DNA of 64,000 bases from Halobellus rufus. Lineage in GTDB: Archaea > Halobacteriota > Halobacteria > Halobacteriales > Haloferacaceae. A program made the translations under genes and the position numbers. The notes beneath the pieces were generated by a model. That model worked only from the letters and a program-made list of their open reading frames with translations, ran no database searches and was not told the DNA's origin. Shown here piece by piece: positions 1 through 64,000 of this stretch (the first letter of the stretch is position 1; each line of letters starts with the position of its first letter). The stretch covers positions 62,001 to 126,000 of the forward strand of contig NZ_BBJO01000014.1 in assembly GCF_000739575.1 (NCBI RefSeq). Direction: 5' to 3'.

Positions 1-157
1 CGACTTCCGCCTGCATCTCGTAGAACAGCGGTTTCGGGTCGTGGTCGTTGACCAGTTCGAGCGTCTCGCCGCTCGCTAAGGACTCGAACGTATCGTGAAT
101 TTTCGGGTGTCGGTCCGCCGGCGGGACGTCCCTGAGATCGAGGGTCGTTGCTGCCAT
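1..157 (-). CDS. DUF2249 domain protein (partial, N-terminus only)
   Basis: The first 52 codons of a gene that runs off the left edge of the window. Reading the minus strand from the ATG at 155-157 gives a protein with the ALASGETLEL-like segment (here ESLASGETLEL) followed by VNDHDPKPLFYEMQ, which matches the DUF2249 family. Small DUF2249 proteins are common in haloarchaeal and bacterial denitrification clusters and are often placed next to nir/nor genes; their biochemical role is not established. A copy of the cluster's palindrome lies 41 nt upstream of the start (198-209), so the gene is probably co-regulated with nirK and norB. No clear TATA element is seen; a weak AAGAAAC lies about 30 nt upstream of the ATG. 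The C-terminal part is not visible. Confidence 0.8.
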   Translation of the reverse strand, partial: MAATTLDLRDVPPADRHPKIHDTFESLASGETLELVNDHDPKPLFYEMQAEV

Positions 158-197
158 ACGAACGAAGGTCGGTGTCGGACCCACGAGTTTCTTCGGA

Positions 198-209
198 CGA
201 ATATGTTCG
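198..209. promoter_or_regulatory. Denitrification-regulon palindrome, copy 1
   Basis: CGAATATGTTCG, a 12-nt inverted repeat with half sites CGAAT and CGAAC around a central AT. It lies upstream of the DUF2249 gene. The same 12-mer (either orientation) recurs six more times before position 9,670 and was not noticed in the rest of the window. It resembles the CGAAC-type inverted repeat reported for the haloarchaeal anaerobic regulator NarO; that link is inference. Confidence 0.75.
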
Positions 210-237
210 GACCTCGACGGTCTGTCCGCGCACACCG

Positions 238-510
238 CTACTCGACGTACAGCGAGTAGAGGATGACGCCGAACCCGGCCGTGGTGAAGAGGCTCTCGAC
301 GACGAGCGCGACGCTTGGATCCAGCGGCGAGAACTGGTCGACGACGCCCGCGAACAGGGCACCGACGGTCACGACGCCGAACCCAATGGTGAGCGCCCGG
401 AGCGCGGCCGATCGGGTCCGCCGAAACGCCCTGAACGAGTAGAGGGTGATCGACCCCCCGAGCACGAGCGTCAGCGTTTTCAGCGCGACGGCGACCGGTG
501 TCACGCTCAT
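238..510 (-). CDS. DUF7521-family three-helix membrane protein
   Basis: A 90-residue protein with three predicted membrane segments (about residues 5-22, 37-57 and 66-87) joined by a short basic loop FRAFRRTRS. The sequence pattern (VALKTLTLVLGGSIT, then ALRALTIGFGVVTVGALFAGVVDQ) matches the haloarchaeal DUF7521 family, small integral membrane proteins usually found next to HTH regulators. Function is unknown. A TATA-like TATATG is at 546-551 on the minus strand, about 36 nt before the start, and a copy of the denitrification palindrome (592-603) lies about 41 nt further up, so the gene is probably part of the regulon. It sits directly after the HTH_10 regulator gene, in the same orientation. 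Confidence 0.75.
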   Translation of the reverse strand: MSVTPVAVALKTLTLVLGGSITLYSFRAFRRTRSAALRALTIGFGVVTVGALFAGVVDQFSPLDPSVALVVESLFTTAGFGVILYSLYVE

Positions 511-591
511 TCGATCCGCCTCCCTGACGCTGTCCCTGCTGCGTACATATAGTGGATGCCGATACTCGGCGGCGTGGCGTGTGTTTCGCGC

Positions 592-603
592 CGAACATAT
601 TCG
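592..603. promoter_or_regulatory. Denitrification-regulon palindrome, copy 2
   Basis: CGAACATATTCG, placed between the stop codon of the HTH_10 regulator gene and the DUF7521 gene. On the minus strand a TATATG element follows 41 nt downstream, so the site most likely serves the DUF7521 gene. Confidence 0.75.
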
Positions 604-610
604 CCCTCGC

Positions 611-1249
611 TCACGCCGACTCGTCCTCGGTCGAGACGAACTCCTTGATGACCTTTCCCTCCGCGCGGTGGAGTTTCTCGCTCGTCGTCGACTTCGCGAG
701 GCCGACCGCCTCCGCCAGTTCGGTGAGCGTGCTCGTCCGCGGCGTGTCGTAGTAGCCGCGCTCGACAGCCGTCTCGAGGAGGTCGTACTGCTCGTCGGTG
801 AGGAGCGTCTGCGTGTCGATAGACTGCGTGATCGAGACGAGGTCGAACGGGATCCCGAACTGTTCGAGCAGCGCGCCGAGCTCGGAGAGCTTCTCCCGAG
901 AGGCGGTCAGTTCGACGGTCACTTCGCCGTCGACGATGGTTATCGGGAGTTCCAGCGGGATCCCGGCTTCGCTCAGCGAGCGGATCAACAGCGGTTCCGT
1001 CGTCTCGAACTGCACGAGGGCTCGATCGGCCTGTGCTTCGAGGATCGTCACCGACGTGACGCTCTCGTAGCCGTCGATCGTCGTCACGATCGGCTCGATG
1101 TCCGCGGCGGTCACCTCGACGAGACCGACGCCGGCGTCGCCCGAGGGCATCGCGGCGAGCACCGTGAACTCGGCGTCGGGGTACTGCGAGGAGAGCGCGG
1201 AGACCCACACCTGTTCTGGGAGATCCAACGAGAGTGTCGCTCGGGGCAT
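611..1249 (-). CDS. Bat-type HTH_10 transcriptional regulator
   Basis: A 212-residue regulator of the haloarchaeal bacterio-opsin-activator (Bat) type. The N-terminal ~150 residues form an alpha/beta sensor-like region; the C-terminus holds the HTH_10 DNA-binding domain (LLTDEQYDLLETAVERGYY, then LTELAEAVGLAKSTTSEKLHRAE). The ATG at 1249 is preferred over the upstream one at 1303: the longer version would place the regulatory palindrome (1288-1299) inside the coding region, while the ATG at 1249 has a TTTACT element 27-31 nt upstream, as expected for a leaderless mRNA. The protein has no cysteine, so unlike NarO, whose N-terminus is described as Cys-rich, it cannot bind an Fe-S cluster by itself. 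It is the best local candidate for, or a partner of, the regulator of the denitrification genes, and appears to be controlled by the same palindrome. Confidence 0.8.
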   Translation of the reverse strand: MPRATLSLDLPEQVWVSALSSQYPDAEFTVLAAMPSGDAGVGLVEVTAADIEPIVTTIDGYESVTSVTILEAQADRALVQFETTEPLLIRSLSEAGIPLELPITIVDGEVTVELTASREKLSELGALLEQFGIPFDLVSITQSIDTQTLLTDEQYDLLETAVERGYYDTPRTSTLTELAEAVGLAKSTTSEKLHRAEGKVIKEFVSTEDESA

Positions 1250-1287
1250 ACCAGATGCTTGATCGAGCGCGGAGAGTAAAGTACCCA

Positions 1288-1299
1288 CGAATATGTTCG
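1288..1299. promoter_or_regulatory. Denitrification-regulon palindrome, copy 3 (divergent promoter)
   Basis: CGAATATGTTCG in the 120-nt gap between the divergent regulator and halocyanin genes. For the halocyanin a TGTTTTC TATA-like element starts at 1334, 35 nt from the site, the same spacing as in nirK. For the regulator the site lies only about 8 nt upstream of its TTTACT element. One site may therefore act on both genes. Confidence 0.75.
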
Positions 1300-1369
1300 C
1301 CACCGACTCACTCCGCCGGGAACGGCCGCGTCGTGTTTTCTGCGCGGGAGTCCACGCTCCGACTGTACT

Positions 1370-2047
1370 ATGAACACGACGGACAATCGCGTCGAAGGCG
1401 GCAGCGAGCGGACACTCTCACGTCGCGGTGCGCTGCGGGCGCTCGGCGGGGCCGCGGCTGGCGGGGCGGTGCTCGGAGCCAGCGCGACAGGCGCACGGGC
1501 GCAGTCGTCCGGTGAGGACCTCGACTCGTGGCTCGGGGACGTCTCGAACTACGACGGCGTCGACGACCAGACGGGCAGCGGTTCGGTGGAAGTCGAAGTC
1601 GGTGCCGAGGCGAACGGCGGCGCGTTCGGGTTCGGCCCGGCCGCGATACGGATCGATCCGGGGACGACGGTCACGTGGTCGTGGACCGGGAAGGGCGGCT
1701 CGCACAACGTGGTCGACACCGACGGGAGCTTCGAGTCGGACCTCGTCGACTCCGCGGGCCACACGTTCGAGCACACCTTCGAGAGCGAGGGCACGTACAC
1801 CTACTCCTGCGTGCCGCACGAGTCGATGGGGATGAAGGGAGCCGTCGTCGTCGGCGGCAGCGGCGGGGGCAGTGACGGCAGTGGAGGCGATGGAGGCGGC
1901 TCCGGGGCGGACCTCGCAGCCCCCTTCGGCGACGACGCGACGCGGAACGCGGGCGGGCTCGCGCTCGGCGGTGTGTTCGCGGCCGCGTTGGCGTCGCCGG
2001 GGCTCTTCGGCGCGTTCCTCTGGCTCAAAGAGCGCGGCGAGGAGTGA
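1370..2047 (+). CDS. Halocyanin-type blue copper protein, Tat-exported and membrane-anchored
   Basis: A 225-residue type-1 copper electron carrier. The N-terminus has a twin-arginine signal (LSRRGALRALGG, cleavage near ARA-QSS at about residue 45). The cupredoxin domain spans about residues 72-162 with the expected ligands His112 (GSHNVV), Cys147, His150 and Met155 (CVPHESMGMKG). A Gly/Ser linker follows, then a C-terminal membrane helix (about 197-218) and a basic/acidic tail, so the copper domain is tethered on the outer face. Its place between the regulator and the copper oxidase / nitrite reductase genes suggests it delivers electrons from the quinol pool or bc complex to NirK. It is transcribed divergently from the regulator, from a promoter carrying the regulon palindrome. 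Confidence 0.9.
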   Translation: MNTTDNRVEGGSERTLSRRGALRALGGAAAGGAVLGASATGARAQSSGEDLDSWLGDVSNYDGVDDQTGSGSVEVEVGAEANGGAFGFGPAAIRIDPGTTVTWSWTGKGGSHNVVDTDGSFESDLVDSAGHTFEHTFESEGTYTYSCVPHESMGMKGAVVVGGSGGGSDGSGGDGGGSGADLAAPFGDDATRNAGGLALGGVFAAALASPGLFGAFLWLKERGEE

Positions 2048-2069
2048 CCCGCCGCCTCGGGGCCCGCGG

Positions 2070-2438
2070 TCAGTCCGGGCTGGTTTCCGCCCTGACTTCG
2101 CCCCACATGTCCGAGAGCTGGTCGGCGGCCGAGCGCGACGGCGAAACGACACTCAGTTCCAACTCGCCGTCCGAGCGCCTGACGACGACTTCCTCGAAGT
2201 CGATCACGTACCGCGCGGCGTCTGCGCGCTGTTGCTTCCGAAGGAGACCCGCTTCGACCATCGCTTCGAGCTTCTGATACGCTGTCGAACGGGGGATGTC
2301 GCACGCCTCGGCGATCTCCGCGGCCGTCAGTGGCCGGTCGAGAGACCGGAGGACGGTCCAGCACTGCTCGCTCGCGAGGGTGTCGAAAACCGTCTCGAAG
2401 TCGGGTTCGAGCGCGTTAGCGAGGGGGTTCGAGGACAT
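2070..2438 (-). CDS. Winged-helix transcriptional regulator (TrmB/ArsR-like)
   Basis: A 122-residue DNA-binding protein. Residues 15-75 form a winged helix (FDTLASEQCWTVLRSLDRPLTAAEIAEACDIPRSTAYQKLEAM), followed by a wing and a short acidic C-terminal region. The ATG at 2438 is chosen over one at 2522 because a TTTACAAA-like TATA element at 2495-2504 would lie inside the longer version. Such regulators are frequent in haloarchaeal denitrification clusters; the effector is unknown. The gene is convergent with the halocyanin and divergent from the multicopper oxidase gene, so the palindrome at 2568-2579 could also influence it. Confidence 0.7.
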   Translation of the reverse strand: MSSNPLANALEPDFETVFDTLASEQCWTVLRSLDRPLTAAEIAEACDIPRSTAYQKLEAMVEAGLLRKQQRADAARYVIDFEEVVVRRSDGELELSVVSPSRSAADQLSDMWGEVRAETSPD

Positions 2439-2567
2439 CTCAGATCGTGTGGGTTCCGGCGCGGTCGGTTCGATATGCGGCTCTGTCGTCTGCGTTTGTA
2501 AACACTCCGCTCCGTACCCCACGTCGCATAGGCTGGTCTTGCCCCTCGGACGGGTTGCGCTCTGTCC

Positions 2568-2579
2568 CGAATATGTTCG
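2568..2579. promoter_or_regulatory. Denitrification-regulon palindrome, copy 4, with TATA box
   Basis: CGAATATGTTCG upstream of the multicopper oxidase gene. A clear TTATA box starts at 2613, 34 nt after the site, and the start codon is at 2647. Confidence 0.8.
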
Positions 2580-2646
2580 ATCCCGTCCACGGCCCCAAGA
2601 ACCGAATCGACCTTATAGGGGGATTACTCCCCGAGGCCAACGTGTA

Positions 2647-3797
2647 ATGACCACCTACGGTGCACCCGGTTCGACGATGTCTCGTCGCGAGTTCCTCGCT
2701 GCCAGCGGGAGCGCGGGACTCATCGGCGCGGCTGGCTGTACGGCACCGACGAACGAGCGGACGCGAACAGCGATGGGAGACGACGGAACCGCCGCAGCGA
2801 CCCAGAACAGCTCACTCCCGGAGACCAGTCCCCCTGAGGTCGTCAACGTCGACGAACAGGGCGGGTCGGTGACGCTGAAATCGCGCCCCGCGCGACACAC
2901 GGCGCACCCGCTGGAAACGATGGGCGGCCCGGTCGACATTCCCCAAGTGTGGGCGTTCCAGACGGAAGACGGCGACCCGAGCGTCCCCGGTCCGATCCTG
3001 CGAACGACCGAGGGCGAGGATATGGAGGTCACGCTGGACAACACTGAGGGGATGCGGCCGCACACGCTGCACTTCCACGGCGTCCGGAAGGCGTGGGCCG
3101 ACGACGGCGTTCCCACGACGACGGGGATCCGCGTCGACCCCGGAGAGAAACACACCTACACGATCCCCGCGAACGTGCCCGGCACGCACCTGTATCACTG
3201 CCACTACCAGACGCACCGGCACATCGAGATGGGGATGTACGGGATCTTCCGCGTCGACCCCGAGGGCTACGAGCCCGCCGACCGGGAGTACTTCATGACC
3301 GTCAAGGACTGGGACTCCCGACTGCCGCGGCAGATGGCCGGCGAGGACGTGCGCTACGACCCCCGGAACCGCAACCCCGACATCTTCACCATCAACGGCA
3401 AGAGCGCGCCGCGGACGCTGCACCCCGAGGACGGGTCACCGATCATCGTCAGCGAGGGCGATCAGGTCCGGATCCACTTCGCGAACAACGGCTACATGAG
3501 CCACCCGCTTCACATCCAAACCATCGGTTCAAGCGGGTCGAGAAGGACGGCGGGCAGATTCCGGAGGCCGCCCAACACGAGATGGACGTCACCAACGTCG
3601 CGCCCGCGGAACGACACACGATCGAGTTCACCGCCGACGCCGAGCCGGGTATCTACCTGCTGCACTGTCACAAGGTGAACCACGTGATGAACGGCGGCTT
3701 CTACCCCGGCGGGATGCTCGGCGGCGTCGTCTACGAGAGCGCGATGGACACCGACATCTTCGCGCAGTTGATGGAGTACGCCGGCTACGAGGGATAG
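2647..3797 (+). pseudogene. Two-domain multicopper oxidase, interrupted by a one-base deletion
   Basis: A Tat-exported lipoprotein multicopper oxidase (RREFLAAS, lipobox GAAGC, Cys31) of 383 residues if the frame is repaired. Domain 1 has HTLHFHG (His139-144) and LYHCHYQTHRHIEMGM (residues 183-197), i.e. trinuclear-centre histidines plus a type-1 Cys-His-Met set. Domain 2 has HPLHI (286-290) and, after the break, LLHCHKVNH...GGM, a second type-1 set. Type-1 sites in both domains suggest the rare type-A two-domain class. At 3517-3519 the DNA reads CACATCCAAACC; inserting one C gives HPLHIHNHRFKRV and opens the frame to the stop at 3797. As sequenced the protein would lose the third trinuclear His and all of domain 2, ending out of frame at 3678. 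Probably a copper oxidase active under denitrifying conditions; whether the lesion is real is undecided. Confidence 0.8.
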
Positions 3798-3884
3798 AAG
3801 GGACGGAGGTCGACGAATGCGACGTCGGCAAACGTCCTTCGCCGACGTCACGATCGGCGCGGATTCTCGCCGCGTTCGATCGGC

Positions 3885-3896
3885 CGAACATATTCG
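3885..3896. promoter_or_regulatory. Denitrification-regulon palindrome, copy 5
   Basis: CGAACATATTCG upstream of norB. A CTTTTGT TATA-like element begins at 3934 and the norB ATG at 3964 is 30 nt further on, consistent with a leaderless mRNA. Confidence 0.78.
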
Positions 3897-3963
3897 TCCG
3901 CACTGAGCCGCTTCGGGAACGGGCGGGACCGCTCTTTTGTGGGTGGCGTCTACGACCGCCCGT

Positions 3964-6246
3964 ATGCAGATACGACGTAAGACAATCGCGAAAGTGATCG
4001 CCGTCGTGTTCATCTTCAACCTGGTGGTGATGGGCACGGGTGCGTGGTTCGCCTATCAGGAAGCGCCGCCGATCCCCGAGGAGGTCGTCGGTCCCGACGG
4101 CGACGTCGTCGTCACCGGTCAGGAGATCCGCGACGGCAAGCGGACGTTCCAGCGGAACGGGCTGATGAACCACGGCTCGATCCTCGGTAACGGTGCCTAC
4201 TACGGGGCCGACTACACCGCCGACGCCCTGGAGTTGAAGGTCCAACACATGCGCGATTACTACGCGCAGGAGCGCTACGGCAGCGCGTACGCCGACCTCA
4301 GCTCCGAACGTCGAGCCGCGATCGCGGACGTGGTGAAGCAGGACCTCGAGGAGTCCTACGAAGGCGGCGCGATCGAGTACTCCGAGGCGGAGCTGTACGC
4401 GCACGAACAGGTTCGAGAGGAGTACGTGCAGCGGTACCACGAGGGCTCACACGAGCGAGGGGTGGGCGCGGGCACGATCGAGTCCGCCGAAGACGCCCGA
4501 CAGTTCGCGGACTTCGCGATGTGGACCGCGTGGTTCTCTCACACCGACCGCCCGGGAAGCTCTCACTCCTACACCAACGACTGGCCGTACCAGCCCGGAG
4601 CGGGTAACGACGCCACGCCTGCCGCGATGACGTGGAGCGTCATCGCGATGGTGCTGCTCGTCGCCGGCGCGGGTGCCGGGATCTGGCTCTACCGAGCCGT
4701 CGAACTGCCAGAGCCCGAAGCGGCGGGCCTCTCGGTTCCCCAGCCCGGAGACGTCAGCGTCTTCCCGAGCCAGCGCGCCGCGCTCCGGTTCGTTCCGGTC
4801 GCCGCCGGGCTGTTCCTCGCGCAGGTCCTCTTGGGCGGCTTACTGGCGCACTTCTACATCGAACGCGCCGGGTTCTTCGGCGTCGAGGAGATCTTCGGCG
4901 TCCACATCCTGCAACTGCTCCCGTTCTCCATCGCGAAGACCTGGCACATCGACCTCGGGATCCTCTGGATCGCCGCGACGTGGTTGGGCGCGGGGCTGTA
5001 CCTCCCGCCGCTCCTGACCGGACACGAGCCGAAGCGGCAGTCGACCTACGTCAACGGCCTGTTGGCCGCGATCGTCGTCGTCGTGGTCGGCGGCCTCGCG
5101 GGGATCTGGCTCGGATCGAACGGCTACTTCGGCGATCAGCTCTGGTGGCTCCTCGGCAACGAGGGCCTCGAGTACCTCGAGGTCGGGAAGATCTGGCAGT
5201 TCGGCATCCTCGCCGGGTTCGGCATCTGGGCCGTGCTGGCGATCCGTGGACTGAAACCGCTCTTGGACCGCGAACCGGTCTACGGGCTCGCGCACATGAT
5301 CCTCTACGCCGGCGGATCGATCGCGCTGCTGTTCACCGCCGGGTTCCTCTTCACGCCCTCGACGAACATCGCAGTCACCGAGTTCTGGCGCTGGTGGGTC
5401 GTCCACATGTGGGTCGAGGGGGCCTTCGAGTTCTTCATCGTCGCCATCATCGGGCTCACGCTCGTCTCGATGAACCTACTCTCGCGGCGCAGCGCCGAGA
5501 AGGCCGTGATGCTGCAGGCGCTGCTCGTGATGGGGACCGGCGTCATCGGCGTCTCGCACCACTACTGGTGGGTCGGGATGCCCGATATGTGGGTGCCCAT
5601 CGGGAGCGTGTTCTCGACGCTCGAACTCATCCCGCTGGTGTTCATCCTCTACGAGGCGCTGGGGCAGTACAGCGCGATGACGGTCGACGAGTTCCCCTAC
5701 CGGCTCCCGTTCCTGTTCATCGTCGCCAGCGGCGTCTGGAACTTCGTCGGCGCGGGCGTCCTCGGCTTCTTCATCAACCTCCCGCTGATCAACTACTACG
5801 AGCACGGGACCTACCTCACCGTCGGCCACGCCCACGCCGCGATGTTCGGCGCGTTCGGGTTCCTCGCGCTCGGGATGGTGACGTACATGCTCCAGCTCTC
5901 GATCGATCCCGAGCGCTGGGACGGCTCGTGGCTCCGGGCGGCGTTCTGGTGCTGGAACGTCGGCCTCGCGCTGATGGTGTTCGTCTCCGTCCTGCCGGTC
6001 GGCTTCCTCCAGTTGGAAGCCGTGTTCACGCAGGGGTACGCCGCGGGACGAAGTCTGGCCTTCTACAACCAGCCGCTCGTCCAGAACCTCTTCTGGGCGC
6101 GACTCCCGGGTGACACCCTGATCATCGTCGGCACCGCGATCTACGCCGCTGACCTCCTCAGAAAGCGCTTCGTCCTCCGCCGCTCGGAGGACGACCCGTC
6201 AGTCGAGGATATGGCCGTCGCGGAGGGCGTCCTGAGCGACGACTGA
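3964..6246 (+). CDS. norB: Quinol-dependent nitric oxide reductase (qNor)
   Basis: A 760-residue membrane enzyme reducing two NO to N2O with electrons from quinol. It has the qNor layout: an N-terminal membrane helix (about 9-28), a ~200-residue external domain replacing NorC (with RTFQRNGLMNHGSILGNGAYYG) and no CXXCH haem-c motif, then a 12-helix haem-copper oxidase-like core. The core shows HMWVEGAFEFF and the binuclear-centre motif SHHYWWVGMPD. The ATG at 3964 (MQIRRKT) is preferred over 3937 because of the TATA-like element at 3934. The gene lies alone in its transcription unit, with the regulon palindrome 68 nt upstream, and supplies NO detoxification and respiration next to NirK. Confidence 0.95.
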   Translation: MQIRRKTIAKVIAVVFIFNLVVMGTGAWFAYQEAPPIPEEVVGPDGDVVVTGQEIRDGKRTFQRNGLMNHGSILGNGAYYGADYTADALELKVQHMRDYYAQERYGSAYADLSSERRAAIADVVKQDLEESYEGGAIEYSEAELYAHEQVREEYVQRYHEGSHERGVGAGTIESAEDARQFADFAMWTAWFSHTDRPGSSHSYTNDWPYQPGAGNDATPAAMTWSVIAMVLLVAGAGAGIWLYRAVELPEPEAAGLSVPQPGDVSVFPSQRAALRFVPVAAGLFLAQVLLGGLLAHFYIERAGFFGVEEIFGVHILQLLPFSIAKTWHIDLGILWIAATWLGAGLYLPPLLTGHEPKRQSTYVNGLLAAIVVVVVGGLAGIWLGSNGYFGDQLWWLLGNEGLEYLEVGKIWQFGILAGFGIWAVLAIRGLKPLLDREPVYGLAHMILYAGGSIALLFTAGFLFTPSTNIAVTEFWRWWVVHMWVEGAFEFFIVAIIGLTLVSMNLLSRRSAEKAVMLQALLVMGTGVIGVSHHYWWVGMPDMWVPIGSVFSTLELIPLVFILYEALGQYSAMTVDEFPYRLPFLFIVASGVWNFVGAGVLGFFINLPLINYYEHGTYLTVGHAHAAMFGAFGFLALGMVTYMLQLSIDPERWDGSWLRAAFWCWNVGLALMVFVSVLPVGFLQLEAVFTQGYAAGRSLAFYNQPLVQNLFWARLPGDTLIIVGTAIYAADLLRKRFVLRRSEDDPSVEDMAVAEGVLSDD

Positions 6247-6403
6247 CGCCGACGGACGAACCGTTTCGCCCGGGTGATCTTTGTGCGTTCCACCCCCCGA
6301 ACTCCCCCCTCCTGTGTGCCGTCTACTCGTCCATACTGGTGCATATGTGGCCTTCCGAGCGTACGGTGGCGTTAACAAAACGCCCGTCCGACGCAGATCC
6401 GGT

Positions 6404-6763
6404 ATGGCGCTCATCGACTCCGCGATCGTGTTCGTCGTCAGTCTCCTCGTCGGCGGGCTCGGCATCTACGTCGGCGCGCGCATCGTCACGGGCGAATCCG
6501 ACTACACGTACGCCATCGTGACCGCGTTGCTCGGTGCGATAATCTGGGCCGTCGTCGGCCTCCTCTTCGGCTGGATCCCGCTTCTCGGACCGCTTCTCGT
6601 CCTCGTCGCCTACGTCGCGGTGCTAAACTACAGGTACCCCGGCGGGTGGCTCAAAGCCGTCCTGATCGCGCTGGTCGCGTGGCTCGCGACGGTCGTGGTC
6701 CTGTACGTCCTCGCCGTCCTCGGGTTCGGCGGCTTCGAGGCCGTCGGTATCCCGGGCGCGTGA
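6404..6763 (+). CDS. Small polytopic membrane protein, unknown function
   Basis: A 119-residue, very hydrophobic protein with four predicted helices (about 4-22, 33-52, 54-75 and 85-107). I do not recognise a characterised family; similar 4-helix proteins are common and unassigned in haloarchaea. A TAACAAA element at 6373-6379 is 31 nt upstream of the ATG, the same arrangement seen before several genes of the polysaccharide island. There is no copy of the denitrification palindrome before it, so its place between norB and nirK may be incidental. The 157 nt between norB and this gene hold nothing else recognisable. Confidence 0.6.
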   Translation: MALIDSAIVFVVSLLVGGLGIYVGARIVTGESDYTYAIVTALLGAIIWAVVGLLFGWIPLLGPLLVLVAYVAVLNYRYPGGWLKAVLIALVAWLATVVVLYVLAVLGFGGFEAVGIPGA

Positions 6764-6935
6764 GACCGGGTCATCACCGCCGGATCGACGTCGCCTCGGG
6801 ATCTGAGCCGTCAGCGCGTCCCCGAGGCTATCGGTGGGTGACGGCTCGAACAGCGCCGCTGCAGCACCGGTACTCGTTCTGACTATCCCGAACCGATTCG
6901 TACAGCAGAGGCGCGTCTGAGTAAACGTTCGACCC

Positions 6936-6947
6936 TGAATATGTTCG
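6936..6947. promoter_or_regulatory. Denitrification-regulon palindrome, copy 6, with nirK TATA box
   Basis: TGAATATGTTCG, one mismatch from the consensus. A CTTATA box is at 6981-6986, 35 nt after the site. Unlike most genes here nirK then has a leader of about 15-20 nt with a GGAGG Shine-Dalgarno-like sequence at 7013-7017, 11 nt before its ATG. Confidence 0.78.
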
Positions 6948-7027
6948 TCCGGTGTACAGGTGCGAAATAATCGCCGCCCGCTTATACCCGGTTCGGGGGC
7001 CTTCGTCCAACTGGAGGATGAAGGACA

Positions 7028-8104
7028 ATGCTCGCTACGACCCGGCGACGGACGTTGAAAGCACTCGGCCTCGGAGGGGCCGCATCGCTCGCAGGCTGCG
7101 TTAGCTCCGCACCGACAGCCAACAACGCGGCCGCGACCCAAGAACCGACGGAGGCCGCCGCGGCGCAGTCTGTCGACGTCGACAGGATCGCCGCCGACCC
7201 GACCGACATTCCCGATCCGATCGATCGGGACTCGCCCGCGGAGGTCGACGTGACGCTGCACTCCGAGGAGGCGGTCGCCGAGATCGAGGACGGAGTCACG
7301 TTCACCTACATGACCTACAACGGGCAGGTTCCCGGCCCGTTCATCCGCGTCCGACAGGGTGACACGGTGAACCTGACGTTCGAGAACGACGAGTCGAACT
7401 CGCTGCCGCACAACGTGGACTTCCACGCGGTCGCCGGTCCCGGCGGCGGCGCGGAGGCGACGACGACCGCGCCCGGCGAGTCCGCCGAACTCCGGTTCAA
7501 GGCGACCTACCCCGGAGCGTACATCTACCACTGCGCCGTCCCGAACATGGACATGCACATCAGCGCGGGGATGTTCGGCATCATCCTCGTGGAACCGCCG
7601 GAGGGGATGCCCGAGGTCGACCACGAGATCTACATCGGCCAGCACGAGCTCTACACGGACAAACCGACCGGCGAGGAGGGCCACCACAAGTTCGATATGG
7701 ACTCGATGCGCAGCGAGGAGCCCTGCTACGTGCTGATGAACGGCGAGAAGTACGCCTGGACGCCGAACGGGTACGGCCCCGCGGTGACCGCCGGGACCGA
7801 CGAGACCGTCCGGGTGTTCTTCGTCGACGGCGGGCCGAACCTCTCCAGTAGCTTCCACCCGATCGGGAGCGTCTGGGAGACGCTGTACCCCGACGGATCG
7901 CTTAGCACGGAGCCGCAGACGCACATCCAGACGCGGCTCGTCCCGCCGGGCAGCACGACGGTCGCGACGATGAACTCGCCGGTCCCTGGCGACTTCAAAC
8001 TCGTCGATCACTCGCTGTCGCGGGTCGCGCGCAAGGGCTGTATGGCGGTCGTCCGAGCGGAAGGCGAGGAGCGGCCGGACATCTTCGACGCCGACCCCGC
8101 CTGA
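7028..8104 (+). CDS. nirK: Copper-containing nitrite reductase, Tat lipoprotein
   Basis: A 358-residue two-cupredoxin enzyme reducing nitrite to NO on the outer side of the membrane. The N-terminus has a Tat signal with lipobox (TRRRTLKALGL ... LAGC, Cys24). Type-1 copper ligands are His128, Cys169, His177 and Met182; type-2 ligands are His133, His168 and His329 (LVDHSL). The catalytic Asp131 (HNVDFH) and His278 (SFHPIG) are both present, so the enzyme should be active. Length and motifs are those of class I NirK. It is transcribed from a promoter with the regulon palindrome and shows a Shine-Dalgarno-like GGAGG. The halocyanin at 1370 is the likely electron donor and NorB removes its product. 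Confidence 0.96.
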   Translation: MLATTRRRTLKALGLGGAASLAGCVSSAPTANNAAATQEPTEAAAAQSVDVDRIAADPTDIPDPIDRDSPAEVDVTLHSEEAVAEIEDGVTFTYMTYNGQVPGPFIRVRQGDTVNLTFENDESNSLPHNVDFHAVAGPGGGAEATTTAPGESAELRFKATYPGAYIYHCAVPNMDMHISAGMFGIILVEPPEGMPEVDHEIYIGQHELYTDKPTGEEGHHKFDMDSMRSEEPCYVLMNGEKYAWTPNGYGPAVTAGTDETVRVFFVDGGPNLSSSFHPIGSVWETLYPDGSLSTEPQTHIQTRLVPPGSTTVATMNSPVPGDFKLVDHSLSRVARKGCMAVVRAEGEERPDIFDADPA

Positions 8105-8191
8105 CCCGTCTCGGGCGCTGCGACCCGCCGTTGCCCGCCGACCGACCGCAGCGAGGCAAAGGTACTTTTCCGCGAGGATCCGAGAGCCGCT

Positions 8192-8890
8192 ATGGTCCCC
8201 TTGGAGATGGGCTGGCGGCACCTGTTGTTCGAGAACTGGCCGGTCGATCCGGACCTGCTCGACGCGCACCTCCCGGCCGCGTTGGAGCCAGACCAGTTCG
8301 ACGGCTCGGCGTGGCTCTCCGTGATCCCGTTCACGAACGTCGACGTCAGACCGAAGGGACTCCCTCACCGCCTCGGCGTTCGACTCCCCGAGATCAACGT
8401 CCGAACGTACGTCACCCGCGACGGCGTCCCCAGCGTCTACTTCTTCAGTCTGGACGCCCAAGGGGTCGCGAGCGTCGTCGGCGCGCGGCTGTTTCAGCAC
8501 CTGCCGTACTACTACGCGCGGATCTCGCTCACCGGCGCGGACGGCAGCGTCGACTTCAGCAGTCGCCGCCGTCACCCCGGGGCGCGGCCCGCGCGCTACG
8601 AGGCCACCTACGGACCGACCGGCGAACCGTTCGAGGCACCCGCAGACCCCCTCGCGGCGTTCCTCGTCGAGCGGTACCGGTTCTACACCGAATCGCCCGC
8701 CGGCGACCTCCGGTACACCGACGTGAGCCACCATCCGTGGACGCTGTACCCGGCCGAGGCGAGCGTCGAGACCGACACGTTGCTGTCGGCCGACGGGTTC
8801 GATCGACCCGAGGAGGAGCCCGTGTACTTCTACAGCCCGGGGCTCGACGTCGTCGCCTCGCGGAGCAAACGGGCAGCCGAGGAGGTGTGA
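8192..8890 (+). CDS. DUF2071 (YqjF-like) family protein
   Basis: A 232-residue soluble protein of the DUF2071 family, recognised from the opening GWRHLLFENWPVDPDLLDAHLPAALEPD, the segment PHRLGVRLPEINVRTYV, and the late SHHPWTLYPAEA. The family adopts an acetoacetate-decarboxylase-like fold and has no assigned reaction. It is followed after one base by the DCC protein gene, so the two form an operon. The pair is often seen together with cofactor or membrane-redox genes, but its link with denitrification here is only positional: no copy of the palindrome precedes it. Confidence 0.85.
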   Translation: MVPLEMGWRHLLFENWPVDPDLLDAHLPAALEPDQFDGSAWLSVIPFTNVDVRPKGLPHRLGVRLPEINVRTYVTRDGVPSVYFFSLDAQGVASVVGARLFQHLPYYYARISLTGADGSVDFSSRRRHPGARPARYEATYGPTGEPFEAPADPLAAFLVERYRFYTESPAGDLRYTDVSHHPWTLYPAEASVETDTLLSADGFDRPEEEPVYFYSPGLDVVASRSKRAAEEV

Positions 8891-8891
8891 G

Positions 8892-9314
8892 ATGGCCGAC
8901 AGCGACCCCGATACCTCTGAGCACCCTGTCGTCCTCTTCGACGGCGTCTGTAACCTCTGCAACGGCGTCGTGAGCTTCCTGATCCCGCGCGATCCAGAGG
9001 GTCAGCTCCGGTTCGCGTCGCTGCAGTCGGAGGTCGGCCGCGCGCTCCTCGCGCGCCACCACCTCCCGGCCGACGACCTCGAAACCGTCGTGCTCGTGGA
9101 TGGCGACAGCGCGTACACGAAATCAGACGCGGCGATCCGGATCGCGGAGCTGCTCGGGTGGCCCTACCGGCTTCTCACGGTCGGGTGGGCCGTCCCGCGC
9201 GGCGTACGCGACGGGCTCTACGACCTCGTCGCCGAGAACCGCTACGAGTGGTTCGGACGGAAAGATCAGTGTATGGTCCCCGACGAGGACGTCAGCCACC
9301 GGTTCCTCGATTAG
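8892..9314 (+). CDS. DCC-family thiol-disulfide oxidoreductase (DUF393)
   Basis: A 140-residue protein with the defining DCC motif, LFDGVCNLCNGVVSFL: a CXXC pair at Cys20 and Cys23 after a beta strand, as in thioredoxin-like folds. The rest (FASLQSEVGRALL, then YTKSDAAIRIAELLG, WPYRLL, RYEWFGR) matches DUF393. It probably reduces or forms disulfides, substrate unknown. The ATG starts one base after the stop of the DUF2071 gene, so translation is likely coupled. The 3' end overlaps the convergent cupin gene by 4 nt. Confidence 0.88.
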   Translation: MADSDPDTSEHPVVLFDGVCNLCNGVVSFLIPRDPEGQLRFASLQSEVGRALLARHHLPADDLETVVLVDGDSAYTKSDAAIRIAELLGWPYRLLTVGWAVPRGVRDGLYDLVAENRYEWFGRKDQCMVPDEDVSHRFLD

Positions 9315-9616
9315 TCGTCGGCGCGTCGGGCGAGGACGAGAAGCGCCGTGCTGGGTTCGCGCGCGACCGGAGAGATCTCGCGTTCCCCGGCGAAGCGAGC
9401 GACGTCGCCGACGTCCAAGGAGTGCGTCTCGTCGTCGAGGTCGAGGTCGACCGCGCCGTCGACGACGTAGAACACGATGTCCCTGCCGGGGTGAGTGTGC
9501 GGTGCGATCCGCTCGTCGGCGTCGAGCGAGAGCCGGACGGTCTTGGGTTCCGCCCCCGGAAAGACGGCTGCGTGCGGGTCGCCTTCGAGCGCCGAGAGGG
9601 ATTCGACGGTAGCCAT
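9311..9616 (-). CDS. Cupin-domain protein
   Basis: A 101-residue single-domain cupin. The first cupin motif is visible as HTHPGRDIVFYVVDG (His40, His42, with the expected Gly and Pro), followed by LDVGDVARFAGE, the second half of the barrel. The start is the ATG at 9616 (MATVESL). A denitrification palindrome lies 38 nt upstream, with a weak TTAGG element between them. Cupins of this size in nir/nor clusters are thought to bind a metal or sense a small molecule; the role here is not known. It converges with the DCC gene (4-nt overlap). Confidence 0.85.
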   Translation of the reverse strand: MATVESLSALEGDPHAAVFPGAEPKTVRLSLDADERIAPHTHPGRDIVFYVVDGAVDLDLDDETHSLDVGDVARFAGEREISPVAREPSTALLVLARRADD

Positions 9617-9654
9617 AGTCGGACCGAACGCGGCCAGCGTCCTAACCCTCTCGA

Positions 9655-9666
9655 CGAACATATTCG
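9655..9666. promoter_or_regulatory. Denitrification-regulon palindrome, copy 7
   Basis: CGAACATATTCG in the gap between the divergent cupin and SDR genes. It is close to the cupin start (38 nt) and 84 nt upstream of the SDR TATA-like element at 9750-9757, so the cupin is the likelier target. It is the last copy seen and marks the right edge of the regulon. Confidence 0.72.
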
Positions 9667-9779
9667 CACCGTGGTCGTCGGAACGACGCGCCCCACTCGT
9701 CGGCGACCCCCGTTCGAGCCCGGTGACGCCCCACACCCGCGCTGTCAACGCTTTTGTTCCCGCCCCGACATCGACGGGT

Positions 9780-10577
9780 ATGGACCTACACCTGGAGGGC
9801 GACTCGGCGCTCGTGACCGCGTCGAGCAGCGGCCTCGGGAAGGCCTCCGCGCGGGCGCTCGCTGCCGAGGGGGCGAACGTCGTGCTCAATGGACGAGACG
9901 AGGAACGCCTCGAAGCGGCCGTCGCTGAGGTCCGCGAGGACGCGGCCGCCGAGGCGAGAGTCGTCGGCCACGCGGCGGACCTGACCGACGCCGAGGCGGG
10001 CGAGTCGCTCGTCGAGCGGACCGTCGAGGAGTTCGGCGGCCTCGACCACCTCGTCACGTCCGCGGGCGGACCGCCGGCGAAACCCTTCCTCGAAACGACG
10101 GACGAGGAGTGGTACGCGGCGTTCGACGGGCTCGTGATGAGCGTCGTCCGGACCGTCAGGGCCGCCGAACCGCACCTCCGCGAGTCCGACCACGGAACCG
10201 TGGTCACCATCGCGTCGGTGAGCGTCAAGGAGGCCGTCGACGACCTCGTGCTCTCGAACGCCGTTCGGGCTGGCGTCGTCGGACTGGAGAAGACGCTCTC
10301 GAAGGAACTCGCCCCGGAGATCCGTGCGAACGCGGTTCTCCCGGGGACGCACGAGACCCCCCGCGTGGAGGCGCTCGTCGAACAGGGCGTGCGGGCGGGA
10401 GCGTACGACTCCTACGAGTCGGGGCTCGCGGATTGGGCCGGCGAGATCCCCGTCGGTCGGATCGGCGACCCGATGGAGTTGGGACGGACGGTCGCCTTCC
10501 TCTCGTCGCCGCAGTCGGCGTACATCTCGGGCACGGCGATCCCTATCGACGGCGGCGAGAGCGCGTCGAATCTATGA
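9780..10577 (+). CDS. Atypical short-chain dehydrogenase/reductase without the catalytic Tyr
   Basis: A 265-residue SDR fold protein: nucleotide-binding glycine motif TASSSGLGKASARALA (about residues 13-28), VVLNGRDEERL, a TSAGGPPAKPF segment in place of NNAG, and a C-terminal ISGTAIPIDGGES. The usual YxxxK is absent: the aligned stretch reads SVSVKEAVDDLVLSNAVRAGVVGLEKTL, with Leu in place of Tyr and Arg in place of Lys. This subgroup is known from other genomes but its reaction is unclear, so it may be a reductase with a different proton donor. A CTTTTGT element at 9750-9757 is 27 nt before the ATG, indicating a leaderless transcript. trkH follows 19 nt downstream. Confidence 0.85.
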   Translation: MDLHLEGDSALVTASSSGLGKASARALAAEGANVVLNGRDEERLEAAVAEVREDAAAEARVVGHAADLTDAEAGESLVERTVEEFGGLDHLVTSAGGPPAKPFLETTDEEWYAAFDGLVMSVVRTVRAAEPHLRESDHGTVVTIASVSVKEAVDDLVLSNAVRAGVVGLEKTLSKELAPEIRANAVLPGTHETPRVEALVEQGVRAGAYDSYESGLADWAGEIPVGRIGDPMELGRTVAFLSSPQSAYISGTAIPIDGGESASNL

Positions 10578-10596
10578 ACACGGGGGCGGGGTTCCG

Positions 10597-12093
10597 ATGA
10601 CGCTCCGGGTCGACTGGCGCGTCAGCGTGGGCCTCGTCGGGACGATCCTCAAGTGGCTCTGGGTCCCGCTCTCGATGCCGCTCGCGGTCGCCCTGTACGA
10701 CGGGACCCCGCTGCTGCCGTTCCTGATCCCGATGGCGGGCACCGCCGCCGTGGGTGCTGGCCTCGAACGGCTCCCGGAGACGCGCGAGCTACGGGCCAGA
10801 GAGGCGTTCCTGATGGTCGCGCTGACGTGGCTGAGCATCGCGCTCGTCGGGACGGTGCCCTTCCTGCTCGCGGGCAACGGCGTACTCGCCGCACCGGTCA
10901 ACGCGCTCTTCGAGAGTATGAGCGGGATCACGACGACCGGCGCGACCGTGATCGTCGACTTCGGGGCGCACTCGCGGGCGATTCACCTGTGGCGCTCGAC
11001 GCTGCAGTGGCTCGGCGGTCTCGGGATTCTCGTCCTCGCGACCGCGCTGCTCTCACAGCTCTCCGTCGGGGGCGCACAGCTGATGGAGACGGAGACGCAG
11101 ACGCAGGACTTCAACAAGCTGACGCCGCGGATCTCCGAGACGGCGGCGGTCCTCTGGAAGCTCTACGTCGGCCTCACGGGCCTGATGATCGTCGTCCTCG
11201 TCGGGCTCCGCCTCGTCGGACTCGCCCCGGAGATGACGGTCTTCGACGCCGTGGCCCACGCCTTCACGGCGGTCTCGACGAGCGGGTTCTCTCCCCGCGG
11301 GGACAGCATCGCGGCCTTCTCCCCGGCGGTCCAGTGGGCGGTGATCCCGTTTATGGCGCTCGGTGCGACCAGCTTTATGCTGCTGTACTTCGTCCTGCAG
11401 GGGGACTTCTCGCGGCTTCGTCAGAGCGACGAGTTCCGGTTCTACCTCACGGTTCTCGGCGTGTTCACCGTCGGCATCGCCGCAGTGCTCCTCACTAGTG
11501 CATCACCGGTGTTCACCGCCGAGGAGACGCTCCGGCACTCGCTGTTTCAGGTCGTCTCGATCGTGACGACGACGGGCTATGCGAGCGTCGACTTCGACCT
11601 CTGGTCGCCGGCGGCGAAGCACCTGCTGTTCGTCGGGATGTTCATCGGGGGGATGGCCGGCAGCACGACCTGCTCGATCAAGGCGCTCCGCTGGCTGGTC
11701 GTGCTGAAGGCGTTCCGTCGGGACCTGTTCGTCGCGACGACGCCGAGCGCGATCCGTCCGGTCCGGCTGAGCGGGCGGGCCGTCGACGAGGAGACGGTCC
11801 GAGACATCTACGCGTACACGCTGGTGAGCCTCGTCTTCTTCATCCTCGGCACCGTGTTCGTCGTCGTCGACGCCTCGCGCGTGCAGGTCGCCGTCACCGA
11901 GTTCGAGGCGATGAGCGCGGTCGCGGCCACGTTCTTCAACGTCGGCCCCGCGTTCGGAATCGCCGGACCGCTCGCCAGCTACGAGCCGTTTCCGACGTCG
12001 ACGAAGCTCGTGATGGTCTTTCTGATGTGGATGGGCCGAATCGAAATCATCCCGGTGCTCGTCCTCTTGACGCCCTCGTTCTGGCGCTCCTAG
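10597..12093 (+). CDS. trkH: TrkH-family potassium uptake protein
   Basis: A 498-residue polytopic protein of the Trk/Ktr potassium transporter family. The characteristic selectivity-filter repeats are seen as MSGITTTGATV, AVSTSGFSPRG, VSIVTTTGYAS and VAATFFNVGPAFG, and the family's basic signature is GGMAGSTTCSIKALR. The ATG at 10597 is chosen because it directly follows the upstream SDR stop and gives the normal length. Potassium uptake is central to the salt-in strategy of haloarchaea. No TrkA-type regulatory subunit is adjacent; it must come from elsewhere in the genome. Confidence 0.93.
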   Translation: MTLRVDWRVSVGLVGTILKWLWVPLSMPLAVALYDGTPLLPFLIPMAGTAAVGAGLERLPETRELRAREAFLMVALTWLSIALVGTVPFLLAGNGVLAAPVNALFESMSGITTTGATVIVDFGAHSRAIHLWRSTLQWLGGLGILVLATALLSQLSVGGAQLMETETQTQDFNKLTPRISETAAVLWKLYVGLTGLMIVVLVGLRLVGLAPEMTVFDAVAHAFTAVSTSGFSPRGDSIAAFSPAVQWAVIPFMALGATSFMLLYFVLQGDFSRLRQSDEFRFYLTVLGVFTVGIAAVLLTSASPVFTAEETLRHSLFQVVSIVTTTGYASVDFDLWSPAAKHLLFVGMFIGGMAGSTTCSIKALRWLVVLKAFRRDLFVATTPSAIRPVRLSGRAVDEETVRDIYAYTLVSLVFFILGTVFVVVDASRVQVAVTEFEAMSAVAATFFNVGPAFGIAGPLASYEPFPTSTKLVMVFLMWMGRIEIIPVLVLLTPSFWRS

Positions 12094-12175
12094 CGTCCGA
12101 CGCCGCACGGTTCCCCCTACCCCGTTTTCGGCGCGAATCGGAACGCACGTAACCGTCCGTCGACGAGCCAGAGAC

Positions 12176-13351
12176 GTGACGGCTTCGACGACGTCGACGA
12201 GCGAGACGGCGCGGTACGCGAGGCGGATGCTCGTGACCGTGTCGCTGGGATGGGCCCTGCTGCAGACCGGTCGGTACCTCCTCTCGCCGCTGCTGCCGAC
12301 GATCATCGTCGACCTCGGCATCACCGAGGCGACCGCCGGCATCGCGCTCGCGGTCTTCCAGGGAACGTACGCGCTCGTCCAGTACCCGAGCGGCGAGTAC
12401 TCCGATCGGTGGAACCGAACGACGCTGATCGTGCCCGGCCTCGCGATATTGGTCGCTGGATTCGCGCTGTTCGGTCTGACGACGGGGCTGGCGATGTTCC
12501 TCGTCGCGGCGACGATCACGGGCGTCGGAAAGGGCCTGTTCGCGATCCCATCGCGCGCCCTGCTTTCGGACCTATTCACGACGAACCGGGGGCGGGCGCT
12601 CGGCATCTACGCCGCCGGGACCGACCTCGGGGGCCTCGTCTCGTCGGGGATCGCGGTGCTCGCGCTCACGTACGCGACCTGGCGGACGCCGTTCTTCCCG
12701 GTCGCGCTCGCTCTCGCGGTCCTCGCCGTCGTCTTCGCGTCGGTGACGCGGGAACCGTACGAGGTCGGGAGCAGGTCGCTGGAACTCCGGAGCACGGTCG
12801 CCCGGTTGGTGCAGAGCGCCAGCCAGCGCGAGACGATCCTCGCGTTCTCGCTGTTCTACTTCATGGTCGGCGGGTTCATCAACTTCGCACCCGCGTATCT
12901 CGCGCAGGCGAAGGGGTTCTCCGACAGTCTGGCCGGACTGACGTTCGCGATCGTGTTCGCCGTCGGCTTCGCGGTGAAACCCACCGCCGGCACGCTCGGG
13001 GATCGGTTCTCGCGCCGGGGGATCGCCGTCTCCGGCCTGTTGATCGCGGCGGCCTCGCTCCTCGCGCTCGTCGCCGCCTCCTCGAACCTCGCGATCTGGG
13101 CGGCGGTCGCGCTACTGGCGCTTGGCTATAAGACGGGGTTCCCGCTCGCCGACGCGATCATCCTGGACGGCGCGCCCGCCGACGGGATGGGTGCAGACCT
13201 CGGAGCCGCGCGGGCGATCTTCCTGAGCGCGAACGCGCTCGGCCCCGCCTACGTGGGGATCGTGGCCACCTACGTCAGCTACGACGTCGCCTTCGGCGGG
13301 TTCGTCGTCTGCCTCGTGGCGGCGGCGGCGCTGCTGTTCAAAAGCCAGTGA
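12176..13351 (+). CDS. Major facilitator superfamily transporter
   Basis: A 391-residue protein with the 12-helix MFS pattern. The cytoplasmic loop 2-3 motif appears as QYPSGEYSDRWNRTTL and its second-half counterpart as KPTAGTLGDRFSRRGI. The start is a GTG at 12176; an in-frame ATG 17 codons later is the alternative. The substrate cannot be inferred from the sequence. It converges with a second MFS gene (18 nt between the stops), which is not a close copy. Confidence 0.85.
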   Translation: MTASTTSTSETARYARRMLVTVSLGWALLQTGRYLLSPLLPTIIVDLGITEATAGIALAVFQGTYALVQYPSGEYSDRWNRTTLIVPGLAILVAGFALFGLTTGLAMFLVAATITGVGKGLFAIPSRALLSDLFTTNRGRALGIYAAGTDLGGLVSSGIAVLALTYATWRTPFFPVALALAVLAVVFASVTREPYEVGSRSLELRSTVARLVQSASQRETILAFSLFYFMVGGFINFAPAYLAQAKGFSDSLAGLTFAIVFAVGFAVKPTAGTLGDRFSRRGIAVSGLLIAAASLLALVAASSNLAIWAAVALLALGYKTGFPLADAIILDGAPADGMGADLGAARAIFLSANALGPAYVGIVATYVSYDVAFGGFVVCLVAAAALLFKSQ

Positions 13352-13369
13352 CTCGGGTTCTCGGTCCGC

Positions 13370-14608
13370 TCACAGCGTCGCCGGTTCCGGGGCGCGCCAC
13401 GCCAGTACGAGACCCGTAACCGCGAGCAGCCCGACGAAGAGGAACGCGATATCGAACCCCGCGCTGTCGACGATCGCGCCGCCGACGATCGGCGAGAGGA
13501 ACGCGCCCGCCAGCCCGACGCTGGTCTGAAACGCGACCGCGGTGGCCGCGACGTGGGGGTCGACGACCTCGCGGACGTACGTGAACGAGAGCCCGAGCGT
13601 GAGTTGGATCGCGAAGCCCGAAAGCAGCAGCGCGCCGATCAACAGCCAGATCGAGCTCAGGTGCGTGAACCCCAACACCAGCGGCGCGGCGACGGCGAAC
13701 GAACCGACGAGGACCGGTTGTCTGCGACCGCCGAACACCCGGTCGGAGAGGAGCCCGCTGCTGATCCGCGCGAGGACGCCGACGGCCGGAAAGATCGCCA
13801 CGAGTCCGCCGCTCACCGCGAGTGAGAGCCCCACTTCTCGGGTCAGATACGTGGAGCCCCAACTGTTGACGAACAGATACAGCGCGTAACTGAGGAACCC
13901 GAGCGCGCCGACGAGCCAGACGGTCCCGTTCCCGAGGACCGACGCGAAGGCGCTCACCGAGGGCGCGTCGCTGCGGGCGGAACCGAGGCCGCGGCTCGCC
14001 GGTAGGAAGACCAGCAGCCCGAGGAGCGCGACGCCGGTGAACGCGAGGAAGATGGCCGGCCAGCCGAACCGGGCCGCGATGAGCGGGCCCGTCCCCTGAC
14101 CGATCGCGAAGCCGACGGGGCCGCTCGCGGTGAAGATGCCGACGGCCGTCGCGCGGTGCTCGGCGCTCACGGCGCGGCTGACGATGTCGATGCCGGCGTT
14201 CCAGACGACGACGTACGCGACGCCGCCGACGGCCCGCGAGGCGATCACCGACCAGTAGTTCCCCTGCCGACCGGCGATCCAGCCCCACACGCCCGCGACG
14301 AACAGCGCCAGCACGGCGAGGGCCATCGCTCGTCGGGTGTCCGTGCGGTCCAACACCGCTCCAACCGGGAGGCTCGCGACGACCGCCGTGCCGAACATGA
14401 TGCTGACGAGGAGGCCGGCGACCGACGAACTGACGCCCAGCGACTCCTGGATGATCGGCGTGACGCTCGCGGGGACGATCTCGTAGGCGGCCAGTCCCGC
14501 GGACATCAGGCTCGCTCCGGCGACGAGACCGACCGTCCGCCAGTCGGTCCCGTCTCTCCGAGACGAATCAGGTCCGTTCTGTCCGCCGCTTTCTGATCCG
14601 GTACTCAT
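13370..14608 (-). CDS. Major facilitator superfamily transporter
   Basis: A 412-residue MFS protein with a Ser/Gly-rich hydrophilic N-terminus of about 30 residues before the first helix. Motif A is seen as LPVGAVLDRTDTRRAM and the repeat in the second half as RISSGLLSDRVFGGRRQP. The ATG at 14608 (MSTGSES) is preferred to a GTG at 14647. Its substrate is unknown; the sequence is most like nitrate/cyanate-type or general drug MFS carriers, but that is weak. The 90 nt between it and the JAMM gene show no feature. Confidence 0.85.
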   Translation of the reverse strand: MSTGSESGGQNGPDSSRRDGTDWRTVGLVAGASLMSAGLAAYEIVPASVTPIIQESLGVSSSVAGLLVSIMFGTAVVASLPVGAVLDRTDTRRAMALAVLALFVAGVWGWIAGRQGNYWSVIASRAVGGVAYVVVWNAGIDIVSRAVSAEHRATAVGIFTASGPVGFAIGQGTGPLIAARFGWPAIFLAFTGVALLGLLVFLPASRGLGSARSDAPSVSAFASVLGNGTVWLVGALGFLSYALYLFVNSWGSTYLTREVGLSLAVSGGLVAIFPAVGVLARISSGLLSDRVFGGRRQPVLVGSFAVAAPLVLGFTHLSSIWLLIGALLLSGFAIQLTLGLSFTYVREVVDPHVAATAVAFQTSVGLAGAFLSPIVGGAIVDSAGFDIAFLFVGLLAVTGLVLAWRAPEPATL

Positions 14609-14698
14609 CAATAGCGGAACGTGTTCGCTACCGTCTCTAGAAGCCACCGATCGGTCTGCACAGGGACCGACGGCGGTACGCGTCCCACCGACCGGTCG

Positions 14699-15109
14699 CT
14701 ATCCGTCGATCGCGACGACTTCCTGCTCGAACCGCTCGCCCCGCCAGCGCCACGACCCCACGAACGGACGACCGTCGACCGCGCAGATCACGTACGAGTA
14801 GCCGGTCCACGTCGCACGGTCGGCGTCGACGGCGCTCGGCCGGGGCGGTCCCCGCGGGTGTGTGTGATAGAATCCGACGACGTCGAGTCCGCGGGACTCG
14901 ATCAAGTCGATCCGCTCGAGGAGCGCTTCGGGGTCGAGTTCGTAGCGGCTCTGCGGTCGATCCGCGACGTTCGCTATCGGGTGCGATTCGGACGCGAGGC
15001 TCTCCTCGTCCCCGTGTTCCCCGGCGAGAACGCCGCAGACTTCCTCGGGAGCGCCTTCCTTGGCGCGGTCGACGATCGCGTCGTAGACGCTTCGGCGGAT
15101 CGAGAGCAC
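14699..15109 (-). CDS. JAMM/MPN+ metalloprotease (desampylase-like)
   Basis: A 136-residue JAB1/MPN/Mov34 zinc protease. The JAMM signature is complete: Glu in PEEVCGVLAG (residues 22-23), His82-X-His84 in GFYHTHPRG, Ser92 and Asp95 with HXH-x10-D spacing. Length and motif match haloarchaeal HvJAMM1-type desampylases, which cut ubiquitin-like SAMP proteins from targets or release them for sulfur transfer. The neighbouring rhodanese gene (same strand, 56 nt upstream) fits a sulfur-relay or SAMP connection. Other JAMM proteins, for example those cleaving sulfur-carrier adducts in cysteine synthesis, are possible. Confidence 0.85.
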   Translation of the reverse strand: MLSIRRSVYDAIVDRAKEGAPEEVCGVLAGEHGDEESLASESHPIANVADRPQSRYELDPEALLERIDLIESRGLDVVGFYHTHPRGPPRPSAVDADRATWTGYSYVICAVDGRPFVGSWRWRGERFEQEVVAIDG

Positions 15110-15165
15110 GGTGAAGCGTCCGCGCCCGAGGACCTAAACGTTCCCGCCGCAGACGCAGTCGCCGC

Positions 15166-15516
15166 TCACTCGTCGTCGGTTTCGAGATCGTAGCTCCACG
15201 CCTGGTACCCGCCCGACATACTCCGGACCGACGCGGACTCGCCGATCGACTCGTAGCTCTCGATGAGTCGGGCCGCCTGGATCGACGACTGCCCGATCGG
15301 ACACGCCACGACGACGTCGTCCGCCCAGTCGATCTCGTCGACGCGGCGCGGCAGCTCGTGCATCGGCACGTTCTCGGCACCGGGGATGTGTCCCTGCGCG
15401 AACTCCACGGGCGAGCGGATGTCGATGATCTGGACGCGCTCGTCGGCGTCGAGCTTCCGTTTTACTTCCTCGGGGGTGATCTCTTCGACGGTCATTTCCG
15501 TGGGGTAGTTACTCAC
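15166..15516 (-). CDS. Rhodanese-like sulfurtransferase
   Basis: A single rhodanese domain of 116 residues. The active-site loop is VVACPIGQSS with Cys72 as the persulfide carrier; the opening CH2A-like strand IIDIRSPVEFAQGHIPGAENVP is standard. It may donate sulfur to SAMP/thiolation pathways, in line with the JAMM gene downstream on the same strand. Transcribed divergently from the DHFR gene. Confidence 0.9.
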   Translation of the reverse strand: MSNYPTEMTVEEITPEEVKRKLDADERVQIIDIRSPVEFAQGHIPGAENVPMHELPRRVDEIDWADDVVVACPIGQSSIQAARLIESYESIGESASVRSMSGGYQAWSYDLETDDE

Positions 15517-15604
15517 GGCACTAACTCATTTCGGAGCGCAGTCGTCCGGATCCCAGCTCGCGGGAGGACCGCAGTTTAGTACCGCGCGACCGTAGTCGAC
15601 GCCG

Positions 15605-16090
15605 ATGGAACTGGTCTCAGTCGCCGCGGTCGCCGAAAACGGCGTGATCGGGCGCGACGGCGAACTCCCCTGGGAGAGCATTCCCGCGGACAAGCGACAG
15701 TACCGCCGGCGCGTCGCCGACGCGCCGGTCGTCCTCGGCCGTCGGACGTTCGAATCGATGCGAGAGGACCTCCCCGGCAGCCACCAGATCGTGCTCAGTC
15801 GGTCCGAACGCACCTTCGACGTCGACACGGCGTTTCACGCCGGGAGCGTCGAGGAAGCGGTCGCTATCGCCGAGTCGCTCGGTGCCGACGTGGTCTACGT
15901 CCTCGGCGGCGCGAAGATCTACGAGCTGTTTCAGCCGCACGTCGATCGGATGATCCTGAGCCGCGTCCCCGGCGCGTACGAGGGCGACGTCCGCTATCCC
16001 GAGTGGGACGAGTCGGCGTGGCGGTTGGCGTCCTCCGAACCGTGGGAGGGCTTCACCCTCGAAGAGTGGGTGCGAGGCGTACCCGTATAA
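15605..16090 (+). CDS. folA: Dihydrofolate reductase
   Basis: A 161-residue DHFR catalysing NADPH-dependent reduction of dihydrofolate. Family motifs are present: [22 protein letters not shown] (with the PW before the substrate-binding helix), [11 protein letters not shown], and [12 protein letters not shown], the glycine pair of the cofactor site. Length equals the haloarchaeal DHFRs characterised from Haloferax. A TTTAGTA element at about 15573 is 32 nt before the ATG, so the transcript is probably leaderless. No thymidylate synthase gene is adjacent. Confidence 0.95.
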
Positions 16091-16313
16091 CGCGGCTTCG
16101 AGACGTGACTCGATAGGTTGCGAACAGTCGGTACGGGTCGCGTGGACCGCCTCGCCGGCAGGCAGTCGCGTCGTCGGTTCCCCCGTCGGCCGTGCCGAAC
16201 AACCGCGTTCCGACGCGGGGCGAGCGTCAGCGCACGCGGGCACTGGCCGCGGGTTGGTATATGAACGTACGTCTCCGCGTCAGGTACATACGAATCGGCG
16301 TCCAAACGCGGGT

Positions 16314-16850
16314 ATGACCCTCGAAACAGCGACGTTCGGCGGCGGGTGTTTCTGGTGTACCGAGGCGGCGATGAAGGAGTTGTCGGGCGTCGAGTCGGTC
16401 ACGTCGGGGTACGCGGGCGGCGAGACCGAGGACCCGACCTATCGAGAGGTCTGCTCGGGATCGACGGGCCACGCCGAGGTCGTTCAAGTCGAGTTCGACC
16501 CCGACCTGATCTCGTACGTCGACTTACTGGAGGTGTTCTTCGCGACGCACGACCCGACGCAGTTGAACCGTCAGGGGCCGGACGTGGGGACGCAGTACCG
16601 CTCGATCGTCCTCTATCACGACGACGAACAGCGGCGAGAGGTCGAGGCGTACGTGGACGCGCTCGACGGGGAGTACGACGACGCGGTCGTCACCGAGATC
16701 GAACCGCTCGATCGGTTCTGGCCCGCCGAGGAGTACCATCAGGACTACTTCGAGAAGAATCCATCAGACGCCTACTGCCGGATGCACGCCGCGCCGAAGG
16801 TCGAGAAGGTCCGCGAGCGGTTCGAGGAACTGGTGCGGACCACCGGGTGA
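16314..16850 (+). CDS. msrA: Peptide-methionine (S)-S-oxide reductase
   Basis: A 178-residue MsrA. The catalytic motif GGCFWCTE (Cys12, Cys15) is at the N-terminus and later blocks STGHAEVVQVEFDP, DPTQLNRQGPDVGTQYRS and EYHQDYFEKNP are all conserved. The ATG at 16314 is chosen because GGGCFWC must lie within the first 15 residues. It repairs oxidised methionine; no MsrB gene is adjacent. The 223-nt gap before it contains only possible TATA elements (TATAT at 16258). Confidence 0.95.
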   Translation: MTLETATFGGGCFWCTEAAMKELSGVESVTSGYAGGETEDPTYREVCSGSTGHAEVVQVEFDPDLISYVDLLEVFFATHDPTQLNRQGPDVGTQYRSIVLYHDDEQRREVEAYVDALDGEYDDAVVTEIEPLDRFWPAEEYHQDYFEKNPSDAYCRMHAAPKVEKVRERFEELVRTTG

Positions 16851-16897
16851 CCGACGCGGGCGAAACTGTTTACCCGCCGCCGCTCGGCCGGGTGCCT

Positions 16898-17230
16898 ATG
16901 GCTCCGAACCTCTCGGTACTGAGAGCGTACCTCGATCACTTTCTCCCGCGCGACGTCGTCGGTCCCGTCGTGATCGTCTTCTCGCTTGAGGGCGTCATCG
17001 ACGGGGTATTCGGCCTCTACGTCCCCGAAGCGTACGCGACGCTCGGGTGGGGATTCGTCTTCGCGCTTTCGCTCCTCGCCGTCGCGTACTGGGGGTCCGT
17101 CGACGAACCGGCGCTGGAAGAACTCCACGAGCGGATCGACGAGATCGAGGAGGCGGAAGCGGCGGAAACGAGCGGCGGCGATCGGGACGGTGACGCCGAC
17201 GGCGACGGCGGTGCCGACGGGGAGGTCTAG
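16898..17230 (+). CDS. Two-helix membrane protein with acidic tail
   Basis: A 110-residue protein with two predicted membrane segments (about 20-42 and 51-68), then a helical segment EPALEELHERIDEIEEAEAAE and a Gly/Asp-rich acidic tail. I do not recognise the family. It follows msrA in the same direction after 47 nt and overlaps the convergent proA gene by 4 nt. Confidence 0.65.
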   Translation: MAPNLSVLRAYLDHFLPRDVVGPVVIVFSLEGVIDGVFGLYVPEAYATLGWGFVFALSLLAVAYWGSVDEPALEELHERIDEIEEAEAAETSGGDRDGDADGDGGADGEV

Positions 17231-18579
17231 GAACGGTCGCCGGCGAGTCGACCCGGAATCCACTCGCCCTCGAAGTCCTCGTGGAGGAACGGTTTCGCGT
17301 TCTCCCCGGCGTAGGTTGCGACCAACTGCCCGTCACCTTCGAGGTGGTACTTGTACGTCGTCAGCCCTTCGAGTCCGACGGGACCGCGGGCGTGGGTCTT
17401 CCCGGTGCTGATTCCGACCTCCGCGCCGAGACCGAAGCGGTAGCCGTCGGCGAACCGCGTCGAGGCGTTGTGGAAGACGCTCGCGGCGTCGATGCTCCGC
17501 ATAAACCGCTCGGCGTGGTCGGCCGTCTCGGTCACGATCGACTCGGTGTGCTTCGAGCCGTGCGCGTTGACGTGATCGATCGCGTCGCCGAGGGAGTCGA
17601 CGACCTTGACCGCGAGGATCAGATCGCCGTACTCGGTGTCCCAGTCGGCGTCGGTCGCGGCGTTCATCTCGGTGATCTCGCGGGCGCGCTCGTCGCCCCG
17701 GAGTTCGACGTCGGCCTCGCAGTAGCGGTCGGCGAGTCCGGGCAGGAAGTCAGCCGCGACGGACTCGTGGACCAGCAGCGTCTCGACAGCGTTGCAGACC
17801 GCGGGGTACTGCACCTTCGCGTCGAAGGCCACGTCCGCGGCCATCTCGAGGTCCGCGTCCTCGTCGACGTAGACGTGACAGATGCCCTCCGTGTGTCCGA
17901 GCACCGGGATCTTCGTGTTGTCCTCGACGTAGCTGACGAACTCGGAGCTGCCGCGGGGCATCAGCAGATCGACGGCGTCGTCGCGTTCCAAGAGGGTCTC
18001 GACGTCCTCGCGGGCCTCGATGAGCTGTGCCCAGCCGTCGGGCACGTCTTCGACGGCGTCGACGATGATGTCGTAGAGGACGCGGTTGGAGTGTGCGGCC
18101 TCGCTGCCGCCCTTCAGGATGACGCTGTTCCCGGACTTGAGGCTGAGCGCAGCGATCTGCACCAGCGCGTCGGGACGGGACTCGAAGACCGTCCCGAGCA
18201 CGCCGATCGGGACCGCGAGCTTGTACAGTTCGAGGTCCTCGTCGAGCCGCCGCGCCGCGAGCGTGCGGCCGAGCGGGTCCTCCTGCTCGGCCACGCTGCG
18301 GACCATCCCGGCGATGCTTTCGAGCTTCGACTCAGAGAGCTTCAGTCGGTCGACGAACGCCTGGGTGTACTCGCCCGCCTCGAGGAGTTCCTCGCCTGCT
18401 TCGACGTCCTTCGCGTTGGCTTGGAGGACGGCGTCGCTGTTGGCCTCGATGGCGTCGGCGATCGCGTACAGCGCGTCGTTGCGCGTCGACTCCGAGAGGT
18501 TCGCGAGTTCGAGCGCCGCGGACTGTGCTTCCGTCACTTTGGTCTCGGCCGATTTCTCGGTCGTGGTGGATTCGGTCAT
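17227..18579 (-). CDS. proA: Glutamate-5-semialdehyde dehydrogenase
   Basis: A 450-residue gamma-glutamyl phosphate reductase, the second step of proline synthesis from glutamate. Diagnostic segments are PIGVLGTVFESRPDALVQ, LKSGNSVILKGGSEA, and the active-site region YPAVCNAVETLLVH containing the catalytic Cys. The C-terminal RFGLGAEVGISTGKTHARGPVGLEGLTTYKY is the family signature. Last gene of a proC-proB-proA operon, 30 nt after proB. Confidence 0.96.
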   Translation of the reverse strand: MTESTTTEKSAETKVTEAQSAALELANLSESTRNDALYAIADAIEANSDAVLQANAKDVEAGEELLEAGEYTQAFVDRLKLSESKLESIAGMVRSVAEQEDPLGRTLAARRLDEDLELYKLAVPIGVLGTVFESRPDALVQIAALSLKSGNSVILKGGSEAAHSNRVLYDIIVDAVEDVPDGWAQLIEAREDVETLLERDDAVDLLMPRGSSEFVSYVEDNTKIPVLGHTEGICHVYVDEDADLEMAADVAFDAKVQYPAVCNAVETLLVHESVAADFLPGLADRYCEADVELRGDERAREITEMNAATDADWDTEYGDLILAVKVVDSLGDAIDHVNAHGSKHTESIVTETADHAERFMRSIDAASVFHNASTRFADGYRFGLGAEVGISTGKTHARGPVGLEGLTTYKYHLEGDGQLVATYAGENAKPFLHEDFEGEWIPGRLAGDRS

Positions 18580-18609
18580 CGTTTGCTGAGTGTGGTGAGT
18601 AGCGGGCGT

Positions 18610-19437
18610 TCAGTGGTCGTTGATCGGAATAAAGATGGTCCCGACGGGCTGTTCGGTGGCGATCCGTTCGAGCACGTCCGGCTCCGTCGAGCGCGCGATG
18701 ATCGCGGGGTGACCGTGCTCGCTCATCGACCGCGCGCCCTGCACCTTCGTTCGGATGCCGCCGAAGGAGTCGCTGGCGCTGCTCTCGATGATTCGCTCGA
18801 CCTCGTCGTAGTTCCGGCCGACGGCCTCGATGAGCTCTGCGTCCCCGTCGTGCTTGGGGTTACCGGTGTAGACGCCGCCGACGTCTGTGAGCGTCACGAG
18901 CAGGTCGGCGTCGACGCCGATGGCGATCGACGAGGAGATCATGTCGTTGTCGCCGATGCGGATCTCCTCGGTCGCGACGGCGTCGTTCTCGTTGACGATC
19001 GGGACGACGCCCCACTCCAACAGCGTGTCGATCGTGTTCTTGAAGTTGGTGAACCGGTCGGTGTCGTCGAGGTCGTGCTCGGTCACGAGGATCTGGGCGA
19101 CCGTCAGCCCGTAGCGCTCGAAGCTCTCGGTGTACCGACGCATCAGGTGACTCTGGCCGATCGTCGACAGCGCCTGGGACTCCTCGACGGTGTCGTCGGG
19201 GGCGAAGCCGATCCGGCCCTTGCCCGCGCCGACCGCCCCCGAGGAGACGAGGATGACGTCCTTTCCGCGCTCGACGAGTCCGGAGACGTCGTCGACGAGC
19301 TTGTCGAGCTTCTCGTCGTCGAGGTTCGACGTCTCGTCGGTGAGCGAGTTGGTTCCCGCCTTGACGACGACCCGCCCGGCCGACGCGGCGAGTCGGCGGG
19401 CCTCTGTGACCTCCGAGGAGGTGACGGCCTCGCTCAT
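18610..19437 (-). CDS. proB: Glutamate 5-kinase
   Basis: A 275-residue amino-acid kinase that phosphorylates glutamate. The kinase domain is complete ([76 protein letters not shown]). The C-terminal PUA domain found in E. coli ProB is missing, which is normal for shorter homologues. It starts within the proC stop (ATGA overlap of 4 nt), showing translational coupling. Confidence 0.95.
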
Positions 19438-20207
19438 CTCTCCGCTTCCTCTGCGAGTTCCGCCGAGCGCCGCGAGGCGGCGCTCAGCGCGTCGCCGACG
19501 CGTTCCTCGACGTCGCTGTCCCACAGCACTTCCATCCCCTCGATCGTCGTCCCGCCCGGCGAGCAGACGGCGTCGACGAGGTCGTCGATCGACTCGTCGG
19601 AGCGGAGGACTGTCTCGGCCGCCCCCTTGAACGTCTGTGCAGCGAGGACGCGGGCGTTCTCGGCGTCGAGGCCCTCCTCGACCGCGCGCTTCTGCATCGC
19701 GCCGATGAGGTAGAACACGAACGCGGGGCCGCTGCCGTTCAGCGCCGTCGCGACGTCCATCAGGTCCTCGTCGATGACGACGAACTCCCCGAGGTCCGAG
19801 AGCATCTGTTCGACGGTCTCGTCCGGCTCGTCCCACGCGACGGCCGCCGCCATATTGCGCGTTCGCGCCGCGAGGTTCGGCATCACGCGGACGACCGTCG
19901 CTTCGGTCTCGGCTTGGACGACCGAGCGGGAGACGCCCGCCGCGATCGTCACGAGCGTCTGTTCGGCGCGGAGTTCGAGGTCCTCGAGCACCAGCGGGAC
20001 GATGTCCGGCTTGACGGCGACGACGACGACTTCCGAATCGCGGACGTCGTCGATGTCGGTCGTCGTCCGATCGGCGTACTCGTCGATCGCCTCGAAGGCG
20101 TCCGGGTCCACATCGTAGGCGGTGATCCGGTACCCACCGGCCTGTGAGAGGCCGGTGATGAGGGCACCGCCCATATGTCCGCAGCCAATTACGCTGACGT
20201 CGATCAT
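19434..20207 (-). CDS. proC: Pyrroline-5-carboxylate reductase
   Basis: A 257-residue NAD(P)-dependent enzyme making proline from P5C. The Rossmann motif [15 protein letters not shown] opens the protein, and the C-terminal half has [15 protein letters not shown] and the signature [15 protein letters not shown]. First gene of proCBA, with its TATA element 25-30 nt upstream. Confidence 0.96.
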
Positions 20208-20230
20208 ACGTACACGTACGCGATTGCGCC

Positions 20231-20238
20231 GATATACG
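20231..20238 (-). promoter_or_regulatory. proCBA TATA element
   Basis: On the minus strand GTATATC lies 25-31 nt before the proC ATG, in the position expected for a leaderless haloarchaeal mRNA. The remaining ~210 nt up to the DUF2892 gene hold three TGTTCA repeats (20347, 20360, 20369) of unknown meaning. Confidence 0.6.
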
Positions 20239-20449
20239 AACTTTGGTTTCCGGCCGCACCGTCATGGGGTGAAGCGGAGCAGTAGTGAACGGACCACACA
20301 TCTGTAGACCGGCGTAAACGCGGGCATTAACCGGGGTGGTAGAAAATGTTCATCAATTGTGTTCACCGTGTTCATTCACAAGAATCACACACTGCGTCTC
20401 ACGTCGACATCTCCCGATTGGGCGCGTCGAAACGAGTGGGGAAAAGCGG

Positions 20450-20668
20450 TTATCGCATACCGCACGTGTCGACGCCGATGAGAGAGTACAGGCCACAGCG
20501 GCCGGTCACTCCCGTCGCCAGCATCGCGATTGCGATCACTCCGAGAAGGAGCGAGAGGATCGGCGGCGCGGCGACCGCGTTAGCGAGAATACCGATCGAG
20601 ACGAGACCGGCGACGGCACCGGAGGCGATGCGAACGAGGCTGTCCGTTTGACCGACGTTTCGTTCCAT
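20450..20668 (-). CDS. DUF2892 (YgaP-membrane-domain-like) protein
   Basis: A 72-residue protein with two membrane helices (about 15-33 and 37-55). The pattern ERNVGQTDSLVRIASGAVAG ... GVTGRCGLYSLIGVDTC is typical of DUF2892, the membrane part that in some rhodaneses (YgaP) is fused to the catalytic domain; here it stands alone. The conserved GxCxxYxxxGxxTC keeps both cysteines. The ATG at 20668 is chosen over one 8 codons upstream because AATTATG lies 22-29 nt before it as TATA box. Confidence 0.82.
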   Translation of the reverse strand: MERNVGQTDSLVRIASGAVAGLVSIGILANAVAAPPILSLLLGVIAIAMLATGVTGRCGLYSLIGVDTCGMR

Positions 20669-20740
20669 ACTGCAGTATTGGTCTTTCGGCACATAATTGT
20701 TCTTGCCGGTGACCCGTAGCTTGCCGGAGAGTCTCCAGCC

Positions 20741-20900
20741 ACTAAATTAGTCTAATATTATATATTACTCTAGTATTTTCATCGAATAAGAATAGTTGAT
20801 TCTGCTCTAATACCATATTCATTGGTCTATACTGGATTTTAATATATTTCAGTTAGATCCAAATATATCATATAATATTTACATTATTAAAATAAACGTG
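20741..20900. other. AT-rich intergenic island
   Basis: About 160 nt of strongly AT-rich DNA (roughly one quarter G+C by eye) in an otherwise GC-rich chromosome, between the hsp20 terminator and the DUF2892 promoter. It contains many overlapping TATA-like words (TATATATTAC, TTTAATATATTT, ATATCATATAATATT) but no reading frame of note. It may be the site of an old insertion, a protein-binding region or an easily melted element. Confidence 0.75.
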
Positions 20901-20915
20901 GATAGGAAGATTCGA

Positions 20916-20939
20916 CGTAGCGCCGCCGACGGTGCTACG
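20916..20939 (-). terminator. Hairpin terminator at the end of the hsp20 gene
   Basis: CGTAGC (20916-20921) pairs with GCTACG (20934-20939), extended by three more pairs around a 6-nt loop. The stem includes the hsp20 stop codon. On the minus strand it is followed by T-rich sequence (ACGTTTATTTTAATAAT), so it probably ends the Q-rich/hsp20 transcript. Confidence 0.6.
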
Positions 20940-21420
20940 CCGAACGGATGTCGATCTCGCGGTACCGTTCGCTCGCCTTCTTCGGGACCGTGATCTTACA
21001 CACGCCGTCTTCGAACACGGCGTCGATCTCGTCCATCTCGACGTCCGTCGGGAGCTGGATCGTCCGGTCGATCTGGACGAATCGCTCGTTGACGAGGACG
21101 TTCCTGCCGTCTTCGACCTCCGAGGGCCGTGTCGCGCCGATGTGGAGCGTCCGCGGGTCGCCTTCGAGTTGGATCTCTTCGGGCTTGAACCCCGGCAGGT
21201 CGATGAACACCCAGATCTCGTCGGTGTTCTCGATGAGATCGACAGCGGGAACGGGCGTCACCGGGGGGCTGGTCGCCGCGCCCTGGGTGGGTTCGGCAAC
21301 CGATTGCGACCCCTGCGTCTCGGTGACCATCGCTCCCGGTGTCTGACCGGGTAGCTGTTCGACCGGCCAGCCGCCCGATCCGCCGTACGGCGTCTGCGTT
21401 TCGTACGGTTCTGAAGACAT
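20935..21420 (-). CDS. Hsp20 / alpha-crystallin small heat-shock protein with low-complexity N-terminus
   Basis: A 161-residue small heat-shock protein. Residues 60-150 form the alpha-crystallin domain: VDLIENTDEIWVFIDLPGF, EEIQLEGDPRTLHIGATRP, RTIQLPTDVEMDEIDAVFEDGVCKITVPK; the last part contains the typical A-x-(x)-x-G-V-x-x-x-x-P strand. The N-terminal ~58 residues are rich in Gln, Gly, Pro and Thr (TQTPYGGSGG, TETQGSQS, TPVPAVD). It starts 8 nt after the stop of the Gln-rich protein gene, in the same operon. It probably acts as a holdase; the shared low-complexity composition suggests that its partner or client is the upstream protein. GvpH-like function is an alternative, but no gas vesicle genes are present. 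Confidence 0.9.
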   Translation of the reverse strand: MSSEPYETQTPYGGSGGWPVEQLPGQTPGAMVTETQGSQSVAEPTQGAATSPPVTPVPAVDLIENTDEIWVFIDLPGFKPEEIQLEGDPRTLHIGATRPSEVEDGRNVLVNERFVQIDRTIQLPTDVEMDEIDAVFEDGVCKITVPKKASERYREIDIRSA

Positions 21421-21428
21421 CTCGATCC

Positions 21429-22742
21429 TCACGCTCCCTGGAGCCGAGGGATGCTCTGTTCGATAGAGCCGTTCGTCCGCTGGATCCGGCTCAGGATCTC
21501 CTGTACCTCCGGCTCGTTGGAGTGCTGCTGGAGCTCCTGACTCGCGCCGTTGATGGTCTGCTGGAGCTCTCTGACGGCGGCCGTCGCGAACGGCGACTCG
21601 CGCAGCATGAAGTGCTTCGTCATCTGCGCGCAGTCGTGGACGTCCTCGCACGCTCGCGCCGCCGACCCGTTCCCGCGTTGGGCGAGGCGGGTCTTCGCCC
21701 AGCCGAGCACGTTGTTGAGGTGGTTCAGTTCCTCGACGGCCGCCCGCACTTCCTGCGGGACCGCCTGCTCGTACTGGCCGCCGATGAGCATCGTCTGCTG
21801 TCCGGCAGACGCGCTCGGCTCGGACTGTCCGAGCTGCTGCTGGCTCGACTCCTCGAACTGGCCCGAGATACCCTGCTGCGCCGACTCCTGGCCGAACTGT
21901 CGCTGCGACTGTTGCGGCTGGGTCAAGGGAATCTCCGAAGGCTGAGTCTGCATCGCCGCGGCCGGCTGTGCCTGCATCGTCGAGGAGGGCTGGGTCTGCA
22001 TCGCTGCGACCGGGCTCACCTGTACCGGTTGGGAACCCGTCTGCGACGCGCCGCTGACGGATTCGGGCGTCTGCATCGCTGCCGCCTGTCGCTGGGCCCC
22101 CGGCTGCTGTTGACTCGAGAGCGATTGCGGCTGGGCCGCCGGTGACGGCGCGTACTGCTGCGTCGCGGACGGGAGCGCGGACTGTTGGCTAGCCGGCTGC
22201 GACTGCCCCATCGAACTCCCCGCTTGCGGCTGCGATTGCTGGCCCGCCTGCTGTCCCGCGATCGACTGTTGCGGCTGCGCCTGCTGGAACGGCGACAGCT
22301 GTGACGCCGGCTGCTGGAAGGACTGCGGCGACGCCGCGGGCTGTTGCTGCTGCGGTGACGCAACGGGCTGCTGCGTCGGGATGCTCTGCTGCTGCTGCGG
22401 AGAGGCCGCCTGCTGCGACCAAGCGGCCTGCTGCGGTTGGAACTGCGATTGCTGCTGCGGTTGTCCGGCCGACTGCTCGGGCTGTGTCTGTTGTGGTTGT
22501 GCCTGTTGTGGCTGGACCTGTTGTGGTTGCGCCTGCGGCTGTTGGGTGGGCGACTGAATCGGCAGTTGCGTCTGAACTGACTGTTGCGGCTGCTGGGAAT
22601 ACGCTTGCGGTTGGCCCGCTTGTGTTAGTGGCTGTCCCTGCACGGGCGAGAACTGCCCCCCTGTCGGCTGTCGGGACGGCGACTGCTGATACTGGCTCTG
22701 ATACTCCACCGATGGCGGTTGGGATTGGCTCGGATCTACCAT
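21429..22742 (-). CDS. Gln-rich prion-like protein with C-terminal helical domain
   Basis: A 437-residue protein with two clearly different parts. Residues 1 to about 315 are low-complexity and made almost only of Q, P, S, A, G and T, with runs such as PQQVQPQQAQPQQTQP and MQTQP repeats (AAMQTQPSS, AAMQTQPSE); it has very few charged residues, which is odd for a haloarchaeal protein. Residues 318-437 look like a bundle of amphipathic helices (VPQEVRAAVEELNHLNNVLGW, ARACEDVHDCAQMTKHFML with Cys48/Cys54 of this domain, AAVRELQQTINGASQELQQ). I do not recognise the family. The ATG at 22742 is preferred over one 12 codons upstream. First gene of an operon with hsp20. It could form condensates or assemblies; this is inference from composition. 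Confidence 0.85.
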   Translation of the reverse strand: MVDPSQSQPPSVEYQSQYQQSPSRQPTGGQFSPVQGQPLTQAGQPQAYSQQPQQSVQTQLPIQSPTQQPQAQPQQVQPQQAQPQQTQPEQSAGQPQQQSQFQPQQAAWSQQAASPQQQQSIPTQQPVASPQQQQPAASPQSFQQPASQLSPFQQAQPQQSIAGQQAGQQSQPQAGSSMGQSQPASQQSALPSATQQYAPSPAAQPQSLSSQQQPGAQRQAAAMQTPESVSGASQTGSQPVQVSPVAAMQTQPSSTMQAQPAAAMQTQPSEIPLTQPQQSQRQFGQESAQQGISGQFEESSQQQLGQSEPSASAGQQTMLIGGQYEQAVPQEVRAAVEELNHLNNVLGWAKTRLAQRGNGSAARACEDVHDCAQMTKHFMLRESPFATAAVRELQQTINGASQELQQHSNEPEVQEILSRIQRTNGSIEQSIPRLQGA

Positions 22743-22750
22743 AGTCACTC

Positions 22751-22768
22751 CCCGAGGGTGAACTCGGG
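22751..22768 (-). promoter_or_regulatory. Hairpin in the leader of the Q-rich/hsp20 mRNA
   Basis: CCCGAG and CTCGGG form a 6-bp perfect stem with a 6-nt loop. On the minus strand the stem's second arm runs into GGGGAG, a Shine-Dalgarno-like sequence 8 nt before the ATG at 22742. A TATA-like GAATTACAATAC at 22793-22804 would start transcription just upstream. The hairpin could mask the ribosome site. The rest of the 287-nt gap to 23030 shows no gene. Confidence 0.45.
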
Positions 22769-23029
22769 ACATCGACAACCTTGACCCGTAGTCAGTATTG
22801 TAATTCAGCGTGTATCAGAATTTCCGGTATCCGTACTGAAACGTTCGCTATCGCGTGTTTTCGCCTTCTCGAACGAAAGCTGAAGTTACTGCTGAAGAGG
22901 AGGTCAGCGACGCCGGCGGATACGTCGGATTACTGTGCACGTGAGACAGCCTACCCCTGTTCGAGTTGTCATTTTGCACCGTGCGACACCGCCGCACGTC
23001 TGGAACGTGAGACCGGAATCCGGAAGCCG

Positions 23030-24310
23030 TTACCCCCACCTGGTCACGGCGAGTGCGCCCGCCACCAACGCGAAGACCAGGACGGGGAGGCTCGGATCGA
23101 AGCCAGACGACGAGGACTCCGGTGCAGCAGTGGTGCTCTCGGTCTCGACTGGCTCCGGCGTTGACGTCGCAGTGGTCGGATCTTCGGTCGTCAGCGTGGG
23201 TTCGAACACGGTGACCGATCGGGTGACGTTGTCCTCACCGGCGTTCACGACCGCGGTGATTTCACCGGTCGTCCACGTGTTGCTCCGGTACTGCAATGTC
23301 ACGTTCGACGTTTCGTTCAGCTCGACCTCGGTCCGCTCCTCGTCGATGAAGTGACCGTCTATCGTGAGTCGAACGGGAGCCGTCCCGGAGATGTCGCCCA
23401 CGTTCCCGACGGTCGCGGTGACGTTCAGCGGTTCACCCGCGGGGATCCGTTCGGGAACGGAAACCGACTCCACCACGAACTCCGGCTCCGGCTGGCGGAA
23501 CTCGACGCGCTCGCTCACGACGTCGTCGGAGGTGTTCGCCGTAATCCGGTGGGCTCCGGCGTCGTCGACCGACGTGTTGAGCACCGTCGACACCGTTGCG
23601 GACTCGCCTTCGGGGAGTTCGACGATCGTCTCGTTGACGGTGTCGCCGTCGAGAGCGAACCAGACGAGTTTCTCGCCAAGATCGTTCCCGGTGTTCTCGA
23701 CCGTCGCGTTCATCCGGACGGTGTCGCCCGCCATAACCGACTCTTCGACGTGCATCTCGGTGATCTCGAAGTGGGGATGCCCGTCGGATCCGCCGGCGCT
23801 GTACCCGCCGGCGTTCCGCTGTCCGCTGTCGGCCTGGGCCGGTTCCTCGATGGTCACCGTCCGCGTGTACCGGTCGTCGGGCGTGTCGACGCGAAGCGTC
23901 CAGTCCTTCACGTTGTCGCTCTTGCTCACGTACGTGAGCGTCACCGTCTCGGACTCGCCGGGCGCTAATTGGAGCTCTGCGTCGTCTTTGTAGTACTCGT
24001 CGAGGTGGAACCACACCTCTTTCTCGCCGGATTCGTCTCCGACGTTTTCGACGGTGACAGTCACCTCTACCGTCTCACCCGCCTTGATCGGCGTGTTCGT
24101 CTCGACGTCCTGTATCTCGAAGAACGACCCGTTTCGCTCCGGTTCGGTGTCGTTGGCGGCGACGTTCGGGTGAACTCGATCCGGCCCGCTCTCCGCTGAC
24201 GTCACGACCGCGGCACCGGCGACAGTCGACCCCAGGGCGACCACCAACACGAGCGCACAGGCGACCAGGACCGACCGCGATACCGACGTTTGTGGTGATA
24301 AGTTGACCAT
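23030..24310 (-). CDS. Surface protein with three CARDB repeats and C-terminal anchor
   Basis: A 426-residue secreted protein: signal/anchor helix (about residues 8-32), then three CARDB-type beta-sandwich repeats (about 60-150, 168-255, 262-350), each with the pattern AGETVEVTVTVENVGDxSGEK / DxVRMNATVENTGNDLGEK / PLNVTATVGNVGDISGTAP. A Thr/Ser/Glu/Pro stalk (TATSTPEPVETESTTAAPESSS) leads to a C-terminal membrane helix ending in RWG. Several NXS/T sequons suggest N-glycosylation. Role: cell-surface adhesion or a structural protein; exact partner unknown. The ATG at 24310 is chosen because an ATACTATT element lies about 28 nt before it. Confidence 0.82.
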   Translation of the reverse strand: MVNLSPQTSVSRSVLVACALVLVVALGSTVAGAAVVTSAESGPDRVHPNVAANDTEPERNGSFFEIQDVETNTPIKAGETVEVTVTVENVGDESGEKEVWFHLDEYYKDDAELQLAPGESETVTLTYVSKSDNVKDWTLRVDTPDDRYTRTVTIEEPAQADSGQRNAGGYSAGGSDGHPHFEITEMHVEESVMAGDTVRMNATVENTGNDLGEKLVWFALDGDTVNETIVELPEGESATVSTVLNTSVDDAGAHRITANTSDDVVSERVEFRQPEPEFVVESVSVPERIPAGEPLNVTATVGNVGDISGTAPVRLTIDGHFIDEERTEVELNETSNVTLQYRSNTWTTGEITAVVNAGEDNVTRSVTVFEPTLTTEDPTTATSTPEPVETESTTAAPESSSSGFDPSLPVLVFALVAGALAVTRWG

Positions 24311-24523
24311 ACGAGTGAAATCCACGTCGTACCGCAATAGTATGCGTTCGTTTGTTGATATATGAGCGTCCTACGCCGAACGCGAACCCCCGCGCACGGT
24401 CCGTCAATGAGCGGTGGTACAGCTAACAAAATCTGGGAGTAGTGAGCGTTTATCCAGCCAAAGGGAGAGAACCTCGGCATAGGTGGAAAATAGCGTCTTA
24501 CGTCTCCTGTCCGAGGCACCGAT

Positions 24524-25456
24524 ATGGTGCAAATGCACCTCAACAGACGGCAGTTCGTTGGCACAGTCACCGCAGTTACGGGCGTCGGCCTCGCTGGCTG
24601 CAGTGACGGCGGAGCCAACGGCGACGGAGACGGCGACGGTGTCGCGACCGACGGGACAGGAACCGACGGTTCGCCCGCGGAGACCGACACCGAGACAGCC
24701 ACAGAGACGGAGACAGACACCGAGGGGGAACCGACCGAGGAGGGCGACGGCGACGCGCTCGTGCGAGTCGTACACGCCTCCCCGGACGCGCCGAACGTCG
24801 ACATCTACGTCGACGACGAATCGGTGCTGACCGACGTCGCCTTTCGCACGGTCAGCGAGTACCTCCCGCTCGCAGCCGGATCGTATCAGGTGCGGGTAAC
24901 GGCCGCCGGGGACGAGGAGACGGTCGTCTTCGACGAGGAGGTCTCGCTCTCGGCGGACTCGGCCACAACGATGGCCGCGATCGGCGAGCTGGAGGCCGAG
25001 TCCTTCGAGGTCCGGGCGATCGAGGACGACGTCTCCGCGCCGGCCGAGGGAGAATCACGGGTACGCGCGTTCCACGCCTCGCCCGACGCGCCCGCCGTAG
25101 ACGTCGCCGTCGAGGGCGAGGACGAGCCGCTGATTTCGGAGCTGGAGTTCGGTGCCGCCAGCGAGTACGCCACCGTGCCAGCAGACGCCTACACGCTGGA
25201 GGTCAGGGCCGCGGGCGAGACCGAAGCCGTCGCGACCTTCGACGTCGACCTCGCGGGGGCGACCGGGTACACGGCGTTCGCGATGGGCTATCTGAATCCG
25301 GACGAGGCACCGGTCGACGAACCGTTCGACCTCACGCTCGCCACCGACACCGCGGAGGGCGAAGCGGCCACGACCACGGAGGGAGAAACCACAACGGCTG
25401 ACGGGACGGGTACGGCTGAGGAAACGGAGACGGAAGCGGAGACGACCGAGGCGTGA
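24524..25456 (+). CDS. Tat lipoprotein with two DUF4397 domains
   Basis: A 310-residue exported lipoprotein (NRRQFVGTVTAVTGVGLAGC). After an acidic Thr/Glu/Asp linker come two DUF4397 repeats, each starting with a VRVVHASPDAPNVDIYVDD or VRAFHASPDAPAVDVAVEG strand, and a second Thr/Glu-rich disordered tail. DUF4397 domains are beta-sandwiches of surface proteins, function unknown. The ATG at 24533 is an equally possible start. Divergent from the CARDB gene; the 213-nt gap holds TATA-like elements for both. Confidence 0.85.
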   Translation: MVQMHLNRRQFVGTVTAVTGVGLAGCSDGGANGDGDGDGVATDGTGTDGSPAETDTETATETETDTEGEPTEEGDGDALVRVVHASPDAPNVDIYVDDESVLTDVAFRTVSEYLPLAAGSYQVRVTAAGDEETVVFDEEVSLSADSATTMAAIGELEAESFEVRAIEDDVSAPAEGESRVRAFHASPDAPAVDVAVEGEDEPLISELEFGAASEYATVPADAYTLEVRAAGETEAVATFDVDLAGATGYTAFAMGYLNPDEAPVDEPFDLTLATDTAEGEAATTTEGETTTADGTGTAEETETEAETTEA

Positions 25457-25548
25457 GCGACGAGTAGGGCTGCCTCACGCGTCAGTGGGGAGCCTTCGAG
25501 CCGATCCCGGAGAATAGGTCACCGCGGCCGCTCGGACGGCCCTCGGAG

Positions 25549-25728
25549 CTAGCGGCAGTCCCGGAGGTGGAGGTAGGATCCCTCCCGGGCAGTGATCCAC
25601 TCGGTCGTTCTGTTCGAATCTGGTGGATCCAACGGGTGTATCGTACACTCGTTCGGTGCGTTCTCGTACTCGACGATCGTCGCCCGAAGGGGAGAGAGCC
25701 GCTCGTCCAGATTCGCTTCAGATGACAT
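25549..25728 (-). CDS. DUF7511 small haloarchaeal protein
   Basis: A 59-residue protein read on the minus strand from the ATG at 25728 to the TAG at 25549. The core IVEYENAPNECTIHPLDPPDS followed by TTEWITAREGSYLHLRDCR matches the DUF7511 family (EYxNAPNxCTIxP ... TxWITAxEGSxVxL). Function unknown; these tiny acidic proteins are widespread in Halobacteria. A GAATTACA element is 33-40 nt before the ATG. The gap 25729-26042 (314 nt) has no gene but holds two inverted repeats listed separately and an AT-rich patch at 25830-25870. Confidence 0.8.
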   Translation of the reverse strand: MSSEANLDERLSPLRATIVEYENAPNECTIHPLDPPDSNRTTEWITAREGSYLHLRDCR

Positions 25729-25838
25729 TTCGAAGAGGACTGCGCGAGGAGTGGAAGTTGTAATTCAGTTCCTACTATTCGGGCGATCCGGGGGCCACCA
25801 CGGTACTTGTGGATTGCTTCGGACTCCTTGACTTTACA

Positions 25839-25856
25839 GTATTATGGATGTAATAC
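25839..25856. repeat. Inverted repeat GTATTA-N6-TAATAC
   Basis: Perfect 6-nt arms around a 6-nt spacer, in the AT-rich patch between the DUF7511 gene and the winged-helix gene. Placement suggests an operator or promoter element. No factor is known. Confidence 0.45.
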
Positions 25857-26018
25857 CTTATTTGTAAAGCGGAGCTTTCGCCGGGGCTGACCGGCCGCTG
25901 TGTCGACTCGGTCAGGGGCGTGCCCGGGCGGTGCCGAGCCGGCGAACGCGCTCCCCCGAGAGTCGGGTTCGTCGCCGGGTAAAGTGCCCAAAGAGCTGTA
26001 GCAGGTGAATACCAAAGA

Positions 26019-26035
26019 CCGTTCTAGGGGAACGG
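26019..26035. promoter_or_regulatory. Inverted repeat directly before the winged-helix gene
   Basis: CCGTTC-TAGGG-GAACGG ends 7 nt before the ATG at 26043. A dyad at this place could be an autoregulatory operator of the winged-helix protein or an mRNA hairpin blocking translation. Confidence 0.45.
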
Positions 26036-26042
26036 AAACGCG

Positions 26043-26321
26043 ATGTCATCACAGTGGGACGCGATCGGGTTCGTCATCTCCTCGAAGTACCGCTTGGCGG
26101 TCTTGAACGTCCTCCAAGACGGTCCGGCGACGACGACCGAGATCGCGAGCGCCGAGAGCCTCTCGCCGTCGCACATCTCCCGCGCCCTCCGCCGCCTCCG
26201 CAAACGGTCGATCGTCGAGCTCGTGGTTCCCGAGGAGCAACGGAAGAACCGTCGGTACGACCTGACGGAGAAGGGCGAGCGGATGTGGCGCAAGATCCAG
26301 ACCGCGGGACTGGCCGAGTGA
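26043..26321 (+). CDS. Winged-helix regulator (MarR/PadR-like), paralogue of the one at 41224
   Basis: A 92-residue DNA-binding protein made of a single winged helix: AIGFVISSKYRLAVLNVLQDGPATTTEIASAESLSPSHISRALRRLRKRSIVELVVPEEQRKNRRYDLTEKG in outline (residues 7-78). It is clearly related to the protein at 41224-41505 over its whole length (both open W-D-x-IGFVISS-YR-AVL). Its stop is followed one base later by the beta-helix gene, so the two are an operon. It may regulate the surface genes of this island. Confidence 0.82.
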   Translation: MSSQWDAIGFVISSKYRLAVLNVLQDGPATTTEIASAESLSPSHISRALRRLRKRSIVELVVPEEQRKNRRYDLTEKGERMWRKIQTAGLAE

Positions 26322-26322
26322 G

Positions 26323-27783
26323 ATGTCCGACCGAGAAGGACGAGACGCTCGCCAGTCAGGTGCACCGCGGTCCTCCGCACCCGAGGAGCGCTCCACCCCG
26401 GTCGGACTGACGCGCCGGAGCGTCCTCCGACGGGTAGCGGCCGGGACCGCGGGGATCGCTTCGGTCGCCGGATGCGGCGGTCGCAGAGAGCGGGATCGGA
26501 CCACCGACGAGTTGGTCCCGCCACCGTCGCCCGGAGACGACGTCGCCACGGCGACGCCCGTCCCGCCGCCGTTCGATTCGGTGACCGACCTCTCGGAGTT
26601 CGACGTCGATCCCACAGGCGGCGCGATCGGGAATGCTATCGAGGAAGTCGCAGACGACGGCGATCTCTTGGTACTGCCGGAAGGCACCTTCACGATCGAG
26701 GAGAGCCTCGATCTCTCCGGGCTCGACCGGTTCGGACTCGTCGGCAACGAGACGACCCTCGTCCCGACAGAGGGCGCGTCGGGGACGATCTTCTTCATCA
26801 GTGCCGAGGGCACGATCCACGTCAGCGACCTCCGGTTCGACTACAGTGCCAACGGGGTCGGCAGCCGCGCGCTCGACGTGCGAGCGCCCGGCGAGATACG
26901 TATTCGCGACGTCACCGTCAACGGACGGCTCGACGGCGGTCGCGGTGCGGTCCGCATCGACGTCACAGACCCCGACGGCACGGGCTTGGTGGAACGACTG
27001 CGCCTGCCGGACGGCTCGGTCTCCGGCGAGCGGGTCACGGGCTGTTACGTCGGTGACGACAACCGCGGGGAGATCACGTTCGCGGACTGCCGAATCGTCG
27101 GGTTCAGCGACAACGGGCTGTACGCCGATCCCGCCGTCGGTCGGATGGTCGTCGACGGCGGATACTACGCGAACAGCGGGATCTCGAACGTCCGCGTGTG
27201 CGCGGGCAGCGTCGTCAGAAACGTCCACGTCCGGTGTGACGATCACTCGCGCGGGTTCGATAACATGCGCGGGATCCGGTTGAACAACGCCGAACCGCGG
27301 GCCGACGTCGAGCCGACGCTGGTGGAGAACTGTCGGATCGAGATGATCGACGTCTCGTCGAGCGACGGCGGCATCATCCTGACTTCCGCGGTCCCGTCGA
27401 TGGTCGTCCGAAACACCGAGATACGGGTCGACGCCGACGGCGTCAACGGGATCTGGGCGAAGACGCCCGCGGAGTCCTTACGCGAACACGACGCGGAACT
27501 GTGGGTCGACTGCGAAGACCTGACAGTGACTGGCGACGCCGACGACCAGTTCGCGGTCAAGATCGACGGACGAGGCGGCTCGACGCTGACGGGGATCGAC
27601 GTATCGCACGCGGCCACGAACCGTAACGGGATCGGATTTCAGGACTCCTACGACAACGTCATTCGGGACGCGACCGTCGAGGTCGGAGGCATCCCGGTCC
27701 TGCTTCAGGAGGCGACTGTGGAACTGTTCGACACGAACGTGCAACCGACCGAAGTGGAGACGCTGACCGAGGACGAACAGTGA
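26323..27783 (+). CDS. Right-handed beta-helix lipoprotein, Tat-exported
   Basis: A 486-residue protein with Tat signal and lipobox (TRRSVLRRVAAGT ... SVAGC). A Pro-rich linker is followed by a beta-helix of about 380 residues made of short parallel strands (for example VENCRIEMIDVSSSDGGIIL, MVVRNTEIRVDADGVNGIW), as in pectate-lyase-like carbohydrate-active folds. The N-terminal part AIEEVADDGDLLVLPEGTF is the usual opening of this fold. No catalytic residues can be named. It resembles the larger protein at 30105-32015; both may act on or bind the surface polysaccharide. Confidence 0.82.
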   Translation: MSDREGRDARQSGAPRSSAPEERSTPVGLTRRSVLRRVAAGTAGIASVAGCGGRRERDRTTDELVPPPSPGDDVATATPVPPPFDSVTDLSEFDVDPTGGAIGNAIEEVADDGDLLVLPEGTFTIEESLDLSGLDRFGLVGNETTLVPTEGASGTIFFISAEGTIHVSDLRFDYSANGVGSRALDVRAPGEIRIRDVTVNGRLDGGRGAVRIDVTDPDGTGLVERLRLPDGSVSGERVTGCYVGDDNRGEITFADCRIVGFSDNGLYADPAVGRMVVDGGYYANSGISNVRVCAGSVVRNVHVRCDDHSRGFDNMRGIRLNNAEPRADVEPTLVENCRIEMIDVSSSDGGIILTSAVPSMVVRNTEIRVDADGVNGIWAKTPAESLREHDAELWVDCEDLTVTGDADDQFAVKIDGRGGSTLTGIDVSHAATNRNGIGFQDSYDNVIRDATVEVGGIPVLLQEATVELFDTNVQPTEVETLTEDEQ

Positions 27784-27931
27784 GGGACGCGAACAGCGAC
27801 GGCACACAGTTGGAGTGCTCGTCCCCGGGTAAACCACACTATAACAAAACGGGTCTTCGGAATACAGAGCGGTACGTCGAGAGTGCTGCGTCCGTCCCGG
27901 TATGGGGGACGGACGAACGCGATAGATTGTG

Positions 27932-29778
27932 ATGATGAACTCGAACGCATCTCGTGAACGGTCCGGGGCGACGCATCGACAGAAAGCGACGCTGATCGGT
28001 GGGTATCTGGCCCTCTCGGTCGGGCTGTTGTTCCTCGCGCGACCGCGGCCGGCCGAGTACGAACTCTCGATATACGCCGAAGTCCCCACGGCGTTCTGGC
28101 TCGGAGTGGGTGTCGCTGTCGTCGTCGCCGTCGCGTTAGCGCTTCGGGAGCGGAACTCGCACTCGCGAACCCGTGACGCATCGCTGCTGCTCGCGATGCT
28201 CGGCGTGCTCTCGATCGTGAGCCTCCCGCTCCTCCAGTCGTACCACTTCTACGGCGCCGGCGACTCGCTGAGTCACCTCGGGTGGGCACGCGAGATCCAA
28301 GCCGCGTGATCCCGCCGGACGGCATCGTCTACCCCGGGCTCCACCTGCTCTCCGCGCAGTTCGCCGTGGTTGTCGGAATCCCGATCCGGACCGCGATGCT
28401 GACGATCGTCGCGGTCTTGATTCCATTACTTTTCGTCGGCGCGTTCGGCGCGTGTGCGTACCTCGTTTCGCAGAACCTCCGAACCGGGGCCGTCGGCACC
28501 GTCGTCGCCGCGACCCTCGTTCCGGTCAACAACGTCAGCGTCCACCCGGTCCCGCACGCGTCGAGTCAGGCGATCCTCCTGTTCCCCGTCGTGTTGCTCT
28601 CGCTGCTCCTGTTCCTCGATTCCGACGAGGAGGGGTTCGCGCTCGCGACGCCGCCGGGGGTACTCCTGCTCTTGGTTTCGGTCGGGTTCCTCTTCGTGCA
28701 CCCGCAGGAGGCGATGACGTACCTCGCGATGCTCGGTGGCATCGTGAGTCTCCAGTTCCTCGCGCGTCGCTATCGGTCCTCCCATCCGATCGCGTCGTTC
28801 CGGCCGCCGTACGTGCACACGGTCGTGCTCGGCGTGTTGTTCGTCGGCTGGATCCGCCGTCAGGGACGCGCGCGCTCCCGCCTGACGTCGGTTCTGGAGA
28901 GCCTGCTCTCGCGGGACCCGTCGGTGTTACAGGAGACCAGCTCTCGGAGCGCGTCCCTCACCGATCTCGGCGGGAGCCTGCTGGAACTGTACCTGAAGCT
29001 GTTCTCGGTGACCACGCTGTTGCTCCTGCTGGCCGGGGTACTCGTCCTCGCGCTGCTCGTCGGCGTACTCGATCACAGTGAGAACCGCCGGAACGCGTTT
29101 GCCGCCCTCTTGACCGCGGGGCTCGTCTTCCCCGCAATCGGGTTCGTGCTGATCTTCATCGCCGATCAGGGCGACCACTACTTCCGCTTCCTCGGGTTCA
29201 TTATGGTCACCGTGAGCCTCCTCGCGGTGCTCTCGCTGTCGATACTCGCAGACCGGCTCGAAGGCTCCGCCGGCAGACTCGGCGGGCTGTTGACGAGACA
29301 GCGGATCTGGACCGCGATGAGCCTCGTGTTCGTCGTGTTGATCGCGCTCCAACTCGCGACGCTCCACCCGTCGCCGTACATCTATCAGGGGAACGACCGC
29401 GTGACCGAGACAGTGATGGACGGCTACGAGCGGACGTTCCAGTACCACGACGGACAGACGGAACTGACGGGCGTTCGCGACGGACCCAGTCGCTACGTCG
29501 ACGCGATTTACGGGACGGAGACGGCTTCCGGTCTGGATTTCCCGGGGTACAGCGACGCCGTTCCCGAACCGGTGTTCAACACCAACGTGACGTCGCACTA
29601 CGAAGAGGACCGGTATCTCATCGTCTCCACGAAAGACCGCAAGCAGGAAGTCGACCTCTACGACGGGTTCCGCTACGGCTCCGCCGGGTTCGAGGCGCTG
29701 AACACCGAACCGGGGTCGAACCGGATCCAGGACAACGGCGGGTACACGCTCTATCGGCTCCGCGGGACCGACGAGTAG
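27932..29778 (+). pseudogene. Polytopic GT-C-like membrane protein, interrupted by a one-base deletion
   Basis: With one base added near 28305 this is a 615-residue protein with about 12 membrane helices and a C-terminal external domain of ~110 residues. As sequenced, the first frame reads ...YGAGDSLSHLGWAREIQAA and stops at 28309, while the next frame continues VIPPDGIVYPGLHLLSAQF; an extra G (GCGGTG for GCGTG) rejoins them. The acidic GDSLSHLG motif in the first large loop is reminiscent of GT-C glycosyltransferases and oligosaccharide ligases that use lipid-linked sugars. Its position between two beta-helix genes and before a flippase supports a role in surface glycan assembly. A TATAACAAA element lies at 27840, about 90 nt upstream, and a 7-codon ORF (27902-27925) lies just before the start. 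Confidence 0.7.
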
Positions 29779-29881
29779 CGTGGAGGCGTCGCGGCTTCCC
29801 GGGTCGGACGAAATAACGCGTCAACGCGGACGTGAAAAAGAACCGCAAAAGACGGCCGAGTCCACTCCGACCGATCGTGGC

Positions 29882-30094
29882 TCAGCGGTTTTCGAGCGTT
29901 TCGCACAGCGCGTCGGCCGACGCCACGATGTAGGCCTCGCGGTCGAACGCGTCCTCGTCGGCGGGAACGAACACGACTTGGTCCCCGTCACGGTAGGAGA
30001 CCCGGTGAACCTCCCACTCGTGGAGGTCGTAGCCGAGGTCTCTGGCCGGATCGGGGTCGGCCGCGAGTCGCTTCCAGCTGTCTGAGGAGTTCAC
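29882..30094 (-). CDS. Small acidic haloarchaeal protein, unknown function
   Basis: A 70-residue protein starting with GTG at 30094. It has the pattern WKRLAADPDPARDLGYDLHEWEV, then VVFVPADEDAFDREAYIVA, and resembles short conserved haloarchaeal proteins of unknown role (possibly the DUF7964 group; not certain). It lies 10 nt after the beta-helix gene stop and is probably co-transcribed with it. Confidence 0.65.
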   Translation of the reverse strand: MNSSDSWKRLAADPDPARDLGYDLHEWEVHRVSYRDGDQVVFVPADEDAFDREAYIVASADALCETLENR

Positions 30095-30104
30095 AGCCGC
30101 CTCC

Positions 30105-32015
30105 TTACTGGCCGTCGATCGTGACGGCGGCGGACCCGTCGAACTCGATCTCGACGATCTGACCGGTGTAGCGGTAGCCGTCGATACCCTTTCCGAGGAT
30201 ACCCTCGACGGTGTCGCCGTTGACGAAGTCCTCGAGGTTGTCGATCCGACTCTCCTCGGGGGTCGTGCTGATCGAGGAGTCTCTCGTGACGTCACCGGAG
30301 ACGCGGAAGGTGTACTTCGCGACGCCGTCGGCGACCGTCCCGTCGAAGACCACGGTCTTCTGGGGGGACTGGGAGGTCTCGTCGTCGGTCGAGTCGTCCG
30401 ATCCCGAGGAGTCGGATCCGCCGTCGTCCGACGTCTCGTCGGTCTCCTCGGCCGCGAGGAGTTCGTCCGACGTCACCGTCTCGCCGTCGGCGATCAGGCT
30501 CATCTGATCGACGTCCCCGGTCGCGGAGAACTGCTCCATGACGCCCTCGTAGTGGAAGGCGTCGCCGCTGGCGCTGCCGCCGCCGGTCGAACCGGTGGCC
30601 GTCCACGTGCCGTCGCCGTTCTCCGTGACTTCGTCGGCCGGCGCGGCGGTGTCGGCGCTGTACTGATCGCGGTCGTACAGTCCCGTGATCTCGCCGGTCG
30701 TCGTGAACTCGTAGTCGACGCCGTCGGAGTCCTGCGAGAGGATGACGAGTTCGGTCCCGTCGGTGCCGACGGTCGACTCCGAACCCGACGAGTCGTCGGA
30801 TCCGGAGTCGTCGGACCCGCTGTCGCTCGTCGAGTCGTCGCCGGACGTATCGTCGCTCGTCGAATCGTCGCCGGACGTATCGTCGCTCGAATCGCTATCG
30901 GACGCGTCGGCGTTCTGCGGGTCGTCGCCGGTCGGGACGGGGCAGTCGTCGCCGACGCAAACGCCGTCGAGGTTCGACGGGTACTCCATACTGCCGTCGC
31001 CGGTGATCGAGACGTCGCTGGCGGTCCAGTCTGCGGCGGCGTCGCCCTTCTCGAGAATCGCGTCGGTTCCGGTGTTGTTCCGGATCAACGTGTTTGTTAT
31101 GCTGCCACTACCGCCCTCTGCGCCGTGGTGATGCACGATCGGACCGCCCGCACCCTCGTACGAGTGGATCACTTCACAGTTCTCGATGGAGATGTTGTCT
31201 CCCGGTTCGCGGATGCGGATACCGCGCATATTGATCGCGCTCCCCTCGTAGATGTGCGGGGCCTCCTGATCGTTGAGGACCAGACAGTTGCGGGCGACGC
31301 TGTCGGTCGACCCGAGGCGGATCCCGGAGATGTTGTTGTTGTGGACGAAGCAGTTCTCGACGACGACCGGGCCGTCCTCCCCGCCATCCTGTCCCGGTGA
31401 ACCCACGTAAATACCGTTGTTCGAGAAGTTGGCGACGTAGCAGTTCCTGATCTCGAGCAACCCGGCGTGCTCGCCGGGGGCGTAGAACCCGATCCCGTTA
31501 CCCGGGTCCTTGACGCCGTCCGGGAGGTTGAAGTTGTCAATCAATACGTGGCCATCCGGTCCGGCCTGGAGCCGGAACCGAGCCTCCTCGTCGTCGTCGA
31601 GCTCCGCCGCGCCGCGCAGCGTGATGTTACGCACTTCGACGACGCCCTCTTCGGCCTCGATCCTCTCGCGGTACTCGCCAACCTCGTTGGTGAAGATGAC
31701 CTCGCCCTGTCCGACCACGGCGGCGTTGCTCTTGGCCCCGCCGAGCCCGGAGCCGTGGTACTCGTACTCGCCCTCGGGGATGTGCACTTCGACGCCGTCG
31801 TCGAAGTACTCCTCGAGGTAGTCGTCGATTACGTCGCCCTCACTGAGGCCTTGCTGCCCGAGGTCGACGACCGAGTCCGTCTCTGCGGACTGGGCGCTCT
31901 GAGCCACCGTGCTGCCTGTTATGGACGCCATACCGACTGCCCCGCCGAGGAGCTTGAGGTACGATCGGCGTGCGAATCCTGAACTACTGTCGTCGTTGCC
32001 ATGGCCTTTCGCCAT
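30105..32015 (-). CDS. Secreted right-handed beta-helix protein with duplicated C-terminal beta domain
   Basis: A 636-residue Tat-exported protein (ARRSYLKLLGGAVGMASITG, cleavage after about residue 40). Residues ~60-350 form a beta-helix with many short strands ending in Asn/Cys turns (IRNCYVANFSNNGIYVG, VENCFVHNNNISGIRLG, VARNCLVLNDQ, IENCEVIHS). A Ser/Asp-rich linker with SDDTSGDDSTSDDTSGDDST repeats follows (~365-405), then two beta domains of ~90 residues (starting TELVILSQDSDGVDYEFTTTGEI and QKTVVFDGTVADGVAKYTFRVSGDV) joined by a second acidic linker. The last one ends YRYTGQIVEIEFDGSAAVTIDG, a module repeated in haloarchaeal surface beta-helix proteins. Likely polysaccharide-related; no active site is identified. 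Confidence 0.82.
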   Translation of the reverse strand: MAKGHGNDDSSSGFARRSYLKLLGGAVGMASITGSTVAQSAQSAETDSVVDLGQQGLSEGDVIDDYLEEYFDDGVEVHIPEGEYEYHGSGLGGAKSNAAVVGQGEVIFTNEVGEYRERIEAEEGVVEVRNITLRGAAELDDDEEARFRLQAGPDGHVLIDNFNLPDGVKDPGNGIGFYAPGEHAGLLEIRNCYVANFSNNGIYVGSPGQDGGEDGPVVVENCFVHNNNISGIRLGSTDSVARNCLVLNDQEAPHIYEGSAINMRGIRIREPGDNISIENCEVIHSYEGAGGPIVHHHGAEGGSGSITNTLIRNNTGTDAILEKGDAAADWTASDVSITGDGSMEYPSNLDGVCVGDDCPVPTGDDPQNADASDSDSSDDTSGDDSTSDDTSGDDSTSDSGSDDSGSDDSSGSESTVGTDGTELVILSQDSDGVDYEFTTTGEITGLYDRDQYSADTAAPADEVTENGDGTWTATGSTGGGSASGDAFHYEGVMEQFSATGDVDQMSLIADGETVTSDELLAAEETDETSDDGGSDSSGSDDSTDDETSQSPQKTVVFDGTVADGVAKYTFRVSGDVTRDSSISTTPEESRIDNLEDFVNGDTVEGILGKGIDGYRYTGQIVEIEFDGSAAVTIDGQ

Positions 32016-32452
32016 ATCCGGGTAGAGAGCGATTACTACAAAGAGCGTTTTTGTAGGTTCGCTGTACGAGCGAGTAGGTTATGCGTACTTAGCTAACGGA
32101 TTGTTAGCCGCTGCCTACGGATGGTTGTGACCTGCTTGTGGGATGGTTGTGACTCGGAGGGGTAGCGGCGGCGCGCGCGGAATTTCGAGTAACCCGTCGA
32201 TAACTCGAGTAGGTCCACAATGTCGAACCCGAGGCGGAGAATAGGCCCATCGTACCCAGTCAGAGACCCGTTTCCCGCGGGTCTGACCGAGTGCCGGTCC
32301 TCCGCGTGGCGGCTCGCTCCGCCACAGTAGCCTCCGAATACTCCGGTCGAACGTCCGTCGAGCCGACGCCGACGGGGGATGCGAGCGCGGAGAGGCGACC
32401 GCGTCGAGTACGTTCAATATAACAACCAGCCTCGAAGGGGACCGTACCAGCA
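32016..32452. other. Non-coding gap before the flippase gene
   Basis: No convincing gene. It contains a perfect 7-bp hairpin (AGACCCG 32264-32270 with CGGGTCT 32278-32284, 7-nt loop), two direct copies of GGATGGTTGTGAC about 22 nt apart near 32119 and 32141, a TTAGCTAAC...GTTAGC dyad near 32090, and a TATAACA TATA-like box at 32419 for the flippase transcript. Confidence 0.5.
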
Positions 32453-32494
32453 ATGACCCGCGAACAGTGGCAGTCGGTCCCGACGGACAAATAA
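32453..32494 (+). other. 13-codon leader ORF overlapping the flippase start
   Basis: ATG at 32453 encodes MTREQWQSVPTDK and stops with a TAA that shares its last A with the ATG of the flippase (TAATG). It sits about 34 nt after the TATAAC box, i.e. at the expected 5' end of the mRNA, so ribosomes may reach the flippase by translational coupling. Could also be chance. Confidence 0.4.
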
Positions 32495-33963
32495 TGTCGA
32501 TCGCAGACCGGCTCGCCACGGGCGTGAAAGCGACGCTCGGCGCGAACCTCCTCTACTCGGCGGCCAACGGGGTACTGATGATCGTCCTCGCGCGGTACCT
32601 CCTCACGCCCGACGCCTTCGGGCTGTTGCACTACGCGCTCTCGATCATCGCGTCCGTGGCGATTCTGGGGACGCTCGGGCTCCCCTCGGCAGCGGCACGC
32701 TACGTCACGGAATTCTCCGAGACCGCCCCCGAGCGAGTGCGATACGTGGTCCGGTTCGCGCTGGGAGGGATCGTCGTCCTCTCGATCACCGTCGGGACCG
32801 CGCTCACGGTGGCCGGACCGCAGATCGCGACGCGGTTGAACGATCCCGCGCTCGCTCCGTTGCTCGTGCTCGGAGTCGGATACGTCGTCACGAACGCGCT
32901 GTACTCGACGTTCAACAGGCTGTTTCAGTCGGTGAACCGCGTCGACTGGAGCGCGCGGCTCAAGACCGTCTCGGGGGTGGCGCGACTGCTCGGTGCGGTC
33001 GGCTTCGTCCTCGCGGGGTTCGGCGCGGCCGGCGCGCTCGGCGGTTACCTCGTGGGCTTCGGCCTCGCAGCGGCCCTCGGCGCGGTGGTGTTTTACCGCC
33101 GTTCGTACGCTCAGTTCCCGCCGTCGGGCGACGTCGGGTCGGGACTCCGCCGACGGATCCTCGAGTACAGCGTGCCCCTCACGGCCACCCGGGGGGCGAA
33201 CATCCTGTATCAGCGAGTGGACACGTTCCTCGTCGGCTCCCTCCTCGGACCGGCGGCCGTCGGCTACTACACCATCGCGAGGCAGGTCTCGGAGTTCGGC
33301 GCGATCCCCGCGAACTCGGTGGGCTACACGATCTCACCGACCGTGGGCGAACAGTACGCCAGCGAGGACCTCGCACGCGCCCGCCGCGTGTACGAGATGT
33401 CGCTCCGTCACATCTTGCTCCTGTACGTTCCCGGGGCGGTGGGGCTCGTGCTCGTCGCCAGACCCACCGTCACCCAGCTTTTCGGATCCCAGTACACCGG
33501 GGCCGTCCCCGTCCTCCAAGTGATGGCCGGGTTCATGCTCGTCACGGCGATCAACAAGGTGACGAGCGACGGGTTGGACTTCCTCGGCCGCGCCCGAGAG
33601 CGAGCGATCGCGAAAGTCGTGACCGCGGTGGTGAACGTCGGGTTGAACGTCGTCTTGATAACGACGGTCGGCGTCGTCGGCGCGGCCATCGCGACCGTGA
33701 TTACCTTCTCGGCGTACACGCTGACGAACGTGTACATCATCCACGACGAACTCGATCTCGACGTCCGGGGGCTGGGCAGACTGCTCGTCGGTGTGACCGC
33801 CATCACCGCCGTGATGGCCGGCGTCGTCCGCCTGCTGGTACCGCTGGTCTCCGGAATCGTGTCGCTGTTGCTCGTCGTCGGCGTCGGCGTCGTTGTCTGG
33901 GGCGTGCTCGCGACCCTCGGAGGGCTGCTCGACGTCGAGCGGATCCGGACGGTGCTCTCTTAG
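32494..33963 (+). CDS. Polysaccharide flippase (Wzx/RfbX, MATE-like)
   Basis: A 489-residue membrane protein with 12-14 helices, of the polysaccharide biosynthesis flippase family (LLYSAANGVLMIVLARYLLTPDAFGLLHYALSII in outline at the start; YLLTPDAFG and the later NILYQRVDTFLVGSLLGPAAVGYYTIARQ are diagnostic). It should flip lipid-linked oligosaccharides to the outer face, like AglR-type proteins proposed in Haloferax. The ATG at 32494 is chosen because the upstream short ORF ends on it. Confidence 0.9.
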   Translation: MSIADRLATGVKATLGANLLYSAANGVLMIVLARYLLTPDAFGLLHYALSIIASVAILGTLGLPSAAARYVTEFSETAPERVRYVVRFALGGIVVLSITVGTALTVAGPQIATRLNDPALAPLLVLGVGYVVTNALYSTFNRLFQSVNRVDWSARLKTVSGVARLLGAVGFVLAGFGAAGALGGYLVGFGLAAALGAVVFYRRSYAQFPPSGDVGSGLRRRILEYSVPLTATRGANILYQRVDTFLVGSLLGPAAVGYYTIARQVSEFGAIPANSVGYTISPTVGEQYASEDLARARRVYEMSLRHILLLYVPGAVGLVLVARPTVTQLFGSQYTGAVPVLQVMAGFMLVTAINKVTSDGLDFLGRARERAIAKVVTAVVNVGLNVVLITTVGVVGAAIATVITFSAYTLTNVYIIHDELDLDVRGLGRLLVGVTAITAVMAGVVRLLVPLVSGIVSLLLVVGVGVVVWGVLATLGGLLDVERIRTVLS

Positions 33964-33992
33964 CGTTCTCGTCGGGTAGAAAACCCCTTCAA

Positions 33993-35339
33993 CTACGCGT
34001 GGAACGAGCCCAGGCAGTTGTACAGTTGCCGCTCGTAGATGTCGGGCTGCTTGCTGATCCCGAGGTGCGATCCGATCTTCGCGTCCGCCCAGTGGACCTC
34101 GTCGGGTCCCGAGAGGAGGCGAGCGAGAAGCCGCGGATCGAGCTCGAACTTCACGTAGCCGTCGTACGCCGAGAGGTCCGGATCCGTGACGAAGTCGTAC
34201 CCGTCACCGGTGAACGAGAGTTCGACGTACTCCTCGGGTCCGAGACCGATCAGTGCGGTCGTCTCCGTCTCGTAGCCGAGTTTTCGCCGCTTGCGCTCGA
34301 ACCGCTCGAAGGCCGGGGGAATCTGCTCGCGAAGCGCTTCGACCGACGGCATCGGGTCGTGCTCGTAGGTGAACGTGCGGTTCGCCAGTTCGGTCTCGAT
34401 GTACTCCCGTTTGGCCGCCTGATCGATCGGCTCGTAGGGCTCCGAGACGCGGCCGGTCGCGAGGTCGAGGTGCTCCCCCGAGTTGAGGAACACGCACTGG
34501 TGTTCGTCGGGATCGACGTGCGCCTCGAACCACTCCAACGCCTCGATACGGGGGGGATTCGCCGTGTACTGATTCAGCGGGGCGAGCCGTCCCGCCAGGA
34601 CGTACTCGCCGGCGAACGGCATGTAGTAGTCCGGGTCGAAGATGTCGATGAACTCCGTCGCGAGTTCGTGTTTCTCCTCGATCACCTCGTCGCGCGCCCG
34701 GATCTTCTCCTGGTGGGTGTAATCCTCCATACACTGCGGGTAGAACTGCGCGGCGCTGTACTGGTGACACACCAGATCGACGTCGTCGTATCTCTCGGTC
34801 ACCTGCCGCATACTCCGCTCGACCATCGGGTACGGACAGTCGTTCATGTTGACGACCGTGTACTCCCCGTCGTCGAACACCGCCAGGGAGTCGACCTGCG
34901 TCGATCCGAGTTCGGGGCTGCCCTCGACCCACGAGCAGCCGAAGTAGTTGCCGCACACCTCGGGATCGCAGGCGTCGGCCGCGAGGATGTTGACGTGGAG
35001 GTCACCGGCGAGGTGCGTCCGTTCGTTGTGGTCGAGTTCGATCACCTCGAACCCGAGCGCCGCGATCTCCTCTCGCAGGTAGTCCCAGCGGTAATCGTGG
35101 ATCAAGACCGGGATGTCCGTGTCCATCCGACGGAGCGTGGCGGGATCGAAGTGGTCGGGGTGGATGTGGGAGACGTAGATGTAATCGACGTCGTCGAAGT
35201 CCTCGGGTTCGACGTCGAGCGGCGGGTAGTGACACCACGAACCCTCGAACGCGCCGTCGACGAGCCAGGGATCGCACAACACCGACGCGTCCGCTGTTTC
35301 GACCACGATCGCAGCGGAGCTGAGATACGTTATCTGCAT
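33993..35339 (-). CDS. MBL-fold metallo-hydrolase (CMP-sialate hydroxylase / UlaG-like)
   Basis: A 448-residue protein with an N-terminal metallo-beta-lactamase fold: LCDPWLVDGAFEGSWCHYPPL, YVSHIHPDHFDPATL (HxHxDH metal motif), VNMNDCPYP and CHQYSAAQFYP. The long C-terminal region (~200 residues) has no motif I can name. The overall layout resembles the MBL part of CMP-N-acetylneuraminate hydroxylase-like and UlaG-like proteins; a role in modifying an activated or surface sugar is plausible from context but unproven. Confidence 0.8.
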   Translation of the reverse strand: MQITYLSSAAIVVETADASVLCDPWLVDGAFEGSWCHYPPLDVEPEDFDDVDYIYVSHIHPDHFDPATLRRMDTDIPVLIHDYRWDYLREEIAALGFEVIELDHNERTHLAGDLHVNILAADACDPEVCGNYFGCSWVEGSPELGSTQVDSLAVFDDGEYTVVNMNDCPYPMVERSMRQVTERYDDVDLVCHQYSAAQFYPQCMEDYTHQEKIRARDEVIEEKHELATEFIDIFDPDYYMPFAGEYVLAGRLAPLNQYTANPPRIEALEWFEAHVDPDEHQCVFLNSGEHLDLATGRVSEPYEPIDQAAKREYIETELANRTFTYEHDPMPSVEALREQIPPAFERFERKRRKLGYETETTALIGLGPEEYVELSFTGDGYDFVTDPDLSAYDGYVKFELDPRLLARLLSGPDEVHWADAKIGSHLGISKQPDIYERQLYNCLGSFHA

Positions 35340-35471
35340 ACGGTTCGGCGTCCGAGCGGGACGGTATTTAGTATCGACCGATTACGGAACCCGCGCTGGA
35401 TAACGTCTGGTTACCGGTCGAGGTGTAGTCACCGGAGACAGTCGTAACGCGACTGGACTCGGAAAGGACGA

Positions 35472-36610
35472 TCACTCCTCGTATCGCACTTCCAGTTCCT
35501 CGTTCTCCCGCAGGTCGAAGATCATCGCGAGGATCATCGCGATCCAGCCGACCACGACCAGCAGCACGCTGGACGTCGTTTCGTCACGGCCGCCCGATCC
35601 GCGTTCTTCGTCCGAATCACGCCCGCGGATCCGCGAGGACACCGCACGCAACAACGAGAGCGACCCGTACGCGGTCGCACTCGCCCCGACGCCGTACAGT
35701 AGCGTCAGCGGGTGGAACCTGCGGACGAGGTACTTCACGCGCAGTCGCCAGAGGAAGTCCCGCAGGAGCATCGCGGAGACCCGCGGGATGTAGGTGTGGT
35801 ACCGGATGCTGCTCGTCTCGTCGCCGTAGTTGGCTCGCCGCGGCACGTCGCCGATGCGGAGTTCCGCGACGTTCAAGCGGACGAGGAGGTCGTTACAGTA
35901 CCCGTACCCCTCGTACATCCGGTCGATGTCGACCGCCTCCAGCGCCTCCCGCGAGATCGCGGTGTAGCCGTTCTGCGGGTCCATCGTCCGCCAGTACCCG
36001 CTCGCGATCTTGGTCAGGAAGGTGAGGATCCAGTTGCCGAGCAGCCGCCACGACGACATATCCTGTCGGTACTCTCGGTTGAGGAGTCGGTTCCCCTTCG
36101 CGTAGTCGACCTCGCCGTCGACGATCGGGTCGAGGTATCCGGACAGTTCCTCCGGTCGCATCTGCCCGTCCCCGCCCATCACGGCCACGATGTCGAGTTC
36201 GTCCCGGAGGGCGTGCTGATAGCCGGTCTTGATCGCGCCGCCGACGCCGCGGTTCCGCTCGTGTTGGATCGGGTAGACCGGGTGTCGAAGGCACCGGCGT
36301 CGTCGGCTGCCTCGTTCGGGACGTCGCGGTAGTCGGCGCTGAGAGTCCCCCCGTCGCTGCGGTAGTCGGTTCCGGGTGAGCGTTCCGGGTGCTCTTCCGC
36401 CGCGTCGGCAGTCCGGTCTCGGTCGTCCGTTCCAGCGCTGTTGACGCGTTCGGCCGCAGACTGTATCTCCGCCCACGTTCCGTCGGTCGAACAGTCGTCG
36501 ATCACGTACGCACGGTCGACGAAGGGCGGCAGCGTCTCGATCACCCTGCCGACGAAGCCCTCCTCGTTGTACGCCGGAACGACGACGCCGACGGTGTGGT
36601 CTTTGTACAT
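35472..36610 (-). pseudogene. GT2 glycosyltransferase, interrupted by a one-base deletion
   Basis: A dolichol-phosphate-mannose-synthase-like family 2 glycosyltransferase of 379 residues if repaired. The first frame gives VGVVVPAYNEEGFVGRVIETLP and VIDDCSTDGT, the second HPVYPIQHERNRGVGGAIKTGYQHA, VMGGDGQM (metal-binding acidic motif), LTKIASGYWRTMDPQNGYTAISREAL. Between them is a ~60-residue acidic insert typical of the variable loop in haloarchaea. The frames join if one base is inserted at about 36285 (TTCGACACCC read as TTC-GAx-CAC-CCG). Two C-terminal helices (about 285-305 and 345-365) anchor it. It would transfer a sugar from a nucleotide to a lipid carrier. Confidence 0.82.
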
Positions 36611-36724
36611 AGCTGTGAGATCCGCCTTCGCGTACTTCGCGGCGGCCTATCGTTATGCGCTCTCAACGGAACGTCGCCCCCGTAACGGGTCTATACCTTA
36701 GTTGCTCGGTGGCCGTTCCACCGT

Positions 36725-37252
36725 ATGAGCGCTGACACAGGCGCGGATTCTGAGACCACAGAGCTCCCGCGCGTGATCGAGAACTGCCGGATCGGCGACG
36801 GCACCGAAATCGCACCCTTCGCGGTCCTCGACGACTGCACGTTCGGCCGCGACTGCCGCGTGTGGCGGTTCGTCAACTGCTACGGCGCGACGTTCGGCGA
36901 CGAGGTGATGGTCGGTTCGTTCGCGGAGATCCAGTCCGACGTCGTCGTCGGCGACCGGACGCGAATCCAGTCACACGCGTTCGTCCCGTCGCTGACCGAG
37001 TTCGGCGACGACGTCTTCTTCAGCCACGGCGCGGCGATCGTGAACGACGTCTACCCGCCCAGCGGCGACTCCGACGAGTGGGAGGAGACCGTCGTCGGCG
37101 ACGGTGCCGTCGTCGGGACGAACGCGACGCTCTTGCCCGTCGAAATCGGTGAAGGAGCGCTTATCGGAGCCGGGGCGGTGGTGACCGAGGACGTCCCGCC
37201 GAACGCGATCGCGGCGGGGAACCCCGCGGAGATCGTCGGCTATCGGGAGTGA
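36725..37252 (+). CDS. Left-handed beta-helix acyltransferase (WbpD-like), set 1
   Basis: A 175-residue hexapeptide-repeat protein (ENCRIGDGTEIAPFAVLDDCTFGRDCRV, AEIQSDVVVGDRTRIQSHAF, FSHGAAIVNDVYPP, VGTNATLLPVEIGEGALIGAGAVV, AAGNPAEIVGYRE). It is most like UDP-2-acetamido-3-amino-sugar N-acetyltransferases. A CTATACC element lies about 30 nt before the ATG. Convergent with the dehydrogenase gene, whose product it could use together with the aminotransferase at 38425. Confidence 0.85.
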   Translation: MSADTGADSETTELPRVIENCRIGDGTEIAPFAVLDDCTFGRDCRVWRFVNCYGATFGDEVMVGSFAEIQSDVVVGDRTRIQSHAFVPSLTEFGDDVFFSHGAAIVNDVYPPSGDSDEWEETVVGDGAVVGTNATLLPVEIGEGALIGAGAVVTEDVPPNAIAAGNPAEIVGYRE

Positions 37253-37304
37253 AAGGAACAGATCGAGGCGGTCGGCGGCGCGGCTCCGAGATCGATTCGC
37301 GGCG

Positions 37305-38332
37305 CTACTCCTGTGAGGCTCGCCCGCGGGCGGGCGACCCCGCGACAGCGTCGACGCGGAGCGTCTCGTTCCGGTCGGCGGACCGCTCGGCGAGTTCCAG
37401 CAAGTCGACCGCACGCGCGCCGACGGAGCCCGGCGCGCGCAACGTCGACTGACCCTGGGAAGCGGCGACGAACTCCTCGATCTCCGCGCGGAGCGGTTCG
37501 GCCGTCGGAGCCTCGAACACCTGCTTTCCCTCCTCGCGCGCACTGAGGGAGCCGTCGCGCTCGACGATCCGACTGTCGTACAGTTCGAGTACGGTGTCGT
37601 CGAGGTAATCGATGTAGGCGGCCTTCTCCGAGCCGACGACGACGAGGTCCCGCCGCTTCCCGAAGACGGGCACCTGCCAGGACTCGTTGATGACGCTCGT
37701 CGCGTCCTCGTACTCCAGTACGACAGTGGCCGTCTCGTCGATTCCCTCGCGGACGATCGAGTCCGTCGAGCAGTAGAGCCACTCGGGCTGGTCGTTCAGG
37801 AGGTAATTGGAGACGTCGACGTCGTGGACGGCCAGCGAGTACAGCACGCCGGTTGTCGCGCGCGGGGCCCGGAACGAGAACCGGTTGGTCGCGAGGTACT
37901 TCACGCGGCCGAGTTCGCCGCGGTCGATGCGGCGTTTCAGCTCACAGAGCGCGGGGTGATGCCGGAAGATGTGGCCCACAGCGAGCGTCCGGTCCTCCTC
38001 GTCGGCGGTGGAGACGAGGTCCCACGCCTCGGTGCTGTCGAGCGCGAGAGGCTTCTCGACGAGGACGTCGATCCCGTCTTCGAGCAGCGTCGTCGCGATC
38101 TCGTGGTGCGTCGGCGACGGCGTCGAGACCGTCGCCGCGTCGACGCCGAGCGCCGCGAGTTCGGCGTAGTCTGTGACCGCGCGCACGTCGTAGCTCTCGG
38201 CGAGTTCCGCGACGCGCGACTCGTCGACGTCGCAGAGCGAGACCTCGTCGATCACGCCGCGTCGGCCAGTTCGGCGGCCACGCGGGCGTGGTTGCTTCCC
38301 CAGTATCCGGTGCCGATGACGGCGTAGTGCAT
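37305..38332 (-). pseudogene. Gfo/Idh/MocA sugar-nucleotide dehydrogenase (WbpB-like), set 1, with one-base deletion
   Basis: An oxidoreductase of 342 residues when repaired. From the ATG at 38332 the frame gives MHYAVIGTGYWGSNHARVAAELADA (in outline, a Rossmann glycine motif) and then stops; the body continues in another frame as VIDEVSLCDVDESRVAELAESYD, LVEKPLALDS and VGHIFRHHPAL. Adding one G at about 38259 (GCGGGCGTG for GCGGCGTG) joins them. The EKP motif supplies the catalytic Lys. It probably oxidises the 3-position of UDP-GlcNAcA-type sugars. The C-terminus is acidic/Arg-rich and variable. Confidence 0.82.
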
Positions 38333-38424
38333 CGGCGGGAACTACGCTCGCACGGAGATTGTAATGGAGAATGTACCCGACGCTGTCGAAAAAGGCGAGC
38401 GCGACCGGTGGCATAGGCCGCGAC

Positions 38425-39522
38425 TTACTGATAGAACTCCTCGATCGCCGAGCAGACGTAGTCGACTTCCGCGTCGGTGAGCCGCGGGTGCATCGGCAGC
38501 GAGAGGATCCGATCGCAGAGCGACTCGGTCACCGGGAGTTCGGGCGTCTCCACGCGGGAGACGATCGCCGGATGCTGGTGTGCCGGCGTGGGGTAGTGAA
38601 CGCCGGTGTCGACGTTTCGATCGGCGAGGAAGTCCGCGAGCGCCTCCCGGTCCGGGACCTGGATCACGTAGAGGTGGAAGACGTGCTCGACGTCCGCGGG
38701 GACGAACGGCGTCGTCACCGCGTCGACGTCGGCCAAGCGGTCGGTGTATCGCCGCGCCGCCGCCCGTCGCCGCTCGCTCCAGTCTCGTACCCGGTCGAGT
38801 TGGCGCAGTCCGACGGCGGCGTTGGTCTCGTCCAGCCGGTAGTTCAGTCCGAGCCGCCGGTGGACGCCCTCGTCGCCGCGGCCGTGGTTCCGGAGCATCC
38901 GCATCGTTTCGGCGAGGTCGGCGTCGTCGGTGATCGCCATCCCGCCGTCGCCCCCGACGGTCATGTTCTTCGAGGGGTAGAAGCTGAACGCGCCCGCGTC
39001 ACCGACCGTCCCCGCGGTCGCGCCGTCGCGCGACGCGAAGTGCGCCTGACAGGAGTCCTCGACGACGAAGAGGTCGTGTTCGCTCGCGATGGCATCGATC
39101 GCGTCCACGTCCGCCATCCCGCCGTAGATGTGGACGGGGATCACCGCGGCCGGGTTGTCGGCCGCCGCGACCGCGGTCGCGAGTGAATCGGGGTCCATCG
39201 TGTACGTCTCGGGGTCGACGTCGACGAAGACGGGGGTCGCACCGAGCGCCAACACCGGGCTGGCGCTCGCGAAGAACGTGTGCCCCGGGACGAAGACCGA
39301 GTCGCCCTCGCCGATTCCGGCCGCCTCCAGCGCGAGGAGGATCGCCGCGGTGCCGCTGGAGACGGCGACGGCGTGGTCGACGCCGCAGGTCTCGGCGAAC
39401 CGGTTCTCGAACCGTTCGACGAGCGGCCCCTTCACGAACCGCCCGCTTTCGAGGACGTCGACGACGGCTTCGATCGTGTCTTCCGCGACGCGAATATCGG
39501 TGAAATCGACGCTGTCGACCAT
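38425..39522 (-). CDS. DegT/DnrJ/EryC1 sugar aminotransferase (WbpE-like), set 1
   Basis: A 365-residue PLP enzyme. The PLP-binding region is FSFYPSKNMTVGGDGGM with the internal-aldimine Lys, preceded by VVEDSCQAHFA; the N-terminus has FVKGPLVERFE and AVAVSSGTAAILLALEA. It transfers an amino group to a keto sugar nucleotide, the step between a Gfo/Idh dehydrogenase and an acetyltransferase. Its gene is upstream of, and in line with, the set-1 dehydrogenase. Confidence 0.93.
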   Translation of the reverse strand: MVDSVDFTDIRVAEDTIEAVVDVLESGRFVKGPLVERFENRFAETCGVDHAVAVSSGTAAILLALEAAGIGEGDSVFVPGHTFFASASPVLALGATPVFVDVDPETYTMDPDSLATAVAAADNPAAVIPVHIYGGMADVDAIDAIASEHDLFVVEDSCQAHFASRDGATAGTVGDAGAFSFYPSKNMTVGGDGGMAITDDADLAETMRMLRNHGRGDEGVHRRLGLNYRLDETNAAVGLRQLDRVRDWSERRRAAARRYTDRLADVDAVTTPFVPADVEHVFHLYVIQVPDREALADFLADRNVDTGVHYPTPAHQHPAIVSRVETPELPVTESLCDRILSLPMHPRLTDAEVDYVCSAIEEFYQ

Positions 39523-39744
39523 CGTCTCCGGGTCACGGTCACCGTGGATTGTAATGGATCGACTGCGACCGGGAAGGCCCCGACTAACGCGGAGAGGGGG
39601 CCGGAGACGCCCGTCGAGAATATTCGAGCGGGCGCGCGGCCGACAGTAACGACGCCCGGGACCGCGACAGTGAGGAGTGCGAACGAGGGCGGACGCGCCG
39701 AAACGAGGGCATAACAAACCGGCGTCCGACCCGCCGGTGCAGAT

Positions 39745-40482
39745 ATGCAAGCCGTCGTACTCGCGGCCGGGAAGGGGACGCGACTCCGCCCGCTGACCGA
39801 AACCAAACCCAAGGGCCTCGTCGAAGTGAACGGCAAGCCCATCCTGACGCACTGCTTCGAACAGCTCACCGACCTGGGTGCCGAAGAACTTCTCGTGGTG
39901 ATCGGTTACCGCGGCGACGACGTCGTCGAGCACTACGGGGACAGCTTCGGGGACGTGCCGATCACCTACGCCCGTCAGGAGGAGCAGTTGGGGCTCGCAC
40001 ACGCGCTCAACACCGTCGAACCGCACGTGACCGACGACTTCATGTTGATGCTCGGCGACAACATCTTCCGGGCGAACGTGGAGGACGTCGTCCGCCGGCA
40101 GCGCGAGAGCCGCGTCGACGCCGCGTTCCTGGTCGAGGAGGTCCCCGAATCGGAGGCCTCCAGATACGGCGTCTGCAACACGAACGACTACGGCAAGATC
40201 GTCGAAGTCGTCGAGAAGCCGGACGATCCGCCGTCGAATCTGGTTATGACAGGGTTCTATACGTTCTCGCCGGCGATCTTCCACGCCACGCGTCTCGTAC
40301 AGCCGTCGAGCCGCGGCGAGTACGAGCTTTCGGACGCGATCGATCTGTTGATTCGGTCCGGACGCACGATCGACGCGGTCGAACTCGACGGATGGCGGAT
40401 CGACGTCGGCTACCCCGAGGATCGCGCCGAAGCCGAGCGACGGTTGCAGCAGCGAGCCGAGCAAACGACGTCACGCGTATGA
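39745..40482 (+). CDS. Sugar nucleotidyltransferase (glucose-1-phosphate thymidylyl/uridylyltransferase-like)
   Basis: A 245-residue nucleotidyltransferase with the signature AVVLAAGKGTRLRPLTETKPKGLVEVNGKPI at the start, then LMLGDNIF and VEVVEKPDDPPSNLVMTGFYTFSPAIF. It activates a sugar-1-phosphate with UTP or dTTP, as AglF does in Haloferax. The TAACAAA element at 39712-39718 lies 33 nt before the ATG. Its stop codon falls in the palindrome at 40476-40495. Confidence 0.9.
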   Translation: MQAVVLAAGKGTRLRPLTETKPKGLVEVNGKPILTHCFEQLTDLGAEELLVVIGYRGDDVVEHYGDSFGDVPITYARQEEQLGLAHALNTVEPHVTDDFMLMLGDNIFRANVEDVVRRQRESRVDAAFLVEEVPESEASRYGVCNTNDYGKIVEVVEKPDDPPSNLVMTGFYTFSPAIFHATRLVQPSSRGEYELSDAIDLLIRSGRTIDAVELDGWRIDVGYPEDRAEAERRLQQRAEQTTSRV

Positions 40483-40495
40483 CAAGTGTCATACG
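40476..40495. promoter_or_regulatory. 20-bp palindrome before the HalOD1 gene
   Basis: CGTATGACA-AG-TGTCATACG has perfect 9-nt arms. It covers the stop codon of the nucleotidyltransferase gene and ends about 10 nt before a TTATAT box (40506-40511) that is 35-40 nt ahead of the HalOD1 ATG. This is the position of a strong operator. Confidence 0.65.
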
Positions 40496-40545
40496 AAAGC
40501 GGGAATTATATGTACTAGCACTCGTAACGCAGCGTTGACGCTTGA

Positions 40546-40839
40546 ATGAAATCTGCACAACCAGACTGCCTCTCGGACACTGCGGTGTCGACGAATAGTT
40601 CAACGTTCCAGTTCGAGCCCGAACGCGAAACCGTCGTGGTCGATATTGTCGAAGCCGTTTCGGCGGTCGCCGGCGTTGACCCACTTCATTTCGAACCGCG
40701 CTTACACGATGTCGTCGATGCTGACGCTTTGGTCGAGTGCATTCAATCAGGCGGTGACGACGTGAGCGTTTCATTCGAGATGGGGGCATACGATGTGACA
40801 GTCCGGGGGTGTGGAGAAATCGAAGTCGTCGAATCGTGA
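40546..40839 (+). CDS. HalOD1 output-domain protein
   Basis: A 97-residue haloarchaeal output domain: VVVDIVEAVSAVAGVDPLHFEPRLHDVVDADALVECI, then VSVSFEMGAYDVTVRGCGEIEVV. HalOD1 proteins often accompany signalling genes but the molecular role is unknown. Controlled by the palindrome/TATA arrangement just upstream. Starts a small block of regulatory genes in the middle of the glycan island. Confidence 0.85.
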   Translation: MKSAQPDCLSDTAVSTNSSTFQFEPERETVVVDIVEAVSAVAGVDPLHFEPRLHDVVDADALVECIQSGGDDVSVSFEMGAYDVTVRGCGEIEVVES

Positions 40840-40889
40840 CCGGGGGGCAGCGGTATATTTATTACCATCTTCATTGAATTTAATGATGG

Positions 40890-41018
40890 ATGTCAGAATG
40901 GTTCACTGACGAGGAGATGGAGCGCATCGTTCGGTTTGCACAGACGTCTGGGTACGCTCGGGACCCGACGATGCTGCTGCCGGAGGAAAAAAGCAGAGCC
41001 GACGAGGGGGCGGAGTGA
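40890..41018 (+). CDS. 42-residue haloarchaeal protein
   Basis: ATG at 40890 to TGA at 41018 encodes a small acidic protein opening MSEWFTDEEMERIVRFAQTS and containing YARDPTMLLPEE. A TATATTTA box at 40853 is 37 nt upstream. Composition and the DEEMERIV...YARDP pattern look like a genuine small haloarchaeal protein rather than chance. No function is known. The next 205 nt hold no gene, only a T6 run at 41136-41141 that may end transcription. Confidence 0.65.
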   Translation: MSEWFTDEEMERIVRFAQTSGYARDPTMLLPEEKSRADEGAE

Positions 41019-41223
41019 GACGGCGCACGAGGCGTCGCATCGACGTTGAGCGAGCGTCGCGACGGTAGTTGAGCAGGCACCGTTACGGTGGGTGACCCGA
41101 ACGGCGAACGGGGGGTGAGTCCGAGGGGCGAGCAATTTTTTCGTGGCATTACTGGAGTAGGAGAACGAGTGGGACGGACTGCGGCGTCGACGTCCCGTTC
41201 GGACGGGTCGACTCTGCGACGGG

Positions 41224-41505
41224 TCACTCGTCGAGCAAGCCCTGTTGCTCGATCTCCTGCCAGAGGTCTTCACCGCGGTCGGTGATACCGTAGACGCGAC
41301 CCTTTCGGCGGTCCTCGGAGACCAGAAGGTCGACGAACCCTCGGTCGCGAAGGCTCGTGAGCGCGTGTGAGACTGCGGCGATCCCGATGTCCTCGTCCTC
41401 GGCGATCTGCGAGGGAGTTGCCGGTCCCTCGGCGAGCCGACACAGTACCGCCACGCGGTACTGCGAGCTGATCACGAACCCGATGTGGTCCCACGTGTCG
41501 GTCAT
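41224..41505 (-). CDS. Winged-helix regulator, paralogue of the one at 26043
   Basis: A 93-residue single winged helix: WDHIGFVISSQYRVAVLCRL, AEGPATPSQIAEDEDIGIAAVSHALTSL, FVDLLVSEDRRKGRVYGITDRG. Closely related to the regulator at 26043-26321. It lies 10 nt after the DUF7344 gene on the same strand, so the two form an operon. Confidence 0.85.
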   Translation of the reverse strand: MTDTWDHIGFVISSQYRVAVLCRLAEGPATPSQIAEDEDIGIAAVSHALTSLRDRGFVDLLVSEDRRKGRVYGITDRGEDLWQEIEQQGLLDE

Positions 41506-41515
41506 CGATACTCAC

Positions 41516-42070
41516 TCATTGTCTGTTCGATTCATTTTCAAGCGGGATCACTGCCGCGGTGGTAAGTATTCGGTTCGCATACAAGTAGTGCAGGAGGCTC
41601 ACGACGACGAGCACGACGAGGAAGGCCACGGAAACGTACTCAGACCGGACGAGGGCGGAGTTTACTACCATAGAGAGCAGGTAGCCGACGATGCCCACGA
41701 CGGCGATCGACGCGTAGATCAGCTGCCACGGGACCGACTCGCGTTCCTCCTCGAAGTACTGTGCGAGCTCGTCTACGTGACGTGTCGAGTAGACCATCCC
41801 CGACTCCGAGTCGTACCGGACCACGTCGGCCTCGGCGAGTTTCGGAATGTGGGTCTGATACAGCGAGACGTACGTCCGCTTCCGTTGCTGTGCGGAAAGC
41901 TCGGACGGGTCGAGTCCGTTCTCCTCTGCGGCCAACTCCTCGGCGAGGTCACTGAGTTCGATCCCTCCTCGTTGCTGTTGTAAGCGTCTGAGCACGAAGC
42001 GTCTACGTGCGTTGCTCAACAGATCGAATGCGGTGTCCTGCGACAGCGTTTGGGGCTCGTGTGGTGACAT
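41516..42070 (-). CDS. DUF7344 HTH-like protein with two membrane helices
   Basis: A 184-residue protein: an N-terminal DUF7344 domain (AFDLLSNARRRFVLRRLQQQ, LSAQQRKRTYVSLYQTHIPKLAEADVVRYD), a haloarchaeal winged-helix-like fold, then two membrane helices (about 118-138 and 145-165). This architecture suggests a membrane-bound transcription or signalling factor. The ATG at 42070 (MSPHEPQ) is preferred to one 25 codons upstream. The 289-nt gap before the next gene at 42360 shows no further coding sequence. Confidence 0.82.
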   Translation of the reverse strand: MSPHEPQTLSQDTAFDLLSNARRRFVLRRLQQQRGGIELSDLAEELAAEENGLDPSELSAQQRKRTYVSLYQTHIPKLAEADVVRYDSESGMVYSTRHVDELAQYFEEERESVPWQLIYASIAVVGIVGYLLSMVVNSALVRSEYVSVAFLVVLVVVSLLHYLYANRILTTAAVIPLENESNRQ

Positions 42071-42359
42071 CAGAATCTCGCGACCGCGGGAGCAGTGCTT
42101 CAATCGTTCCGGAGGTATCCGCTTTGTTAGATGTTCGTTATCCACGGACGGCGACGGAGAGAACGCGGTAGTTGGACCATTACAATGCCGATTTCACGGC
42201 GAGCACCCAGTACATGACACAGCGCGTTCGCTGCGACGCAACGGCGGCCAGAGTGCGAGCGGGATCCGGTCGCGGTGATCGGACGAGACCGCTCGATCGA
42301 CAGTGGGCAGAACGAGGACGGCAACCGAGCCGCGAACGCGCCCCGACCGTACTCGGATA

Positions 42360-43358
42360 ATGCGCGGGGACGGAGTGGGGCACGGCTCGTCATTCGGGCC
42401 GGTGAGCTACGCGCCGATCGATCTCCTCCTCTCGGGGCTGGTCGGGACCGGGATGTACCTCGTCATCGTCGTCGGAACCGACGGGCTACTGCGGCTTCTC
42501 GCCGGCGGGATTCTCCTGTGGATCCTCCCCGGGTACGTGACGCTCGCGGCGCTGTTTCCCGGCCGCGGTATCGAGACCCGATCCCGGAGTTCCGAGCAGC
42601 GATCGGGGATATCGCTCCGGCAACGCGGCGTGTTGACGCTCGGCGTGAGCCTGTTCGTTCTCGTCTTGATCGGACTGGTGATCGGGACGGTCGCCTCGGC
42701 GATCACCGCGGGTCTCGTGAGCGGTGCGGTGTTGGTCTACGTGCTCGCCGTCGGCGGGATCGCCGCCATCAGACGGTACCGGATGCCCGCCGGCTATCGG
42801 GTGTCCCTGCCGGTCGAATCTTGGTACGACGAGGTCGTGACGGCGTTCACGCGCGGGTCGGTGGCCGACCGCGCGCTGACGGTCGGTGTGGTCTGCAGCG
42901 TGCTCCTGACGGTCGGGATGTTCGGCTTCGCGATGAGTGCGGGCCCCGCCGGGCAGTCCTACACCGACTTCTACGTGGTGACGCCCGACGGCGACGGTGA
43001 GTACACCTCCGCCGGGTACCCGGAGAACCTCACCGTCGGACAGGAGGCCACGCTCGCGTGGGGCGTCCACAACGCCGAGTCCGAGCCGATGGACTACACC
43101 GTCGTCGTCGTGCTCGAACGCGTCGTCGACGCCGACGGGGAGTACAGAGTGATCGAAAGCGAGGAACTGGATCGAACGTCGATACGCGTCGCCGACGGAG
43201 AAGAGACACTCCGCAACCACACGGTCGCCCCGTCGATGGTCGGCGAGGACCTCCGGCTCGGGTACTACCTCTACCGCGGTGACGCCCCCGACCGCCCGCG
43301 CCCGGACACGGCGTATCGGCACTTACACGTGTGGACGACGGTCACTCCCTCGGCCTGA
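42360..43358 (+). CDS. DUF1616 membrane protein
   Basis: A 332-residue protein with four or five N-terminal membrane helices, a soluble C-terminal ~130 residues predicted as beta-sandwich (FYVVTPDGDGEYTSAGYPENLTVGQEATLAWGVHNAE, then YTVVVVLERV) and the pattern of the archaeal DUF1616 family. Such proteins lie in surface-polysaccharide clusters; the function is unknown. The next gene begins 2 nt after its stop. Confidence 0.85.
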   Translation: MRGDGVGHGSSFGPVSYAPIDLLLSGLVGTGMYLVIVVGTDGLLRLLAGGILLWILPGYVTLAALFPGRGIETRSRSSEQRSGISLRQRGVLTLGVSLFVLVLIGLVIGTVASAITAGLVSGAVLVYVLAVGGIAAIRRYRMPAGYRVSLPVESWYDEVVTAFTRGSVADRALTVGVVCSVLLTVGMFGFAMSAGPAGQSYTDFYVVTPDGDGEYTSAGYPENLTVGQEATLAWGVHNAESEPMDYTVVVVLERVVDADGEYRVIESEELDRTSIRVADGEETLRNHTVAPSMVGEDLRLGYYLYRGDAPDRPRPDTAYRHLHVWTTVTPSA

Positions 43359-43360
43359 CG

Positions 43361-43939
43361 ATGTGGCCCTGGGAACACGCAGCCGTCGGCTACCTCGCGT
43401 GGTCGCTGCTCGTTCACGCGGTCCGGCGTCGACCACCGACCGGCGCGGAGGCCGTCGTCGTGGTCCTCGCGTCCGTCTCGCCCGACCTCGTCGACAAGCC
43501 GCTGGGCTGGGAATTCGGCGTCTTCAGCTCCGGGTACGGGGCCGCTCACTCCGTCTTTTTCGCGGTCCCCATCGCACTCGGAGTGACTCACTTCCTGAGC
43601 GAGCGCGGAAAGCGGGGCGTCGGCGCGGCGTTCGCGGTGGGCTATCTGAGTCACCTGCCGGGCGACCTCCTCGTCGGCTACCTCACCGAGGGGCGGCTCC
43701 CGATCGAACGCGTGCTCTGGCCGGTTCGGACCGTCGAGACCACCTACACCGGCGGATTTTCGGGGACGCTTCTCGAATATCTCAGACGGTACGTCGCCGA
43801 CATCCTCGAGGGGGACGCCGGGACGGCGGCCGTCGTCGGAGCCGTGGCGCTGTTTTCCTGCGTCGCCGTGTGGCTCGTCGACGGTGCCCCCGGCGTCAGC
43901 GAACTCCGCGCCGCGGTGACGCCGAACACGCGAAAGTGA
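43361..43939 (+). CDS. Membrane-bound metal-dependent hydrolase (YdjM-like)
   Basis: A 192-residue membrane protein. It has the family pattern PWEHAAVGYLAWSL, VVVLASVSPDLVDKPLGW, GAAHSVFF and YLSHLPGDLLVGYL, with His and Asp residues that bind metal. Close homologues are annotated as inner-membrane metal-dependent hydrolases. The ATG at 43361 is preferred to a GTG at 43331 because it follows directly on the DUF1616 stop. Confidence 0.8.
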   Translation: MWPWEHAAVGYLAWSLLVHAVRRRPPTGAEAVVVVLASVSPDLVDKPLGWEFGVFSSGYGAAHSVFFAVPIALGVTHFLSERGKRGVGAAFAVGYLSHLPGDLLVGYLTEGRLPIERVLWPVRTVETTYTGGFSGTLLEYLRRYVADILEGDAGTAAVVGAVALFSCVAVWLVDGAPGVSELRAAVTPNTRK

Positions 43940-44059
43940 CCGACTCGGAACGACAGGGCAAGGCACGCACGGCGACCCGAAGCCGCCACGTACCGACGAC
44001 ACGCCGGCTATAACAAAGCCCGAATCGGCGCGTTATCCGGGTACGTTCTACAGACGACA

Positions 44060-44149
44060 ATGTCACCGCCTCAGCCAACGTTCCGAAGGGATGCCAGCAC
44101 CGCTAGCGGACGCCCACGGCCGGGCGAGAGAGTGGAGAGCGGTGGATGA
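44060..44149 (+). other. 29-codon ORF overlapping the aminotransferase start (ATGA)
   Basis: Begins MSPPQPTFRRDAS and stops on the TGA that overlaps the ATG of the aminotransferase at 44146. It lies after a CTATAACAAAG element (44008-44018). The encoded peptide is basic, unlike usual haloarchaeal proteins, so if real it is a leader for coupling rather than a functional protein. Confidence 0.3.
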
Positions 44150-45230
44150 GCGTTCCGATAGCCGCCCCCGATCTCGGGCTCGGCGCGCTCAGCGACGTGA
44201 TAGAGACAGTCGAGACCGCGCGGCTCGCCGACGGCCCGGCGGTGCGAGCCTTCGAGGCGGCCGTCGCCGACCACGCGGAGGCGGATCACGGGGTCGCGAC
44301 CTCGAACGGAACGACGGCCTTGCACGCCGCGCTCCGCGGCCTGGAGATCGGTCCGGGCGACGCCGTCGTCACGACGCCGTTTTCGTTCGTCGCGACGGCG
44401 AACGCGGTTCGCCTCTGCGGGGCAGAGCCCGTCTTCGCCGACGTCGACCCGGAGACGCTGAACCTCGATCCCGACGCGGTCCGCGCGGCGATAGCGGACC
44501 GCGACGGCGCGGTCGACGCGATCCTCGCGGTGCACCTGTACGGGCTTCCGGCCGAGATGGACGAGCTGCGATCGATCGCCGACGCGCACGGGGTTCCGCT
44601 TATCGAGGACGCCGCGCAGGCACACGGCGCGAGCTACCGCGGCCGACCCGTCGGCTCGCTCGGCGACGCCGCGTGCTTCTCGTTTTACCCGACCAAGAAC
44701 ATCACGACCGGCGAGGGCGGGATGGTGCTCACCGACGATTCGGCGGTGGCCGACCGGGTCGCGCGGTTCGTCAATCACGGCAGAACGGACCGCTACGAAC
44801 ACGCGACAGTCGGGCACAACTTCCGGCTGACGAGTCTCGGTGCGGCGATCGGCACCCGTCAGCTCGAACGCCTCGACGACTTCGTCGAGGTTCGTCGCCG
44901 AAACGCCGCCGCTTACGACGACGCGCTCGCCGATCAGCCGTCGGTCTCGGCCCCGCCGACTCCGACGCGAACGCGCCACGCGTACCACCAGTACACCGTG
45001 CGGTGTGCTGACCGAGACGCGCTCGGAGACCACCTCGCTGCCGCGGGGGTGGACACGAGCGTCTACTACCCGACGCCGATCCACCGCCAGCCCGCGTACG
45101 CCGACGTCGAGGCGAGCGCGCCGGTGGCCGAGCGGGCCGCCGAGCGCGTGCTGTCGATTCCGGTCCATCCGAAACTGGACCGCGCCGAGGTCCGGACGAT
45201 CGCCGACGCCTCGCGGGGTTCGAGCCGTGA
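44146..45230 (+). CDS. DegT/DnrJ/EryC1 sugar aminotransferase (WbpE-like), set 2, with a lesion at the 3' end
   Basis: A 361-residue PLP aminotransferase: VATSNGTTALHAAL, LIEDAAQAHGASY, FSFYPTKNITTGEGGM (PLP Lys). The frame has no stop near the expected end and would run on for ~400 codons of unnatural Arg/Pro-rich sequence. If one base is added near 45212 the tail reads IADAVAGFEP and stops at the TGA of 45228-45230, which overlaps the GTG of the next gene, exactly as expected for a coupled pair. The catalytic part is unaffected. Confidence 0.87.
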
Positions 45231-46171
45231 CGATCGACGTCGGCGTCGTCGGCGTCGGGAGTATGGGTCGACATCACGCCCGGGTGTACCACGAACTGCC
45301 AGACGTGAACCTCCTCGGGGTCGCCGACGAGGACGAATCGACCGCCGCGGCGGTGGCGACCGAGTACGACGCCGAAGCGGCGTCGACGGCGGCGCTGTTG
45401 GAGCGGGTCGACGCCGTCTCGATCGCGGTCCCGTCGAGGTTCCACCACGAGATCGGACTCCGGGCGATCGAGTCGGGCGTGCACGCGCTCGTGGAGAAGC
45501 CGATGACCCCGACGGTCGCGGAGGCGCGCTCGCTCGTCGACGCCGCCGCGGAGGCCGGCGTCACCCTCCAAGTGGGACATGTCGAGCGGTTCAATCCGGC
45601 CGTGATCGCGGTCCGAGACTTCGTCGAGGACCTCGACCTCGTCGCCGTGGAAGCCAGACGGCTCGGCCCGCCGGTCGGCGACGGGAGAGACGTCAGCAAC
45701 GACGTCGTCTTCGACTTGATGATCCACGACATCGACGTGATCCAGTCGCTGGTCGACGGCGGAGTCCGGACGGTGGCGGCGACGGGCAGCCCGGACCGGG
45801 AGTACGTGAACGCCTCGCTGCAGTTCGACAACGACATAGTGGGGTCGCTGACGGCGAGCAGGGTGAGCCAGCGGAAGGTTCGGGAGCTCACGCTCACCGC
45901 GACGGACTGCCTGGTGACGGTCGATTACAGCGATCGGGCGGTCTGGATCGACCGTCGGACGCGCCCGACGTACCTCACCGACGACGGGGACCTCCGCTAC
46001 CGCAGCGAGCGCGTGGTCGAGCGGCCGACGGTGGACAACGGCGAGCCGCTGAAAAAGGAGCTTCGGGCCTTCGTCGATGCGGTCAGGAACCGGACGACGC
46101 CGGTCGTCACCGGGGAAGACGGGATCGACGCGCTCTCGCTGGCGACGCGAATTCGCGAGGCGATGCAGTAA
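45227..46171 (+). CDS. Gfo/Idh/MocA sugar-nucleotide dehydrogenase (WbpB-like), set 2
   Basis: A 314-residue oxidoreductase starting with GTG at 45227. The Rossmann motif is VGVVGVGSMGRHHARVY and the catalytic EKP is in HALVEKPMTP; the second domain has VGHVERFNPAV and DLMIHDIDVI. With the aminotransferase upstream and an acetyltransferase at 52350 it forms a second Wbp-like set. Confidence 0.9.
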   Translation: MTIDVGVVGVGSMGRHHARVYHELPDVNLLGVADEDESTAAAVATEYDAEAASTAALLERVDAVSIAVPSRFHHEIGLRAIESGVHALVEKPMTPTVAEARSLVDAAAEAGVTLQVGHVERFNPAVIAVRDFVEDLDLVAVEARRLGPPVGDGRDVSNDVVFDLMIHDIDVIQSLVDGGVRTVAATGSPDREYVNASLQFDNDIVGSLTASRVSQRKVRELTLTATDCLVTVDYSDRAVWIDRRTRPTYLTDDGDLRYRSERVVERPTVDNGEPLKKELRAFVDAVRNRTTPVVTGEDGIDALSLATRIREAMQ

Positions 46172-46220
46172 CGCGCGCGGCGGGGCGGCAATCGGTCGGT
46201 CGCCGACCCCGCCTCACGGT

Positions 46221-49208
46221 TCACTCGTTCTTCGATCGAGCGGCGTACGCGGCCACGAGTCCCGCGAGCACCACGGCGAGCAGCGCCACCGGAAGTCCGA
46301 ACCCGTCGACCGCACCCAGCGTCTCGGTGGGGCCGGAGGTCGCCGTCGTCCCGGACGCGCCGTCGCCCGCGGCGTCGGCGTCACCGCTGCCGACGGTGAC
46401 TTGCGCGGACCGATCGCCGACCGATACGTCGTAGGTCCCGGCCGCCTCGAACCGCTGTTCGAACCGGACCTGCTCGGTCTCCCCGGGCATCACTCGAACC
46501 GTCTCGACCGCGGCGACCGACCCGGACACGGAGAGTTCGGCGCGGTAGTCTCCCGGAATCGTGCCGTCGTTTCGGACCGTCGCGACCACCACCGCGTCGT
46601 CGCCGACGTCGATGCTGTCGCGCTGTAACTCGATCGCGGTGAGCCGTAGGTCGACCTCAGCCGGTCGAACCCGTACTGTCGTCGACCGCTCTCCCGCTTC
46701 GACGTCGATGACGCCCGGTTCCGAGACCGTCGCCGAAACCGTCCGGGTGACGTTCTCGCCGGGTGGAACGGTCGCGTCCACGACGCCCCGCTCCTCGCCG
46801 TCGACGGAGACCGGGATCGACGCGTTGCCGGCGAGGTCGCCGGCGTTGCCGACGGTGACGTTGATATCGAAACTGCGCTCTGCGACCGCATCGGAGGCCT
46901 CGATGGCCGTCACCGAGAGGTCCGGTTCTGCCGGGTCGGGGGCGCTGGATCCGCCGCCACCGCCTCCGGAACTGCCACCGCCGCCTCCTCCGCCACCACC
47001 GCCTCCGCTCGGTGCGCCGCCACCGCCCGGCGGGCCGCCGGGATCGCCGGCGGAATCATCGGTGTCCTCGCTCTCGTCGCCGTCACCGTTTCCGTCGCTA
47101 TCACCAGTATCGTCGGCGACCTGCACCGAAACCGACGCGGTCGCCGTCCCGTTCTCTCCCGTGACAGTTAGGATGACGGTGTAGGTCCCGGGCTCGTCGT
47201 ATGTGTGTGTGACTTCCGGCCCCTCCGCCGTCCTGTTCGCGACTGACTCGTTGCCGTCAGTTTCGTTACCCTCCTCGCGCCCGGCGTCGACGAGCGTCCA
47301 CTCGTAGCTACCGACGTCACCGGTCGAGTTGCGTCCGTCGAACGTCACGGACTCGTTGACCGTCGGTTCGTCAGGTCGGGTTTCGACGACCGCAGCGAGC
47401 GGGGCCGCGACCGATACCGTCGCCGAGGCCGTGTCCGACCGATTCGTGCCGTCGGTGACGACGACCGAGACGGTGTGGGTCCCCGGCTGGTCGAACGTCG
47501 TCTCGAACGTCGAGGCGGTGGCGTTCGCGACGGGCTCGCCGTCGATCCGCCACTCGTAGGTCAGGTTGCCCTCCGCGGCGACGGAATCGCTCGCATCGAA
47601 CGCGACCGGTTCGCCGGCGTCCACCTCGTCGGGCCCGTCGAGCGCGGCCGTCGGGCTCGGTAGTTCGACCAGTACCGTCGCGTTCGCCTGCGCCGAGTCT
47701 CCGCTCTCGTCGGTGACGGTGAGCATCACCGCGTACTCGCCCGGCGACGAGTAGTTGTGTTCGACGCTGCTCTCGTTGGTTTCCGAGGAGTTCCCGTCGC
47801 CGAACGACCACGCGAACGACGAGATCTCGCCGGTCGAACCAGAGGCGTCGAGCGTCACCGTCTCACCGACGTCGACCGGCTCCTCGGGGACGCCGAGCTC
47901 CGCCGACAGCGGTTCGCTGACCAAAACCGACGCGTTCGCTGTACCGGCGCGGCCGACGCCGTCGGTCACGACCACCCCGACGGTCCGCTCGCCGGGGGAA
48001 TCGAACGCGTACTCGAACGCTGATTGGTCGGTCGTCGCCACCGTCTCGCCGTCGACCCGCCACTCGTAGGTAGCCGGCGGTTCGTCGACGGTGCTCGCGT
48101 TCGCGTCGAACTGGACCGCTTCGCCCGCCGTCGCCGTGTCGGTGACGTTCAGTGCGGCCGCGGGCGCGTCACCCGCGCCGACGTCGACCGCGGCGGTGGC
48201 CGTCCCGGTGCCGTTCGCGTCGTCGACGGCGGTCACGGAGACGTTGTACGTTCCCGGGGCGTCGAAGTCGGTTTCGAGCGTCGGCTCCGTGGTGACCGAG
48301 TCGGTCGTCCCGTTCCCGGTCAGGTCCCAGCGGTACTCCTGTATCTGGCGCACGGAGGTGGTCGCTGAGGCGTCCAGCGTGACCGCGTCACCGACTCCAA
48401 CCGCCGCCGGCGTCGCGTCGAGCGACGCGTCGGGGCCCGGTCGGTCGGCGCAGGACCCGACCCAGACGTACACGGGCGCTTCGAGACTCGACAGCTGGCG
48501 GCGCTCGAACCCGTCGTCGGTGTTGTCGATCGCCTGCCACGAGGAGATCACGCCCTGTTCTCCCTCGAACTGAGGTTCGAGCGCCGCGTCCTCGTTGAAC
48601 GCCGGGTCGATCCGGATCGCCGAACCGGGTTCGAGCCCGGTGAACGCCGCGCCGTCGTTCCGGCCAGTCGTCCAGACCCAATCGAGTTCGCTCTCGCTGC
48701 CCGCGTGGCTAAACTGATCGGTTTGGTTTTCGTAGTCGTCGTCCTCGACGGTCCACTCGCCGTCCGTCGGCAGACCGCTGACGTCGAAGGAGGCCACGCC
48801 ACCGTCGGTCCCGGAATCGTTCGCGTCGCCGGGATACCGATCGTGGACGACGATCATACTCAGGCCGTCGGGACCGTCGTGGAACAGCAGAATACTCGTG
48901 TCGTTCTGCTGGTACTGGACGGTCCCCTCGGAGCTATACGGACTGGATCCGCCGCTGTAGTCGTAGAACTCCGCGGCGGTCTGCTCGGTCGAGACGGGAT
49001 CGACGACCCGGCAGACGCCGTCCTGTTCGACGGCGACGTCGCCGTGCTCGTTGGCTGTCGAGACGCCCGCGGTGAGCGAGACCACGAGAACCACCGCGAG
49101 CGCGCCGACGATCAGCCAGCGCATCCGGAAGCGCTCCCGGATCGGTCGGGGTTCCGCTCGACGGTCCGACGAGCCGCGGTTCTCCGTCGGTCGAGCGCGT
49201 CCACTCAT
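46221..49208 (-). CDS. Large PKD/CARDB surface protein with C-terminal membrane anchor
   Basis: A 995-residue exported protein. After a signal/anchor helix (about 31-50) comes a ~215-residue domain with Trp/Tyr-rich sequence, then five PKD-type repeats (about 260-700) recognised by YEWRVDGE, FAWSFGDGNSS and PGTHTVSVVVTDGTN-like motifs, a Gly-rich linker with long poly-Gly runs, two CARDB-like domains (about 770-930) and a final membrane helix ending ARSKNE. Many NXS/T sequons make it a good target of N-glycosylation by enzymes of this island. Probable cell-surface structural or adhesive protein. Confidence 0.85.
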   Translation of the reverse strand: MSGRARPTENRGSSDRRAEPRPIRERFRMRWLIVGALAVVLVVSLTAGVSTANEHGDVAVEQDGVCRVVDPVSTEQTAAEFYDYSGGSSPYSSEGTVQYQQNDTSILLFHDGPDGLSMIVVHDRYPGDANDSGTDGGVASFDVSGLPTDGEWTVEDDDYENQTDQFSHAGSESELDWVWTTGRNDGAAFTGLEPGSAIRIDPAFNEDAALEPQFEGEQGVISSWQAIDNTDDGFERRQLSSLEAPVYVWVGSCADRPGPDASLDATPAAVGVGDAVTLDASATTSVRQIQEYRWDLTGNGTTDSVTTEPTLETDFDAPGTYNVSVTAVDDANGTGTATAAVDVGAGDAPAAALNVTDTATAGEAVQFDANASTVDEPPATYEWRVDGETVATTDQSAFEYAFDSPGERTVGVVVTDGVGRAGTANASVLVSEPLSAELGVPEEPVDVGETVTLDASGSTGEISSFAWSFGDGNSSETNESSVEHNYSSPGEYAVMLTVTDESGDSAQANATVLVELPSPTAALDGPDEVDAGEPVAFDASDSVAAEGNLTYEWRIDGEPVANATASTFETTFDQPGTHTVSVVVTDGTNRSDTASATVSVAAPLAAVVETRPDEPTVNESVTFDGRNSTGDVGSYEWTLVDAGREEGNETDGNESVANRTAEGPEVTHTYDEPGTYTVILTVTGENGTATASVSVQVADDTGDSDGNGDGDESEDTDDSAGDPGGPPGGGGAPSGGGGGGGGGGGSSGGGGGGSSAPDPAEPDLSVTAIEASDAVAERSFDINVTVGNAGDLAGNASIPVSVDGEERGVVDATVPPGENVTRTVSATVSEPGVIDVEAGERSTTVRVRPAEVDLRLTAIELQRDSIDVGDDAVVVATVRNDGTIPGDYRAELSVSGSVAAVETVRVMPGETEQVRFEQRFEAAGTYDVSVGDRSAQVTVGSGDADAAGDGASGTTATSGPTETLGAVDGFGLPVALLAVVLAGLVAAYAARSKNE

Positions 49209-49324
49209 CGCCGGGGCTCCGAACGGTGGATCCGCTCACGGTGCGTCGGGACGACGGGAGAGCGGTTCTCGAAGCCGGTGGAGCGCGCTGCGGTCGATGG
49301 CGGTGTAACGATGTCGATAATCAT
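49205..49324 (-). other. 39-codon ORF overlapping the PKD protein start (ATGA)
   Basis: From the ATG at 49324 (MIIDIVTPPST) it stays open to the TGA at 49205-49207, which overlaps the ATG of the 995-residue protein. TATA-like sequence GTATAACA lies at 49389-49396. May be a coupled leader or chance in GC-rich DNA. The 118 nt between it and the FemAB-like gene hold no other feature. Confidence 0.3.
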
Positions 49325-49442
49325 AGTATGAATTGCTGAACCGTCGAACGGGGAGTCCCGGGCGTACAAACGCCCTGCTGCGGACATTGTTATACTCGGT
49401 GAAAACCCGTGAAACGAGGGTAATGGGAGGCTTATCGGCCGG

Positions 49443-50438
49443 TCACCGCAGTCGATCGTACGCGGCGGCGACGAGGGAGGGCGGCACCGGACTGCGGGTC
49501 AGTTCGTAGTAGGTCGCGACCTCGGGGGCGAACTTCGATTTGTACTCGCAGAGCCGCGGTTCGTTGGCTCCGACGAGGTCGTAGCGGTCGACCCCGCGAT
49601 CGATACCCGATTCGATGAGGTGCCAATCGAGGAGGTCGTGGGCGGGGACGGGAGCCTCGAAGTCGACGACGCTCTGCCAGCGGTAGAGGGCGTCGTCGTC
49701 GACGAGCACGATCGCGCCGCCGGCGAACTCCCCCGCGGCCGTGCAGACGTAGGCGGCCACGTGCTCGGGGAGCGCGCTCGCGAGGTCGGACGCGAAGGCG
49801 GTCGTCACGCCGTAGGAGATGCCCTGTTCCGCGTGGCGCGCCTGCGCGAACTCGATCACGTTCGTGATCTCGGGGCGGCCGGCCTCGTCGATCTGATAGT
49901 CGCCCTCCGCCGTCTTTCGAACGTTCGACCGGAGGTCGCTACTCGCCGCAGAGAGGACCTCGTCGGCCGGCCTGTCGATGTCGACGTGGTAGGTGTATCG
50001 GGGAGTGGCCTCGAACCCGGCCCAGAGGAACGGCCGCGGATCGTGGTACGACGGCGGCGGGCGGACGTTCACGTACCGCGGGCGGATCTCCTCGTCGAGG
50101 TAGTCGATCGCGCTGTCGACGAACCGGCGGTGGGTCTTCTCGTGGGTGCGCTGTTTCACCCCGGGCGTTCGAAACACCACGGGGCCGAGGTAGGGGATCT
50201 TCCGTCCGGGCGGCGGCGAGAACGCCGCCGAGAGCGGCCCCTTCCGGAGTTCGAAAACCGGGAAGAGCCCCACGGGCTCCTGGCCCTTGTACCCGACGAG
50301 CGGGTAGAGCGTCGTATCGGTGTGGTCGGCGAAGACGTCGAGGGCCTCCCGGCGGTGAAACGGCGTGCTCCCGTCGGCCCGATCGACGAGGGAGTTCCAC
50401 TCTGTGTCGTCTTCGAGGGGACGAACGTCGATACTCAT
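49443..50438 (-). CDS. FemAB/FemX-like GNAT transferase, copy 1
   Basis: A 331-residue protein of the FemAB-type (lipid II:glycine glycyltransferase-like) acyltransferase superfamily with two GNAT-like halves: STPFHRREALDVF, GRKIPYLGPVVF, DLRSNVRKTAEGDY, and YDLVGANEPRLCEYKSKFAPEV near the end. Haloarchaea have no peptidoglycan, so the substrate must differ; an aminoacyl transfer to a surface glycan is one idea. Start overlaps the phosphodiesterase stop (ATGA). Confidence 0.82.
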   Translation of the reverse strand: MSIDVRPLEDDTEWNSLVDRADGSTPFHRREALDVFADHTDTTLYPLVGYKGQEPVGLFPVFELRKGPLSAAFSPPPGRKIPYLGPVVFRTPGVKQRTHEKTHRRFVDSAIDYLDEEIRPRYVNVRPPPSYHDPRPFLWAGFEATPRYTYHVDIDRPADEVLSAASSDLRSNVRKTAEGDYQIDEAGRPEITNVIEFAQARHAEQGISYGVTTAFASDLASALPEHVAAYVCTAAGEFAGGAIVLVDDDALYRWQSVVDFEAPVPAHDLLDWHLIESGIDRGVDRYDLVGANEPRLCEYKSKFAPEVATYYELTRSPVPPSLVAAAYDRLR

Positions 50439-52066
50439 TCCAGGTACCCGAGGTCCGCGAGTCGCGTTTCGACGTCGGCGTCGCGCGTCGGAACCTTCTC
50501 CCCGCGATAGGGCGGATACGACTCGCTCCCGGGGTCCTCGACGACGGGCAGCACCGCCCCGTCCATCCGGTCGCTGACGGGGACGCCGAGCGTCGCGAGG
50601 ACCGTGGGCGCGACGTCGAACAGGTGGGCGTCTTCGACGGGGACGGGGTCGACGCCGGAACCGGCGACGGCGACGATCCCGTCCCGCTTGTGCGTCCACG
50701 GTTCGCGCGGCGATCCGAACGTCTCCTCTCGTATCGACGCCGAGAGCGTGTGCTCGAACTCGTTCGGAACGAGCAGCAGGTCCGGTGCGTCGTCGACGTA
50801 CGGACCGTGAAAGACGTCCTCCCGCGGGAGCACCGCCTCGAACGCCGGCTCGCCGTCGGGCGTGCGGAGCGACTCGAACGCGTCGGCGATGTCGGCGCGG
50901 CGCTCCCGGTACTCGTCGATGCCGACCGTCCCGTCGGGCTCGCGCCCCTCGAGGTTGAGGCGGACCCCGAGTTCGATCCGGTCTCGGAGGTACGCCGTCG
51001 AGTTCGGGAAGTCGACCGTCTCCTCGGCGGCGGCCACGAGGTCGGCGGAGACCACCTGTAACACGAGTCCGTCGAGTCTGAGTTTCCGGAGCACGGTCCC
51101 GATGCGCTGGCTGGTGAGCCCGACGCCCGCGGCCGCGGCGAGCGCTCGCTCGACCGCGGAGGGGCCGTCGTCCGTCGAATCGACGTCGGTCTCGTCGCCC
51201 GCGCGCAACCGGCGCGTCGAGATGTCCGACCACGACGGTTTCTCCCCGTCGGTGGTCGTCACGACGTCCCCGCGGTCGCGCAGGAGCGCGTTCGGCCGGA
51301 TCTCGTAGCCCGAACAGGGCCCGATCCCGTGGTCGCTGACGAGTACGACCGTCTCCGGGGGGAACGCGTCCATCGTCGCTTCGATCTCGGCGTCGATCGC
51401 CGCGTAGACGCGGTCCGGCGCGTCACCGTCGGGAAACTCGTGAAAGACCGTGTCGCTCTGTTGGAACTGGAGGAACGCGAAGTCGGGGTCCTCGCGGTCG
51501 AGCAGGTACCGGAACGCCTTCCCGCGCATTTCGACGAGTTCCTCGTAGCCGTCGATGCGGTCGGCCTTCGACGCCCCTTCGCGGAGCTGTCGGTTGTAGA
51601 GCCGGTACTCGCCGACGGCGTCGCGGACCTCCGCGAGCAGCCCCGGCGGGTGACACTCGGGGTCTTCCGGGGCGGTGTAGCCCGGGATCAACGCCCCCTC
51701 GAAGGTCGGCGGCGGATGCGTCACGGGGACGTTGACGACGACGCTCGTGAGCCCCTGCGCCGAACAGAGCTCCCAGATCGATCGCTCGCGGACGTCCGTC
51801 GAGTTGACGACGTCCCAGTCGTACCCGTCGAAGCGGAGGAACCCGTACACCCCGTGTTTCCCCGGGTTGACGCCCGTGTAGATCGAGGGCCACGCGCTCG
51901 GCGTCCACGGCGGCAACTGCGATTCCAGCGGCCCGCTCGCCCCCGACGCGAGGATCGACTCGATCGTCGGAGCCGTCCCCTTCGAGAGCCGAGACAACAC
52001 GTCGCGGCTGAGCGCGTCGATCCCGATCACGAGCGTGCGGGGTCCCGTCGCACCTGTCTCAGACAT
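50435..52066 (-). CDS. Alkaline-phosphatase superfamily phosphodiesterase
   Basis: A 543-residue type I phosphodiesterase/nucleotide-pyrophosphatase-like enzyme: VIGIDALSRDVLSRL (metal Asp), PPWTPSAWPSIYTGVNPGKHGVYGF (nucleophile region), VVLVSDHGIGP (metal Asp-His), and DAHLFDVAPTVLATLGVPV at the C-terminus. It could add or remove phospho groups on surface polymers or lipid carriers. TAACAAA at 52093-52099 (minus strand) lies 33 nt before the ATG at 52066. Translationally coupled to the FemAB-like gene. Confidence 0.88.
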   Translation of the reverse strand: MSETGATGPRTLVIGIDALSRDVLSRLSKGTAPTIESILASGASGPLESQLPPWTPSAWPSIYTGVNPGKHGVYGFLRFDGYDWDVVNSTDVRERSIWELCSAQGLTSVVVNVPVTHPPPTFEGALIPGYTAPEDPECHPPGLLAEVRDAVGEYRLYNRQLREGASKADRIDGYEELVEMRGKAFRYLLDREDPDFAFLQFQQSDTVFHEFPDGDAPDRVYAAIDAEIEATMDAFPPETVVLVSDHGIGPCSGYEIRPNALLRDRGDVVTTTDGEKPSWSDISTRRLRAGDETDVDSTDDGPSAVERALAAAAGVGLTSQRIGTVLRKLRLDGLVLQVVSADLVAAAEETVDFPNSTAYLRDRIELGVRLNLEGREPDGTVGIDEYRERRADIADAFESLRTPDGEPAFEAVLPREDVFHGPYVDDAPDLLLVPNEFEHTLSASIREETFGSPREPWTHKRDGIVAVAGSGVDPVPVEDAHLFDVAPTVLATLGVPVSDRMDGAVLPVVEDPGSESYPPYRGEKVPTRDADVETRLADLGYLE

Positions 52067-52189
52067 ACGGGAGAAGTCCGGCACAGTTCGGCTTTGTTAG
52101 CCCCTCGATACGCCCGAATCGAAGGACTGAACGATCCGAAGCCGGCCGCTACGGCGGAAACTATCGCATAACAAAGTGCTCCAGCGGAG

Positions 52190-52353
52190 ATGCTTCGACA
52201 GATCACGCGACGGTCGGCGAAACCGTCGCAGACGGACGATCTATCGTGGTTACCATCACTATGAGACGCAGTTACAATCGGAGTAAACGCGACCGGAGTA
52301 GAGTCACCGAGCGCCGAGCACCGCCCGGCGAGCACCCGAACGGGAAGCGATGA
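52190..52353 (+). other. Two short ORFs chained by ATGA overlaps to the acetyltransferase gene
   Basis: ORF a (52190-52264, 24 codons plus stop) overlaps ORF b (52261-52353, 30 codons plus stop) by ATGA, and ORF b overlaps the acetyltransferase ATG at 52350 the same way. ORF b is very Arg-rich. A TAACAAA element at 52169 would start transcription near 52200, after the first ATG, so only ORF b may be translated. Leader function is speculative. Confidence 0.3.
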
Positions 52354-52943
52354 CGGCGTCGAACGAATCCCGATCGAACGCGGTGGGGCAGGACTCCCGT
52401 ATCGACCCCGGCGTGCGGATCGGCGGTGACGGCGACGACGCAGTCACGGTGGTCGGCGACGGCGCGCGGATCCGCTCGGGGACGGTGATATACCCGAACG
52501 TCAGGATCGGCGAGAACTTCACGACGGGCCACGACGCCCTCGTCCGGGAGGACACGTGGATCGGCGACGATGTCCTCGTCGGGACGAAGACGGTCGTCGA
52601 CGGCGCGACGACGATCGGCGATCGAACGAGCCTCCAGACCGGCGTCTACGTCCCCAGCGAAACGTCGATCGGGGCCGAGGTGTTCGTCGGCCCGCGGGCG
52701 GTGCTGACGAACGACCCCTATCCGGCGCGGACCGACGTCGAACTCGTCGGCCCGACGCTGGAAGACGGCGTCAGCATCGGCGCGAACGCGACGCTCCTCC
52801 CGGGGATAACCGTCGGCGAGCGGGCGTTCGTCGCGGCCGGTGCGGTCGTGACCGACGACGTGCCGCCGGAGACGCTCGCGGTCGGGTCGCCGGCGAGACA
52901 TCGACCGCTCCCCGACGAGCTCGCCGGGAGGAACGACCTGTGA
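52350..52943 (+). CDS. Left-handed beta-helix acetyltransferase (WbpD-like), set 2
   Basis: A 197-residue hexapeptide-repeat enzyme ([95 protein letters not shown]). Likely acetylates the 3-amino sugar nucleotide made by the set-2 enzymes. Its stop overlaps the start of the dehydrogenase gene (TGATG). Confidence 0.88.
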
Positions 52944-54457
52944 TGACCGGACTCTACGGGTCCGACCTCGGTCCGGCGGCCCAGCGGATCGCGCTCTTGA
53001 ACGGCGACGTGCCGATCGCGGTCTACGGCCTCGGAAAGATGGGCCTCCCCGTCGCGTCGGTGCTCGCGGACGTGACGGGATCGGTCGTCGGTGCCGACAT
53101 CGACGAGGACGTCGTCGACGCGGTCCGGCGCGGGGAGTGCCCGGTCTCGGGGGAGCCGGGGCTCCCGGAACTGCTCTCGGACGTCGTCGACGCCGGGAGG
53201 CTGGACGCCGTGTCCGACCCCGCCGAAGCGGCCGACGACGCCGCGATACACGTCGTCGTCGTCCCGACGCTGGTGGACGACGACGGCGAGGTCGACCTCT
53301 CGGCGCTCGGGGCTGTCCTCGAAGACGTCGCCGCGGGGCTCGATCCCGGCGACACCGTCTGCATCGAATCGACGGTGCCACCGCGGACGTGCGCGGACGT
53401 CGTCGTCCCGACGCTGGCCGGGCGCAGCGGCCTCAGCGAAACCTCCTTCGGCGTCGCGTTTTGCCCGGAGCGAACGCTCAGCGGTCGCGCGCTCGAAGAC
53501 ATCAGAGAGGCGTACCCGAAGGTCGTCGGCGGCGTCGACGAGGAGAGCACCCGGGTCGCCGCGCTCCTCTACGACGAGGTGACCGACAACGACGTCATCA
53601 CCCTCGACGACGCCACGACGGCGGAGGCGATGAAGGTGTTCAGCGGCGTCTACCGCGACGTCAACATCGCTCTGGCCAACGAGTTCGCGCGGTACGCGGA
53701 CGCGATGGAGATCGACGTCAGAGACGCCATCTCGGCGGCGAACAGCCAGCCGCACTCGAAGATCCTCTCGCCGGGACCCGGCGTCGGCGGGCACTGCATC
53801 CCGGTGTACCCGCACTTCCTGCTCTCGACGTTCGACGTCGAGAGCCCTCTGACGCGAGTCGGACGCGCGGTCAACGAGTCGATGCCCGCGTTCACCGTGG
53901 ACCTCGTGCGCGACGCGCTGGCCGACGCCGGGACCGAGACCGCCGAGGCGACGGTCCTGCTCTTGGGAACGACCTACCGGCCCGGCGTGGCCGAGACGCG
54001 GAACAGCCCCGCGGTTCCGATCGCAGAGGGCCTCGCCAAGCGCGGTGCGGACGTCTACAGCAGCGACCCGCTCGTCGACGGCCCCGACCGCATCGCTGCG
54101 GAACCGGTTCCCCTGCAGCGCGGCCTCGACCTGAACCCGGACGCGATCGTCGTCGTGACCCCCCACGAGGAGTTCGCGTCGATCGACTGGGCGGACGTCG
54201 AGCCGACGATCGTGGTCGACTGTCACGACGCCCTCGATCTGGAGGGGACCCGTCACGCCGGGTACGCCATCGGCTCCCCGAGAGCGAGATCGGATCCGAG
54301 GGCGGACGCGAACGCCGTTCGCGGCGAACCACGCGGCGGCACCGAGACGGTGAACGACGGCGTCGGCGAACTGTCCGGAAGCAGGACCGTCTTCGACGGC
54401 GGCGAGGAGGAGACGGACGACGCGAACCGAGAGCCGCGGGACCGGAGCGAACGATGA
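52943..54457 (+). CDS. Nucleotide-sugar 6-dehydrogenase (UDP-GlcNAc/ManNAc type, WbpA/WecC-like)
   Basis: A 504-residue NAD-dependent dehydrogenase: IAVYGLGKMGLPVASVLA, IESTVPPRT, FCPERTLSGRALEDI, ETTDAMKVF-like NAEAMKVFSGVYRDVNIALANEFA, and the active-site Cys in GPGVGGHCIPVYPHF. It converts the 6-OH of UDP-HexNAc to the uronic acid, supplying the substrate for the Wbp-like sets. The last ~70 residues are a charged disordered tail not seen in most relatives. Overlaps the DUF354 start by 4 nt. Confidence 0.93.
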   Translation: MTGLYGSDLGPAAQRIALLNGDVPIAVYGLGKMGLPVASVLADVTGSVVGADIDEDVVDAVRRGECPVSGEPGLPELLSDVVDAGRLDAVSDPAEAADDAAIHVVVVPTLVDDDGEVDLSALGAVLEDVAAGLDPGDTVCIESTVPPRTCADVVVPTLAGRSGLSETSFGVAFCPERTLSGRALEDIREAYPKVVGGVDEESTRVAALLYDEVTDNDVITLDDATTAEAMKVFSGVYRDVNIALANEFARYADAMEIDVRDAISAANSQPHSKILSPGPGVGGHCIPVYPHFLLSTFDVESPLTRVGRAVNESMPAFTVDLVRDALADAGTETAEATVLLLGTTYRPGVAETRNSPAVPIAEGLAKRGADVYSSDPLVDGPDRIAAEPVPLQRGLDLNPDAIVVVTPHEEFASIDWADVEPTIVVDCHDALDLEGTRHAGYAIGSPRARSDPRADANAVRGEPRGGTETVNDGVGELSGSRTVFDGGEEETDDANREPRDRSER

Positions 54458-55614
54458 GCCGCATTCAGTTCGACGTCACCCATCCGGCACACGTGCACCT
54501 GTTCAAGCACGCGATCGAAGAACTCGCCCGCGACGGGCACGCGGTCGCCGTCACCTCCCGGGAGAAGGAGATCACGACCGACCTGCTGGACGCCTACGGC
54601 ATCGCACACACGGTGCTCTCCAAGAAGGGGACCCGGAAGGCGGCGCTGGTGCCCGAGTGGCTCCTGCGGGACGTCAGGACGGTCCGGTTCGCCGCCCGGT
54701 TCGATCCCGACGTGATCGTCAGCCGGCTCAGTCCCACTGCCGTCCACGCGGCGAAGATGGTCGGCGCGGGCGCGGTCGCCTTCCACGACCACGAGGGGAC
54801 CAACCGGCTGGCGAGCGCGCTCGCGCCGTTCACCGATCGGCTCTGTACGCCGGCGACGTTCGAGGCCGACTTCGGGGAATCTCACGACCGCCACGCCGGG
54901 GTCCAGGAACTGGCCTACCTCCACCCGGACCGGTTCGATCCCGACCGCGACCGGTTACGCGAGTTCGGCGTCGATCCCGACGATCCCTACGTTGTCTTGC
55001 GATTCGTCGAGATGGGAGCGCACCACGACGTTGGGCTCGACGGCTTCTCCGCGGCTGCGAAACGACGCCTCGTGCGGGCGCTTTCAGCGGACACGGCGGT
55101 GTACGTCTCGACGGAGCGAGGCGTCGACGCCGACGTCGACGCGGCGCAGATCCCCGTGCCGCCCGCGATGATGCACGACCTACTGAGCGAGGCGTCGCTC
55201 CTCGTCACCGACTCCAACACGATGGCGACCGAGGCGGGGATCCTCGGGACGCCCACGGTCAGGTCGGGCGCGTACGCCGGGACGGACCAGTTCAGCAACT
55301 TCGAGGTCCTCACCGAGGCGGGGCTCGTCGAATCGGTGGCCGCGGAAGACCGCGCCGTCGAGCGCGCGCTGGAACTGTTCGCGGACCCGGACGCCGAGCG
55401 TCGCTGGCGCGAGCGGCGGGACGAATACGTCGCCGACAAGCCCGACCTCACGGACTACATCGTCGAACGGGTGCTGAGCGTTGCGGGCGATACCCCGGGG
55501 AAACCGGAGGCGGAAGACTCGCCACGGCGGCCGGTGGCGGCCGGGACGGCTCGGTTCGACACGCAGATCGACGAGCGGGGGCGGAAGCTCGCGGACGGGG
55601 AGGGCGATGACTGA
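54454..55614 (+). CDS. DUF354 family protein (GT-B-like)
   Basis: A 386-residue protein of the archaeal/bacterial DUF354 family (FDVTHPAHVHLFKHAIEELARDGH, AVTSREKEITTDLLDAYGI, FHDHEGTNRLA, LVTDSNTMATEAGILGTP). The fold is GT-B-like, close to UDP-GlcNAc 2-epimerases and glycosyltransferases. A role in sugar-nucleotide or glycan processing is consistent with its operon. The C-terminal ~45 residues are disordered. Confidence 0.88.
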   Translation: MSRIQFDVTHPAHVHLFKHAIEELARDGHAVAVTSREKEITTDLLDAYGIAHTVLSKKGTRKAALVPEWLLRDVRTVRFAARFDPDVIVSRLSPTAVHAAKMVGAGAVAFHDHEGTNRLASALAPFTDRLCTPATFEADFGESHDRHAGVQELAYLHPDRFDPDRDRLREFGVDPDDPYVVLRFVEMGAHHDVGLDGFSAAAKRRLVRALSADTAVYVSTERGVDADVDAAQIPVPPAMMHDLLSEASLLVTDSNTMATEAGILGTPTVRSGAYAGTDQFSNFEVLTEAGLVESVAAEDRAVERALELFADPDAERRWRERRDEYVADKPDLTDYIVERVLSVAGDTPGKPEAEDSPRRPVAAGTARFDTQIDERGRKLADGEGDD

Positions 55615-56572
55615 TACCGCGTCGGAATCCGCTGCGGACGGCGGTCGGCCCGGAGACGCCGCGTCGCGTCGTCGGCGGCAGATCCCCGAGGGGAAGCCCT
55701 TCGCGCTCTGTCTCACCCACGACGTCGACCGGCCGTACAAGACGTATCAGTCGATCTACTACGCCGTCAGCGAGGGCGACCTCGCACAGTTGAAATCGCT
55801 GTTTCCTGGGCGGAATCCGTACTGGTCGTTCGACCGGATCAAGGCGATCGAGTCGGACCTCGGCGTCCGCTCCTCGTTCAACTTCCTCGACGAGCAGTCG
55901 CTCTTCACCGACCGTCCCCGGCGAGAGCTGCTCAGTCCGGAGTCGTGGATGCGGTACGCCGGGCGCTACGATCTCACCGATCCGGCGATCGTAGAGCTGA
56001 TCCACGACCTCGACGCCGGCGGGTGGGAGATCGGACTGCACGGCTCCTACGACTCCTACCGCGACCGGGAGCGACTCCGCGACGAGAAGCGGCGGCTCGA
56101 ATCGGTGCTGGGCCGGGAGGTCACCGGGATCAGACAGCACCATCTCAACCTCTCGGTCCCCGACACTTGGGAGCACCACGCGGCGATCGGCCTCGAGTAC
56201 GACACCTCACTCGGCTCGTCGACCGAGTACGGATTTCAGTACGGCTACGGACTCAAGCGCCCGTTCGGCGACTCGTTCGTCGTCTTTCCGCTCACCGTGA
56301 TGGAGATGGCCCTGCCGGTCGAGCGCGACCCGACCGCCGCGTGGGAGGCGCTGGAGTCGCTCCTGTTCGAAGCCAGAGCCAACGGCGCGGTGATGAGCGT
56401 GCTCTGGCATCCGCGGTTCTTCTGCGAGGACACGCCGGCGTACGGTCCGCTGTACCGGCGGTTGATCGAGCGCGCGTTGGAACTCGGGGCGTGGGTCGGA
56501 CCGCCGGGGGCGCTGTACGAGCGGCTCGATCACCCCACGGCGGCCGCGGATCAGGCGTCGCCTTCGGACTGA
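55607..56572 (+). CDS. Polysaccharide deacetylase-like protein
   Basis: A 321-residue NodB-fold protein: LCLTHDVDRPYKTYQ (first Asp motif), SSFNFLDEQ, GWEIGLHGSYDSYRDRERL (His of the metal site), GIRQHHLNLS and LWHPRFFCEDTP. It may deacetylate a surface glycan or its precursor. It overlaps the DUF354 gene by 8 nt and is the last gene of the 52350-56572 operon. Confidence 0.87.
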   Translation: MTDTASESAADGGRPGDAASRRRRQIPEGKPFALCLTHDVDRPYKTYQSIYYAVSEGDLAQLKSLFPGRNPYWSFDRIKAIESDLGVRSSFNFLDEQSLFTDRPRRELLSPESWMRYAGRYDLTDPAIVELIHDLDAGGWEIGLHGSYDSYRDRERLRDEKRRLESVLGREVTGIRQHHLNLSVPDTWEHHAAIGLEYDTSLGSSTEYGFQYGYGLKRPFGDSFVVFPLTVMEMALPVERDPTAAWEALESLLFEARANGAVMSVLWHPRFFCEDTPAYGPLYRRLIERALELGAWVGPPGALYERLDHPTAAADQASPSD

Positions 56573-56808
56573 TACGGTTCGCCGACGGCCTCGCGCGGGA
56601 GCGCGTTGTGCAGTTCGGTCTCGAGATCCTCGGGCGACTCGAACGTCTCGCTCCCCGTCGATTCCACTAGGTCGCCGAAGTTCTCGGAGCCGTCTGCCAA
56701 CAACAGCGTCACGTCGGCGAGTTCGTCGGCCGCGGTCGCGCGGTCGATCGGGTACTCCAGCGCTTCGAGCGTCTCTCGGACGTGACTGAATTTCACTTCT
56801 CGGTCCAT
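56551..56808 (-). CDS. DUF5789 family protein
   Basis: An 85-residue acidic haloarchaeal protein: MDREVKFSHVRETLEALEYPIDRATAADELADVTLLLADG in outline, then NFGDLVESTGSETFESPEDLETELHNALPREAVGEPYQSEGDA split by family-typical spacing. Function unknown. The ATG at 56808 is preferred over one 8 codons earlier. It overlaps the convergent deacetylase gene by 22 nt. The 196-nt gap to the next gene contains a TAACAAA element used by the gene at 57005. Confidence 0.83.
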   Translation of the reverse strand: MDREVKFSHVRETLEALEYPIDRATAADELADVTLLLADGSENFGDLVESTGSETFESPEDLETELHNALPREAVGEPYQSEGDA

Positions 56809-57004
56809 AGCCACACTACGCCGACAGGACACTTGAAGCTGTAGCCGGGCGGTCGCATCGGCCGGCCCGTCCGGGTAGCGCGGGACGAACCGGGTCGACC
56901 GTCCGACACCACCGGCGGGAGGCGGCCGTCGAGACCGAGAGCGTGCCGGCAGCGTGACAGTATGCGCGGGTTAACAAAGCCGTCGAGGCGGTAGAGTACT
57001 CCCA

Positions 57005-58009
57005 ATGGAACTCGAACGGATCTCGCTGTCTGAGTGGGCCGCGGCGCTGCCAAAACGCGGGTTCGAGGTGTTTCACTTCCCGGAAGCGCTGTCCGTGCTC
57101 GACGACCACACGTCCGGAGAGATGGAACTCCTCGGCGGTTTCAAGGGTGACAGACCCACGGCGTTACTCCCGGTGTTCGTCCGGGACCTGCCGGTGGGCC
57201 GCGTCGTGACGTCGCCGCCGCCGGGGATGGGCGTCCCCCGCCTCGGGCCGGTCGTGATGCCGGCGAGCCCGAAGCGGCGGAAACGGGAGAAAGTGAACCA
57301 GACGTTCGCCGACTTGGTGATCGACGAGTTGGATCTCACCGCGCCGACGACGCTGTTCTCGATGGTGTGTCACTCGCGGTTCGGTGACCCCAGACCGTAC
57401 AGTTGGGCCGACTTCGACGTCGGGACGCGGTTCACGTACCGCCTCGATCTCGACGGCGGAGACCCCGAAACGGTCCTCGCGGACGCCAGCAAGAGCCTCC
57501 GACGAGAGGTCAACGACGCCCGCGAGTTGGATCTCAGCGTCGAGCGCGGCGGGGTCGACGACGCGAAGCGGGTCTTCGAGGAGACCCGCGATCGATACGC
57601 CGAGCAGGGCGAGTCGTTTCCGCTGCGCTGGCCGTACGTGCGAGACCTCGTCACGGCGCTCGGGGAGCACGCGAGAGTGTACACCGTCAGAGACGGCGAC
57701 GGCGACTTCCTCACCGGCGTCACCGTCCTGTACTCCGCCGACGACGCGTACTTCTGGCAGGGCGGCAGTCGCACGGTTCACGAGGGGGTCGCGGTGAACA
57801 GCTTCCTCCACTGGCGGGTGATCGCCGACGTCGTCGGGGACCCGCCCGCTGACTCGGTCCGGTTCTACGATCTTCACGGGGCCAACACCGAGCGGCTCTG
57901 CCGCTACAAGAGCAAGTTCGGCGGCGAACTGGTCCCGTACCACGCCGTCGACACGAGCGGGTATCGGATGAACCTCGCCAAGCGCGTCTACGAGCGGTTC
58001 GTGCGGTGA
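57005..58009 (+). CDS. FemAB/FemX-like GNAT transferase, copy 2
   Basis: A 334-residue relative of the protein at 49443-50438: FEVFHFPEALSVL, GMGVPRLGPVVM, ASKSLRREVNDARELD, and FYDLHGANTERLCRYKSKFGGELVPYHAV near the end. The two copies share layout but differ in detail, so they probably act on different acceptors. TAACAAA at 56972-56978 is 33 nt before the ATG. Starts an operon with the GT4 gene (4 nt gap). Confidence 0.82.
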   Translation: MELERISLSEWAAALPKRGFEVFHFPEALSVLDDHTSGEMELLGGFKGDRPTALLPVFVRDLPVGRVVTSPPPGMGVPRLGPVVMPASPKRRKREKVNQTFADLVIDELDLTAPTTLFSMVCHSRFGDPRPYSWADFDVGTRFTYRLDLDGGDPETVLADASKSLRREVNDARELDLSVERGGVDDAKRVFEETRDRYAEQGESFPLRWPYVRDLVTALGEHARVYTVRDGDGDFLTGVTVLYSADDAYFWQGGSRTVHEGVAVNSFLHWRVIADVVGDPPADSVRFYDLHGANTERLCRYKSKFGGELVPYHAVDTSGYRMNLAKRVYERFVR

Positions 58010-58013
58010 TTCG

Positions 58014-58937
58014 ATGCGGGTACTCAGCCTCGTCACGAACGGTCACTCGCGCTTTTACCGCCAGCAGTGCGACGGGCTCCGCGAGCGGGGCCACGAGGTC
58101 GACACGCTGGCCGTGCCCGGGCGATCGAAGGAGTCAGGGCGGTCGATGTGGACCTACGCGAAGTACTACCCGCGCGTTCTCGCCGCCTCCGCCGGCGACT
58201 ACGATCTCGTGCACGCGAACTACGGCCTCAGCGCACCGCCGGCAGTCGTCCAGCCCTCACTACCGACAGTGCTGTCGCTGTGGGGCAGCGACCTGATGGG
58301 TACCTACGGGTGGCTGTCGCGGTACTGCGCTCGGTTCGCCGAGGAAGTGATCGTCATGTCGCCGGAGATGGCCGCCCTGCTCGACCGCCCGACGCACGTG
58401 ATCCCACACGGGATCGACCTCGACCTGTTCCGACCGCTTCCGCAGTCGTTCGCGCGGCGGGAAGTGGGCTGGCGGGAGGACCGCTATCAGGTGCTCTTCC
58501 CGTATCGGCCCTTCCGGCCGGTGAAGAACTTCGACCGGGCGGAGCGCGTCGTCGAGTCGGCCCGCGAGCGCGTCGACCGACCGATCGAACTGCAGGTCGC
58601 CGACGGCGTCGAACACAGCCGGATGCCGGTGTTGATGAACGCGGCGGACGCGATCCTGCTCACGTCGAACCGGGAGGGATCGCCGAACACGGTGAAGGAG
58701 GCGATGGCCTGTAACGTCCCGGTCATCGCCACCGACGTGGGGGACCTGTCCGAGCGGTTGGAGCCGATCGCCCACTCGACGGTCAGCGACGACGACGACG
58801 CCCTCGCCGCGGCGCTCGCTGCGACGCTCCGGACGGGCGAGCGCTCCGACGGGCGCGAGGCGATCGCCGAGATCGGCCTCTCTCGACAGCTCGATCGCCT
58901 CGAAGCCGTCTTCGAGCGAGCGGTCGGCTCGTCGTGA
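58014..58937 (+). CDS. GT4 family glycosyltransferase
   Basis: A 307-residue GT-B glycosyltransferase: VLSLVTNGHSRFYRQQCDGL, LVHANYGLSAP, LWGSDLMGTYGWL, HVIPHGIDLDLFRP and LLTSNREGSPNTVKEAMACNVPVIATDVGDLSE (the nucleotide-sugar-binding E-x7-E region). Short for the family but all key parts are present. Confidence 0.92.
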   Translation: MRVLSLVTNGHSRFYRQQCDGLRERGHEVDTLAVPGRSKESGRSMWTYAKYYPRVLAASAGDYDLVHANYGLSAPPAVVQPSLPTVLSLWGSDLMGTYGWLSRYCARFAEEVIVMSPEMAALLDRPTHVIPHGIDLDLFRPLPQSFARREVGWREDRYQVLFPYRPFRPVKNFDRAERVVESARERVDRPIELQVADGVEHSRMPVLMNAADAILLTSNREGSPNTVKEAMACNVPVIATDVGDLSERLEPIAHSTVSDDDDALAAALAATLRTGERSDGREAIAEIGLSRQLDRLEAVFERAVGSS

Positions 58938-58965
58938 CGGCGAGACCGGATGCAGGCCGGTCGCT

Positions 58966-60075
58966 TCAACTCCCGAGAAACGGTGAGACGACCGCTTTCG
59001 CTCCCTCGACGAGGTGCGGGAGCGGGTCGGTCGCCGAGAGGTTCGTGTCGGTCCGCGGTGACACGAGGTCCCCGAAGATCGCGGGCGTCGAGTCGGGTCG
59101 GGCGATCGCGTGTTGGATATCCCCCGAGAGCGGCCAGTGAAACCGCCGAGAGGAGAAGGAGAAATCCGGTCGGGTCCCGTCCCGGAGATACCGCACCATC
59201 GCCTCGGGGAAGTCCAGCCCCGAGGCGATCCCGAGGTCGAGCGAGCCCCAGAACTTCGGGTTGATCTCGATCAGGTGCGGCGTCCCGGTCGCATCGCGTT
59301 TGAACTCCACCATCACCGGCCCGTTCCACCCCAGCGCGTCGAGGATTCGCGTCCCGTACTCGGTCAACGTCTCGTCGAGAATGGACTCCGCACAGGCGCT
59401 TATGCCTCCCGTCGGCGGGAACTCCCGGATTCGACGGTGCGAGTAGCTACCTGCCGGTTCGCCGTCGAGGTACAGCGCGAAAAAGCCGCAGCCCTCCCCG
59501 GAGAGGTACTCCTGTGCGAGCGGTGAGTCGGTGTACTGCTCGGCGTAGTCGTCGACCGCCGCGCGCAGTTCCGCCTCCGAGGTGGCGTACTCGACGAACC
59601 GGGGGGCGGACTCGGTCCCGGCCTTGACGACGAGCGGAAACCCGAGGGAGTCCGCAGCCGAGACGTCGCCGTCGGGGTCGAGTCGCACTGTCTCCGGGAC
59701 GGGGACGTCCAGAGCCCTCGCGAGGAGGTAACACCGCCACTTGTCCTGGGCGATCCGCATCGACTCCCGCCCCGGCAGGACCTCCTCGATCGGGGCGGAC
59801 AGCGCGTCGCGGTGTTCCGAGAAGACGTTCGTCGTCCAGCCGCCGACGGGGAGCACGTAGTCGTAGCCGTACCGTTCGACGACCTCGTTCACGCCGTCGA
59901 CGTAGGCCCGCGGCGAGGTCCTTCGAACCTGATGCTCTCCGTCGGCGAAGCGAGATATCCCGGCCATCGAGTGGGGAAACGACGAAACGACGCCCGTCCG
60001 CGACGCGACGGGGGCGACCGAGCGAAGCACCGAGAGCGACTTCTTCATCATCCCGTCGGTTATCAGGACCTCCAT
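58966..60075 (-). CDS. ATP-grasp ligase/carboxylate-amine ligase
   Basis: A 369-residue ATP-grasp protein (LGFPLVVKAGTESAPRFVEY, AQEYLSGEGCGFFALYLDG, VMVEFKRDATGTPHLIEINPKFWGSLDLG, the last being the metal/ATP site). It could join an amino acid or other amine to a carboxylated sugar such as a uronic acid, which would fit the UDP-uronate enzymes nearby. The ATG at 60075 is preferred over one 32 codons upstream. The 278-nt gap to the epimerase has no gene. Confidence 0.85.
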   Translation of the reverse strand: MEVLITDGMMKKSLSVLRSVAPVASRTGVVSSFPHSMAGISRFADGEHQVRRTSPRAYVDGVNEVVERYGYDYVLPVGGWTTNVFSEHRDALSAPIEEVLPGRESMRIAQDKWRCYLLARALDVPVPETVRLDPDGDVSAADSLGFPLVVKAGTESAPRFVEYATSEAELRAAVDDYAEQYTDSPLAQEYLSGEGCGFFALYLDGEPAGSYSHRRIREFPPTGGISACAESILDETLTEYGTRILDALGWNGPVMVEFKRDATGTPHLIEINPKFWGSLDLGIASGLDFPEAMVRYLRDGTRPDFSFSSRRFHWPLSGDIQHAIARPDSTPAIFGDLVSPRTDTNLSATDPLPHLVEGAKAVVSPFLGS

Positions 60076-60353
60076 AGCCGCGTACACAACGCGGACACAC
60101 AAAACCACACGTGACAGATAGTTGGATTTGGTGGCGTAAGACGTGCGTACCCCAAAGGAACTGGCCAGCACCCCTCAGACGCGTCGGGGCGTCTCACAGG
60201 AGACAGTTCGGTCTCGCGGTCGGGGAGAGAGACGACACAGCAGACGATTCAGGGGCGATCAGAGTCTCCGGACCGACCCCGCCCGAGCCGGTTCCAGCGG
60301 CGTCTCCCGCATAACGACCGCCTTACTAAGCCGCGGGCGGTTCCGCTACCCGT

Positions 60354-61349
60354 ATGGCTGATCGCTCCGTCCCGGAGACGGGCCTCGAAGACGCGACGGT
60401 ACTCGTCACGGGTGGTGCGGGCTTCATCGGGAGTCACCTGACGGCGGCTCTGGCGGCGGAAAACGAGGTCCGCGTGCTCGACGACTGCTCTACCGGCACC
60501 GCGTCGAAACTCCCGGACGGCGCGACCCTGCTGCGTGCCGACGTCCGGGACGAGACCGCCCTCGACCGGGCTATGGCCGGCGTCGACGTGGTGTTTCACC
60601 TCGCCGCGGTGGTCAGCGTCGAGCAGTCCGTCGAGGATCCGGTGGAGTCGCACGCGGTGAACGTCGACGGAACCCTGGCGGTGCTCGAACGCGCCCGACG
60701 GGAGGACGCACGCGTGGTCTTGGCGTCCAGCGCGGCCGTGTACGGCGAACCCACCGACCTCCCGGTGGACGAGACCGCGGACACGGACCCGCTATCGCCG
60801 TACGGGGCCGACAAACTCGCCGCCGACTCGTACGCGAGAGTGTACGCCGACGTGTACGACCTCCCGGTCGCAGTTATGCGCTTCTTCAACGTGTACGGGC
60901 CGGGGCAACGCGGTCCCTACAGCGGCGTCGTCGACGCGTTCCTGCAGCGCGCGTTCGCCGACGAACCGCTCGTCGTCCACGGCGACGGCGAGCAGACGCG
61001 GGACTTCGTCCACGTCTCCGACGTCGTCCGCGCGCTGGTCGCCGCCGCCTCCACGGCCCACACGGGTCTGGCGTACAACGTCGGGTCGGGCGAGTCAGCG
61101 TCGATCAACGAACTCGCGGCGGCGATTCGGGAGGCGACCGGGACCACGGCGGAGATCACACACGGGTCCGCTCGTCCGGGAGACATCCGGCACAGCTTGG
61201 CGGATTGCGACAGGATGCGGGAGCGACTCGGCGTGGAACCGACGGTCTCGCTTCGGGAAGGAATCGAACACCTCGTCGCGTACCGACGAGGCCGGGGTGT
61301 CGACTCGGGGGACGAGCGCTCGTCGACCCGAGACACGATCGCTGAATGA
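60354..61349 (+). CDS. NAD-dependent nucleotide-sugar epimerase (GalE-like)
   Basis: A 331-residue extended SDR: VLVTGGAGFIGSHLTAAL, VFHLAAVVSVEQSV, ASSAAVYGEP and the catalytic YGADK (Tyr/Lys), RFFNVYGPGQRGPYSGVV. It likely epimerises UDP-Glc/GlcNAc or their uronates. Overlaps the next gene by 4 nt. Its leaderless promoter (CCTTACTAAG, 60322) is 32 nt upstream. Confidence 0.92.
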   Translation: MADRSVPETGLEDATVLVTGGAGFIGSHLTAALAAENEVRVLDDCSTGTASKLPDGATLLRADVRDETALDRAMAGVDVVFHLAAVVSVEQSVEDPVESHAVNVDGTLAVLERARREDARVVLASSAAVYGEPTDLPVDETADTDPLSPYGADKLAADSYARVYADVYDLPVAVMRFFNVYGPGQRGPYSGVVDAFLQRAFADEPLVVHGDGEQTRDFVHVSDVVRALVAAASTAHTGLAYNVGSGESASINELAAAIREATGTTAEITHGSARPGDIRHSLADCDRMRERLGVEPTVSLREGIEHLVAYRRGRGVDSGDERSSTRDTIAE

Positions 61350-62458
61350 CCCCCCACGCCGCGTCGATCCGCCCGCGGTTCAGGTTCCAGTGGCTGGCCG
61401 ATCCCGGACGGCGGCCGATCGACTGGCTCGACGACGACACGTGGATCCCGGACGGGCGGCGGCGGGTGTACCGGTGGGCGAAACAGGGGCTCACCGTCGC
61501 CTTCGAGACGCTCGATGCCGGTGAGACGGTGCTCCTCCCGGCGTACGTCCCCGGCGGTGTCACGTGGGCTGCGCTCCACGCGGGGCTGGACGTCCGTTAC
61601 TACCCGGTCGCGGCCGATCTCACGCTCCCGGTCGGAGAGATCAGTCGGCTGATCCGAACGGTCGAACCCGCGGCGGTCCAGTTCATTCACTACTTCGGCT
61701 TCGTGGACGAGGGGTTCGATTCCCTCGTCTCCGTCGCCCGCGAGCACGGCGCCCTCGTGGTCGAAGACTGCGCCCGGGGGTTGTTCGGGCGCGACGAGAA
61801 CGGCACTCCGCTCGGCTCACGCGGCGATCTCGCGGTGTTCTGCCCGCACAAGACGCTCCCGGTCCCCGACGGCGGTATCGCCGTCTCGCGGAACGGCCTG
61901 GAACTCCCGGAGCCGTCGCCGACGCGGGACTGGCGTCACGACGCGCGCTACCTCCTCGGGTCGCTGCGCGACCGAGTCCCGGTCGACGTCGTGCCCGACG
62001 CCGTTTTCGGTCGATCGCACACCGGCGAGGTCGACGACGTCGAACCCGAAGAGGCGCTCGCGGGTGCCAGTCCGCTCACCGCGTTCGGGCTCGCACGCTG
62101 TCGACCGGCGGTCGTCAGCGCGAAGCGACGGGCTCGCTATCGGTGTCTCCGGGGGCTTCTCGACGGCCGCGAGCGGTTCCGTGTCGTCACCGGAACGGTA
62201 CACGAGGGCGCGTGTCCGTACGGAGTCGTCGGCGTCCTCGACTCCGAAGCGGAACGAGACGAGCTGTTCCGGGGGCTCCGCTCGGCCGGGTTGCCGTCCG
62301 AAGTGCTCACGTGGCCGCCAGTTCATCGCCGCGAGGAAGTACGCGGGTTCGAGGGGGCGGAGCGGCTGCGGAAGCGATCGATCGTGTTCCCGACGCACCA
62401 GCAGTTGTCGTGGGCCACGGTCGGTCGACTCGCCGCGCACGTCGCCGAGTGGGAGTGA
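61346..62458 (+). CDS. DegT/DnrJ/EryC1-like aminotransferase
   Basis: A 370-residue PLP-fold protein, more distant than the other two: VLLPAYVPGGVTWAALHAG, LVVEDCARGLFGRDE, and FCPHKTLPVPDGGIAV with a Lys at the PLP position. The substrate is unknown. Coupled to the epimerase gene. Confidence 0.85.
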   Translation: MTPHAASIRPRFRFQWLADPGRRPIDWLDDDTWIPDGRRRVYRWAKQGLTVAFETLDAGETVLLPAYVPGGVTWAALHAGLDVRYYPVAADLTLPVGEISRLIRTVEPAAVQFIHYFGFVDEGFDSLVSVAREHGALVVEDCARGLFGRDENGTPLGSRGDLAVFCPHKTLPVPDGGIAVSRNGLELPEPSPTRDWRHDARYLLGSLRDRVPVDVVPDAVFGRSHTGEVDDVEPEEALAGASPLTAFGLARCRPAVVSAKRRARYRCLRGLLDGRERFRVVTGTVHEGACPYGVVGVLDSEAERDELFRGLRSAGLPSEVLTWPPVHRREEVRGFEGAERLRKRSIVFPTHQQLSWATVGRLAAHVAEWE

Positions 62459-62503
62459 ACCATAGCTCTCGGTCGCCTCAAAGACGGCAGCGGCGTCTCG
62501 CGA

Positions 62504-63448
62504 TTACGACCTCGCGGCCTCGCGGAGCGACGCGAGATCGGGGTGCTCGCGAAGCCGCCCCCGGAGGTCGCCGCCGTTTTCGAGGAACGTCGCCACGGCA
62601 TCGCGCCAGGCAGCCCACTGGGCGTGCCTGCGGAGCACGACCACCGGGACGGCGTCGACTCCGAGAATCTTCGCGATCGCGAGTCGATTGCGGCCGTCCG
62701 CGAACAGCAGTTCACCGTCGCGGGCGACGTCGACCGCGATCTCGTCGTTGATGATGCGCTCTGCGACCGTCGCCCGACGGTACTCGACCGGGTCGTCGAC
62801 CCCGGACTCCAGCAGTTGGCGCTGGCTGTAAAACCCGTGTTCGCGGAGCGATTCGTACAGGCGGTCCAGCCGTTCACACCGATCGCGGAACTCCGAACGG
62901 GACGTGCAACCCCAGCGTTCCGCGCCCTCGTTCATCTCCTCGAGGACTCTGGAGAAGAACGCCGTCTCCTCCCAGGGGACGCCCTCCTCGAAGTGCCGTT
63001 CGAAGGCGTAGAACACGTCGGTCTCTCGGAACCGAATCTCACAGCGGTCCCAATCACCGTCCACGACGGTCCCGAGGCGTCGGAACCGCGGTCGAGTCGA
63101 GTGTCGGGAGAGCCGGACGATACGCGCCGGATCGACCCACAGTACTCGATAGGGTTCGATCGGGGCTGCGTGTCGCCGGTTGTATCCCCAGCAGGTGAGA
63201 CGGACGGTGGCGTCGGCGTACAGCGACCGGACCAGTCGAAGCTGTCGCTCGAACACCGGCAGCGCCTCGAAGAGTGACCGACCGAGTCCCCGCAGCGCGG
63301 AATCGAGCCACGCTCCCGCTCGTTCTGCGGGGGTCTCCGGTGGGTCGGCGGGCGATTCGGGCGGCCCGCGAGGCATACGGACGGGTTCGGATCGAGCGCC
63401 CTCTGAGGAGCGCTCGGATTCCACGGTCGGACGCGAGGGTGACGTCAT
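62504..63448 (-). CDS. ParB/Srx-like domain protein
   Basis: A 314-residue protein. The C-terminal third has a ParB-like segment (IAVDVARDGELLFADGRNRLAIAKILGVDAVPVVVL), the fold found also in sulfiredoxin and nucleases. The middle (YADATVRLTCWGYNRRHAAPIEPYRVLWVDPARI, RRLGTVVDGDWDRC) is of a type found in haloarchaeal surface gene clusters. The N-terminal ~50 residues are disordered and Pro-rich. The ATG at 63448 is preferred. Function unknown. Confidence 0.75.
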   Translation of the reverse strand: MTSPSRPTVESERSSEGARSEPVRMPRGPPESPADPPETPAERAGAWLDSALRGLGRSLFEALPVFERQLRLVRSLYADATVRLTCWGYNRRHAAPIEPYRVLWVDPARIVRLSRHSTRPRFRRLGTVVDGDWDRCEIRFRETDVFYAFERHFEEGVPWEETAFFSRVLEEMNEGAERWGCTSRSEFRDRCERLDRLYESLREHGFYSQRQLLESGVDDPVEYRRATVAERIINDEIAVDVARDGELLFADGRNRLAIAKILGVDAVPVVVLRRHAQWAAWRDAVATFLENGGDLRGRLREHPDLASLREAARS

Positions 63449-63971
63449 ACCGAATCGGTGGGGGATTCCGTCGTGAGTTGCGGCTCGAACGACGAGGAGC
63501 TGGTTCCGGACCGGGCCCGCCGGGGACGGTCGCAGCGGGCAGTACGCAGTACGTTCCAGCGACAATTCCGGGATAACGCGTTGCGAGCGACGAACGAACC
63601 ACGCCGGTTCGTAGTCCGTTCCGAAAGTCCAAACACGCCGAAGCGGACGGTGGGGAGGCAGTTTGTAGTACGGAAGTTACCACGGAGTAGCAGATCGCTA
63701 CCGTCGAGAGACGAGCGCGGTCATCCCGGCCGTTGTTGGATGGGGACGCCTTCGGCGCGGTTGGAGTCGTCGGGAGACCGCGGGTGGACGGCCGACCGTC
63801 GTAAGCCCGTGCTGAAACCCAGACGTCGACGACGGCCGGCGGTCGTCGCCGGACGATACCGTAGCCATACTATAAGGTATCATTTCGTTACCGTAGCGGT
63901 ATCGCACGAAAAAGTCAGGTGGTTTTAATATCGTGCTTCATAATAGTGTGTCTGTCACGTGGACAACACCA
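63449..63971. other. Non-coding gap with direct repeat and promoter-like elements
   Basis: 523 nt without a convincing gene. TACCGTAGC occurs at 63857-63865 and again at 63889-63897 (32 bp apart), between them a short dyad ATAC-TATAAG-GTAT. TATA-like TTTAATA (63924) and CATAATAG (63939) precede the partial gene at the window end. Confidence 0.5.
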
Positions 63972-64000
63972 ATGCTGGACGACCAATCGAAGAGCTTCCG
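63972..64000 (+). CDS. Possible start of a gene that leaves the window
   Basis: ATG at 63972 opens MLDDQSKSF, 30-33 nt after a CATAATAG element, suggesting a leaderless gene. A GTG at 63959 in another frame (MDNTNAGRPIEELP) is also open to the window end. Only 9-14 codons are visible, so the product cannot be named and the frame is uncertain. Confidence 0.35.

Follow-up and report, generated by a model that had tools for sequence, protein, structure and literature searches.

By sequence, the small heat-shock proteins (Hsp20s) of the Halobacteriales include a sharply bounded subfamily with a Cys in a motif near the end of the alpha-crystallin domain, and what stays constant in the system described here is that this special Hsp20 is accompanied in cis by a Gln-rich chain. 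We favour, at a little under an even chance, a split sequestrase as the explanation: by analogy with yeast Hsp42, the Gln-rich chain would supply the disordered assembly part that Hsp42 has on the same polypeptide.

The gene pair in Halobellus rufus

The pair lies in the window, i.e. the whole stretch of 64,000 nucleotides of Halobellus rufus DNA that was analysed, and its features are listed in Table 1. The Gln-rich reading frame is coding, since substitutions concentrate at third codon positions in five species pairs (104, 75 and 164 differences at codon positions 1, 2 and 3 between the window and G005) and indels are mostly multiples of three (all of them in three species pairs; in the two Halobellus pairs, 11 of 13 and 13 of 15). 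An earlier reading, made from the letters of this DNA, had given the gene, the coordinates and the 8-nt spacing to the Hsp20 gene correctly.

Table 1. Features of the gene pair and its neighbours in the window.
Feature	Position	Strand	Basis
CARDB-domain protein, upstream of the pair	23030-24337	(-)	Pfam
Element ATTACAATACTG upstream of the pair, 51-62 nt ahead of the start codon	22793..22804	(-)	
Gln-rich gene, ATG, 437 aa	22742..21429	(-)	ORF call
Low-complexity tract rich in Gln (residues 1-317)	21792..22742	(-)	
C-terminal four-helix bundle, residues 318-437 (120 aa), 2 Cys left (C365, C371)	21432..21791	(-)	predicted Csp fold
Hsp20 gene, 161 aa, 8 nt downstream of the Gln-rich gene	20935..21420	(-)	
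Low-complexity N-terminal arm of Hsp20, residues 1-60	21241..21420	(-)	
Alpha-crystallin domain of Hsp20, residues 63-158, PF00011	20947..21234	(-)	Pfam
Cys141 codon, G-V-C subtype motif	20998..21000	(-)	
YgaP-like membrane domain protein, downstream of Hsp20	20450-20692	(-)	PF11127, E 3.1e-16

Haloarchaeal proteins are usually very acidic, which makes them soluble in molar KCl. The long, nearly uncharged tract noted in the sequence-only reading is real: 12 of its residues (3.8%) are charged, and D+E make up 2.8%, against a median of 15.6% across 48 roughly called genes of the window. The tract consists of 34% Gln, 15% Ser, 14% Pro, 12% Ala, 5% Gly, 4% Thr and 0% Asn; aromatic residues are scarce (3.5%), the longest stretch free of charge spans 128 residues, Gln runs reach a maximum length of four, and short imperfect repeats are present. 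The label prion-like, used in the same reading, therefore fits the Gln content and the low charge but not the lack of Asn, the Pro content or the absence of Gln runs above four. Among the window's 397 ORFs of 90 aa or longer, read in all six frames, no second tract of this kind occurs. Between species the sequence of the tract drifts fast while its composition stays.

The Hsp20 matches PF00011 at E 4.1e-16, above the cut-off (59.4 against 20.8 bits), and falls under the curated cut-offs of NF041799/NF041800 (Hsp14/Hsp20), with 75.4 bits where 100 are required and 41.4 where 140 are. Near its end the domain has G-V-C, which is a subtype mark and leaves the PF00011 membership unaffected. Six Hsp20 matches are found in its own genome, itself included; three of the other five have G-V-L or G-I-L at this place, two have no readable motif, and their loci of roughly 3 kb contain no Gln-rich ORF on the same strand.

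Linkage of the two genes in the Halobacteriales

A profile of the paired Hsp20s (A4) was run on 392 Halobacteriales genomes, with up to nine candidates scored in each. We read 70 Hsp20 loci, the best 30 of the A4 list and 40 of the next 42; the second-place Hsp20s of G105 and G323 were passed over. The residue that follows G-V is Cys in 24 of the 70 (once as G-M-C), Leu in 43, Val in two and Ile in one. An ORF was taken as Gln-rich when an 80-aa window held at least 20% Gln and at most 12% charged residues. In these 70 loci, which are top-ranked by similarity to the paired Hsp20s and not a random draw, 22 of the 24 Cys-type genes have a Gln-rich ORF directly upstream on their own strand, against 0 of 46 others. 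An automated count gave 21 of 23 versus 1 of 47 (p 1.4e-14), the G-M-C of L246 being missed by the pattern.

In the other two Cys-type cases (L209 and L224) the Gln-rich tract is fused onto the Hsp20, tract first. A further fusion is the G-V-C Hsp20 of a Salinirubellus plasmid (L187), which has the Gln-rich tract on itself. Two of the 46 Hsp20s without the Cys, L212 and L218 (G-V-V), have a shorter Gln-rich arm of their own and group weakly with the Cys type. Among 1333 six-frame ORFs of 40 fetched regions, Gln-rich ones were found only in L224 and L246. Low-complexity genes of this system can escape annotation, because in public records a hypothetical protein is placed antisense to the Gln-rich gene of Halobaculum limi (L190 1917-2849, NZ_CP120469.1) and likewise to the Gln-tailed Hsp20 of Salinirubellus (L187 4443-5153, NZ_CP147842.1).

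The arm is also characteristic of the subtype. The 55 residues before the domain are on average 73% QPGSTA and 10% charged in the Cys type (n=24), against 40% and 30% in the others (n=46), in agreement with the earlier proposal that the Hsp20 N-terminus is a related low-complexity sequence. In a tree of the 70 Hsp20 domains, the 24 Cys-type and the two G-V-V rows come together with weak support (78), and the 44 others are separate, 43 of those at support 99.

Another profile (A8) was made of 20 Cys-type domains and run on the 392 genomes, with up to twelve candidates scored in each. Among the matches listed, 24 reach at least 113 bits, one per genome, and the next have 97 bits or less; 20 of the 24 were in the profile, and the remaining four scored 113-137. 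They are spread over 12 genera and five families (eight in f1, three in f4, three in f7, one in f10 and nine in f12) and are not independent, eight genomes coming from one genus (g51). Pairs in G002, G015, G438, Halobaculum lipolyticum and Salinirubellus are outside this count of 24.

At E 1e-18, an Hsp20 of the window type is found in eight of the 148 genomes of the family, four Halobellus and four Halobaculum, and in all eight a Gln-rich gene with the predicted Csp (copper storage protein) fold stands directly upstream on the same strand. Both genes are also adjacent in six Halobaculum plasmid records. Whether the pair is conserved in other haloarchaea, a question raised by the sequence-only reading, can thus be answered positively, the two being kept together, side by side or fused, across the 12 genera and five families. 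Beyond the order, a phylum search gave 24 more loci, best-scoring only and two of them still in the order, with no G-x-C and no Gln-rich ORF. Among plasmid records, an f12-type Hsp20 domain had no match at E 1e-15, and a fused query of the L224 type matched Salinirubellus only.

Constant and exchangeable parts of the Gln-rich partners

The Csp-fold bundle is present in seven of the 22 upstream partners (two Halobellus, four Halobaculum and G407) and undetected in the other 15 with profile A1 or A3 at E 0.01; the locus of L208 stops within the gene, and L202 and L200 are nearly identical. A stretch of about 35 residues is common, as judged by eye, to six of these partners, all from f12, and the others show nothing recognisable. 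The composition is similar throughout, with 20-52% Gln, low charge and also prominent Pro, Ala or Gly/His in 20 partner proteins. As the folded part changes from one Gln-rich partner to another, the tract is the constant element. The sequence-only reading had named homologues that keep the helical domain and the Hsp20 and lose the tract as evidence against it. Such homologues were not seen; the reverse, tract and Hsp20 with the helical domain undetected, is what the 15 partners show.

The C-terminal helical bundle and its relatives

The C-terminal domain of the window protein is predicted to be a four-helix bundle with the same fold as Csp, and so would be a Csp fold depleted of cysteines. In copper storage proteins many Cys line the core for Cu(I). 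The bundle of the window protein has two Cys and its 12-row clade 0-2, against 13-17 in the DUF326-type relatives. D50, R64 and S66 are invariant, and R46 and C48 nearly so, in a 19-row alignment including DUF326-type haloarchaeal relatives. In a single-sequence search the bundle matches a relative with 15 Cys (L013) at E 5.4e-5, and a protein like L013 (L016) belongs to PF03860 at E 7.8e-9. Profile A2, in which DUF326 rows are included, matches Csp3 at E 7e-14.

The window protein has no Pfam match for the bundle. For the helical domain, where a profile and structure search had been suggested, the predicted fold is that of Csp, but the Cys-poor profiles A3 and A7 alone had no Csp match, A7 reaching Csp3 only at E 0.35. 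Both matched designed helical proteins better than Csp, and the derivation of Csp ancestry from Cys-poor sequences alone was dropped. The proposed Csp ancestry therefore rests on graded intermediates, single-sequence matches and the predicted fold.

The bundle has a wider family. With E 1e-4 as the limit, profile A1 has matches in 218 of the 392 Halobacteriales genomes, a figure that counts DUF326 types. We read 88 regions, the window and 87 fetched ones, leaving out the DUF326-type regions L040-L042. They contain 91 Csp-like ORFs with 0-9 Cys in the domain (4-9 in 76 of them), and in 79 of the 91 the domain is flanked, on one or both sides, by a tail that is 20 aa or longer and at least 20% Gln. 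At E 1e-3, an Hsp20 of the window type occurs in five of the 88 regions (the window, three Halobellus and one Halobaculum) and in none of the other 83; the regions L040-L042, with DUF326-type genes, had no Hsp20 match either. The Hsp20 therefore goes with the Gln-rich chain and not with the helical domain as such. A degenerate copper-storage protein with an Hsp20 was dropped as the main reading, given these 83 regions and the 15 partners in which the bundle was undetected.

No common operon partner was found for the stand-alone Gln-tailed Csp-fold proteins, whose recurrent neighbours resemble lineage-specific synteny. In a search with the Csp-like domain alone, 12 of 16 other same-genus genomes either lack the gene or have only an unlinked DUF326 type. 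Three loci (L073, L077 and L088, in G215, G211 and G144) have tandem Gln-tailed Csp-fold ORFs, of which the second is on a long branch and has more charge in its tail, and L179 4850-6010 has two Csp-like bundles within one Gln-rich chain.

Gene surroundings and upstream elements

The pair is kept in different surroundings, as its neighbours differ between Halobellus and Halobaculum. A CARDB protein is upstream in all four Halobellus regions. Downstream in the window are proline-synthesis genes (P5CR_dimer, AA_kinase and Aldedh domains), and the downstream genes of G015 differ from these. On Halobaculum megaplasmids the pair is beside orc1/cdc6 in three annotated records (L188, L189, L190), and orc1/cdc6 is also close by in L031, as identified by its Pfam Cdc6 domains, and in L162-L164 (by eye).

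The Halobellus upstream element is probably a promoter or operator. ATTACAATAC(T/C)G is found about 50-70 nt ahead of the start in all four Halobellus pairs, and TTACAATACYG occurs once in the 3.85-Mb genome of the window, ahead of the pair. In three of six Halobaculum regions ACAATACTGG lies farther upstream and one more has ACAATAC; the element was not found upstream in the other two or in G407. A GTGAACTATC-like block followed by TTTAT, differing from the Halobellus element, is located upstream of the Gln-rich genes of several f12 pairs and of L211 (L199, L201, L205, L206, L207, L211, L213), and these blocks look like putative promoters.

Interpretation

Our preferred reading, held tentatively and at somewhat less than even probability, is a haloarchaeal system of spatial protein quality control or condensate formation, in which an Hsp20 subfamily works only with a Gln-rich chain beside it or fused to it and forms reversible deposits. 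The first gene would make a long, nearly uncharged, Gln-rich chain, probably disordered as judged by its composition, and the second an Hsp20 whose subtype is distinct and whose low-complexity arm is compatible with the chain. Through these arms both proteins would co-assemble. Under protein-damaging stress the Hsp20 domain would bind unfolding clients, and the Gln-rich chains, made multivalent by Hsp20 oligomers or by an anchor, for example the helical bundle, would gather the complexes into the deposits. In a few species both halves are on one polypeptide, as in yeast Hsp42.

A split sequestrase is supported by the bounded subfamily, by the tract upstream in 22 and fused in two of 24 members against 0 of 46 others, by the low-complexity arms, by the persistence of the pair in changing surroundings and with changing folded parts, and by the parallel to Hsp42. 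Most Gln-tailed Csp-fold proteins seem to be without such an Hsp20 (83 of 88 regions), which counts against it. The tract may also be a soluble spacer and not a sticker chain, because it has no Asn, is poor in aromatic residues and is rich in Pro. Since the subtype is found in 24 of 392 genomes among the matches listed, the Cys-type pair is not a core stress system.

The main rival is the view of the sequence-only reading, that the Gln-rich protein is itself a functional assembly (a condensate, fibre or store) and the Hsp20 its dedicated guardian, without general clients. The strict cis-linkage of tract and Hsp20 agrees with this, as does a tail composition kept while the sequence diverges, and an oligomer-prone bundle with a low-complexity tail would, on the predicted fold, make a plausible scaffold. 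However, in the fusions (L209, L224 and Salinirubellus) the tract is part of the chaperone, as fits a working arm more readily than a client, and in 83 of the 88 regions no such Hsp20 was found near the related Gln-tailed Csp-fold proteins; we regard this explanation as unlikely. The near-uncharged, hydrophilic, mostly Pro-rich and aromatic-poor composition across partners of differing sequence could instead point to a hydration or desiccation protectant, a neutral chain that shields or fills volume at low salt or during drying, beside an Hsp20 acting as an ordinary holdase. A bulk protectant would not have to be tied closely to a single Hsp20 subtype or be fused to it, and we consider this reading distinctly unlikely.

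That short imperfect repeats are present and that the tract drifts fast would suit neutral growth, in which the tract is functionless filler made by slippage and the linkage reflects shared ancestry alone. But the tract is in cis or fused in all 24 subtype members found, in five families, while the folded part and the surroundings change, and substitutions are in excess at third positions, so that we rate this the most improbable of the explanations. A role in metal handling, inherited from copper storage proteins, is highly improbable as well, with only two Cys in the window protein and 0-2 in its clade against 13-17 in the DUF326 type, and with the Csp-like domain undetected in 15 of the 22 upstream partners.

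If the split sequestrase is true, haloarchaea would have a parallel to Hsp42 that is split in two, has exchangeable anchoring domains and works in a cytoplasm at molar salt. A conserved, nearly uncharged Gln-rich system would be a natural test of low-complexity assembly where charge interactions are screened. Its genetics would also be simple for a prokaryotic case, the putative assembly arm and its chaperone being separate genes that can each be removed alone. From the strict pairing of an Hsp20 subtype with low complexity follows a testable rule as to which small heat-shock proteins may organise deposits.

Comparison with known systems

The literature searched has no description of a haloarchaeal pair of Gln-rich chain and Hsp20, and the sequence-only reading likewise knew no described counterpart; a 2021 survey of archaeal prion-like domains, reportedly in Mol Biol Evol, lies outside that search. 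The word "glutamine" does not occur in a review of archaeal small heat-shock proteins (PMC9133787).

Ordinary archaeal Hsp20s (Hsp14/Hsp20, NF041799/NF041800) share the alpha-crystallin domain with the window Hsp20 but have G-V-L, whereas the window type has G-V-C, a neutral low-complexity arm and a separate side of the tree. Csp1/Csp3 and DUF326 (PF03860) would share the four-helix bundle fold with the window protein, as predicted; they have a Cys-rich core, whereas the window protein lacks that core and has the 317-residue Gln-rich tract added. The Gln-tailed Csp-fold proteins of haloarchaea have the domain in common with the window protein but usually no such Hsp20 nearby, and mostly 4-9 Cys.

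The closest analogy is yeast Hsp42, a small heat-shock protein that acts as a sequestrase. According to passages of two reviews (PMC13287201, PMC12875662), where Grousl 2018 is cited, the aggregase activity by which Hsp42 gathers misfolded proteins depends on its N-terminal extension, which comprises a prion-like and a disordered region. This extension is on the chaperone itself, whereas in the window and in most haloarchaeal cases the Gln-rich chain is a separate gene directly upstream. The window tract is rich in Gln and Pro and has no Asn, and sequestration in haloarchaea is something we infer from the likeness. In L209, L224 and Salinirubellus the arrangement is like that of Hsp42, where an alpha-crystallin domain and a prion-like region are on one polypeptide: the tract comes first and the alpha-crystallin domain follows on the same chain.
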